Source of the DNA: Lachnospiraceae bacterium
Lineage (GTDB): Bacteria > Bacillota > Clostridia > Lachnospirales > Lachnospiraceae
DNA: 45,195 nt
NCBI GenBank assembly: GCA_024684675.1
Contig: JAIKWO010000147.1
Span: forward strand, 1-45,195
Reading direction: 5' to 3'
Below the pieces are notes generated by a model that did no database searches, had not been told where the DNA came from, and worked only from the letters and a program-made list of their open reading frames with translations. Shown here one piece after another: positions 1-45,195 of this stretch. A program made the translations under genes and the position numbers. Each line of letters begins with the position of its first letter. The stretch's first letter is position 1.

Positions 1-2292
1 CGGCCTGTCTTTTCTGCTGTCATATACTTTTATGAGATTTAAGCGAAGCGCGTTCGATACCACGCAGAAGCTCGATAAGCCCATTGCCGCCGCGCCAAAC
101 AGCGGATTTAAGCTCCAGCCGAATGCCGCCACATAGCAGCCTGCCGCCAGCGGGATCCCGATCACGTTGTAGAAGAACGCCCAGAACAGGTTCTCGTGGA
201 TATTGCGGAGCGTCGCACGCGAGATCCGGATCGCAGCTGCCACGTCGCGCAGGCTACTCTTCATCAGAACCACATCCGCCGCATCGATCGCAATATCGGT
301 ACCTGCGCCGATCGCGATACCGACATCCGCGCGTGTCAGAGCAGGCGCATCGTTGATGCCATCGCCCACCATTGCTACCCTGCCATGCTCCATGAGATCC
401 CGGATCACCGCTTCCTTGCCATCCGGCAGAACGGATGCGACCACCTCGTCGACGCCCGCTTCTCCTGCGATCGCAGTAGCCGTGATCTCGTTATCACCGG
501 TTAACATAACTGTGCGAATGCCCATTTTCTTCAGTTCTCTGATCGCTTCTGCCGAGTCGTCTTTGATCGTATCCGCGACGGCGATCACACCGAGGATCCG
601 TCCCTCTTTGGAGAAAAGAACAGGCGTCCTGCCCTGTCCAGCCAGCTGCGACAGTGTATCGTCACTGTCAACATCTTCGCCGGTCATCTTTGCGATAAAG
701 CGAACATTGCCGCCTGCGATCTGTATGCCATCCACCTTCGCAGAAAGACCGTTTCCCGCCACCGCTTCAAACTCCGTTGTAACAAGCGGCTGTACATGAT
801 TTGCTTCTGCGTATTCGACGATCGCTTTTGCGATCGGATGCTCGCTCTTACTCTCCAGCGCATAGGCAGCACACAGAAGTTCGTTTCGATCCGCTGTGCC
901 AAGCGGGATCACATCCGTCACCCGCATCACGCCTGTAGTGATCGTACCCGTCTTGTCAAGTGCGATGATCTCGGTCCTGCCCGTCTGCTCCAAAGACGCC
1001 GCCGTCTTAAAAAGGATCCCCGCCCTTGCGGATACGCCGTTCCCGACCATGATCGCAACAGGTGTTGCAAGCCCAAGCGCGCAAGGGCAGCTGATCACGA
1101 GAACCGATACCGCTCTTGCCATCGCATAGCCCACTGACTCGCCTGCAAGGAGCCAGACTGCAAACGTGATGAGTGCGATGCCGATCACAACAGGAACGAA
1201 AATGCCTGAAACACGGTCCGCGATCTTGGCTATCGGTGCCTTAGTCGCCGCTGCATCGCTGACCATACGGATAATTCCCGCAAGCGTTGTATCTTCGCCA
1301 ATGCGCTTGGCCTCACAGATCATGTGACCGGAAGTATTGATCGTCGCAGCCGATACATTGTCTCCGATCGTCTTCTCGACAGGGACGCTCTCTCCCGTAA
1401 GGGCCGCTTCGTTTACTGCACTCTCACCTTCTACGACAATGCCGTCGACAGGAATGCTTTCACCCGGACGAACCACAAACCGGTCGCCTACCTTGACCTC
1501 TTCGATCGGCACCGTTTTCTCAAAAGCGCCGTCCAGAATGACAGCCGTCTTCGGGGCAAGCTTCATCAGGGACTTCAGTGCATCCGTTGTCTTGCCTTTG
1601 GATCTTGCCTCCAGCATCTTGCCGACCGTAATGAGCGTCAGGATCGTTGCCGCCGATTCAAAATAGAATTGGTTCATGTAGTATATGATCAGGTCTTCGT
1701 TCCGATCGACCACTGCCGCGGTCATCGCAAACAGCGCCCATACGCTGTATGCATAGGCTGCCGTCGCGCCGAGTGCGACCAGCGTGTCCATATTGGGCGA
1801 ACGGTGCACAAGGCCCTTAAAGCCACTCACAAAAAACTTCTGATTGACCACCATCACAGCGCCGGCAAGCAATAACTCATATAAGCCCATCGCCACGTGA
1901 TTGCCGTCCAAAAACGCCGGGAGCGGCCAGTCCCACAGCATATGTCCCATCGAGACATACAAAAGCGGAAGCAGGATGATGACAGAAGCAATAAGGCGTC
2001 TCTTCATCCGTGGTGTCTCGGTGTCTTTCAGTTCATTCTCGTAGCGGTCACTCGAAGCAGCGCTGCCGGCTCCCGAGCCGTTCTTAGCGCCGGCGCCCTT
2101 CAGACTTGCGCCATAGCCCGCAGCTTCTACTGCCTGTATGATCGCATCGGGTGATGCGCTTCCCACGACACCCATTGAATTGGTAAGAAGGCTTACCGCG
2201 CAGCTCTCTACGCCTTCCACAGCGCCAACTGCCTTCTCTACTCTCGTCTGGCATGCAGCGCAGCTCATGCCGGTAACATTGTATTGTTCCAT
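1..2292 (-). CDS. copA: Copper-translocating P1B-type ATPase (partial, C-terminus runs off left edge)
   Basis: Reverse-strand translation read by hand (absent from ORF track because it has no stop in the window): [22 protein letters not shown] (HMA, CxxC), [32 protein letters not shown] motifs. Confidence 0.96.
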
Positions 2293-2315
2293 GATATTAC
2301 TCTCTTTCCAAACTA

Positions 2316-2681
2316 CTACTTCATCAGCTTCTGCAGCGTCACGACGAGCTCGTCGATCACTTCGTCATTGCCCTGCCTGATGTTGTCGGCAACGCAGGTA
2401 CGCATATGATTGGCAAGAAGCGCCTTGTTAAAACTGTTCAGCGCCGACGTGATCGCAGATACCTGGATCAGCACATCCGTGCAGTACGCATCGTTCTCAA
2501 GCATTCCTTCCACGCCGCGCACCTGACCTTCGATCCGCTTTAGGCGGTTCATCAGGTCTTTGTATTCCTTCTCACTTCTGTCCTTGTGCTTCCCCGAACA
2601 GCAAGGACAGCATTCTGCGTTTTCTTCTGCTATATTCTCCGCGCCTGTATTGCAGGCACAGGTTTTCTCCTGATCTGCCAT
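2316..2681 (-). CDS. csoR: CsoR/DUF156-family metal-sensing repressor
   Basis: [53 protein letters not shown]: classic CsoR fold with Cys-His-Cys ligands. True start is MADQEK (AGGAGGATACGGTATG RBS); the ORF-track start at 2801 reads through the promoter. Confidence 0.93.
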
Positions 2682-2740
2682 ACCGTATCCTCCTATCGTA
2701 TAATCGCCACGCTCCGTAGTTGGCTGTAAGCTCCGTCTTG

Positions 2741-2801
2741 TATACCCCCGCGGAGTATCTCTTTTCGCGTTTATATTATACCCCCGCGGGGTATTTGTCA
2801 A
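2741..2801 (-). promoter_or_regulatory. csoR promoter with two CsoR-type operators
   Basis: TATACCCCCGCGGAGTAT (2741-2758) and TATACCCCCGCGGGGTAT (2777-2794), starts 36 bp apart; minus-strand TTGACA (2796-2801) and TATAAT/TAATAT flank/overlap the second. Confidence 0.8.
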
Positions 2802-2854
2802 CAGGTATTTTGCAAACTTTTCTCAACAAGGGAGGGGTCCGAAACTTTTTCCAT

Positions 2855-2890
2855 AACGCAAAAAGAGCCGCACCATACGGTGCAGCTCTC
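2855..2890 (-). terminator. Rho-independent terminator after the IolE-like gene
   Basis: Minus strand GAGCTGCACCGTATGGTGCGGCTCTTTTTG. Confidence 0.75.
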
Positions 2891-2897
2891 ATTCATT

Positions 2898-3830
2898 TTA
2901 GATTGCGTATCCAACGCTCTTTAAATATTCCACGCTGGCTCTTACATCACGCAGGCTCGTATCGGAATTCCTCGGATCCCGCTCCTGCTCGATCGTGATG
3001 TAGCCGCTGTATCCGATCTCTTCCAAAACCTTTTTGATACCCGGATAATCGAGCGCTCCTGTTCCGATCGGACACATCGCACCCTTGCCGCAAGCCTCGA
3101 AGAAACGAATCTTCTCATTCATCACTTCATCGTAAACGGTTCTGTTCACGTCTTTGAAATGAACGTAATCGAGTACCGCTTCGTACTTCTTTAAATACTC
3201 GGCCGGATCCATTTTCGAATAATACAGATGACCGGTATCAAGGCAGAGACCTGCGACCGCATAAGGAATGTCCCTGACAACTTTCTCGATCTCATCGGCA
3301 AATTCAATGTAACCGCCGGCATGCGGGTGGATCACCGGACGTACGCCGTGGAAATTCGCTCTCTCGCAGATCCCCTTTACATGACTCATCAGCTTCGCCC
3401 AGTCGCGATCATTCAGTCTGGGGCTCGTATCATCGTGACCCGCCGCAAAGTTGCGCTCGTCATGTCCCCAATCCATAACCGTCATATACGGTGTGGAGAA
3501 CTTCTGACCCTCGTGCCTTAAAAGAGGCGGCAGCTTTGTGATGAGAGAGCAAATATCGTCAACCTGCTGCAACACACTTGCATAATTCTCATCACTCAGA
3601 AGATCGTTGAAAATAGTTCCCGCCACAATTGACAGATTATGCTTTTTGAGTTCAGCAGACACCAGATCCACATCAATCGGAAGATAACCGTACGGTCCCA
3701 ACTCGATCGCTCTGTAGCCTGCTTCGGATGCTTCCTTAAGCACTCTTGTCCATGGCGGCAGATAAGGATTCTTTACATCGTCAACGCCCCAACAGCAAGG
3801 TGCGCCGCAGATACTCATAGTCATCGTCAT
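2898..3830 (-). CDS. Sugar phosphate isomerase/epimerase (IolE-like xylose-isomerase TIM barrel)
   Basis: 310 aa; SICGAPCCWGVDD, CLDTGHLYYSKMDPAEYLKKY, YSGYITIEQERDPR typical of the AP endonuclease 2/IolE superfamily. Confidence 0.85.
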   Translation of the reverse strand: MTMTMSICGAPCCWGVDDVKNPYLPPWTRVLKEASEAGYRAIELGPYGYLPIDVDLVSAELKKHNLSIVAGTIFNDLLSDENYASVLQQVDDICSLITKLPPLLRHEGQKFSTPYMTVMDWGHDERNFAAGHDDTSPRLNDRDWAKLMSHVKGICERANFHGVRPVIHPHAGGYIEFADEIEKVVRDIPYAVAGLCLDTGHLYYSKMDPAEYLKKYEAVLDYVHFKDVNRTVYDEVMNEKIRFFEACGKGAMCPIGTGALDYPGIKKVLEEIGYSGYITIEQERDPRNSDTSLRDVRASVEYLKSVGYAI

Positions 3831-3889
3831 TCATCTCCTCACCGTGAATAAACACACGACTATTTTAACATATCGATCGACAAATGTGA

Positions 3890-5386
3890 TCAAATCTCCT
3901 TTTCGTGGATTTCCTGAATGCTGTCAATTGCCGAGAGCATCGGCTTAATATCTTTTCCAAGAAGTTTTCTGTCCACATAGTTCTTTGTGATCTTCATGAC
4001 CGTACCGCTCAGTGCCAAGACACCGATCAGGTTGGGGATCGCCATCATACCGTTGAACGTATCGGAAAGATCCCAAGCAAGCGCCAGGTCCATCGTCGCG
4101 CCGACAAGAATGAATACAACAAACAGGATCTGGTAGATCTTGATCGCCTTTGTGCCGAACAGATATTCAAAGCCCTTGCTGCCATACTGGCTCCAGCCAA
4201 GTACGGTGGAGAATGCGAAAAACAGGATCGCGATCGCGATGAAAGCTGCGCCGAAATCGCCGAACACGGTAGAAAATGCTTCCGCCACGAGAGCGGTGGA
4301 AACCTTATCGGACAAAACGGCGCCTGTTTCCAGATTAACCAGCCCGCTGGACAAAACCGCAAAAGCCGTCAATGTACACACGATGATCGTATCCGCAAAT
4401 ACTTCGAAAATACCCCACATTCCCTGTACAACCGGCTCACGTACATTGGAGCTCGAATGCACCATAACAGAGGAGCCGAGGCCTGCCTCGTTTGAGAAAA
4501 CGCCGCGCTTCATGCCCCACTGAATCGCAAGCGCCACGCCGCTTCCCACGATACCGCCGCCTACAGCCTTCAAGCCGAAAGCGCCTTTGATGATCGATGA
4601 AAAAACTGCGCCCGCCTGATCGAAATTCGCAATCAGGACAGCGAACGCGCCGATCAGATAGATGACTGCCATGAACGGAACAAGCTTCTCCGTTACGGAA
4701 GCGATCCTCTTAAGGCCGCCTACAATAACAAGTCCGGCAATGACCATCAGGATCAGTCCGGTCGCATAATCCGGAATCGAGAACGCGGAATTCATGTTAA
4801 CCGCGATCGAATTCACCTGGCTCATGTTGCCGATGCCAAAGGATGCGATCACACAGAAAATGCTGAAAAGAACTGCCAAAAGCGCACCAATCTGTTTGCA
4901 GCCTTTCTTCGCTCCCAGACCGTCTTTCAAATAGTACATCGCGCCGCCGCACCACTCATCTCTTTCATTTCTTCTTCTGTAATAGATACCCAGAACGTTT
5001 TCGGAAAAGTTGGTCATCATACCAAAGAATGCCACGATCCACATCCAGAAAATCGCGCCGGGGCCACCGGATGCGATCGCCGCTGCCACACCTGCAATAT
5101 TGCCGGTACCGATCGTAGCCGCAAGTGCCGTACACAGGCTCTGAAACTGCGAGATCTGCATATCCTCTTTCGCCGTGTGCGAAGTGACACGCGAATCCTT
5201 AAAAATACCGCCAATGGTATTCCTAACCCAATGGCAAAAATGAGAAATCTGGAAACATTTTGTCAGAAGTGTCATGATAATACCCGTTCCAACCAGCAAA
5301 ACCAGCATGGGCAATCCCCAGACAAAACCGTTAACCGCTCCGTTAACTGCCTCCAGTTGTTCGAAAAAACCGCTCATCATCGTCAT
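3890..5386 (-). CDS. Alanine/glycine:Na+ symporter (AGCS family)
   Basis: 498 aa; ATIGTGNIAGVAAAIASGGPGAIFWMW, FSNEAGLGSSVMVHSSS are AGCS signatures. Confidence 0.93.
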   Translation of the reverse strand: MTMMSGFFEQLEAVNGAVNGFVWGLPMLVLLVGTGIIMTLLTKCFQISHFCHWVRNTIGGIFKDSRVTSHTAKEDMQISQFQSLCTALAATIGTGNIAGVAAAIASGGPGAIFWMWIVAFFGMMTNFSENVLGIYYRRRNERDEWCGGAMYYLKDGLGAKKGCKQIGALLAVLFSIFCVIASFGIGNMSQVNSIAVNMNSAFSIPDYATGLILMVIAGLVIVGGLKRIASVTEKLVPFMAVIYLIGAFAVLIANFDQAGAVFSSIIKGAFGLKAVGGGIVGSGVALAIQWGMKRGVFSNEAGLGSSVMVHSSSNVREPVVQGMWGIFEVFADTIIVCTLTAFAVLSSGLVNLETGAVLSDKVSTALVAEAFSTVFGDFGAAFIAIAILFFAFSTVLGWSQYGSKGFEYLFGTKAIKIYQILFVVFILVGATMDLALAWDLSDTFNGMMAIPNLIGVLALSGTVMKITKNYVDRKLLGKDIKPMLSAIDSIQEIHEKEI

Positions 5387-5439
5387 CTCCTCTCTTTAAG
5401 CGACCTCATAGTAAGTCTTTACAGCTCTGTCGAGAAAAT

Positions 5440-5475
5440 AAAAAAAGGGCGCTTCGGTATTGAAACCGAAACGCC
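5440..5475 (-). terminator. Intrinsic terminator in the AGCS leader / after the mcp gene
   Basis: Minus strand GGCGTTTCGGT-TTCAAT-ACCGAAGCGCC-CTTTTTTT; 11-bp stem. Confidence 0.88.
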
Positions 5476-5586
5476 TTTGCTTCATTCAATCGGTATGAAC
5501 TTATAAATCCCTTGATAAGACTATACGGGTTTCGTCACTGCTTGGCAATTGACGCTATGCACAAATGTGCCAAACGAAATAGCGAC
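5440..5586 (-). ncRNA. Candidate structured cis-regulatory leader of the AGCS gene
   Basis: Minus strand GTCGCTATTTCGTTTGGCACATTTGTGCATAGCGTCAATTGCCAAGCAGTGACGAAAC contains complementary segments (TTTCGT/ACGAAA, TTGGCA/TGCCAA, CGCTAT/ATAGCG) followed by the intrinsic terminator. No known riboswitch class recognised. Confidence 0.4.
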
Positions 5587-5604
5587 TTTGTTGTATAATC
5601 CACC

Positions 5605-7650
5605 CTATATCTTAAAGAACTCCATATCGCCGCTTAGGTTGTCAGCGATCTCTTTCAGCTTGCCGGAGGCCTCGTTTAAGTTGGCAACGGTCGCATCAAG
5701 CTCTTCCATCGCAGCGCCGGTCTCTTCGGCGCTTGCCGCATTCTGCTGCGAGATCGCAGACAGCGCAGACATGGTATCAACAACGGAATTCTTCGCTGTA
5801 ATACTCTTATCCGTCGCGGACGAGATGCTCTCGATCCCCTGTACGGTCTTGTCGATCTCCGCGATCATCTTGTCCACGGATGCAAGTGAATTCTCAAGCG
5901 CAGCCTTCGTCTCTTCATTGCTGGACTGTACATCGCCGACTGCAACTACAGCCGCATCGGATCTCTCAAGTAGGGAGATCATCTCCGTCTTGATCTCATC
6001 TGCAAGCTCCTTGGAGTTATCTGCAAGCTTACCGATCTCTTCCGCCACAACGCTGAAGCCTCTGCCGGCATCACCTGCACGGGCCGCTTCAATACTTGCA
6101 TTGAGGGATAACAGGTTCGTCTGGGTTGCGATATTCGTGATGCCCTCAACCTTTTCACTGATACGTTCAACCGCATGCTTCGTCGCATAAATCACATCGC
6201 TGATGTCAACGATCTTGCCGGATGTCTTCTCGCTTGCGCTCTTCAGGCCGTCGATCGATTCCGACGTAGTCTTGGAAGCAACGCTCATCTGATCAGCGGA
6301 ATCGGAGATATCGCCGGCTGTCGTCTTGATGTCCGTTACGGAAGAATCAACCGTTCCCGTCGCCGAAACAGCTGTCTCGATCTCATCCGCCTGATGGGTT
6401 GCGCCGGTTGCGATATCCTGTACCGCATTCGATACATCATCAACCGTCTTTGCGATCTGATCAGTCATATCGGAAAGCTCATCCGCGGAATTGGCCACAT
6501 GATTTGCAGACTTCTTGATCCCGGATACGATCGCATACAATTTATTGGAAAACTTGTTGATATCACGCAGCATAACGCCGAACTCGTCCTTGCGCTTTAC
6601 AACGATGGTCTCATCAGAGAGCTCACCGCCTGTCATCTTATTGACAATATCGCAAACTTCACGTACCGGCTTCACATAGCTTCTTGCAATCAGCACCGCA
6701 GCGATGCCGGCGATTACGATCATCACCAGCGAAATCAGAAGGATAATCAATGCCGTACTTCTCGCTTCAGCCAGTACTGTCTTCGAATCCGCAGCCGCTA
6801 CGATCGTAAACTGCGAATTCGGCTCCTTCACATACGAAACATAAGCATCATAACCCTTGCCGGAATCTGTCGTATAGAAGCCGCTGTTCTTTCCGGAAGT
6901 CATAAATTCCGAAGTGGATCTGGACTCTTCTTCATGGTCAACACCATAGGTATACTGGGAGTGCGCTGCCAAAAGACCGGTTCTGTCTGCAACAAATGCA
7001 TCCTTACACTCCGCTGCCAGAATATCATGCATCCCGATCAGACTGTAATCTCTCGATACAATACCCAGGAACTTGCCGTCGGTATCCTTTACCGCAACTG
7101 CGATTGTAATTATTCTGTCTCCGTTTCCTTTGGAAATGGCGGTATTGGAAACATAGATGCCGCCTTCCGATGTCTTGCCGTTCTCGTAGTAGTCTTCACC
7201 GACTACATTGACACCGGAAATTTCATCCGTACGAAGCACCTGCATACCATCCTTATCCGTAATGACTGTCGGATTACCGTCTGCAAGGAAATCATTGATC
7301 GAATTCATCTGCTCTAACATGGATTTTTCCAAAACGGCACCTGCCGCAGGATTACGAAGGTATGCGATCGTCGAAGGTGCAGACGAAAAAGCTTTCATGG
7401 CAGATACGTTGGTATCGATCAGCTTTGCAAACAGATCTTCCACATAACGTGCTTCCCAATTCAGGCTCTCCTGCGCGGATTCGATCGCTTTATTGGTAGA
7501 TGTCACATAGCTCATCCCTGCTATCAGAAGCATCGGGATCGCCACGCCGCAAAGCATAATCAAGGTCAACTTGGTCTTGATACTGTTCTTCCACGAAACA
7601 ACACTGTTTGCGGCATGTTGGTCAGTAACTTTTTTTGAACGAAATCTCAT
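5605..7650 (-). CDS. Methyl-accepting chemotaxis protein (Cache sensor, HAMP, MA domain)
   Basis: Two TM segments, extracellular Cache-like region, [41 protein letters not shown] hairpin tip. Start placed at MRFRSKK (GAGGAGGAAAGTTATG). Confidence 0.93.
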
Positions 7651-7814
7651 AACTTTCCTCCTCAAAAACACCGATCAGGACAATCTGACCGCTTGTCAGA
7701 CACCCTGTCAAAATAGGATTATAGTCCTATGTTTCAGAAAAGTAAATAGAGTTGTTTGAATAGAATATACATTACATTATTTTTTCACAAAAATCGTTTT
7801 CGGGTTTTGTGAAA

Positions 7815-7846
7815 CAAAAAATGCCCATCCGGATCGGATGGGCATT
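7815..7846 (-). terminator. Terminator of the repeat lipoprotein gene
   Basis: Perfect 11-bp stem ATGCCCATCCG-ATC-CGGATGGGCAT followed by T-run on the minus strand. Confidence 0.88.
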
Positions 7847-7864
7847 CCCGTAATTCTTGTCGAA

Positions 7865-8146
7865 TTATTTTGCTTCTGTCTCAGTAGCCTCTGTCTCAGC
7901 TGCTTCAGTCTCTGTAGCTGCTGCTTCTGTCTCTGTAGCTGCTGTCTCAGTTGCTTCAGTTTCTGTAGCTTCTGTTTCAGTTGCTTCTGTCTCTGTAGCT
8001 GCTGCTTCTGTCTCTGTTGCAACAGTCTCTTCTACAACAGTTGCCTCTGTCTCAGCTGCAGGTGCTGCTGCTGTGCTGCCGCAAGCGCAAACGAATGCGG
8101 ATGTCATAACTACTGCGAATACTACTGCTAATACGTTCTTTTTCAT
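7865..8146 (-). CDS. Small putative lipoprotein with Thr/Glu/Ala low-complexity repeats
   Basis: MKKNVLAVVFAVVMTSAFVCACGSTAAAPA signal/lipobox then tandem (A)TETEA units; RBS AGGAGGAAATTATTATG, promoter and terminator all present. Confidence 0.75.
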   Translation of the reverse strand: MKKNVLAVVFAVVMTSAFVCACGSTAAAPAAETEATVVEETVATETEAAATETEATETEATETEATETAATETEAAATETEAAETEATETEAK

Positions 8147-8201
8147 AATAATTTCCTCCTAAATGTTGTTGCTATCGTGGTATCTCTCAACCACATCTAG
8201 G

Positions 8202-8230
8202 AGTATAAGCCTTTTTGAATGCAAAGTAAA
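8202..8230 (-). promoter_or_regulatory. Promoter of the repeat lipoprotein
   Basis: Minus strand TTTACT-N17-TATACT. Confidence 0.6.
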
Positions 8231-8412
8231 TACTTTTTGAACAAAAAATGAACACAATAACAGTTTTCAGCGTTTTTGTTCATATTCCGTTCATATTTTA
8301 ACAATCCTTCGCCTTTGTGAACAATCAAAAGTATTGTATCGCCTCGCATTTTGTGCAGGATCACAATATGCAGATCCTATGGTGCTCAAACTGTCGGCAA
8401 TCTGTTTTTGTC

Positions 8413-9264
8413 TTATGTCAACTTAATCGCCCTTGCAGCTTCCATTTTTTCCAAAACAGAGTCCGGAACAGCTAGATGTCCCTTCCCGATCGCAAGATCG
8501 ATGGTCGGTTTGTTGGCGCCGTGAAAATCACTGCCACCGCTCTCCAACAGATCATACTTCTTCGCTAGACTCTTCATCTGCCGTGTCTCACCCTCCGTGT
8601 AGGTAGAGTAGATCGTTTCCATACCATCCAGGCCGACTTCTTTTAAATGGGAGATAAGCGTCTCCAGGCGGGCATCCGACATATGGTAGAGCGTGGGATG
8701 CGCAAGGGCGGAGATTGCTCCGGTCTCCTTCAGGAGCGCAACAACGTCCTCGGGAGACACCTTTTCTCTGGGGACATAGCAGGAACAGTGATCACCGACG
8801 TAGCGGTCAAAGGCTTCCTTCTTATTGCCGACATAATGATGCTTCATAAGATAATCCGCATAGTGCGCCCTGGTCAGAACCGAGTCGGGATACAACGCGC
8901 GAAGTGTATCATAGTCGATGTCAATCCCGCCAATCTCGCGAAGGCGACGACACATCTCGATGTTGCGTTTCTTGCGCGATGCCAGAAACTCGGCAAGGCG
9001 CGCCCGGAAGACCGGATGCTCCTTATCAATGAAAAGACCTACGATATGCAGATCTTTTCCCTCGTAATTGGTCGAAAACTCGATACCCGGAATAACAGAA
9101 ACAGGCTGCCCCTCGGCAGCCTGCATGGCTTCATCGATTCCGTCCGTCGTATCGTGATCCGTCAGGGCAAACGCAGAAAGCCCCTTCTTAAGCGCATATG
9201 TTACAAGCTCGGTCGGTGTGAACGTGCCGTCCGAACAGTTTGAATGGACGTGAAGATCGATCAT
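8413..9264 (-). CDS. PHP-domain phosphoesterase
   Basis: MIDLHVHSNCSDGTFTPTELVTYALKKGLSAFALTDHDTTDGIDEA; ALAHP; SGGSDFHG. ORF track start (9552) overlaps the upstream gene; start corrected to 9264. Confidence 0.9.
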   Translation of the reverse strand: MIDLHVHSNCSDGTFTPTELVTYALKKGLSAFALTDHDTTDGIDEAMQAAEGQPVSVIPGIEFSTNYEGKDLHIVGLFIDKEHPVFRARLAEFLASRKKRNIEMCRRLREIGGIDIDYDTLRALYPDSVLTRAHYADYLMKHHYVGNKKEAFDRYVGDHCSCYVPREKVSPEDVVALLKETGAISALAHPTLYHMSDARLETLISHLKEVGLDGMETIYSTYTEGETRQMKSLAKKYDLLESGGSDFHGANKPTIDLAIGKGHLAVPDSVLEKMEAARAIKLT

Positions 9265-9277
9265 ATCAATGAACCTC

Positions 9278-10915
9278 TTAGTTGTCGTCATCTTCCTTAG
9301 CTGCTGTGTAGACTGTACGCTTACGCGCCATCTCATCGCTTGCAAGGTACTCATCGTAAGTCGTGATCTTATCAAGGAGCGTGCCGTCCGGCAGGATCTC
9401 CATGATGCGGTTCGCAGTCGTCTGGATAAACTGGTGGTCATGACAGGAGAACATCTCAACGCCCGGGAACTTGATGAGGCCGTTGTTGAGCGCCTGGATG
9501 GATTCCATGTCAAGGTGGTTGGTCGGCTCGTCAAGGAGCAGGCAGTTCGCACCGGAAATCATCATCTTGGATAAAAGGCAGCGCACATGCTCACCTCCGG
9601 AAAGGACTTTGACCTTCTTTACACCATCCTCGCCGGCAAACAGCATTCTGCCGAGAAAGCCGCGCACATAGGTCACATCCTTCACAGGTGAATAGCCCAT
9701 CAGCCAATCCGTGATCGTATAGTCGTTATCGAATTCCTTCGTATAATCCTTGGGAAAATATGCCTGCGACGTGGTCACGCCCCACTTATAGGTTCCCTCA
9801 TCCGGCTCCATGTTGCCGGAAAGGATCTGGAACAGCGCTGTCTTGGCGATCTCGTTGGAGCCGACAAGCGCGACTTTGTCGTCGTGTCCCAGTACAAAAG
9901 AAACGTTATTGAGCACCTTTTCTCCATTGATCGTCTTGGAGATGCCTTCCACCGTCAGAACTTCGTTGCCGATCTCGCGGTCGGGTCTGAAATCAATGTA
10001 AGGATATTTTCTGCTGGAAGGCTTGATCGTCTCAAGCTCGATCTTTTCAAGCGCGCGCTTACGGGATGTCGCCTGCTTGGACTTCGATGCATTTGCGGAG
10101 AAACGGGAGATAAACTCCTGCAATTCCTTGATCTTCTCTTCCTTCTTCTTATTCGCTTCCTTCATCTGCTTAATGAGGAGCTGCGAACTTTCGAACCAGA
10201 AATCGTAGTTGCCGGCATAGAGCTGGATCTTGCCGTAGTCGATGTCCGCCGTATGCGTGCAGACTTTATTTAAGAAATAGCGGTCGTGGCTGACCACGAC
10301 AACCGTGTTTTCAAAGTTGATCAAAAACTCTTCAAGCCATGCGATCGCATCGAGATCCAAATGGTTCGTCGGCTCGTCGAGAAGCAGGATGTCCGGATTG
10401 CCGAACAGCGCTTTTGCAAGCAATACCTTGACCTTATCGTTGCCGACAAGATCCTTCATCATCGCATAGTGAAGCTCCGTATCGATACCAAGACCGTTTA
10501 AAAGCATCGCCGCGTTAGACTCCGCTTCCCAGCCGTCCATATCGGCGAATTCCGCCTCAAGCTCGCTGGCCTTGATGCCGTCCTCGTCCGTAAAGTCTTC
10601 CTTGGCATAGATCGCGTCCTTCTCCTTCATTACCTGATAGAGACGCTCATTACCGAGGATAACGGTATCCATGACCGTATAATCATCATATTTAAAGTGA
10701 TCCTGTTCCAGGAATGAAAGACGCTGGCCGGGTGTCATCACGATCTCTCCCTTGGTCGTCTCCAGGCGTCCGTCCAGAATTTTGAGAAAAGTGGACTTGC
10801 CGGCGCCGTTGGCTCCGATGAGACCGTAGCAGTTTCCTTCCGTGAACTTGATGTTGACATCTTCAAAGAGTGCTTTCTTACCCACTCTGTACGTTACATT
10901 ATTTGCACTGATCAT
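9278..10915 (-). CDS. ABC-F family ATP-binding protein
   Basis: Two NBDs: GANGAGKST, LLLDEPTNHLDLDAIAWLE, VKVLSGGEHVRCLLSKMM, LLLDEPTNHLDMESIQAL; start MISANNVTY with AAAGGAGAAGAAATATG. Confidence 0.93.
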   Translation of the reverse strand: MISANNVTYRVGKKALFEDVNIKFTEGNCYGLIGANGAGKSTFLKILDGRLETTKGEIVMTPGQRLSFLEQDHFKYDDYTVMDTVILGNERLYQVMKEKDAIYAKEDFTDEDGIKASELEAEFADMDGWEAESNAAMLLNGLGIDTELHYAMMKDLVGNDKVKVLLAKALFGNPDILLLDEPTNHLDLDAIAWLEEFLINFENTVVVVSHDRYFLNKVCTHTADIDYGKIQLYAGNYDFWFESSQLLIKQMKEANKKKEEKIKELQEFISRFSANASKSKQATSRKRALEKIELETIKPSSRKYPYIDFRPDREIGNEVLTVEGISKTINGEKVLNNVSFVLGHDDKVALVGSNEIAKTALFQILSGNMEPDEGTYKWGVTTSQAYFPKDYTKEFDNDYTITDWLMGYSPVKDVTYVRGFLGRMLFAGEDGVKKVKVLSGGEHVRCLLSKMMISGANCLLLDEPTNHLDMESIQALNNGLIKFPGVEMFSCHDHQFIQTTANRIMEILPDGTLLDKITTYDEYLASDEMARKRTVYTAAKEDDDN

Positions 10916-11031
10916 ATTTCTTCTCCTTTGCCGCTCAATATTATACATGAAAATGCGGAAAATGCAAGGAAAAGCGGCTTTTCGATGATATAATGAAAGA
11001 CGTCAGACAGAATTCTTCCGGAATAAACGAT

Positions 11032-11958
11032 ATGAACACAGAAAACAAATGCACAACAGAACATAAGGAAATCGGCTGCATTCTCTGCCCGCGCACATGC
11101 CGCATTGACCGCGGCAAACAGCCCGGCTACTGCGGTATGACGGACACCGTCCTCGTATCCCGCGCTGCGCTTCATATGTGGGAAGAGCCCGTAATCTCCG
11201 GTGAAAACGGTTCCGGCACCGTATTTTTTGCAGGCTGCAATTTAAAGTGCATCTTCTGCCAGAATCACGAGATCGCGCATGCGACCGCGGAGACAAAAGC
11301 AAAAGCCGTCACGCCAAATGCACTCTGCGATCTGTTCTTTATGTTAAAAGACAAGGGTGCGCACAATATCAATCTCGTAACGCCCACGCATTTTATCCCT
11401 GAGATCCGGGAGGCGCTTTTGACGGCGCGAGGACGAGGGCTGGGTCTGCCGATCGTCTACAATACGTCATCCTATGAAAATGTCAGCGCGCTTCAGATGC
11501 TTGACGGTCTGATCGATGTGTATCTGCCGGATCTGAAATTTTATGATCCCGCGATCGCTGAAGAATGCGCGCATGCGCCGGATTACTTCAAAACGGCCGC
11601 CGAAGCGATCGGGGAGATGTTCCGTCAGGTCGGAGAGCCTGTTTTCGAGAACGACCTCATGAAAAAAGGAATCATCGTGCGGCACCTTGTCCTGCCGGGG
11701 CACACAAATGATTCCAAGAATATCCTAAAATATCTGTACGAAACCTATCATGACCGGATCTATATCAGCATCATGAACCAGTATACGCCGATGGAGCACA
11801 TGAAGAATCACACACTCCTTGGACGTAAAGTGACAAAACGCGAATACGAGCGCATTGTAAACTATGCGCTCGACCTTGGCATCCAAAATGCCTTCATCCA
11901 GGAAGGCGATGTGGCAAAGGAAAGCTTCATCCCGCCGTTTGATCTGACGGGACTGTAA
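11032..11958 (+). CDS. Radical SAM protein, PflA-like (COG1313-type)
   Basis: FFAGCNLKCIFCQNHEI (CX3CX2C), extra N-terminal CILCPRTCRIDR. TATAAT at 10989-10994 overlaps the ORF-track ATG, so the start is placed at MNTENK. Confidence 0.88.
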   Translation: MNTENKCTTEHKEIGCILCPRTCRIDRGKQPGYCGMTDTVLVSRAALHMWEEPVISGENGSGTVFFAGCNLKCIFCQNHEIAHATAETKAKAVTPNALCDLFFMLKDKGAHNINLVTPTHFIPEIREALLTARGRGLGLPIVYNTSSYENVSALQMLDGLIDVYLPDLKFYDPAIAEECAHAPDYFKTAAEAIGEMFRQVGEPVFENDLMKKGIIVRHLVLPGHTNDSKNILKYLYETYHDRIYISIMNQYTPMEHMKNHTLLGRKVTKREYERIVNYALDLGIQNAFIQEGDVAKESFIPPFDLTGL

Positions 11959-11995
11959 AAATGAGCCTGCATACCTGCAGACTCAAACTGTTTCC

Positions 11996-13528
11996 CTAAA
12001 AATCCGTATTCTCTTCTTCCTCTTCGGGCGCATCCGGAAATGTCATATAGTTTACATAAAGTTCATTGAAGTCCGGTTCGTTTGCAAGAACGATCTCTTC
12101 GCATGGCGGAAGTTCGATCTCTTCTTCGCATGTTCGAAGGTATCGGATCGCACCTTTGAGCGACGTATTACCGCCCGCCAAGATCTTCATCGGATCGATC
12201 GGCGGCAAGAGCCCTACGCGCATCGCTTTACGGGCATCAAGGTGAAAGCCCATGCCGCCCGCTAAGATGACCGTAGACAGATCATCTGCAGTAAGGCCGG
12301 CTGCTTTTAACAAAAGTGCGGTGCCTGCGCGCATCGCTGCGATCGCAAGCTGGAGCTGCCGCACATCGGCCTGCGTTAAGAGCACATTCTTTCCGGAAAG
12401 CTTATCGATCACCGGATATCCCTTTTCAAAAAACGGTGCCGCAAGAAGACCTGTCTCATCCATGAGTCCGCGATTAAGAAGATCCGCAAGCACACCTACC
12501 GCTTCGCTGCCGCAGGAGAGGCTTCCGCCTTCAAATGCAGGTCCTGCCGCGGTACTCGTCACATACAGTTTCTTTCCGTCATAAAGCGCCATCTCACCGT
12601 TCGTACCAAGGTCGAGAAGGAGCTTTTTCTTTTGATCTGTGCAAAAACCGCTCGCGAGCATACCGGATACAATATCGCCGCCGACAAAAGGTGTCAGTCC
12701 CGGCAGGATCGTCACCGGAATGTCAATATAGCCGAAATCATCAAGCAGCCTGAAACCATCCGTCAGAACCAGGCCGTTCTCGCCCGCATCAAACGGGTAA
12801 GCCGCAAGCCCTTCGCACGATTCACCAAGAAGCAGATGACGCATCGCCGTATTGCAGGCGATCACGATATGGTCAGGGCGGATCCGCTCTGCGCCACCGG
12901 CGCGGTCTCCCAAAAGGATCGCATCAAGCCCATGCAGCAAGTCTTCCTGAATCGCTCTGCGGAGTGCATCCGCCTGCCCATCCATGGAGGCACGCACACG
13001 TGAGATCACATCACTTCCGTACCTGCGCTGGCTGTTGGGCAGGCCTTTCTGATACATGATGGTGCTATTCTTTATGTTAACCAGTGAAAACGCGATCGTC
13101 GTCGTACCGATATCGATCGCAACACCGAAAATGCCTCTGTCACGACGAAGCATTTCTTTGAGCGCCTCGATACTCAGGCCGCTTTGCGCACCTGCCGCAT
13201 CGGCTGTACCGGTCTCGCCGTCCTCTGCCAGGAGAATATCCGCCTCAGGATCTTCTTCTACCCGGATCGTCAGATCGGAATCCGGATACGCCCTGCAGGC
13301 CAGTCGAAAGCCTTCTGCCAGCTCCTTTTCTCCGAAACGGCGCTTGTCGGCATCCGTCACCGGAAGGTTCCCTTCGATGATACGCACGCCGCACATCCCA
13401 CAGATGCCGGCTCCGCCGCAAGACATCGTAAGTTCTATTCCGTTATCTTCCAGAATATCCGCAAGGCACTGCCCCTTCTCAAATTGGATCTCTTCCCTGC
13501 TGTTACCGCATAATACCTGAAGCTCCAT
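11996..13528 (-). CDS. 2Fe-2S ferredoxin + ASKHA (DUF4445) protein, RACE-like activator of corrinoid enzymes
   Basis: N-term CGGAGICGMCGVRI...C 2Fe-2S; GVAIDIGTTTIAFSLVN actin-like ATPase; LLLDLGTNGEMALY; ILAGGMGFHLD. Confidence 0.88.
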   Translation of the reverse strand: MELQVLCGNSREEIQFEKGQCLADILEDNGIELTMSCGGAGICGMCGVRIIEGNLPVTDADKRRFGEKELAEGFRLACRAYPDSDLTIRVEEDPEADILLAEDGETGTADAAGAQSGLSIEALKEMLRRDRGIFGVAIDIGTTTIAFSLVNIKNSTIMYQKGLPNSQRRYGSDVISRVRASMDGQADALRRAIQEDLLHGLDAILLGDRAGGAERIRPDHIVIACNTAMRHLLLGESCEGLAAYPFDAGENGLVLTDGFRLLDDFGYIDIPVTILPGLTPFVGGDIVSGMLASGFCTDQKKKLLLDLGTNGEMALYDGKKLYVTSTAAGPAFEGGSLSCGSEAVGVLADLLNRGLMDETGLLAAPFFEKGYPVIDKLSGKNVLLTQADVRQLQLAIAAMRAGTALLLKAAGLTADDLSTVILAGGMGFHLDARKAMRVGLLPPIDPMKILAGGNTSLKGAIRYLRTCEEEIELPPCEEIVLANEPDFNELYVNYMTFPDAPEEEEENTDF

Positions 13529-13575
13529 AACCGACCTCCATTCTTACTTCCATTGTAGCATCCGACGGCGGAAAA

Positions 13576-13614
13576 CAAAAGAAGGTCTCACCGATCGTCC
13601 GGTAAGACCTTCTG
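13576..13614 (-). terminator. Intrinsic terminator after nfo
   Basis: Minus strand AGAAGGTCTTACCGGACGATCGGTGAGACCTTCTTTTG. Confidence 0.8.
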
Positions 13615-13627
13615 TATCATATCCAAT

Positions 13628-14458
13628 TTACTTAACCATCCACTCGCGGATCATCGCGATCTCTTTCTTATACCCTTCATCCTCGTTCGGCGTCTCTAAG
13701 ATAAAAGGCTTATCCTGCAGCAAAGGATGTGTTACAACCGCTTTCAGGATCTCCGCGCCGATGCAGCCCTCGCCGATCTTCTGATGGCGATCCTTGTGCG
13801 CGCCGAGCGGGTTCATGCTGTCGTTCATGTGTACCGCTTTCAGGCGATCCAGCCCGATCACGTCATCAAACTCGTGAAGCACCTTGTCCATATCGCTGAT
13901 ATCATAGCCGCCATCCCAGATATGGCACGTATCGAGACAGACGCCGATCTTGTCCGATAGCTCCACCAGATCAATGATCCGTCTGATCTCCTCAAATGTG
14001 CGCCCCACTTCCGAGCCCTTGCCGGCCATGGTCTCCAAGAGTACCGTCGTGTGATGCTCCGGCTTCAGCGCTTTGTTGACCGCCTCCGCGATCATCGGGA
14101 TCGCCGCATCTTCGCCCTGCCCCACATGCGAGCCCGGGTGAAAATTATAAAAGTTGCCCGGAAGGTACTCCATGCGCTCCATATCGTCCTGAAGCATCGT
14201 GGCGGAGAACTTACGGATATCCGGCTTTGCCGCACAAACATTCATCGTATAGGGTGCGTGCGCAACGAGCGGTCCGAACCGATGCTCCTCCATGTAATCA
14301 CGAAGCGCCTTTGCATCCGCGGGATCGATCGCTTTTGCAGCGCCGCCACGCGGGTTACGTGTAAAAAACGCGAATGTGTCCGCGCCGAGTGCCGTCGCTG
14401 CCTTGCCCATGGCAAGAAAGCCACCGGATGAAGATAAATGGTTCCCGATATAGATCAT
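13628..14458 (-). CDS. nfo: Deoxyribonuclease IV (AP endonuclease)
   Basis: 276 aa; IGNHLSSSGGFLAMGKAA, NFHPGSHVG, LLETMAGKGSEVGRTFEEI, CLDTCHIWDGGYDI, HMNDSMNPLGAHKDRHQKIGEG. Confidence 0.95.
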   Translation of the reverse strand: MIYIGNHLSSSGGFLAMGKAATALGADTFAFFTRNPRGGAAKAIDPADAKALRDYMEEHRFGPLVAHAPYTMNVCAAKPDIRKFSATMLQDDMERMEYLPGNFYNFHPGSHVGQGEDAAIPMIAEAVNKALKPEHHTTVLLETMAGKGSEVGRTFEEIRRIIDLVELSDKIGVCLDTCHIWDGGYDISDMDKVLHEFDDVIGLDRLKAVHMNDSMNPLGAHKDRHQKIGEGCIGAEILKAVVTHPLLQDKPFILETPNEDEGYKKEIAMIREWMVK

Positions 14459-14474
14459 ATTCTTTTCTCCAAAA

Positions 14475-15311
14475 TCAGTTCTTCTTCGCGCAGTTTAAGT
14501 AGTACAGCATCAGACCGACCGCTACGGAACCGCCGATGATATTGCCGATCGTAACAGGGATCAAATTCGTTACGAAGAAGTGCATCCAGTCGAGGTTCGC
14601 GATCTTGTCTGCCGTGATCCCGTACGCATCCGCCGCTTTTGCCACATAGTCAGGATTCATCTTGGCAAAAAGACCTGCGGAGATGTAATACATATTCGCC
14701 ACGCAGTGTTCGAAACCGGATGTTACAAAGAGCATGATGACAAAAAAGCTTGCCCAGAGCTTGCCGGTTAGGTCCTTACCGCAGAATGCCACGATAACCG
14801 CAGCGCTTACAAGGATGTTACAAAGGATACCGGAAAAAAGGGCTTTTGCGAAAGGCATCGTTGCTTTGCCGAGCGCCACCTTGATCGTGTAGGCGCCGAG
14901 AAGCCCCGATGAGTAGTCAAACTGTCCCGTTGCCATCGTCATCCCCGCGATCAGCATGCCGCCGACGAGGTTTCCAAGAAATACGAGCACCAGGATCCGC
15001 ACGAATCCCATCAGTGTCACTTTCCTGTCCGCCACCGCCATCGCGATCAGACAGTCACCGGTAAAAAGCTCCGCACCCATCGTGATAACCATCATCAGGC
15101 CCACCGGAAATACGCATCCGGCCACCAGTCTTGCGACACCGACATTCTCGATCGCATGTGCTGCCACGCTGGAGCCCTGCGCACCGAGCGCGATCATCGC
15201 GCCTGCCATAATGGCTTTCATGAAAATGGAGCAGGCAGAAGCTTTTGCCTTGCCGGCAGCACCGGCGATGTAGCCCTCCACCGCTTCTTTGATCGATAAA
15301 ATTCCGTTCAT
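14475..15311 (-). CDS. Formate/nitrite transporter (FNT) family channel
   Basis: 278 aa; multi-TM, LFTGDCLIAMAV, SGFEHCVANMYYI FNT signatures. Confidence 0.92.
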   Translation of the reverse strand: MNGILSIKEAVEGYIAGAAGKAKASACSIFMKAIMAGAMIALGAQGSSVAAHAIENVGVARLVAGCVFPVGLMMVITMGAELFTGDCLIAMAVADRKVTLMGFVRILVLVFLGNLVGGMLIAGMTMATGQFDYSSGLLGAYTIKVALGKATMPFAKALFSGILCNILVSAAVIVAFCGKDLTGKLWASFFVIMLFVTSGFEHCVANMYYISAGLFAKMNPDYVAKAADAYGITADKIANLDWMHFFVTNLIPVTIGNIIGGSVAVGLMLYYLNCAKKN

Positions 15312-15389
15312 AGTACTTTTCCCCTTATCTGTTTTCTTTTCACATTACAAACCTTGAATATTATAACACATTCTGAAAAACGATTCAGA

Positions 15390-16106
15390 TTATATTCTCT
15401 CCGCCGTGATCACAAGGCGGTGGGTTGCCAAATAGATGGGAGTGCAGGTATAGAGTGTCAGGATCTCGCGGTCCCCCTGCTCCAAAACCGACAGATCGTC
15501 AGGCTCCACAACCCGGATGTCACTGACGCGGTAAGAAAGCGTCTCGTCCGGATAGTCCACGTAGATCATATCACCGATCTCAACTTCATCGAGGCGGTTA
15601 AAATAGCGTCCGAAGGTGTAGTTGCGATGTCCGGCGATCACGCAGTTGCCGGAATCACCGGGATAAGCGGTACCTTCCTGATGACCGAGCGCTGCCTGTA
15701 GCGCACCCTTTGTAGTGCCCTCCACAACCGGATTCTCCGAATCGATCTTGGGGATCCGGAGGATCCAAAGAATCTCCCTGACTTCACTGCCATCTTGAGA
15801 TGCCTCCGCGTTATCCAAAGCTTGTACGGCGGATTCACCGGTATCGTCGTTATCCGTTACAACCACTCTTGCATCTGTCTGCTCCACGCTCCTTACGCGC
15901 TGCGTGCGGAACGCCTCGACCGCTTCCTGCCGGATTCTGTCCTGCTCCATATTCAGGAGTACGGAACCGCCGATCAGCGCAATGCCGCCCACTACAAGGA
16001 GCAATCCCACCAGACGCATAACAGGGAGACGCAGTCTGCGTCTCCCGTCTTTTTTCATTTCTTTATTGGTATTTGATGAACCTTTCATCTTCTTAATTCT
16101 CTTCAC
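15390..16106 (-). CDS. Sortase (class D-like)
   Basis: One TM; IPKIDSENPVVEG, VIAGHRN (His), LTLYTCTP (Cys), THRLVI (Arg). Start (GTG 16106 or ATG 16088) overlaps/adjoins the adhesin stop. Confidence 0.9.
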   Translation of the reverse strand: MKRIKKMKGSSNTNKEMKKDGRRRLRLPVMRLVGLLLVVGGIALIGGSVLLNMEQDRIRQEAVEAFRTQRVRSVEQTDARVVVTDNDDTGESAVQALDNAEASQDGSEVREILWILRIPKIDSENPVVEGTTKGALQAALGHQEGTAYPGDSGNCVIAGHRNYTFGRYFNRLDEVEIGDMIYVDYPDETLSYRVSDIRVVEPDDLSVLEQGDREILTLYTCTPIYLATHRLVITAERI

Positions 16107-19100
16107 TTACTTTCTTCTTGCGAAACAACAGAAACAGTCCTGCAAGCATACTCAAAACGCCTGCTGCATACGACATCGGCGTACCCATAAAGCCGCCCGT
16201 CTTTGCAAGGAGTCTTTTGGATATCGGCCGCAAATTCGTCCCGTCTGTCTCTGTATCTTCCTCGAAGACGCCATTGACAAGCTTCACCAACCGCCCATTC
16301 GGGTCGAGCGCCACGCCCTTGACCAAAACGGAAGGATTCTGCTGATTCGTTCCATCCGACGGCGAATCCGAATGATGGCGATGGTGATGACTGCCACCGG
16401 AGCCGCTCGGCGGAACCTGATGCGCTGTCAGGATCGCCTTATTTTCACCGCTGTCCGTAAATGAACCATCCGTATTCTCTATCAGGACTTTACCTTCATT
16501 CGAGATTTTGAATACAATCGACTGTGTCGGCAGATAACCCGAAAGCCCCGCACTCTCTGTCAGAAGGTACAACGTCTGGTATTGCAGCGCCTTATTGGTA
16601 GGATCCGTTCCACCCGTTGTCCAGGTACCCACAAGTGTCGTAGATGATCTGTTCGCACTGAATTTATACAGCGTCATCTTAATGCCGGGAAGCGGTGCCC
16701 CGTAAATATCCGTCTCGTTCATATCGACACTGACAGTATCGGAAGTGTTCGTCTCATCTTTCATGACAAGCGCAGGTTCATCCGTTTCTTCATAACCGGA
16801 GGTCGTCTCATTCCAAACAGACAGCTTACCTTCCGCATCGATTTTAAAGCGCATTGCAGGCGCCGCCGTAAAGCCATTAGGTGCCGAATCTTCCAGCAGA
16901 TAGTATTCGCCTGCGGGAAGCGCCACGCTTTTCGGTTCACCGGTGCTCGTCCAGGATAAAACGGGATCCGATCCGTCCGAATGCTCACTGATCTTCAGCG
17001 TTGCACCCGTAAGAGAGATTTCCTGCTCCGAAGACTGCTCATCAACGGTAAAAGCATGCGTGCCCTTTAATACATCGACCATCGTGATCGTATTGTCTGC
17101 CTCGGCCGCAAAGGTCACGCCGTCATCCTGCAGAATCTTTAATGTCTCGTCCGTGCTGTCCACATAGAATGTGATATCGTCGGCTGTCTGATAGCCAAAA
17201 GGAGCCGATGCTTCCGTTAACGTATAGACTACATCGTAGCTTGCCTTGAAGGTATGCGCAGAGGTCGTACTCGTCCAGGGATCGGATGTCTTGATCGAGT
17301 GATCCGTAAGCTCGTGCGTCACTTTAAGGGACGCACCCGCAAGGCCTTCGCCATTGCCGTTCTCCTTCATGATGGAGATGTTCTTGGATTTCTTCTCGTT
17401 CTCAAACGTAATCTCGATTGGATGACGAACACCTCCGGTCGCGCCCGTTGTGAATGTCTCTGTATGATCGGACTCCTTGTATCCGTCCGGCGCAGTCTTT
17501 TCGCGAAGCGTGTATGTAGAATTTGCCGATAATTTGCCGGCCGATCTGGCAATACCGTTCGCATTACTGATCAGTGTGGCAACAACGTGATCTGGATCTG
17601 CCCCATCGCGCACTTCAAACGTCGTACCCGCCAGCTTAATGCCATCATCCTCCTTGTCAACATTCGTCACAACAAGGTAAAATGCGGAAGAAGGCCATCC
17701 ACTTGAAAAGCTCGTTTCCGACAGGTTTGCGCTCGAGGAGTTAGACCCGTTACTTGCATAACCGACCAGCTGGATTCCGTTGCTGAAATCATTGGCATCC
17801 ATATCCGCCGCTGTCACGCGGTAGGTCAACACATAGATATTGCGGTTATCGCTTCGCTGCGGGAGTACCACATCCATGACTGTCTTGCCACCTGTTCCGG
17901 GGCGGGTTTCAACCCTATAGCCTGTCTCTTCCGTACCGGTCGAAGTAACCGCACCGGTAGATGCATTGATCTGTCCGATATAAAGCCTCACCGTATCCGG
18001 CTCTAAGTCAAAGCTTGCGCCGAGCGTATCGCGAATAATCAGATTGGAAGGAAGCGGCTGCTTATTACCATTAAACGTTACCGTATAAGTCGCCGTATTG
18101 TTCGAACTGTTTGCGGAACCCGTTTTCTTGATGATCGAGTTCTTAAATTTGACATTCTTGCCGGCAGAAACCGCAGTGGGATACTCGTGTGTCGTGAGCG
18201 AAGCCGTGTTTTCGACCGTGACATCCGCATTGTTTACCGATGTAAAAATATCACCGTCATCCACATGTGCGGTAAACGTGATGGTCTCTTTCGCCGCATC
18301 CTTTCCTACATCCGCATCTGCAATATCCGCAAGATGGAACCTAAGTACACCGTCCGCATCCGGATCATAGGTGTAGTACGATTCTGCAGTTGTGTCAGTT
18401 GACATAATATTATTATTCAACATGACAGAACCGAGCACCAAAGATAGTCCGTAGTGACGAAGATCATCTGTGACGAGCACACCCGACATTGCCATCTTGT
18501 TTTTGTTTACAACGATCGTATAGTCGATCGTATGTGTATCATAATGATATGCACCCGCACTCTTTTCAAGAACGGTGCTTTCGATCGTCTTCTTGGCAGT
18601 TGCTGTAACTTCCCGGTTCGGTGCAAAGGAAAGCGTAACACTGTTTGTGTATTCTTTCTTGTTGTTCGCCGCCCAAAACGACTTCTCATCATCATCCAGT
18701 TCCGTATAAACATTGAAAACAGCTTTTTTGCCGGAAAGCGCGCTTCCAAAATCGATCTCGATCCCCGAGGATGTTTCCGTATAGTTGCCGGACATGAAAA
18801 ACATTCCGGCACTTGTCTCTGTTCCGTTGTTGTCTGTCGTCAGCGTCGCATCGTCAACCGAAAAGAAATGCTGCCCTCTGCCCTGCAGATTCTCTGTCAC
18901 CTTCACGTCGGTAAGCGGTTCAAACGTCTTATTAACCGTCACTTCCCATTTAATGCGATGCCTTGCCGCATCATAGGAAACGAAACGCTTGTCGATCGCC
19001 GCATTGGTCACGGCGCCTCGCCCGCGCATCCGTTTGGTCACATCCGGGCCTGTCACCTCACGCCAGTCGCCAAAGCCGCTCCAGTCGTATTCATATTCCA

Positions 19101-21273
19101 GCCATGCCTTATTGGAAGGTATCTTGGAATGATTCTGCCGCAGATAATTCGCAAAATCCCCGATTTCCGTTGTATACGTGATCGTATAGGTTTTATTGCC
19201 GGATAGAATATGCGTCGACGGATCACCAAGAAGCGACAGGTACCAGGAATAATCTGAACCGGCCGTGGTACAGATCGTGTAGTCGGCGCCTTCCGTCAGA
19301 TTCGTAACGACATGCGAATCATTATCCTCACAGGATACATACACAGAGCCGTCTTTCAGCGTCATCTGTGTCGTCAGATCCTTATCAAAGCTGTCATATA
19401 CGCGCATATACCGAAAGCTGTAACCATTGGTATCCAGTGTGATCGTCCAATCAGCAGAGCCGTCGGCATTGAGCTGTCCGCCGTCTTTTGTGATCCAGTC
19501 ACGTAATGTCTTCGACACAGACTGTGAATCGGAAGCCTCCGCGATCGGTGCTGCGTTCGGATGTGCCATATCATAAACACGGAAATCGTTCTCTGCAGTG
19601 TAGTTGATCGTTCCGTTTGTTTTCGCGCCGTCTCCTGCAAGAAAATCAACATGTGTCCGATAGGTAATCTCGGTAATGGCACCCGGCGAATTGTCTGAAA
19701 AGGAATAGGTGATCGTCCGCTCATTCGGATCATAATCATCCGGCGCGACCGGCGTCCCTCCCACCGTGAGCGAACCGTCCACATAGGACTGACCCTCGCT
19801 GAACGTATCCTTGATCAGATAGCCGCTTGCATACGTGATCGGATTAGCGGCATTTGTGATCCGTACTGTCCAGGGGATCGTATCGTCGCTTTCGTCAAAT
19901 TCCCCTGCTGTCTTTGTGACAGTCGGAGCAGGCTGGTTATCTCTGATCTTCATAGTGATCGAATCTGTCGTTCCCGGGATCGTGAATGCGTACTCTTCAT
20001 TCGTTCCGATCTCGGTCCGGTTCAGCGATAGCTCCATACTGACCATCACATCGTTCAATGCTTCGGAATCAGCAGGTTGATAGGTCACATGTAATTTGAC
20101 TTTTCCGTTCGATTCAACAGAAAGTTCACCGAATTCCGTTCCGTCGCTTAGCGTAACGGATACCTGCGAAAACGCACTTAGATCAAAAGCGTCCTCATCA
20201 ATATGCGGAAGCAGGTAGGTCTCATCTGATTTGATATAGACGGATCCCTCTTCCTGAAATATTTCCGGTACATTGATATAGAGCGGACTCTTCATCGTGT
20301 ATTCGATCGTAAGCGTATCTGTCAGAGATATCATCGAAGAGCTTGTTAATTCCGTATTGCCCTTTTTGATGAGAGCACTCTCAACCAGTGCATCCTCTCT
20401 CGCTGTCAGTCCGGAATCGTTCTGCACATCTTCCAGGCTGACAACCGCATAGGTGGAAAAGTGCTCCGCATCAATGATGACTTCCCCCTTTGCGACCTCC
20501 GTATCGATCGCTTCCGCCTCTTCGCCGTCGTCCGATACATGGAATACCTGTACATCCGCTTTGGAAGAAGCAAGTGCCTTGCCGGTATCGATGTTTTCGA
20601 ATGTGACCTTCACAGAGCCCTTGTCCGTATCCGGCTGGATCTCATCACCGTCCTTATTATAGATCGTGATGTCAAAAGCACGTAACGCCGTAATCTTCTG
20701 TCTCTTGGTAAGCTCGGACGCTACGGTCTCTTCGATCTCATCAGCCTTGCTGCCTTTGATCTCACGAACACGGATATAAGCTCCCTTCGGGAAAACGCCC
20801 GCATCGGCCGTGGCTTTAACAAGGACACCGTTTACGCGCACGGAATCCGAAAAGTCCTCAGCTTCTTCGGCTTCGGTCTCTTCCGTCTCCTCAGTTTCTT
20901 CTGTCTCTTTGGTTTCCTCTGTCTCTTCCGCCTCGTCGGTCTCTTCTAAATCTTCTGTTTCCTCTGACTCCTCTTCCGATTCATCCTCTTCAGAATCTTC
21001 CGCCTCTTCCTCGTCTTCAGAGGCTTCGTCTTCACGCTCATCATCTGAGGACTCTTCTTCGTCGTCTTCGTCCTCCTCGCGCTCATCCTCGTCGCAATCG
21101 TCCTCATCCTCTTCTTCATCGATATCGTCTGCTTCGTCCGGATCGCTGTCTTCACTTTCCTTCGCATTCACGACTGCCATACCGGCAAGGCGCGTAGCGG
21201 AGAAGACATTCCCTCCAAGCATATCAATGATTAAAAATAAGCACAGCAGCGCAACGGAAAAACGCTTTTTCAT
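16093..21273 (-). CDS. Large Cna-B/SpaA-type cell-wall adhesin with hyper-acidic N-terminal stretch and C-terminal sorting signal
   Basis: Signal peptide MKKRFSVALLCLFLIIDMLGG; ~110-aa D/E/S/T-rich stretch; repeated collagen-binding/Cna-B and SpaA-like modules; C-term LLAKTGGF...hydrophobic...FRKKK. Confidence 0.9.
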   Translation of the reverse strand: MKKRFSVALLCLFLIIDMLGGNVFSATRLAGMAVVNAKESEDSDPDEADDIDEEEDEDDCDEDEREEDEDDEEESSDDEREDEASEDEEEAEDSEEDESEEESEETEDLEETDEAEETEETKETEETEETEETEAEEAEDFSDSVRVNGVLVKATADAGVFPKGAYIRVREIKGSKADEIEETVASELTKRQKITALRAFDITIYNKDGDEIQPDTDKGSVKVTFENIDTGKALASSKADVQVFHVSDDGEEAEAIDTEVAKGEVIIDAEHFSTYAVVSLEDVQNDSGLTAREDALVESALIKKGNTELTSSSMISLTDTLTIEYTMKSPLYINVPEIFQEEGSVYIKSDETYLLPHIDEDAFDLSAFSQVSVTLSDGTEFGELSVESNGKVKLHVTYQPADSEALNDVMVSMELSLNRTEIGTNEEYAFTIPGTTDSITMKIRDNQPAPTVTKTAGEFDESDDTIPWTVRITNAANPITYASGYLIKDTFSEGQSYVDGSLTVGGTPVAPDDYDPNERTITYSFSDNSPGAITEITYRTHVDFLAGDGAKTNGTINYTAENDFRVYDMAHPNAAPIAEASDSQSVSKTLRDWITKDGGQLNADGSADWTITLDTNGYSFRYMRVYDSFDKDLTTQMTLKDGSVYVSCEDNDSHVVTNLTEGADYTICTTAGSDYSWYLSLLGDPSTHILSGNKTYTITYTTEIGDFANYLRQNHSKIPSNKAWLEYEYDWSGFGDWREVTGPDVTKRMRGRGAVTNAAIDKRFVSYDAARHRIKWEVTVNKTFEPLTDVKVTENLQGRGQHFFSVDDATLTTDNNGTETSAGMFFMSGNYTETSSGIEIDFGSALSGKKAVFNVYTELDDDEKSFWAANNKKEYTNSVTLSFAPNREVTATAKKTIESTVLEKSAGAYHYDTHTIDYTIVVNKNKMAMSGVLVTDDLRHYGLSLVLGSVMLNNNIMSTDTTAESYYTYDPDADGVLRFHLADIADADVGKDAAKETITFTAHVDDGDIFTSVNNADVTVENTASLTTHEYPTAVSAGKNVKFKNSIIKKTGSANSSNNTATYTVTFNGNKQPLPSNLIIRDTLGASFDLEPDTVRLYIGQINASTGAVTSTGTEETGYRVETRPGTGGKTVMDVVLPQRSDNRNIYVLTYRVTAADMDANDFSNGIQLVGYASNGSNSSSANLSETSFSSGWPSSAFYLVVTNVDKEDDGIKLAGTTFEVRDGADPDHVVATLISNANGIARSAGKLSANSTYTLREKTAPDGYKESDHTETFTTGATGGVRHPIEITFENEKKSKNISIMKENGNGEGLAGASLKVTHELTDHSIKTSDPWTSTTSAHTFKASYDVVYTLTEASAPFGYQTADDITFYVDSTDETLKILQDDGVTFAAEADNTITMVDVLKGTHAFTVDEQSSEQEISLTGATLKISEHSDGSDPVLSWTSTGEPKSVALPAGEYYLLEDSAPNGFTAAPAMRFKIDAEGKLSVWNETTSGYEETDEPALVMKDETNTSDTVSVDMNETDIYGAPLPGIKMTLYKFSANRSSTTLVGTWTTGGTDPTNKALQYQTLYLLTESAGLSGYLPTQSIVFKISNEGKVLIENTDGSFTDSGENKAILTAHQVPPSGSGGSHHHRHHSDSPSDGTNQQNPSVLVKGVALDPNGRLVKLVNGVFEEDTETDGTNLRPISKRLLAKTGGFMGTPMSYAAGVLSMLAGLFLLFRKKKVSEEN

Positions 21274-21411
21274 ATTCCTAAATCCCCTTAAAATCAATTC
21301 AAACAACCTGTATGGGAAAAACATACCAAATACGATTATACGATTGGATTTAGGAAAAATCTACCATATTTTCTTTTTTGTACATTTAATAAATATAGTA
21401 TAAAATTTTTA

Positions 21412-21885
21412 TCACATTTGTGCAGAAAGATTCGCCATTTCGATTGCACCAAGTGCGCAATCATAGCCCTTGTTCCCTGCTTTGCTGCCTGCGCGGGCGA
21501 TCGCCTGCTCGATATTTTCCGTTGTCACGATCCCGAACATGGTCGGTACGCCCGTCTGCATGCCGATCTGTGCGATGCCCTTGGAAACCTCATTGCAGAC
21601 ATAATCATAGTGGGATGTCTGTCCTCGGATCACGCAGCCTAAGCAGATCACCGCATCATACTTGCCGGATGCCGCCATCTTCTGCGCGATCATCGGAATC
21701 TCAAAAGCGCCCGGCACCCATGCTGCCGTGATGTTCTCCTCTGCCACGCCGTGACGCACAAGACCGTCCACCGCGCCCCCAAGGAGCTTATTCACGATAA
21801 TCTCGTTAAAGCGGGCCGCCACGATCCCGACTTTCATGCCCTCACTTGCTACCACTTTGCCTTCCAGTACGTTGAATTCTTTCAT
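21412..21885 (-). CDS. ribH: 6,7-dimethyl-8-ribityllumazine synthase
   Basis: 157 aa; [54 protein letters not shown]. Confidence 0.97.
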
Positions 21886-21897
21886 GTTTTTTCTCCT

Positions 21898-23118
21898 TTA
21901 TGAATTACTTAATATGTGTCCCATCTTCATCTTCTTGGTCATGAGGTACTTCCGGTCATATTCCTGCGGCGCGATCTCGATCGGCACACGCTCTTTGATC
22001 TCCATGCCAAAATCGTTCAGGCCGTAGATCTTGTCCGGATTATTGGTAAGAAGCCGAAGCGACTTGCAGCCAAGGTCTTTTAAGATCTGCGCACCGACCC
22101 AGTATTCGCGAAGGTCAGGTGCAAAGCCCAGCTTTATGTTCGCTTCGACCGTATCGTAGCCCTGCTCCTGTAATGCGTAGGCTTTGATCTTGTTGATAAG
22201 GCCGATGCCACGCCCTTCCTGTCGCATGTAAAGAACGATGCCGCGCCCTTCCTTCTCGACCTCACGCATCGCAGCCTGCAACTGCAAGCCGCAGTCACAG
22301 CGAAGCGAACCGAATGCATCACCTGTCAGGCACTCGGAATGCACGCGGCAGAGCACATTTTCTCCATCTGCGATCTCACCCTTTACAAGCGCCACATGGT
22401 GCTCGCCCGTAATATCATTGATATAACCGCACATGCGGAATGTGCCGTACTCTGTGGGGAGCTCAGCCACCGCTTCCAGCGTCACATGCTTTTCATGGAT
22501 GCGACAGTAGTTCTGTAAGTCTTTGATCGTAATGAAAATAAGACCAAAGCGCTCTGCAAGCTCATGGAGTTTTGGCGTACGCATCATCGTGCCGTCATCG
22601 TCCATGATCTCGCAGCAGACGCCGCATTCCGTAAGACCGGCAAGACGCATCAGATCAACCGTTGCCTCCGTATGGCCGTTGCGCACCAGCACGCCCCCCT
22701 TTCTCGATACAAGCGGAAAGGTGTGGCCGGGTCTTCTAAGATCGGCAGGCTTCGTTGCGGGATCTGCACATTTTCTCATGGTAAAACCGCGCTCCTCGGC
22801 CGAGATGCCCGTCGTTGTATCAATATGATCCACCGATACGGTAAATGCGGTCTCGTGGTTGTCCGTATTGTCCGCGACCATCTTGTTAAGACCGAGGCGC
22901 GCCGCAACCTCTTCGCTCATCGGCGTGCAGATCAGGCCCTTCCCGTAGGATGCCATGAAGTTGATGTTCTCCTTGGTGGCAAACTCCGCCGCGCAGATAA
23001 AGTCGCCCTCATTCTCTCTGTCCGGATCGTCCGTAACCAGGATGATCTTCCCTTCCTTCAGCGCGGCAAGCGCCTCCGGAATTGTGTTATACGTGTATTC
23101 GTTTTCTTTCATTGCCAT
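21898..23118 (-). CDS. ribBA: Bifunctional DHBP synthase / GTP cyclohydrolase II
   Basis: [52 protein letters not shown]. Confidence 0.97.
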
Positions 23119-23176
23119 ATGTACTCCGTTTCTATTTTGTAAAGCCTATGCTTTCTGTATCAGATTTCAAGATCCG

Positions 23177-23839
23177 TTAAAAACCATGTTCCGCAAGGAA
23201 CTCCATCGTAAGGCCGGTGCTCTTTTCTCCGAACGAAGCGTCTTCCTTCGTTGCAAATCCAAGAAGCCTGCCGACATATTTGCCGACGATATCTGTTTCC
23301 AGATTCACTAGATCGCCCGCCTTCTTACGAAGAAGCGTTGTCTCTTCGCTGGTGTGCGGGATCACGGAGACTTTGAACGAACTACTGTCCACCGCGGCCA
23401 CCGTCAGGCTGATGCCGTCGATCGCGATAGAGCCCTTTTCAACGATGTAGCGAAGCAGTGCTTCCTCCGTCCGGATCGTCACCCAGACCGCATTCTCTTC
23501 GCGTACAAGCGATGTGATCGTGCCGGTTCCGTCGATGTGACCGGAAACGATGTGGCCGCCGAATCGGCCGTCCGACGCCATGGCACGCTCCAGATTCACA
23601 GGATCGCCTTCACCAAGCGATGACAGGCTGCTGCGCCTTACCGTCTCCGCCATCACGTCCGCGCGAAAGCTGTCTTTGGTCTTCGAAACAACAGTCAGGC
23701 AGATGCCGTTTACCGCGATGCTGTCACCGATCTTCGTGCCTTCAAGCACTGTCTTCGCTGCAATCTCGATCTGTCCGGACATGCCGCTTAATGTAAGCGC
23801 ACGGATCGTTCCCGTCTCTTCAACGATTCCCGTAAACAT
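23177..23839 (-). CDS. ribE: Riboflavin synthase, alpha chain
   Basis: MFTGIVEETGTIRAL, duplicated lumazine-binding domain; start corrected from 23896 (GGAGGAAAAGCCTTATG). Confidence 0.96.
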   Translation of the reverse strand: MFTGIVEETGTIRALTLSGMSGQIEIAAKTVLEGTKIGDSIAVNGICLTVVSKTKDSFRADVMAETVRRSSLSSLGEGDPVNLERAMASDGRFGGHIVSGHIDGTGTITSLVREENAVWVTIRTEEALLRYIVEKGSIAIDGISLTVAAVDSSSFKVSVIPHTSEETTLLRKKAGDLVNLETDIVGKYVGRLLGFATKEDASFGEKSTGLTMEFLAEHGF

Positions 23840-25064
23840 AAGGCTTTTCCTCCTTTTCTCCACGACTCTGATCGGCGGATGCAACGTCCGCCTCATGATC
23901 CGGCTTCATCTGCTTTATTACGTGATAAGAGAGCAAGACGTCGCCTTCGATCTTCTCAACATCATAAAGCTCCATTATGCAGGCGTTTTCTACTGCCAGG
24001 ATCCCGTCTCCTGCAACCGGCGAACGTGCATCGCCGCCAAAGATCTTCGGCGCGACAAAGGCACGCACTTCGCTTACAAGTCCTTCTTTTAACAGGCTTT
24101 CATTCAGAATGCCGCCGCCCTCAACAAGGACGCTGTCGATCTCCTCCTCTACAAGAAAACGCATCAGCTTCCGCAGATCCACTTTCCCGCCTCTGCCCGG
24201 CAGGTTAACGATCCGCACGCCCGCGCCAAGTAGCTGCAAGGCTTTCGCGCAAAGACTGAGCGGTATATCCGCCGGGATCATGTCAAGCGATGACGGTACC
24301 TTGATCTCTCCGGATGCGTGCGTATCCATAGCCGTCACCACAATTGTCGGAATCTCCCTCGCGCTCTGCATGATCTGCGAATCAAACGGAAGCTGCAGGC
24401 GACTGTCGCAGATCACGCGGATCGGGTCGCGCCCGCCTTCCAGCCGGCAATTCAGCATCGGATCGTCAGCCAGAACAGTTCCGATCCCTGCCATGATCGC
24501 CATATGCGCATGGCGCATTTCCTGTACGCGCGCTCTGGCCGCATCGCCCGTGATCCACTTGGATGCGCCGGTCTTCGTTGCGATCTTGCCATCCGCAGTC
24601 ATTGCGTATTTCAGCGTTACATACGGCATCCGGCTCGTCATATAGTGAAAAAAGACCGGATTCAGCGCATCGCACTCCTCTTTCATAAAGTCCTCTTCCA
24701 CTTGGATCCCGGCATCTCTAAGGATCGCTGCTCCCTTGCCGCATACTTTTGGATTGGGATCCCTCGAGCCAATCACCACACGCGCGATCTTGTTTTCAAT
24801 GATCGCCTCCGTGCAGGGCGGCGTCTTTCCGTAGTGGCAGCACGGTTCCAGCGTCACATAGAGTGTCGCCCCTTCCGCAGACTCCGTAAGCGATGCAAAC
24901 GCGTTCCGCTCCGCATGAAGCTCGCCGCACCGCGCGTGGTACCCTTCGCCGATGATCCGTCCATCCTTCACGATCACGGCACCGACCATCGGATTCGGGT
25001 GGCACCACCCTTCTCCTTTGCGGGCAAGTTCGATCGCCCGCAGCATGTAGTCCCTCTCTGTCAT
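23820..25064 (-). CDS. ribD: Bifunctional deaminase/reductase RibD
   Basis: HAERNAFASL, TLYVTLEPCCHYGKTPPCTEAI, KYAMTADGKIATKTGASKWITG. Confidence 0.97.
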   Translation of the reverse strand: MTERDYMLRAIELARKGEGWCHPNPMVGAVIVKDGRIIGEGYHARCGELHAERNAFASLTESAEGATLYVTLEPCCHYGKTPPCTEAIIENKIARVVIGSRDPNPKVCGKGAAILRDAGIQVEEDFMKEECDALNPVFFHYMTSRMPYVTLKYAMTADGKIATKTGASKWITGDAARARVQEMRHAHMAIMAGIGTVLADDPMLNCRLEGGRDPIRVICDSRLQLPFDSQIMQSAREIPTIVVTAMDTHASGEIKVPSSLDMIPADIPLSLCAKALQLLGAGVRIVNLPGRGGKVDLRKLMRFLVEEEIDSVLVEGGGILNESLLKEGLVSEVRAFVAPKIFGGDARSPVAGDGILAVENACIMELYDVEKIEGDVLLSYHVIKQMKPDHEADVASADQSRGEKEEKPYVYGNR

Positions 25065-25240
25065 GTCATACCTCGCTGTCTTATGACCTTAAAGGCAGGC
25101 TGTATCTGATCGCTCTTTCCGAGCGATGCAGCTTTCGATTGTACCGATAACGATTGTGGGAAAATGTGAATGAAATCTCACGAGAAAAGGAATGCCCTGC
25201 GGCATTCTTTTTGAACAATTTGCTTCCGAGAAAAATCTCG

Positions 25241-25272
25241 TAAAAAAGCCCTGTCGAAAAAACGACAGGGCT
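25241..25272 (-). terminator. Terminator of the FMN riboswitch expression platform
   Basis: Minus strand AGCCCTGTCG-TTTTTT-CGACAGGGCT-TTTTT. Confidence 0.88.
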
Positions 25273-25313
25273 GTCATGCAAATCAAACACCATCACAGAA
25301 TAAACCTGTGATG

Positions 25314-25462
25314 CCTCTCTCTTCTTCCATCCAGACTATCCCGCAGACTTATCGTCTGCTTCGTGCTATCAAGCATCTGTCGGCTCCGTAATCGCAACGG
25401 ATCATGCCTTTCGGCTCGCGGGCTGTACCGCCGGTCGGGAATTGCACCCTGCCCTGAAGATC
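25314..25462 (-). ncRNA. FMN riboswitch (RFN element)
   Basis: Minus strand ATCTTCAGGGCAGGGTGCAATTCCCGACCGGCGGTACAGCCCGCGAGCC...GATCCGTTGCGATTACGGAGCCGACAG...AGTCTGGATGGAAGAAGA matches the RFN consensus; directly upstream of ribD. Confidence 0.97.
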
Positions 25463-25573
25463 AATATGAATTTGTTACAGTATACGACAAGAAAGCGAAG
25501 AGCGCAAGTGCCAATAGGAGCATATACAATGTGTGGAAGCGGGCGCATTACCAAATTTCCTATCTCTACATCG

Positions 25574-25658
25574 TTATTCGCTTTGAGCGCGTTTAAAGCG
25601 AATAAAAAATATTTCAAAACGAATATCTATTGACAGAAGGCGAATAAAAAAATACAAT
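25574..25658 (+). promoter_or_regulatory. Promoter and repeat-array operator of the HTH-GHKL-DUF4325 gene
   Basis: TTGACA (25630-25635)-N17-TACAAT (25653-25658); perfect 11-bp inverted repeat TTATTCGCTTT/AAAGCGAATAA (25574-25584/25595-25605); CGAATA at 25599, 25620, 25641. Confidence 0.8.
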
Positions 25659-25680
25659 AAAACCACCAAGGAGAACAGCC

Positions 25681-26691
25681 ATGAAATTTAACACAGAAAT
25701 GAAGCGCAACATCATACTCTATCTGCTGGAGAAGATCGACCAGAAAGACCCGGCCGTTTCCAAAGCGGTGGCGGAGTGTTTTTCCGTTAATCAGAACACG
25801 ATCCACACATACATTAATGAGTTGGTATCGGATCAGGTGATCAGGCGTGTTAAGCGCGGACAGTACGAGCTGTTTAAATCCGAATATAAGTTCCGGCTTA
25901 AACGCTCCGCCGGCGATCTTGATTCAGACATCGCCGCATACGATCATTGCTTATTGGATCATATCAAGCACTTGGGTGAAAATGTGCGATCCATTTGGGG
26001 CTATGCGTTCAGTGAGATGATCAACAATGTAATGGATCATTCTACAGCTGAGAACGTGGAAGTGATCATTGAACAGGATTATCTCAACACAACGGCCATC
26101 ATTCTTGATGACGGAATCGGAATCTTTAAAAAGATCAAGGAGCATTTTCACTTTGCAACCCTTGATGAAGCCATCAGTGAGCTTTTCAAAGGGAAGCTGA
26201 CCACCGATGCAGAGAATCATTCCGGCGAAGGGATTTTTTTCAGTTCCAAGCTGATGGACGATTTCTACATCATCTCCGACGGAAAAGTCTTTTCGAATAA
26301 TAAATTCGATAACAGCAAGATCTTGAATTACACAGAATCCGAATTCAAAGGCACCTGCGTATGGATGCGCCTGTCGAATTATACAAATAAAAAGCCGCAG
26401 GATGTGTTTGATGCGTACGCGGATACAGACGGTGGCTTTACAAAAACGAGAATCCCATTAAAAAACATATTTGACAGTTCACCCGTATCCCGCTCGCAGG
26501 CCAAGCGGATCTGCAATCGCCTCGAACAATTTGAAGAAGTCCTGCTGGATTTTGAGGGGATCGGTTGGATGGGGCAGGGTTTTGCACATCAACTGTTTGT
26601 TGTCTTTGCAAAAGGTCACCCGGACATTCGTTTGATCCCGATCAACATGAATGAGGATGTCACAAAAATGTATGTTCATGTTACTACATAA
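25681..26691 (+). CDS. Fused winged-HTH + GHKL ATPase + STAS-like DUF4325 protein
   Basis: N-term HTH-like FSVNQNTIHTYINELVSDQVIRRVKRGQY; N-box FSEMINNVMDHS, G1 LDDGIGIF, G2 GEGIFFSSK; C-term LDFEGIGWMGQGFAHQLFVVFAKGHP DUF4325 signature. RBS AAGGAGAA. Confidence 0.88.
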   Translation: MKFNTEMKRNIILYLLEKIDQKDPAVSKAVAECFSVNQNTIHTYINELVSDQVIRRVKRGQYELFKSEYKFRLKRSAGDLDSDIAAYDHCLLDHIKHLGENVRSIWGYAFSEMINNVMDHSTAENVEVIIEQDYLNTTAIILDDGIGIFKKIKEHFHFATLDEAISELFKGKLTTDAENHSGEGIFFSSKLMDDFYIISDGKVFSNNKFDNSKILNYTESEFKGTCVWMRLSNYTNKKPQDVFDAYADTDGGFTKTRIPLKNIFDSSPVSRSQAKRICNRLEQFEEVLLDFEGIGWMGQGFAHQLFVVFAKGHPDIRLIPINMNEDVTKMYVHVTT

Positions 26692-26692
26692 A

Positions 26693-26726
26693 AAGCGAGG
26701 GTCTGTTATCCGACCCTCGCCTTTTC
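26693..26726. terminator. Bidirectional intrinsic terminator between convergent genes
   Basis: AAAAAGCGAGGGTC-TGTTATCC-GACCCTCGCCTTTT. Confidence 0.88.
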
Positions 26727-26741
26727 CTTATCACTTTAGAA

Positions 26742-28541
26742 TTACAGTTTAAACTGACCCACCAGTCTCTGAAGCATGAGCGCATTCTCCGCAAGTCTGT
26801 CGGAGGATTCCGCAACCTGATGGCTGGATGCCGTCTGCTCCTGGGAGGCAGCGGATACGTTCTGCGTCTCGTCCGCTACGCTGACACCCATCTGCTCGAT
26901 CTTTTGGATGTTGTCCGCGATGGTATTGGTACCGTGGGACAGCTGCTCCACGATCGAACTCATACGTCCGGACTCGTCTGCGATCGCACGAACCATATCA
27001 ACGATGTTGTTGAATGTGTTGCCGGCTTCATTAACTGTCTCGGTGCCTTCCACAACACGCTCCGCGCCGTCTCTCATGGCGCCGACCGCTTCTTCGGAGC
27101 TTCTCATGATATCATCGATCAGAGCCGTGATATTCTCAGCAGCCTGATTCGAATCATCCGCCAGTTTACTGATCTCACTTGCAACAACGGCAAAGCCCTT
27201 GCCTGCTTCGCCCGCTCTTGCCGCCTCAATCGAAGCATTTAAGGACAGCAGGTTGGTCTGACTTGCGATCTCGGAGATCGTGCTGACAAACGTGTCAATA
27301 TTCTTCAGCTTATCGCCAAGGCCGTCAACCACTTCCGCCGTATTCTCAACGGACTCTTTGATGGTGCTCATCATGTTCGTCGCATTCGTCATGTCGGCTG
27401 CGCCCTTTTCAGCAGCTTCGCTCGTCGACTTGGTCATGTCGTTGGACCTAATGATCGCGCTCTTGAATTCCTGCATATTGGAAACAAATGCGCTCGTCTC
27501 ATCGCTTGCGCTCGATACAGCAGAGATCTGCTCCGTGCAGGATCCTGCAACGTTCGTACAGGATGTCGCAACCATCTCACTTGCATCCGCGGACTGCGAA
27601 GCACTTGCCGAGAGCTCTTCCGATGCGGACGCAACAAGCGTCGTGATATCGGAAATCTTCTGCATGAGTTCGCGGATATTCGTATGCATCGTTTCCAACG
27701 CTTCCGCGATCAGACCGATCTCATTGTTTTTGGATTTTAAAGCCCGCACGCGAACCATCTCTTCATTGTCGGTAAAATCGCTATCCGCCATGAGGAGCAT
27801 CTCTTTTGAAACAAGAACGATCGGATTGGCGATCCTCTTTGCGATCAGTACCGCAGCAATGACGCCGAGCACAATAATGACAACCGTGATGATAATCGTC
27901 TCGATCAGGCTTGTACGAAGCGCGTTGCTCGCCTTCGTATTATATTCCGCCTTCAAGGAATCAATATGATCGATCCATACGCCGGTACCCATTACCCAGT
28001 CAAACGGTGCATAGTATGCCGTGTAATTGAGCTTCGGAAGCGGTTCTGTCTCATTCGGCTTTGCAAACATCAGCTCTGTGTAACCGCCGCCGTCCTGCAT
28101 GCCGTTCTTGATCATCTCCTGGATGAATTTCGTACCGTTTGGATCGGTCGCATCCCATCTGGACTGCCCTTCCGTGTCACGCCCGAGCAATACAACGTTG
28201 ATGCCTTTTGAAGTATCAACCCAAAAATACCCGGAACCGTCATTGTATTTCAACTCTCTGATCAGCTCAGCGGACTCTTTCATGGCCTCTTCCTTGGTCA
28301 TCTCGCCCGCTTCGTATCTGGCATTCATCACCGCGCAGATACTCATTGCTTCCTGCGTCTCGTTCTTCAGCTCCGTCTTGATATCTTCAAGGAGCCTGGT
28401 TCCATACGTATCACTCTGCTCATCATTCGTCTTAATCGTATTGGTTATGGAAAAAACCGATATAACAACTCCTGTCACAATGACCGAGGCCAGAATTGCA
28501 CCCACGATCGTATACATCAAAGATCCGCGTTTCTTTCTCAT
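26742..28541 (-). CDS. Methyl-accepting chemotaxis protein (sCache_2-like sensor)
   Basis: YFWVDTSKGINVVLLGRDTEGQSRWDATDPNGTKFIQEM...FDWVMGTGVWIDHID single-Cache; [38 protein letters not shown]. Confidence 0.94.
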   Translation of the reverse strand: MRKKRGSLMYTIVGAILASVIVTGVVISVFSITNTIKTNDEQSDTYGTRLLEDIKTELKNETQEAMSICAVMNARYEAGEMTKEEAMKESAELIRELKYNDGSGYFWVDTSKGINVVLLGRDTEGQSRWDATDPNGTKFIQEMIKNGMQDGGGYTELMFAKPNETEPLPKLNYTAYYAPFDWVMGTGVWIDHIDSLKAEYNTKASNALRTSLIETIIITVVIIVLGVIAAVLIAKRIANPIVLVSKEMLLMADSDFTDNEEMVRVRALKSKNNEIGLIAEALETMHTNIRELMQKISDITTLVASASEELSASASQSADASEMVATSCTNVAGSCTEQISAVSSASDETSAFVSNMQEFKSAIIRSNDMTKSTSEAAEKGAADMTNATNMMSTIKESVENTAEVVDGLGDKLKNIDTFVSTISEIASQTNLLSLNASIEAARAGEAGKGFAVVASEISKLADDSNQAAENITALIDDIMRSSEEAVGAMRDGAERVVEGTETVNEAGNTFNNIVDMVRAIADESGRMSSIVEQLSHGTNTIADNIQKIEQMGVSVADETQNVSAASQEQTASSHQVAESSDRLAENALMLQRLVGQFKL

Positions 28542-28607
28542 ACAGTGCTCCTTTCTTTGTCCGTAACGGATTTCATCCGGTTAGACAAATTATAGCACAA
28601 TATACAA

Positions 28608-29987
28608 TTAATTTTCAGTAAAATTCGAAGATTTTTTCATTTTTGCAAGATAATGATTGTGCGTCCACACAGAAAGTGCGACAGTCAATGCATCAGCAGT
28701 GAACTGCGCCCAGACAAGCCCATAGATCCCAAAGATCGCATTTAAGACAAACAGCATCGGAATATTGAAGACCGCCCAGCGCATCACGCCAAGGAACAGC
28801 GCTTCCTTTCCGCGCCCGTACCCGTTGAAAAGATGCACGTGAAAGAAGCTCAAAAACATCAGGATCGTCGCAAGGCACCTGATCCGGAGAAAATCCGTGC
28901 CTAGTGCGACCGTCTGCGGCTCATCGATAAAAAACCGCATGATATACGGCGCAAAGCATTCATACATCGCGATGCTGACAAGCGCACAGATCATCCCGCA
29001 GCGCTTGGAAAAATTGGCAACAGCCCGCATACGCACATGGTCGCCGGAAGCATAGTTATATGCCACGATCGGCACCATGGCCTGGCAGATACCGATCCCG
29101 ATATTAAGCGGCAGGCGCTCAGCCTTTAATACGATCCCGACAGCCGCAAGCGCATGATTGCCGTAGCCTGACATCAGCTTATCCAGCACGATATAGTCGC
29201 AGTCAAAAAGGAGCGTTGCGACAGCCGCCGGAACGCCGACCGCAAAGACGCCGCGGATACTTTTTTTCTCAGGAAAAATGCCCGGACGCATAAGCCGCAG
29301 GATATTCATATGGCGCAATTTGAAAACCGTGAGAATGAAATACAGACAGGTAATGCAGTTGGACAGGCATGTTGCGATACCGGCACCTAGAATCTCGTAT
29401 CCCGGCGGCAGGATCACAAACATGAAGAGCGGGTCTAAGATGATGTTGATGATCCCGCCCATCGTCACGCCGAATCCTGCTTTGCCGGACTCGCCGATGC
29501 TGCGTACCATATTGGCAAAAACATTGGTCAGGATCGTCGGCAGTGCGCCCGCTACGATGACGCACATCGCATAGGTACGCGCAAACGCATGGTTCGCTTC
29601 ATTGGCGCCAAGAAGCGTCAAAAGCGGATCCATAAACAGGAATACACCGGATGCAAAGCAAACGGCCAGTATTATAGACAGATAAACGCAGAAACTGTAT
29701 ACTTTGCTGCACTCTCGCTCCCTGCCTTCTCCCAGAAGCCTTGCAATCAATGCACCGCCGCCCACACCCGCGACACCGGCAAGCGGGATCGACAGATTGA
29801 ATACGGGTAGCAAAAGCGACGTTGCCGCCACCATGTCCGGATTATTCGTCCGACCGACAAAAAAAGTATCCGCCATACTGTAGATCAGCACGATCAGCTG
29901 GCCGACCACGGTCGGCACAGCCATCGTGCGAACTGCGCGTGATACCTTCATAGATTCAAACAATTCCTTATTTGCGTTCTGTTTCAT
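28608..29987 (-). CDS. MATE family efflux transporter
   Basis: 459 aa, 12 TM-like; VPTVVGQLIVLIYSMADTFFVGR, ALIARLLGEG. Confidence 0.92.
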   Translation of the reverse strand: MKQNANKELFESMKVSRAVRTMAVPTVVGQLIVLIYSMADTFFVGRTNNPDMVAATSLLLPVFNLSIPLAGVAGVGGGALIARLLGEGRERECSKVYSFCVYLSIILAVCFASGVFLFMDPLLTLLGANEANHAFARTYAMCVIVAGALPTILTNVFANMVRSIGESGKAGFGVTMGGIINIILDPLFMFVILPPGYEILGAGIATCLSNCITCLYFILTVFKLRHMNILRLMRPGIFPEKKSIRGVFAVGVPAAVATLLFDCDYIVLDKLMSGYGNHALAAVGIVLKAERLPLNIGIGICQAMVPIVAYNYASGDHVRMRAVANFSKRCGMICALVSIAMYECFAPYIMRFFIDEPQTVALGTDFLRIRCLATILMFLSFFHVHLFNGYGRGKEALFLGVMRWAVFNIPMLFVLNAIFGIYGLVWAQFTADALTVALSVWTHNHYLAKMKKSSNFTEN

Positions 29988-30083
29988 GATGAGACCTTCG
30001 TGACTGATTTATTCTGTAGTTTATCTATAGCAAAACGATCGACTGATTGCAACCAAATGACAAAATTTGACAGCTTAATGCGC

Positions 30084-30115
30084 AAAAAATGAGGCACCAT
30101 ATATACGGTGCCTCA
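30084..30115 (-). terminator. Intrinsic terminator after the LURP-one-like gene
   Basis: Minus strand TGAGGCACC-GTATATAT-GGTGCCTCATTTTTT. Confidence 0.85.
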
Positions 30116-30136
30116 GATCGTCTTTCATTATGATGA

Positions 30137-31039
30137 TCAGTCGTTCTCCTGATCGGATACATTGTCACAGATGATGGCAAGTGCGATCGCAACGTCCTTC
30201 ATGCTCTCGTTCATGATGCGGATGCGATAGCAGTCGGACCAAACCGTGCGATCCGTATCAACATGTGCGACGGTATTGCCGCCAACCTGAATGTCGAAGT
30301 CAAATCCCATGATGTCGCCGGCAATCTTCAGCTCCTTGCCGTTCACCGTGCCATTCAACTCAGGCTTGGTCAGTTTCAGCTTTTTCTTGATGGAAGCAAC
30401 TTCAGTGCCGTTCTTCTCAATGCTGTAGGTCGGCATGATCGCAACAAACTTCTTCTTAAGCTTTACAACTTCTTCGCCGTTCCTTTGGATCGAGAAATTG
30501 TGACGGGTTAAATCGCCTTCAACATGATATGCCGTAGCCTGATTCCGATCGAAGATATCAAACTTGGGCGTAATGGAGATCGCCTTCTGCTTCATGTACA
30601 ATTCGATCGCTTCACCGGTAGCTGTAGCAACAGGTGCTGCCGCTGCCGTCTCGGTAACCGTCTCGCCTGCTTCCAGCTTCTTGATCACTTCGCAGAGCTC
30701 ATCAACCGCGCGGTCTGCCTTGGATGTGCCCGCATCCTTGTGACCCAGGAACATATCAAGTCCCATATTCAGTGCGGTGGAAGCGCCGCTTACGCCGTCT
30801 GTGCCGATCTTGCCCATAATGATCTTGCTTCCGTCCACTCTGACGAATACATCAAAGTCCTCGGAAACCCGCTTATACATAACGGACTGTATACCTCTGA
30901 TGTCACCCATGACCGGTACACCGAAGCTTACCTTGACCCCGGAAAGCTTCGCCAGAAGATCTGCATTTGTAAAGTTCTGTGTGTTCTTAACGCTGGCATA
31001 CCCCATGTTGCCACCGCCGGACATATCAAATAATCCCAT
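30137..31039 (-). CDS. LURP-one/YxjI-like C-terminal domain protein with uncharacterised N-terminal domain
   Basis: C-term LYMKQKAISITPKFDIFDRNQATAYHVEGDL...KKKFVAIMPTYSIEKNGTEVASIKKKL tubby-like; N-term MGLFDMSGGGNMGYASVKNTQNF not recognised. Start corrected to 31039. Confidence 0.8.
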   Translation of the reverse strand: MGLFDMSGGGNMGYASVKNTQNFTNADLLAKLSGVKVSFGVPVMGDIRGIQSVMYKRVSEDFDVFVRVDGSKIIMGKIGTDGVSGASTALNMGLDMFLGHKDAGTSKADRAVDELCEVIKKLEAGETVTETAAAAPVATATGEAIELYMKQKAISITPKFDIFDRNQATAYHVEGDLTRHNFSIQRNGEEVVKLKKKFVAIMPTYSIEKNGTEVASIKKKLKLTKPELNGTVNGKELKIAGDIMGFDFDIQVGGNTVAHVDTDRTVWSDCYRIRIMNESMKDVAIALAIICDNVSDQEND

Positions 31040-31115
31040 CTTAACCCCTCTCTGCATTGAACGCGAAACAATCAAATTTATTTACCTTGCACATTCTAAA
31101 TCGTATTTTATGCAA

Positions 31116-31151
31116 AGTATAGTACCCTCATGGGTACCCTGCATGCTTTTT
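31116..31151 (-). promoter_or_regulatory. Promoter/operator upstream of the LURP-one-like gene
   Basis: Minus strand A-tract - ATGCAG - GGTACCCATGAGGGTAC (17) - TATACT; shared element with 39446-39483. Confidence 0.55.
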
Positions 31152-31157
31152 TACGGA

Positions 31158-32864
31158 TCACTCTGTCAGGTACCAGTCATCCGATGCTTCATCGTATACG
31201 TAGATCTCATCACTGTCTTCATCATAGAAGAAAATGTTGTCCGAGTCTTCGTCGTAAAGGTACAGGTTACCGTCCGCATACTGATACCAGAGGTCGGAAT
31301 CATAGTCATAGATCCAGTCGTCGACCGCTTCGTCTTCATATCCGTAATAATCGGCTTCGTCATAGTCGTAACCGTACTCACAGGAACCGCCGCCGCTGAT
31401 GTTGCAGCCATACTCGCTCTCATAATCACCCCAGCCGTTCCACATATCTTCGAATACGCTGTAGTTGAAGTAGTCCTCGCCACCATCCGAGACAAAACGC
31501 GCGAGCCATTCCACGTATTCGTCATCCAGTCCGATCTCCCTGTAGACGCTCTCTAACTGGCTATACAGATCGGAGTCTCCGTAAGGCAGTGATACCGCAA
31601 GCCCGGTCAGCTCGTTCTTATCGGATGTATGTCCGTAATAGGCAACAGCTGCCTTCAAGGCCGACTTCAGCTTCTTTGCCTCTTCGCTGTCCTTATCAAC
31701 GTTCTCGATCAGAGCAAGCATATCGCTGATATAGTAATCGGACAGAGTAACGTTGCTCGCATCATCTCCCCATGAATCCCAGTAGCCTCTGCCCATACGC
31801 CCGCGGGACATATGCGCCCTGCTGTAATTCGTATCAAGAAGCGTATCCTCATTCTTGTATGCGTAGTCTTTCCACGCGGCAAAAAGGCTCTTCGCCGTCG
31901 AGGTATTGAAAAGACCCATGCAGGCGGAATCGCCACCCTCTCTGGTCTCATTTTCCGCAATAATGTCATCTACGATATATTTGCCGAGAAGCGGTGTGGA
32001 CATGCCCGGATTTTTCTCAAGCTCATCCATCCACTTCGTATAGCTCCACCCCAGGCCCGATTCAAAGTCTTCGGAAAGAAGCGTATATTTACAGTACGGT
32101 GCAAACGCGTAGACCGTCTCAAGGCTCGCCATGATACAGCAGTCCATCCCGATGATATCGAAATGCACATCCTTATGCTCGTTAAAAGCGCCCGCCATCT
32201 CCGCGATCGACAGGCTCTCGCCCTCCGGCTGCCACTGGTCGTAACCAAACCCGTAAATCGGTCCCCCGCCGTGGTTCCAGAACAGGAAAAAGTAGCGATC
32301 CGCAGGATAATTTTCCTTGCAAAAACCGATGAATTCGGAAAGTGTGCTCTGCTCCGTACAGGCAAGCTGACCGAGATTGTCGCGGATCAGGCTAAGCCCT
32401 CCGTCCTCAATGCGCCAGGTCTGCGCTGTTTTTGCAGAAATATCAAAATCCTGCCATTTCTTCGTGCCCATGGTCTGGATGATGACATTGACATTCTCGC
32501 CGATACCGGAATCGATCATCTCAGTGATATCAAGTGATGCTTCGCCGGCCTCCGATTCAAGATCGGAACCGTTTACATAGATCATGACGGTCGCGCTTTT
32601 TGCATCCGTTCCGACCGATATACTAGAAGCATTTGCATGGTGTGCGCCCGATCCGGATGCCGGACTGCTGCCCTCTGCATCATCTGTTACATTCTCCGCT
32701 TCAACGGCAGTCTGTTCCGCAGGCTCGTCATCCATGATGTCCGCAACCGCGATCAGAATGATCCCGATCACGGCAAACACGATCACAAGCAAAATGCCTG
32801 CGCCGATCGCAAGCAGCCTTTTCAAAAGCGCCTCCTGCATCTTATTGTTGAGATTCCCACTCAT
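31158..32864 (-). CDS. Membrane-anchored clostripain-family (C11) cysteine protease
   Basis: N-term TM; ATVMIYVNGSDLES; FLFWNHGGG (His); IIGMDCCIMASLE (Cys); D/Y-rich C-terminal repeats. Confidence 0.92.
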   Translation of the reverse strand: MSGNLNNKMQEALLKRLLAIGAGILLVIVFAVIGIILIAVADIMDDEPAEQTAVEAENVTDDAEGSSPASGSGAHHANASSISVGTDAKSATVMIYVNGSDLESEAGEASLDITEMIDSGIGENVNVIIQTMGTKKWQDFDISAKTAQTWRIEDGGLSLIRDNLGQLACTEQSTLSEFIGFCKENYPADRYFFLFWNHGGGPIYGFGYDQWQPEGESLSIAEMAGAFNEHKDVHFDIIGMDCCIMASLETVYAFAPYCKYTLLSEDFESGLGWSYTKWMDELEKNPGMSTPLLGKYIVDDIIAENETREGGDSACMGLFNTSTAKSLFAAWKDYAYKNEDTLLDTNYSRAHMSRGRMGRGYWDSWGDDASNVTLSDYYISDMLALIENVDKDSEEAKKLKSALKAAVAYYGHTSDKNELTGLAVSLPYGDSDLYSQLESVYREIGLDDEYVEWLARFVSDGGEDYFNYSVFEDMWNGWGDYESEYGCNISGGGSCEYGYDYDEADYYGYEDEAVDDWIYDYDSDLWYQYADGNLYLYDEDSDNIFFYDEDSDEIYVYDEASDDWYLTE

Positions 32865-32867
32865 GCA

Positions 32868-33134
32868 TTATCCTCCAAACACGGCAGACTTTGTTCCTTC
32901 TGCCAGATACTCCCCGTAGTCCACAACAAATTGTGCCAACCGAAATGAAGAATCGGTCTCATCGACACCAAGCTTTGCGGCAAGCTTCCCCACCAGCTCG
33001 TCGTCATCCGTAATACCGGACTCCATCAGATCCAGAATCGCTTTATCTTCCGCTTCGATCTTTTTCTTTTTCCCCTTCATACAGACCCATGTCTCATCAC
33101 CCCGTATGATCTCTGCTTCAGGTCTCCACTTCAT
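32868..33134 (-). CDS. 88-aa protein, possible PqqD/RRE-like fold
   Basis: Short ORF between two coupled genes, RBS AAGGAGGATAAGACAGCATG inside upstream stop region; predicted beta-rich N-half then helices KAILDLMES/DDELVGKLAAKLG/FRLAQFVVDYGEYLAEG. Confidence 0.75.
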   Translation of the reverse strand: MKWRPEAEIIRGDETWVCMKGKKKKIEAEDKAILDLMESGITDDDELVGKLAAKLGVDETDSSFRLAQFVVDYGEYLAEGTKSAVFGG

Positions 33135-33140
33135 GCTGTC

Positions 33141-35531
33141 TTATCCTCCTTGTCTCCCCCCGCCCCTGTGTACCAGGCCGAGCTGGAGTGCCTTTCTTTC
33201 GGCATCCGCACGGCTTTTTACACCGAGTTTTTTATAGATATTTCTGTTATGCTTTTTCAATCCGTCATAGCTGATGTTCAGGCCGGCGCAGATCTCTTCC
33301 GTCGACTGTCCCGCGCAGAGCATCGCCAGTACCTCCGCTTCGCGGGTCGTTAGCGATACCGTTTCCTTCGGAATGTACTTCATATATGCAGGATAGTTCG
33401 TTGCGACTGTCAGACTTTCGTCGTAAACCCTCTTAAAGAATGACTCTTCAATGTCCGCAAGATCCGTTTTATCAAGCTCCTTCAGCAGTGGCAGAACTGC
33501 TGTCCCCTCCAGCGAGATGAGCCGCACAAAATGATACTCATTCGCCTGATGCAGTGCGTCGATCAGATGCTTTTTCCAGTGCGCATCTCCCTGCCTGTAC
33601 AGAATGACGGACTTGAGGATCTCATTTTCCATCCACATGAAATGCCGTGCGTATCCTTCCAGATAACTTGTCAGGAAATTCGCCAGATCCAGTGCTTCTT
33701 CCAACCGCTCTTCATGGATCAGGCAGCGGATCTTCATCATCTGCCTGTATCTGTCCAGGATGGCAAAAAAGACTCTTGCATCCGGAACGGAATCGATAAA
33801 TTCGCGGATACGGTCGTCGCCTGCGCCGTCAAAGAGCGAAAGCCATACGCCGAAGGCTTTCAGATTGGGCACCAGTCTGTCTGCCCCTTCCTTCTCGATC
33901 TTCTCCGCGATGGAATCATAGACACGCTTTGCGGAAGGATACTGCCCCTCCACCAGATGCTGCCTGATCTGAATGCCGGCCGAAACAAAACACATCTCGA
34001 TCTTGCCGCCGTGTGATGCGGCATCATAACCGTCTGCGCATCTTGTCAGTACCTCGTACGCGGGCATCATGCCTTTTTCAAAACCACTCTCCGCAAGTGC
34101 GAGCGTCACAAGTCCCTTGCCAAAGCCCGCCAGCAGTGAAGTCAGCGGCTTCCCCATAAACCGCGCGATCTGCGTATCGTTCTTCGACCATTCGGAAAAA
34201 TCCAGCCCGCCGTTCATGACAGACGGTGTATTACCTGTCACACAGAATTCCGGCAGAATGATATCTCCTGCCTGAATCATGGAGAAAACGTTCTTCATGA
34301 TGAGCAGGATCCCCTTGATCCCGCGGTGCGGGAGTGCAATATCCAGATACGCCAAAAGCGCTTTCGCTTCCCGGCGTCTCTCCCGCCTGTTGCTCGGATC
34401 CTTCTGGAAAAGCTCCAACTCGTGGTACCACTCTTCCGACTTCTCCGGCATAATGAGCAGGCTGCAGAGCATGCTCATCCCCGACATCAATACAGGCGAA
34501 AGGAGAAGCTCCTCCCGCGGCATTTCAAAGTAGTATTCCCTTGTCTCTATAAAATGACCCGTTCCGGGATGCATTCGTGCATTCCGCACGAGCAGTTCCT
34601 TGATCTTTCTGGTTGCGCCCGCTTTTCGATAATACAGGAGTGCGTGAGAGGCATCATCTTTTCGCTCGTAATACTCTGCCGCACGCAGATAATTCTCCGT
34701 GATCGCATCCTTCGACCATGTCAGTTCCTGTTTCCAGATGTAATAGCCCCGCATCTCCCAGCGGATCGCAAAGTGACCGTTCGTCTTCACTTCAAGCTGG
34801 TTCATCACGTCCTGACAGTATTCGATCATCTTCGTGATATTGCCGTTGCCTGTCAGATACTCCGCCATCTCTACGGTGAATTCGTCGTACCGGCACACGC
34901 AGAGTGCGAACTTCAGGAAATCCTCCATCCAGTTCTCTGTCAGGTATCCGTCCCACATGCGGAAAAGATCCTGCCGCACGGCCGCGCGAATATCCTCGGA
35001 GTACCGTACCCCGCCTTCCATACGGGATGCAAACGCATACAGCGAGCGCGGGTAGCCACGGGAGATCCGCGTCACCGGCTCGACATCATCGGGATGCAGC
35101 TCTACATCTCTGTCTTTGAAGAATTCAATGACCTCCCGCTCGCCGAGTGCAAAATCCTTCTCTCTGATCCGCACGAATCCAAGATCCATATAATCCGCCG
35201 CCAGAAATTTAGGCACCGCCCCTCTGGTTAACATAACAACCTGCAGGCCACTCTCATGAAGCAGTTCCTTCACATAACGGATCGATTCTTCCTCGGAAAG
35301 CCACTGCATATCCTCAATGATTACTACACTGCCGCGGAATGAATCAAGTGCCGGCCGCTCCGTGAGATTCCCATCCTCACATTTCAAAACAAGCGGATTT
35401 TTCCTTCGGTAGTAATACTCCACCGATGCGGTCTTGCCCCAGCCGGATGCGGCCGTCATGATTACGGGCGAGAAGAATTCTTCAGCCTTTTTCAGTTTTT
35501 CAAATACTGTGGGAACCTTAATATATCCCAT
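33141..35531 (-). CDS. STAND-type (MalT-like) LuxR transcriptional regulator
   Basis: Walker A ASGWGKTAS; GSVVIIEDMQWL; helical TPR-like middle; C-term LTTREAEVLAMLCAGQSTEEICAGLNISYDGLKKHNRNIYKKLGVKSRADA LuxR HTH. Confidence 0.92.
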   Translation of the reverse strand: MGYIKVPTVFEKLKKAEEFFSPVIMTAASGWGKTASVEYYYRRKNPLVLKCEDGNLTERPALDSFRGSVVIIEDMQWLSEEESIRYVKELLHESGLQVVMLTRGAVPKFLAADYMDLGFVRIREKDFALGEREVIEFFKDRDVELHPDDVEPVTRISRGYPRSLYAFASRMEGGVRYSEDIRAAVRQDLFRMWDGYLTENWMEDFLKFALCVCRYDEFTVEMAEYLTGNGNITKMIEYCQDVMNQLEVKTNGHFAIRWEMRGYYIWKQELTWSKDAITENYLRAAEYYERKDDASHALLYYRKAGATRKIKELLVRNARMHPGTGHFIETREYYFEMPREELLLSPVLMSGMSMLCSLLIMPEKSEEWYHELELFQKDPSNRRERRREAKALLAYLDIALPHRGIKGILLIMKNVFSMIQAGDIILPEFCVTGNTPSVMNGGLDFSEWSKNDTQIARFMGKPLTSLLAGFGKGLVTLALAESGFEKGMMPAYEVLTRCADGYDAASHGGKIEMCFVSAGIQIRQHLVEGQYPSAKRVYDSIAEKIEKEGADRLVPNLKAFGVWLSLFDGAGDDRIREFIDSVPDARVFFAILDRYRQMMKIRCLIHEERLEEALDLANFLTSYLEGYARHFMWMENEILKSVILYRQGDAHWKKHLIDALHQANEYHFVRLISLEGTAVLPLLKELDKTDLADIEESFFKRVYDESLTVATNYPAYMKYIPKETVSLTTREAEVLAMLCAGQSTEEICAGLNISYDGLKKHNRNIYKKLGVKSRADAERKALQLGLVHRGGGRQGG

Positions 35532-35545
35532 GCGTATCCTCCGCC

Positions 35546-37582
35546 TTACGGCTCAATCACATTGAAGGTACCTCTGTTTCCGCCGGATGTGCTGTCGAGA
35601 TTCTTCGCAAATGCGGCAAATTTTGACACATTTCCGGAGATCGATGCTTTCTTTTGGAAATCCTCGCCCGCACCGCCAACAAGCATCAAAAGCATTTTAG
35701 ATGTGCAGGTCACATTGATATCAGCGCCGGATGCGGGTCTTCCTTTTGCGTACAGAAGCGCACCGGAGCGCATGTAGACTGTATAGTTCTCGTTTGTATC
35801 GGTTAATGCGAACGTGATCGTGTATTTCTCGTTTGCCATTTTTGCCTTATCAAGCATAATGCCCATGTAGTCAAAAGCCATCTCGGGCGTTAAGTTTACC
35901 ATGAGATCCTTGGCAAACTGCTTGTTGCCGGCTGCTTTTTCCGCCTGATTGCCCTGCCGGAGTTCAAGCGCCGCTGTCAGGTAACAGTTGCGCCATGTGC
36001 CGGATTCCGCCTGATAGCCGAGCTGCTCCAGCGCATCCGCACAGAGCGCTCTCGCTTCCGCATTGGAAGGATCTGCAAAGAGGATCGTGTTGGTGAATTC
36101 CGCCACCCACTGGTATTCACCGCGCTGATATTCCTCGCGCGCCTTCTTCATCGCCGCATCAAGACCGCCAAGTTCAAGATACTGTTTCCACTTTTTTGCG
36201 CTCGCCTCGGGCGTCATTTTGTTCAGGTTGATCGGATTTGCATCATACCAGCCCATGTACTTCTGATATACCGCCTTGGCATTGTGCTTCAGAGTGCCGT
36301 AATACTGGCGCGTGTACCAGTTTTTTGCAAGAGGCGCCGGCAGAGTGATCCTGTCTGCGATCTCGGTGGATGTGTAACCCGCGTTGATCATGGAGAGCGT
36401 CTCGTCATTGATGTATTTATAGACTGCTGCCGTGTTGATCATGTATTCATTGACATTCTCCGTACCCCAGTGCGGCCAGTTATGGGACTGGAATACGACA
36501 TCCGTCCTGCTGCCGTAAAGTGCTACGGCTTCCATGATATATTTTGCCCAGGCGCCACCGTCCCGGACCTCCGCACCGCGGAGCGTATAGAGATTATGCA
36601 GGGTGCCGGTGCAGTTCTCCGCCATCCAGAGCGCACGCTTCTGCGGGAAATATGCGTTCATCTCCGCAGGTGCCTCCGTGCCGGGCGTCAGCTGGAATTC
36701 GATCTCAACACCATCGATCGTCATTTTTTCGCCGGTTTGCTTGATCTCATAAGTCGGCATGACAAACGTCGGCGTTCCCTTGGACTGTCCCATGCCGATG
36801 CCGATGGACATACCGCCCTGCTCGTTCTTGGGAAGAAAATTGCCGTACTGATACTGTGCGCGGCGGCTCATACCCGTTCCCGCATTCAGGTTCTCCGCAA
36901 CCGCATGCTCCGCAAAGCCTTCCGGTACGATCACCGGAACCTTGCCGCTTGCGATCTGCTGATCGATCGGAAGGGAAGCATCCGCCATCTTCGTTTCATC
37001 AGTAAAAGCTCTGACTCCGCCAAAGTGATCAATATGGGAATGCGATATGAGCACTGCCTTCACGGGACGCTCGCCGAGATTCCTGTCAACGATCGCCTTC
37101 GCTGCCTGCGCGCATTCCAGCGTCATGGATGTATCGAAGATGATCCACCCTGTATCGCCCGCGATAAACGTCACGTTCGCCATGTCATAGCCACGCACCT
37201 GATAGATGCCGTCCATGACCTGAAACAGGCCGCACACATGGTTATTCTTCACATTTTCCCAAAGGCTTGGATTGACCGTATCCGGTGCCTGATCCTGCCC
37301 GTCCAGGAATGCGTACGCCTTCTGGCTCCAGACAACATGCCCGTCATCCGCGAGGATCTCCAGTGCTTCAGGCGCCTCGATCAGCCCTCTGTTCGCATTG
37401 TCCCACTCACTCCTGTCCGTAAAATCAAGCATGTCATACCATGCCTGATTGGCGGCTTTCGTATGCACCGTCGCGGGCTTTTGCTCCAGTGTAGGCTTAT
37501 AGCCCGCGCCCGTTACCATCGCCCATACAAGCAGAAGTGCCGTGGCTCTCGCCACTGTTTTTACAGTCACAAATCGCTTCAT
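35546..37582 (-). CDS. Secreted metallo-beta-lactamase-fold alkyl/aryl sulfatase
   Basis: Signal peptide; VTFIAGDTGWIIFDTSMTLECAQAAKAIVDRNLGERPVKAVLISHSHIDHFGG; C-terminal dimerisation and SCP2-like regions. Start corrected to MKRFVTV (GGGGAGAGTACAAATG). Confidence 0.9.
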   Translation of the reverse strand: MKRFVTVKTVARATALLLVWAMVTGAGYKPTLEQKPATVHTKAANQAWYDMLDFTDRSEWDNANRGLIEAPEALEILADDGHVVWSQKAYAFLDGQDQAPDTVNPSLWENVKNNHVCGLFQVMDGIYQVRGYDMANVTFIAGDTGWIIFDTSMTLECAQAAKAIVDRNLGERPVKAVLISHSHIDHFGGVRAFTDETKMADASLPIDQQIASGKVPVIVPEGFAEHAVAENLNAGTGMSRRAQYQYGNFLPKNEQGGMSIGIGMGQSKGTPTFVMPTYEIKQTGEKMTIDGVEIEFQLTPGTEAPAEMNAYFPQKRALWMAENCTGTLHNLYTLRGAEVRDGGAWAKYIMEAVALYGSRTDVVFQSHNWPHWGTENVNEYMINTAAVYKYINDETLSMINAGYTSTEIADRITLPAPLAKNWYTRQYYGTLKHNAKAVYQKYMGWYDANPINLNKMTPEASAKKWKQYLELGGLDAAMKKAREEYQRGEYQWVAEFTNTILFADPSNAEARALCADALEQLGYQAESGTWRNCYLTAALELRQGNQAEKAAGNKQFAKDLMVNLTPEMAFDYMGIMLDKAKMANEKYTITFALTDTNENYTVYMRSGALLYAKGRPASGADINVTCTSKMLLMLVGGAGEDFQKKASISGNVSKFAAFAKNLDSTSGGNRGTFNVIEP

Positions 37583-37630
37583 TTGTACTCTCCCCTCGCA
37601 GCTCATGCCGCATTTTTCGTATGATCTATC

Positions 37631-38461
37631 TCAATGATCAAAAAATCTTCTATACCGGATCGCTCCCTTTGGACAGACTTTTTTGCAAGCGCCGCACTGA
37701 ATACATTCGCGGTCGCCCACACACGTTACATCCATCCTGCACATTTCGACGCAGGCATTACAGCCGGTGCATTTCCCCTTATCTACGGTGAGCCCGAAAA
37801 ATGCGACCGGGTTAAAAAGCGAATAGATCGCCCCAAGCGGGCAGAAGAACCTGCAGAAGGCACGGTAGCACACCGTGCAAAGCAGAATGCAAAGAACCAG
37901 CAGGTATACTTTCCATGTGAAAAGAAAGCCTGCCATGTCTCTGATCTCTTCATTCAGGATCATAAGCGGAATCCCCGCCTCGATCGTCCCCGCAGGACAG
38001 AAATATTTGCAGAATCCCGGCGCCGCCTTTATGATCGGTATCGCGATCACAAACAGCGCTAGGATCACATATTTCATATAGGAAAGCGCTCTTGTCAGCC
38101 GATTCTTCCTAACTTTGGGGAAAGGAATCGCATGCAAAAGCTCCTGAAAAAGCCCAAACGGGCATAAAAAGCCGCAGATCATCCGGCCGAGCAGAATGCC
38201 GAAAAGCAAGATCGTGCCCAGCATATAAAACGGAAAGCGGTACGCGGACATGGCGAGCGCCTCCTGCAGGCTTCCAAGCGGGCAAGACAATACGGCTCCC
38301 GGGCACGAATAGCAATTGAGTCCCGGGGCACAGATGCCCTTTGATACGCTCTTGCTGATCCTGCCGGTCACAAATCCCGTTAGATGGCAGTTATACAGTA
38401 CGGCTGCAAGAAGCTGCGTATATTTCCGACCATATTTTCCCAAATGCTCATGAAATCTCAT
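37631..38461 (-). CDS. 4Fe-4S polyferredoxin-type membrane protein (NapH-like)
   Basis: Multi-TM; APGLNCYSCPGAVLSCPLGSLQ; two clusters CTGCNACVEMC / CIQCGACKKVCPKGAI. Start placed at MRFHEH overlapping the upstream TGA (TGATG). Confidence 0.88.
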   Translation of the reverse strand: MRFHEHLGKYGRKYTQLLAAVLYNCHLTGFVTGRISKSVSKGICAPGLNCYSCPGAVLSCPLGSLQEALAMSAYRFPFYMLGTILLFGILLGRMICGFLCPFGLFQELLHAIPFPKVRKNRLTRALSYMKYVILALFVIAIPIIKAAPGFCKYFCPAGTIEAGIPLMILNEEIRDMAGFLFTWKVYLLVLCILLCTVCYRAFCRFFCPLGAIYSLFNPVAFFGLTVDKGKCTGCNACVEMCRMDVTCVGDRECIQCGACKKVCPKGAIRYRRFFDH

Positions 38462-38604
38462 CAACCGATCCCCACGCATTCCATGCAGACCATCACGGCT
38501 TTGGTCCATATATCCCGGTATCCGCCGGCCACAATGCCCATCAGGAGCATCACAAAGCCTGCCAAAAGAAGCGTAATGCGTATGATCCGCTTTGATCTTT
38601 CCAT
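38461..38604 (-). CDS. 47-aa CD1871A-like CXXC microprotein (not in ORF track)
   Basis: Translated by hand: MERSKRIIRITLLLAGFVMLLMGIVAGGYRDIWTKAVMVCMECVGIG*; TM segment plus CMEC; sits between TlpA-like and polyferredoxin genes; GGAGGCGCTATG RBS. Confidence 0.85.
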   Translation of the reverse strand: MERSKRIIRITLLLAGFVMLLMGIVAGGYRDIWTKAVMVCMECVGIG

Positions 38605-38637
38605 AGCGCCTCCTCTTTTTCTTTAACCCAACCCGAA

Positions 38638-39369
38638 TTAGTTTAGATAACTCTCCAGGCGTTTTTTCACTTTGCTGCAGCTCTGTCCTGCCATCATCTT
38701 GCCGATGATATGCCCCTCACGATCAACGAGGAAGGATGTCGGGATCACCTGGATGCCCGAAACAACGTCATACAGATCATCACTAAAGCGTAGGTTCATA
38801 AACTGTGCGCCCGCGCTGCTCATGATCTCCTCCGCATAGGATACATTGTTGTCGATCCCGTCGTATGTATCCACGATGAGTCCTATAAGGTTCACGTTGC
38901 CGGGAAGTTCACGATCAAGAGCTACATAGTCAGGCATCCCGTTGATACATGCTCCGCAGTAAGTCCCCCATACATGAACGATCGTAATATCGTAATCTGA
39001 AAAAATGTCCTGTGTTACCTTATTGCCGTCCAGCGAGGTCGTGCGGAACCTAAGCTTACTCTTCGAAAGCTCGCTAGCCGGGATATTGACGGATGCATTG
39101 TTTTCGGAGGAAGCTTCCTGCCCGGATGTATCTTCCTTGCCTGAATCTTCCATCGTACCTGCTGCTGCAGATGATTCGTCGTCAATTTGACCATCTTCAG
39201 AAGCGGGTGCTTCATCTTCGTCCACGGTCTCTTCCACGACCGTTTCCTGCTTCGCAACTTCCTCCTTGTCATCATCCGGCCAGAACAGAAAGACCACAAA
39301 AACCATTCCCAGTGTGAAAAAAAACGTGCCGACCATGATCAGGATCGTATATATCACTTTATTATTCAT
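38638..39369 (-). CDS. TlpA-like thiol-disulfide redoxin, membrane-anchored
   Basis: N-term TM, acidic linker, ITIVHVWGTYCGACINGMPDYVALDREL CxxC, VIPTSFLVDREGHIIGKMMAG. Confidence 0.92.
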   Translation of the reverse strand: MNNKVIYTILIMVGTFFFTLGMVFVVFLFWPDDDKEEVAKQETVVEETVDEDEAPASEDGQIDDESSAAAGTMEDSGKEDTSGQEASSENNASVNIPASELSKSKLRFRTTSLDGNKVTQDIFSDYDITIVHVWGTYCGACINGMPDYVALDRELPGNVNLIGLIVDTYDGIDNNVSYAEEIMSSAGAQFMNLRFSDDLYDVVSGIQVIPTSFLVDREGHIIGKMMAGQSCSKVKKRLESYLN

Positions 39370-39445
39370 TGTCTATACTCCATGTGCTCATTTACAGAAT
39401 TGCATATACGAAAGCGACTATAATTGTATGCTCTGCAAGAACCGA

Positions 39446-39483
39446 TTCATAGTACCCTTATAGCTACCTTGTCTGCTTTTTTT
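39446..39483 (-). promoter_or_regulatory. Candidate promoter/operator resembling the one at 31116-31151
   Basis: Minus strand A-tract - AGACAA - GGTAGCTATAAGGGTAC (17) - TATGAA. Confidence 0.45.
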
Positions 39484-39491
39484 GATACAAA

Positions 39492-39546
39492 GACAAACGA
39501 CCGGTATCTTACCATGGAATATAGTAAGAGATCGGTCGTCTGTCAA
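39492..39546 (-). promoter_or_regulatory. 53-bp dyad over a consensus promoter upstream of the redoxin operon
   Basis: GACAAACGACCGGTATCTTAC-N11-GTAAGAGATCGGTCGTCTGTC (21-bp arms, 3 mismatches); minus-strand TTGACA (39541-39546)-N17-TATATT (39518-39523) lies within. Confidence 0.8.
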
Positions 39547-39603
39547 GGCAATTTGACATATATGGATTGGATAGGTTGCCTGTTTTACCCTAAGGAAAAA
39601 CCG

Positions 39604-40515
39604 TTAGTCATAGAGACCTTTGCTTAAATAGCGGTCGCCTCTGTCAGGGAATATCACCACGATGTTGCCGTGGTCGATCGTCTCGGCGAGCTTGGTTGCC
39701 GCCGCAAGTGCCGCGCCGGATGAGGAGCCTGCAAGGATTCCTTCTTTGGATGCGAGGTCTCTCGATGCCCCGAACGCTTCATCATCCGTTACTTTAAATA
39801 CCTTGTCGATCAGGGATACGTCCATCGTATCGGCAATGAAGTCATTTCCGATGCCCTCAATCTCGTAGTCCGCATGCTCACCACCGCCGATAATGGAACC
39901 GTACGGGTCAGCGAGAACGCCCTGAATGTTTGCATCCTGCTCTTTTAAATAGCGGAGCGTTCCGGAGAAGGTACCGCCTGATCCTGCGCCTGCAACAAGG
40001 TAATCTACCTTGCCGTCCATCTGCTTATAGATCTCGGGACCCGTTGTCTCGTAGTGTGCGAGCGGATTTGCCGGATTATGGAACTGTTTTAACATGATCG
40101 CACCGGGTGTCTTGTCGATGATCTCCTGTGCGATCCTCTCCGCACCGAGCATGCCTTCTTCTCTGCTTGTGTGAATGATCTCAGCGCCAAGTGCGCGCAT
40201 GACCTTCTGCTTTTCCTCGGAGAATTTCTCCGGTACGGCAAAGATCACGCGATAGCCACGGTTCAGTGCCGCAACGGCGATACCGATACCGGTGTTGCCG
40301 GCCGTCGCTTCCACGATGGTGCCGCCTTTTTTCAGAAGGCCGCGCTCCTCCGCGTCCTTGACCATGTACATGCCGACGCGGTCCTTTACGCTGCCCGCCG
40401 GGTTCATCAGCTCGAGCTTCGCATAAATGTGAACGTCCTTTTTGGTTTCAAAATGTGTCAGCTCCATGATCGGCGTATTTCCGATCATTTCCTGTATACT
40501 CTTAAAAACTTCCAT
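39604..40515 (-). CDS. mccA: PLP-dependent cysteine synthase / cystathionine beta-synthase (MccA-like)
   Basis: NPAGSVKDRVG (PLP Lys), EATAGNTGIGIAVAA, AGSGGTFSG, C-term PDRGDRYLSKGLYD; adjacent to MccB-like gene. Confidence 0.82.
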   Translation of the reverse strand: MEVFKSIQEMIGNTPIMELTHFETKKDVHIYAKLELMNPAGSVKDRVGMYMVKDAEERGLLKKGGTIVEATAGNTGIGIAVAALNRGYRVIFAVPEKFSEEKQKVMRALGAEIIHTSREEGMLGAERIAQEIIDKTPGAIMLKQFHNPANPLAHYETTGPEIYKQMDGKVDYLVAGAGSGGTFSGTLRYLKEQDANIQGVLADPYGSIIGGGEHADYEIEGIGNDFIADTMDVSLIDKVFKVTDDEAFGASRDLASKEGILAGSSSGAALAAATKLAETIDHGNIVVIFPDRGDRYLSKGLYD

Positions 40516-40528
40516 TGCTATTCTCTCC

Positions 40529-41680
40529 CTATCTTGCAGAATTCTCGATCGCCTGTGTAAGGTCTGCGATCAGGTCGTCCGCGTCTTCTATGCCGACCGA
40601 AAAGCGGATCAGCTCATCAACGATACCTACCTTCTTCCTGATGTCTGCGGGGATCGCCGCATGCGTCATGGTCGCCGGATGGCATACGAGAGACTCCACG
40701 CCGCCAAGGCTCTCCGCAAGTGTGATCAGCTTCAGGTTCTTGTAGAATTTTCGGTAATCATATTTTTCCTTCAAAACAAACGAGATCATCGCGCCGGCGC
40801 CGTCCGCCTGTTTCTTCTGCACTTCGTAGCCGGGGTCGGATTTTAAGCCCGGATAATATACCTTGGATGCGTAGCCGCTTTTTTCAAGCCATTCTGCGAT
40901 CTTGCCGGCATTCGCCACATGTCTGTCCATACGAACGCCAAGCGTCTTGATGCCGCGGATCATCAGATAGCTGTCCCAAGGTCCTAAGATACCGCCGATC
41001 GCATTCTGCAGATAGTACAGACGGTCAGCAATCTTTTTATCATTCACCGCAACAAGACCGGATACCACATCGCTGTGGCCGCCGAGATACTTCGTACCGC
41101 TGTGGATGACGATGTCAGCGCCGAGTGTGAGCGGTCGCTGCAAGTAAGGTGTCAGGAATGTATTGTCCACAATGACCAGCTTGTCATGCTTATGTGCCAC
41201 CTTTGCGACTGCTTCGATATCTGTCACAGACAAAAGCGGGTTTGCAGGGCTCTCAATGTAGACTGCCTTTACGGAATCTTCAAGTGCCTTTTCCACCGCA
41301 CCAAGATCGGTCGTGTTGACGATCTCATAGGTAATGTCAAAATTCTTAAATACGTTGTCCAGGATGCGGAAAGTACCGCCGTAGATATTATCGGACACGA
41401 TCAGCTTATCGCCCGTTTTAAAAAGTGACAGGACCGTATTGATCGCTGCAAGTCCGGATGCGAATGCCAATCCGTACTGCCCCTGCTCGAGGTCTGCGAT
41501 CAACTTCTCAAGCGCCGCTCTTGTGGGGTTACCCGTACGGGAATACTCCCAGCCGCGATCCTCGCCGAGTCCGTCCTGTTTAAATGTTGATGTCTGGTAG
41601 ATCGGTACGTTAACGGCACCTGTCGTGACGTCACCGTCCGTTCCGCCATGGATGAGTAAAGAATTGATCTTTAAGCTCAT
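40529..41680 (-). CDS. mccB: Cystathionine gamma-lyase/synthase (MccB/MetC-like)
   Basis: YSRTGNPTRAALEKLIADLE, IHSGTKYLGGHSDVVSG (PLP Lys), SLGGVESLVCHPATMTHA. Confidence 0.85.
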   Translation of the reverse strand: MSLKINSLLIHGGTDGDVTTGAVNVPIYQTSTFKQDGLGEDRGWEYSRTGNPTRAALEKLIADLEQGQYGLAFASGLAAINTVLSLFKTGDKLIVSDNIYGGTFRILDNVFKNFDITYEIVNTTDLGAVEKALEDSVKAVYIESPANPLLSVTDIEAVAKVAHKHDKLVIVDNTFLTPYLQRPLTLGADIVIHSGTKYLGGHSDVVSGLVAVNDKKIADRLYYLQNAIGGILGPWDSYLMIRGIKTLGVRMDRHVANAGKIAEWLEKSGYASKVYYPGLKSDPGYEVQKKQADGAGAMISFVLKEKYDYRKFYKNLKLITLAESLGGVESLVCHPATMTHAAIPADIRKKVGIVDELIRFSVGIEDADDLIADLTQAIENSAR

Positions 41681-41946
41681 GTTCCTATTCCTCCTTTGTC
41701 ATCATTGCCTTTTTGATTTTTTCAAATCCGATATATGTTATACCTATCATACTACTAGGTTATTTATTTGAAAATTTTGCGCATTTTATCATCAGTGATA
41801 AGTTTGCTTTATCGCAGCAACGGATCGTTTGTGCCCTCGAAGGAGCGTTTTGCGCCTTTTTACGTTGCTCGTGAACGCCGTTGCGCTTATAATAAAAAGC
41901 AACCAATTGAAAACCCTGTAAGATTCGTGATAGGAGGAATGAACTT

Positions 41947-42999
41947 ATGGAAAAAAGACGACGCTCCCTAAGAATTGTTTCTGTCATCATGCTCATTATG
42001 ATGGTTTTCGCATCTGCGTTCACCGTTTCCGCCGAGGAAGCCCCGCTTTCCTTATGGACGGATGGTGCCGCTTCCAAAGATGCACTTGTATCGTATATGA
42101 ATGCGATCACGGACCCTGCAAGCCCTGATTTTATCCCGGTGCAGGACCGCATCGCTGTTTTCGATCTGGACGGTACGCTCTGCTGCGAGACCGATCCCGT
42201 TTACTTCGACCATATGCTCCTGCAGCATCGTGTGCTTGAAGATTCGAGTTATAAAAACAAAGCGACCCCTTTTGAAAAAGAGATCGCCAATAAAGTCATT
42301 CAGTTCGCCGAGACGGGCGTTTATCCCGCAGGCATGGACAATGATCACGGCAGAGCGGTCGCATCCTCTTTTGCCGGCATGACCGTAGAGGAGTTTCTGC
42401 AATACGTAAAAGCTTATCGCGGCACCCCGATGAACAGCTACAAAGGCATGAATAAAGGGGACGCCTTCTACAAACCGATGATCCAGGTCATCAACTATCT
42501 GCAGGAGAATCAGTTCGATGTCTATATTGTAAGCGGCACCGACCGCCTGATCGTCAGAGGCCTCGTAGACGGCAAGCTTCCGATCCTGCCGCGCAACATC
42601 ATCGGCTCCGACGAGCAGCTCGTATCCGACAATCAGCAAGGCAAGGACGGCCTCGAATATGTCTTCACCGACAAGGATCGCGTGATCCTCGGCGGCAACT
42701 TCATCATCAAGAACCTCAAGATGAACAAAGTGACCGCGATCGCGCAGGAGATCGGCCAGCAGCCCGTTCTCTCCTTCGGCAACAGCACCGGTGATGCCGC
42801 CATGGCGGAATACGTCACCAGCCACAACCCGCACAAGAGCCTCGCATTCATGCTCTGCTGCGACGACACGGTACGCGAGAACGGCAAGCTCTCTGCAGCC
42901 GAGAAGATGTACGGCCTCTGCGCAGAATACGACTGGGTACCGGTCTCCATGAAGAATGACTGGACGACGATTTACGGAGATGGCGTGACAAGAAAATAG
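41947..42999 (+). CDS. Secreted HAD-superfamily phosphatase
   Basis: Signal peptide SVIMLIMMVFASAFTVSAEE; AVFDLDGTLCCETDP (DxDGT), IVSGTDRL, SFGNSTGDAAM. Confidence 0.88.
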   Translation: MEKRRRSLRIVSVIMLIMMVFASAFTVSAEEAPLSLWTDGAASKDALVSYMNAITDPASPDFIPVQDRIAVFDLDGTLCCETDPVYFDHMLLQHRVLEDSSYKNKATPFEKEIANKVIQFAETGVYPAGMDNDHGRAVASSFAGMTVEEFLQYVKAYRGTPMNSYKGMNKGDAFYKPMIQVINYLQENQFDVYIVSGTDRLIVRGLVDGKLPILPRNIIGSDEQLVSDNQQGKDGLEYVFTDKDRVILGGNFIIKNLKMNKVTAIAQEIGQQPVLSFGNSTGDAAMAEYVTSHNPHKSLAFMLCCDDTVRENGKLSAAEKMYGLCAEYDWVPVSMKNDWTTIYGDGVTRK

Positions 43000-43012
43000 A
43001 AAATAGTATTGC

Positions 43013-43049
43013 AAAAATGGTCCCTTGGGGACCCAAGGGACCATTTTCA
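43013..43049. terminator. Bidirectional intrinsic terminator
   Basis: Perfect 15-bp stem AAAATGGTCCCTTGG-GGAC-CCAAGGGACCATTTT between convergent genes. Confidence 0.9.
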
Positions 43050-43055
43050 AAAAAA

Positions 43056-43961
43056 CTACAGTTCCTTATATTTCAAGATCTCCTCCACATACGCCTGCCC
43101 GTACTTCGAAAGCACGCTGCCCTTGCGCGTGATGTAGCCGATCGTCAGCGGGTCCTCCTCTTTCAGCTTGATCGAGACGAGACCTTTTAGGATCGCGCTC
43201 TCGCCGGAGAGCATGCCCGAGCCGACGGAATAGCCGTGGAGCTTAGCGATCATCTCCATCGTGGTCGCGCGGTCGTCGGACTTGATCATTTTGTCAAAAT
43301 CATAATCCGCCATCGCTTCTTCCGTTAAGTAGAACTCGCTGTCATCACTCTGGTCAAAAGAGATACACGGGTACGCGCGAAGCTCATCAAGAGAGATCTC
43401 CTTGCGGTTTGCAAACTCGTGATCCTCCCACACATATGCGTACGTCTCACGCTGCATGAGCGGTGTAAATTCCAGCTGGTAGTCTTTAAAAAGCTTTTTC
43501 ATGAGCGCTTCACTCGAGCCTGAAAACGACACGATGCCGACCTCGCTCTTTAAGCTGCGCACATCTTCGAGCACTTCCTTCGTCTTGGTCTCGTGGATCG
43601 AAAACACATACTTCTCAGGATTCGTCTGCCGGATCACCTCGTTAAAGGCCTTGATCGAGAAGTTGTAGTGCTGCGTTGATACGGAAAAATGTTCCTTGCC
43701 GCTGTCCTTGGCAAGATAGCGGTTCTCTAAGATCTCATACTGTCCGACCGCCTTCTTGGCATAAGCCACGAATTCGCGCCCCGCATCCGTCAGAGAGATG
43801 CCCTTATTGGTCCTGTCAAAAATGAGGATGCCGAGCTCATCTTCCAGTTCCCGAATGCTCGCAGAGAGCGCGGGCTGCGATATATATAGTTTGGTTGATG
43901 CCCTGCGCATGGACGATTCGCCCGCTACCGCAAGGACATATCTGATCTGTGTGATATTCAT
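43056..43961 (-). CDS. LysR family transcriptional regulator
   Basis: MNITQIRYVLAVAGESSMRRASTKLYISQPALSASIRELEDELGILIFDRTNKGISLTDAGREF. Start corrected to 43961 (ATGA overlap with upstream gene). Confidence 0.94.
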   Translation of the reverse strand: MNITQIRYVLAVAGESSMRRASTKLYISQPALSASIRELEDELGILIFDRTNKGISLTDAGREFVAYAKKAVGQYEILENRYLAKDSGKEHFSVSTQHYNFSIKAFNEVIRQTNPEKYVFSIHETKTKEVLEDVRSLKSEVGIVSFSGSSEALMKKLFKDYQLEFTPLMQRETYAYVWEDHEFANRKEISLDELRAYPCISFDQSDDSEFYLTEEAMADYDFDKMIKSDDRATTMEMIAKLHGYSVGSGMLSGESAILKGLVSIKLKEEDPLTIGYITRKGSVLSKYGQAYVEEILKYKEL

Positions 43962-44860
43962 GCTGTCTCTCCTGCCCGGGCCTTTTCGGCCGCATCTTTT
44001 CGCATCGTATAACGCCACTTCGCGATCGCTGTGGCGATAATGATCACGTACCCGATCAGGGAATAGTGATCAGGTAACTCTTCAAAAAAGAGCATACCCC
44101 ACATCGAGGCAAAAAGCACCTGTGAATAATCAAAAACCGAGATTTCTTTTGCAGGGGCACACTTGTAAGCCGCCGTCACGGTAAACTGCCCGCCGCAGGC
44201 CGCAAGTCCCGCGCCGATCAGGAGTGCCCACTGCGTGCCCGTCATCGGGTGGTAATCACATAGCATAAACGGCAGGCAAAAGAGCGATGTGAAGATCGAG
44301 AAAAAGCACACGATCACCGGTCCTCTCTCACCCTGCTGCCCGAGTCTTCTGACAAAAGCGTATGCGATACCGGCGCCGAGTCCGCCAAGAAGCCCGACAA
44401 GTGCCGGGATACTGGCAAGTCCCGCTGTCGGCTTTACGACAAATGCCGCACCGATAAAGGCTATGATGACCGTGATCGTCTCAAAGCGATCCGGTATCTC
44501 GGCAAGCAGGAAGATGCTGAATATGAGTGCAAAAAACGGAGACATCTTGTTCAGGATGTTTGCATCCGCAAGCGCGATATGATCGACTGCCCAGAAATTA
44601 CAGATCATCCCGAGACCGCCGCAGATCGAACGTCCGATCAGTCCCCCAAAGGAGCTCTTTTTTATGTGAAAACGCTCCGCACTGCGCGCCAGAACAAAAA
44701 AAGCCACGATCCCGGCAAACGCGTTTCTGAAAAATGTCTTCTGGATCGTCGGCAGGTCACCCGACATGCGTACAAATACCGTCATCAGCGAAAAGCAAAA
44801 CGAATCCAGTATCACGAACAGCACACCCAGCGCATGCCGATTGTATATCTTTTGTTTCAT
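43958..44860 (-). CDS. EamA/DMT family transporter
   Basis: 10-TM duplicated EamA; start at MKQKIYNRH (44860) with GAGGAATGGAATAATG. Confidence 0.9.
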   Translation of the reverse strand: MKQKIYNRHALGVLFVILDSFCFSLMTVFVRMSGDLPTIQKTFFRNAFAGIVAFFVLARSAERFHIKKSSFGGLIGRSICGGLGMICNFWAVDHIALADANILNKMSPFFALIFSIFLLAEIPDRFETITVIIAFIGAAFVVKPTAGLASIPALVGLLGGLGAGIAYAFVRRLGQQGERGPVIVCFFSIFTSLFCLPFMLCDYHPMTGTQWALLIGAGLAACGGQFTVTAAYKCAPAKEISVFDYSQVLFASMWGMLFFEELPDHYSLIGYVIIIATAIAKWRYTMRKDAAEKARAGETA

Positions 44861-45168
44861 TATTCCATTCCTCTTGATATCCATAATGATGGGTGAGTGC
44901 CATTCCGTCAATATAGATAACCGTCTTTTGATATTGGATATTGACTTTTTCCATATTGAAGTATTTGATTCTCTTATCATCAAAAAAGTGATACGGGCTG
45001 ACCGCAAGGTCTTGGTCCACCGATCGGCGTGGGGATCCCGCGCTATTCTTTTGCAGTTTTCAGTATTCAATTCATTTGGCAACTCTACAAATCTGTTTTT
45101 TCTTGCTCTATTCCTGATATTGAATCCGCTGATAGAAAAAGCTACTACCATTTATACTGGAGAAACAA

Positions 45169-45195
45169 ATGTCCGGAACGATAGATATTTCCGAG
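45169..45195 (+). CDS. 5' end of a plus-strand gene running off the right edge
   Basis: GGAGAAACAAATGTCCGGAACGATAGATATTTCCGAG: MSGTIDISE..., good RBS; too short for a product call. Confidence 0.35.

Follow-up and report, generated by a model that had tools for sequence, protein, structure and literature searches.

We examined a gene at positions 25681 to 26691 of the window, by which we mean the whole 45,195-nucleotide stretch of DNA from a Lachnospiraceae bacterium. The gene encodes a protein of 336 amino acids (aa) and is preceded by a near-consensus promoter overlapping a set of repeated boxes. The features of the locus are listed below, with the basis of each assignment in parentheses.

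25492 to 26741, no strand: segment absent from the orthologous site of G004, a genome of the same genus; ends approximate (flank comparison).
25574 to 25586, minus strand: putative operator box 1, inverted, TTATTCGCTTTGA (minus strand: TCAAAGCGAATAA) (box inspection, shuffle test).
25593 to 25605, plus strand: putative operator box 2, TTAAAGCGAATAA, starting 19 bp past the start of box 1 (box inspection, shuffle test).
25614 to 25626, plus strand: putative operator box 3, TCAAAACGAATAT, 21 bp past box 2 and just upstream of the -35 element (box inspection, shuffle test).
25635 to 25647, plus strand: putative operator box 4, AGAAGGCGAATAA, 21 bp past box 3 and between the -35 and -10 elements (box inspection, shuffle test).
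25630 to 25658, plus strand: sigma-A-type promoter, TTGACA-17 bp-TACAAT (11 of 12 matches).
25668 to 25673, plus strand: ribosome-binding site, AAGGAG (sequence).
25681 to 26691, plus strand: wHTH-GHKL-STAS-like protein, 336 aa (open reading frame, Pfam, alignment, AlphaFold2).
25693 to 25872, plus strand: predicted winged helix-turn-helix (wHTH), residues 5 to 64, recognition helix at about residues 38 to 50 (QNTIHTYINEL) (AlphaFold2, alignment).
25927 to 26385, plus strand: GHKL ATPase/kinase-like domain, residues ∼83 to 235 (Pfam, invariant residues, AlphaFold2, Foldseek).
26431 to 26688, plus strand: STAS-like DUF4325 domain, residues ∼251 to 336, in which the loop G298-Q299-G300-F301 replaces D-S-x-G (Pfam, alignment, AlphaFold2).
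26695 to 26720, plus strand: intrinsic terminator with a 9-bp stem (terminator search).

The open reading frame starts with an ATG preceded by the AAGGAG motif. Its downstream neighbors lie on the other strand, the next gene being a chemotaxis receptor, and with its own promoter and terminator the gene is monocistronic, as the first-pass annotation of this DNA had read it. An FMN riboswitch (25315 to 25465, minus strand), ahead of riboflavin genes, is found immediately to the left of the inserted segment.

The C-terminal part of the protein (residues 273 to 327) belongs to DUF4325 (Pfam entry PF14213; 57.1 bits for a cut-off of 23), and this is the only DUF4325 domain in the window's genome, which is 83% complete. 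By its N, G1, and G2 boxes and its fold, the protein is a GHKL ATPase, with Pfam scores that fall slightly under the cut-offs (25.8 bits for 26.4 with HATPase_c and 25.1 bits for 27.4 with HATPase_c_2). In an alignment of 34 family sequences, almost all aligned end to end, residues E112, N115, N116, D143, G145, G147, H180, G182, E183, and G184 of these boxes are invariant. The AlphaFold2 model built on the family alignment (mean pLDDT of 85, pTM of 0.80) has helices at residues 5 to 20, 26 to 34, and 38 to 50 and a beta wing at residues 54 to 64, mostly with pLDDT values of 90 to 95, and this N-terminal fold is predicted to be a canonical winged HTH; no HTH family reached its Pfam cut-off. The first-pass annotation had proposed, from the letters of the sequence, that a DNA-binding N terminus, a GHKL ATPase with an intact ATP-binding signature, and a STAS-like domain are fused in one chain, and the Pfam matches, the invariant boxes, and the model bear this out, the DNA-binding fold being a prediction.

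When we compared the model with solved structures using Foldseek, SpoIIAB came out on top, followed by DesK-type kinases and, lower, by RsbV/RsbW, and a sequence search of the PDB gave weak matches only, the highest being DesK-type kinases. Pfam detected no HisKA or HisKA_3 dimerization domain with its phosphorylatable histidine, so the protein is not a two-component histidine kinase. The structural match to SpoIIAB, together with weak matches to the RsbW and HATPase_c_2 models, would suit an anti-sigma factor, whose GHKL domain would hold a sigma factor captive, with the STAS tail as a competitor for it. We hold this to be most improbable, as the curated RsbW model gave 13.6 bits for a cut-off of 145, no sigma factor recurred as a neighbor in the loci examined, and a DNA-binding head with an array of its own is a simpler target. 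The protein has three domains in a single chain. We found no description of an HTH-GHKL-DUF4325 chain in the papers searched. Such functions had been set down in the first-pass annotation as belonging to separate known proteins and fused here; the single-chain form appears to be new, but the combination itself was preceded by the two-protein switch CapK/CapS (PMC13373217).

The absence of the DSxG serine, also pointed out from the sequence, proved to be a family trait. In the STAS-like domain the loop is W-M-G-Q-G-F; G298 and Q299 do not vary among the aligned relatives, which have G-Q-G/A-F (invariant Gln299, Gly or Ala at position 300) where SpoIIAA has its phosphoserine site (D-S-x-G). The GQ(G/A)F loop, without the canonical serine, is also present in nearly all of the distant relatives that we found on viral contigs (L191 has GPSF and L197 has RQGF). 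Since there is no serine at the canonical site, control by nucleotide state or by domain docking is more likely than phosphorylation of the SpoIIAA type.

We then looked into the DNA upstream of the gene. In the window, one inverted 13-bp box is followed by three direct boxes, with starts 19, 21, and 21 bp apart. Neither the palindrome, which has perfect 11-bp arms, nor the pair of 21-bp repeats in the window would be expected from chance alone, as in 100 shuffles neither pattern ever reached its observed number. The inverted-19-direct layout was counted by eye in ∼27 of 35 loci, in most of which the direct boxes are spaced by 21 or 22 bp. We also applied a test blind to the box word, which scores any 11-bp stretch that recurs with 10 of 11 identities at a given lag, to 34 family promoters and, as controls, to 150 other promoters of the same loci. 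A direct repeat at a lag of exactly 21 was present in 53% of the family promoters versus 1% of the controls, and one at a lag of 22 in 15% versus 1%; apart from ∼42, other direct lags were near zero in the family, and inverted lags of 38, 40, and 42 were found in 35 to 44% of family promoters versus 1% of controls. The 21-bp spacing is kept with differing words (TTGCGACTT in L031, TATTTGGAA in L070, AATAAAGGT in L069, TTTAAAGTT in L040, and GATGAATAA in L023). In L002 the array is ∼100 bp farther upstream, the tests used detected no clear array in L038, L041, and L068, and the lag-21 repeat occurs in only 3 of 17 very distant relatives. The array travels with the gene, its word varying and its spacing staying constant, which is good evidence that it serves as a target for the protein encoded beside it. 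The DNA from 25574 to 25658, which the first-pass annotation had singled out for gel-shift assays, corresponds to this operator-like array, the spacing of which is conserved among relatives.

With labels assigned by hand, residue 39 of the recognition helix pairs with one box base in 33 of 34 loci, L066 being the single exception: Asn goes with G (mostly CGA) and Ser, Thr, or Ala with A (CAA). In a phylogeny from which the HTH was left out, residue 39 changes six times and the box base five times, and the well-supported branches yield two concordant and no discordant independent pairs. This covariation is suggestive only, as its significance is lost when the relatedness of the loci is taken into account.

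To what extent the protein may act elsewhere was assessed by searching genomes for further arrays. In the 13 genomes searched, full-form paired boxes occurred nowhere but at the gene, and the same held for the full-form palindrome in 11 genomes; the window's own genome showed no other such array. An extra palindrome in G061 is the mirror array behind the gene, and other matches to box or palindrome occurred at roughly the control frequency. A regulon, for which we had looked in these 11 to 13 genomes, is thus not apparent from full-form arrays. As no other full-form array and no recurrent neighbor family turned up, the visible target of the protein is its own gene, to which single degenerate sites elsewhere may add.

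The gene has one copy per genome. Of the 61 genomes surveyed in the window's surroundings, 7 contain it, counting one weak partial match; across the class, clear full-length matches come from 7 of 388 genomes. The window's own genome is included in both counts. In G004 the flanks of the window's segment are 83% and 86% identical and lie 26 bp apart, with the gene missing, and G004 has its own copy, only 68% identical, at another site. That region is rearranged in the window's genome and so provides no second empty site for comparison. This lower identity and different location, next to flanks of 83 to 86%, argue for separate acquisition of the two copies. An ∼80-bp dispersed palindromic repeat, of which G004 contains dozens of partial or full copies, is located directly upstream of the gene copy in G004 (L155, ∼7925 to 8010). 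Elsewhere, L007, from the cultured relative Eubacterium ruminantium ATCC 17233, and L008 have in common a 1,242-bp block composed of the gene and its arrays, which ends just outside the outer boxes and is embedded in unrelated flanks. Together with neighbors that differ from locus to locus, this makes the gene a small, horizontally mobile accessory cassette, which we do not claim as a transposon.

The empty site in G004, the L007/L008 block with its unrelated flanks, and the mirror-image box array found behind the stop codon in seven relatives (L003, L005, L007, L008, L010, L019, and L020) could also be read as signs of a small mobile element, the boxes being terminal sites and the protein moving the segment alone or with a host recombinase. 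Against this, domain-model searches found no nuclease or recombinase domain in the protein, each genome has a single copy and, in those searched, no solo arrays, and no target-site duplication was seen at the G004 site or at the L007/L008 block. Most copies, the window's among them, have no right-hand array, and in L003, L005, L019, and L020 the palindrome on the right could double as a terminator. We consider this reading very unlikely; a transposable element was rejected as a candidate given the lack of a transposase, the single copy, the missing right-hand array in the window, and the absence of a visible duplication.

We also evaluated whether the gene keeps company with phage or defense genes, a check proposed in the first-pass annotation, and the answer depended on the distance of the relatives. 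The genes around close relatives are diverse, chiefly housekeeping ones, and are not conserved from locus to locus; the 95 nearest neighbors of relatives, compared with PADLOC and Pfam, contain no recurrent family, and a defense link of the close relatives was thus rejected. PADLOC matched the protein itself only through its wHTH, weakly, to AbiEi and two other models, and gave no whole-protein match to a known anti-phage system. Our scan of viral contigs retrieved 25 relatives at 32 to 47% identity, most of them full length, and those sampled lie beside phage genes: terminase and portal (L180 and L183), endolysin (L182), or integrase (L187, L197, and L200). These are usual prophage cargo positions, so the phage part of the proposed link holds for distant relatives. 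With two queries, no match was obtained in 50,697 phage records and 72,556 plasmids, and a positive control worked in the phage set.

The cargo positions of distant relatives, and the promoter and terminator that the window copy has for itself, would fit an accessory effector, for example for phage exclusion, carried by prophage or host and silenced by the array until infection. We regard such a role as possible but doubtful, since the protein has no effector domain, the close relatives are surrounded mainly by housekeeping genes, and the phage and plasmid collections gave no match.

Comparison of relatives established the domains, the array and its spacing, the mobility of the gene, and the absence of further arrays in the genomes searched; DNA binding, repression, ATP gating, and release are what we infer. 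We propose that the 336-aa protein is probably a cooperative autorepressor and, as the reading we favor with moderate confidence, that it constitutes a one-protein switch that is self-contained, moves horizontally, and regulates its own expression. Its winged HTH would bind the ∼13-bp boxes (TTAAARCGAATAA in the window), the first inverted and the following ones direct. Because the direct boxes are 21 bp, or two helical turns, apart, protomers would bind cooperatively along one side of the double helix and cover the gene's own promoter, which the assembly would block sterically, one box lying between -35 and -10. The stability of the assembly would most likely be set by the GHKL domain, through the ATP that it binds or turns over and through its contact with the STAS-like tail of the same or the next protomer; a signal would release the assembly and raise the level of the protein. 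Neighboring protomers on direct repeats, if they touch, would do so through an asymmetric contact, which docking of GHKL onto STAS between protomers would supply.

Boxes 1 to 3 could conceivably serve activation instead of repression, and it is hard to see what the cell gains from a regulator with itself as the sole visible target, which speaks against the switch. A more speculative form of the proposal, which we judge unlikely, is that partner switching within one chain has turned into polymerization: each GHKL domain would dock with the STAS-like tail of the neighboring protomer, giving an ATP-driven head-to-tail filament along the 21-bp-phased boxes, and in members with a mirror array the filament may loop the two ends of the gene together. 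Under the autorepressor model, the protein offers a compact system for how ATP state might set DNA occupancy without phosphotransfer. The operator array is a ready test substrate, and its changing words form a natural set for the recognition code of the HTH.

The closest known systems are the controllers of immune operons, CapK and CapS. CapK (HTH-STAS-GHKL) is activated by single-stranded DNA (ssDNA), which it binds in a groove formed by the STAS domain between HTH and GHKL (Trp68), and its phosphorylation target is Ser54 of CapS, a STAS-wHTH protein that represses both its own promoter and an immune operon and for which cooperative assembly along DNA was proposed (Chambers et al., EMBO J 2026, PMC13373217). 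The window protein has in common with this pair (PMC13373217) a GHKL kinase-like domain, a STAS domain, an HTH, a probably autoregulated promoter, and cooperative assembly along DNA, as proposed for CapS and here. DUF4325 resembles the STAS of CapS, to judge from L104, where a DUF4325-wHTH protein has a match to PDB entry 9z71 (E value of 9e-4). The name of that entry mentions just a winged HTH regulator; its length and the partner entries 9z72 and 9z73 lead us to identify it with CapS. In L104 (494 to 3042), this CapS-like gene adjoins a CapK-like GHKL gene with a STAS-like N terminus, and the pair stands, by eye, directly ahead of an apparent recA, a position suggestive of a link to DNA damage.

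Such likeness would be expected of a CapK-like sensor of DNA damage, with ssDNA activating the GHKL domain and stress or immune genes elsewhere being controlled. We find this distinctly unlikely for the window protein, in which the CapK-type STAS with its ssDNA groove is absent and has no room in the ∼20 residues between 64 and 83, and for its relatives, which have no further array in the genomes searched and no recurrent defense or stress gene next to them. Also unlike the two-protein system, the window gene is followed by no capS and adjoins no immune operon; its order is HTH-GHKL-STAS in one chain; its only wHTH is N-terminal and not C-terminal as in CapS, of which it also lacks the phosphoacceptor Ser; and its boxes are 21-bp tandem repeats, whereas the CapS system uses TTAA palindromes.

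Two uncharacterized STAS-GHKL-DUF4325 proteins (L100, 1414 to 2673, and L101, 481 to 1749), single chains that are apparently natural CapK+CapS-type fusions, also unite GHKL and DUF4325, but an apparent CapK-type STAS replaces the HTH and the loop serines are kept (SSSF). A frame in L098 (62 to 1423) joins a Cas12f1-like TNB stretch to GHKL near a DUF4325 match and may be an assembly or insertion artifact. VapKSC (PMC13373217) resembles the window in its GHKL kinase and STAS partner; the window has neither a toxin gene nor a separate STAS protein, and its STAS is without the conserved Ser/Thr. SpoIIAB-SpoIIAA and RsbW-RsbV have the same GHKL fold (the top Foldseek match) and a STAS-like fold, whereas the window protein fuses both to a DNA-binding head, has Gln for the phosphorylated Ser, and has no visible sigma factor partner. 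GHKL kinases and STAS proteins are usually separate partners, and the single chain keeps both without the canonical phosphoserine. The window protein brings together an ATPase of the CapK type, a STAS of the CapS type, and a predicted DNA-binding head, resembling the CapK/CapS switch in outline while being a member of neither family.
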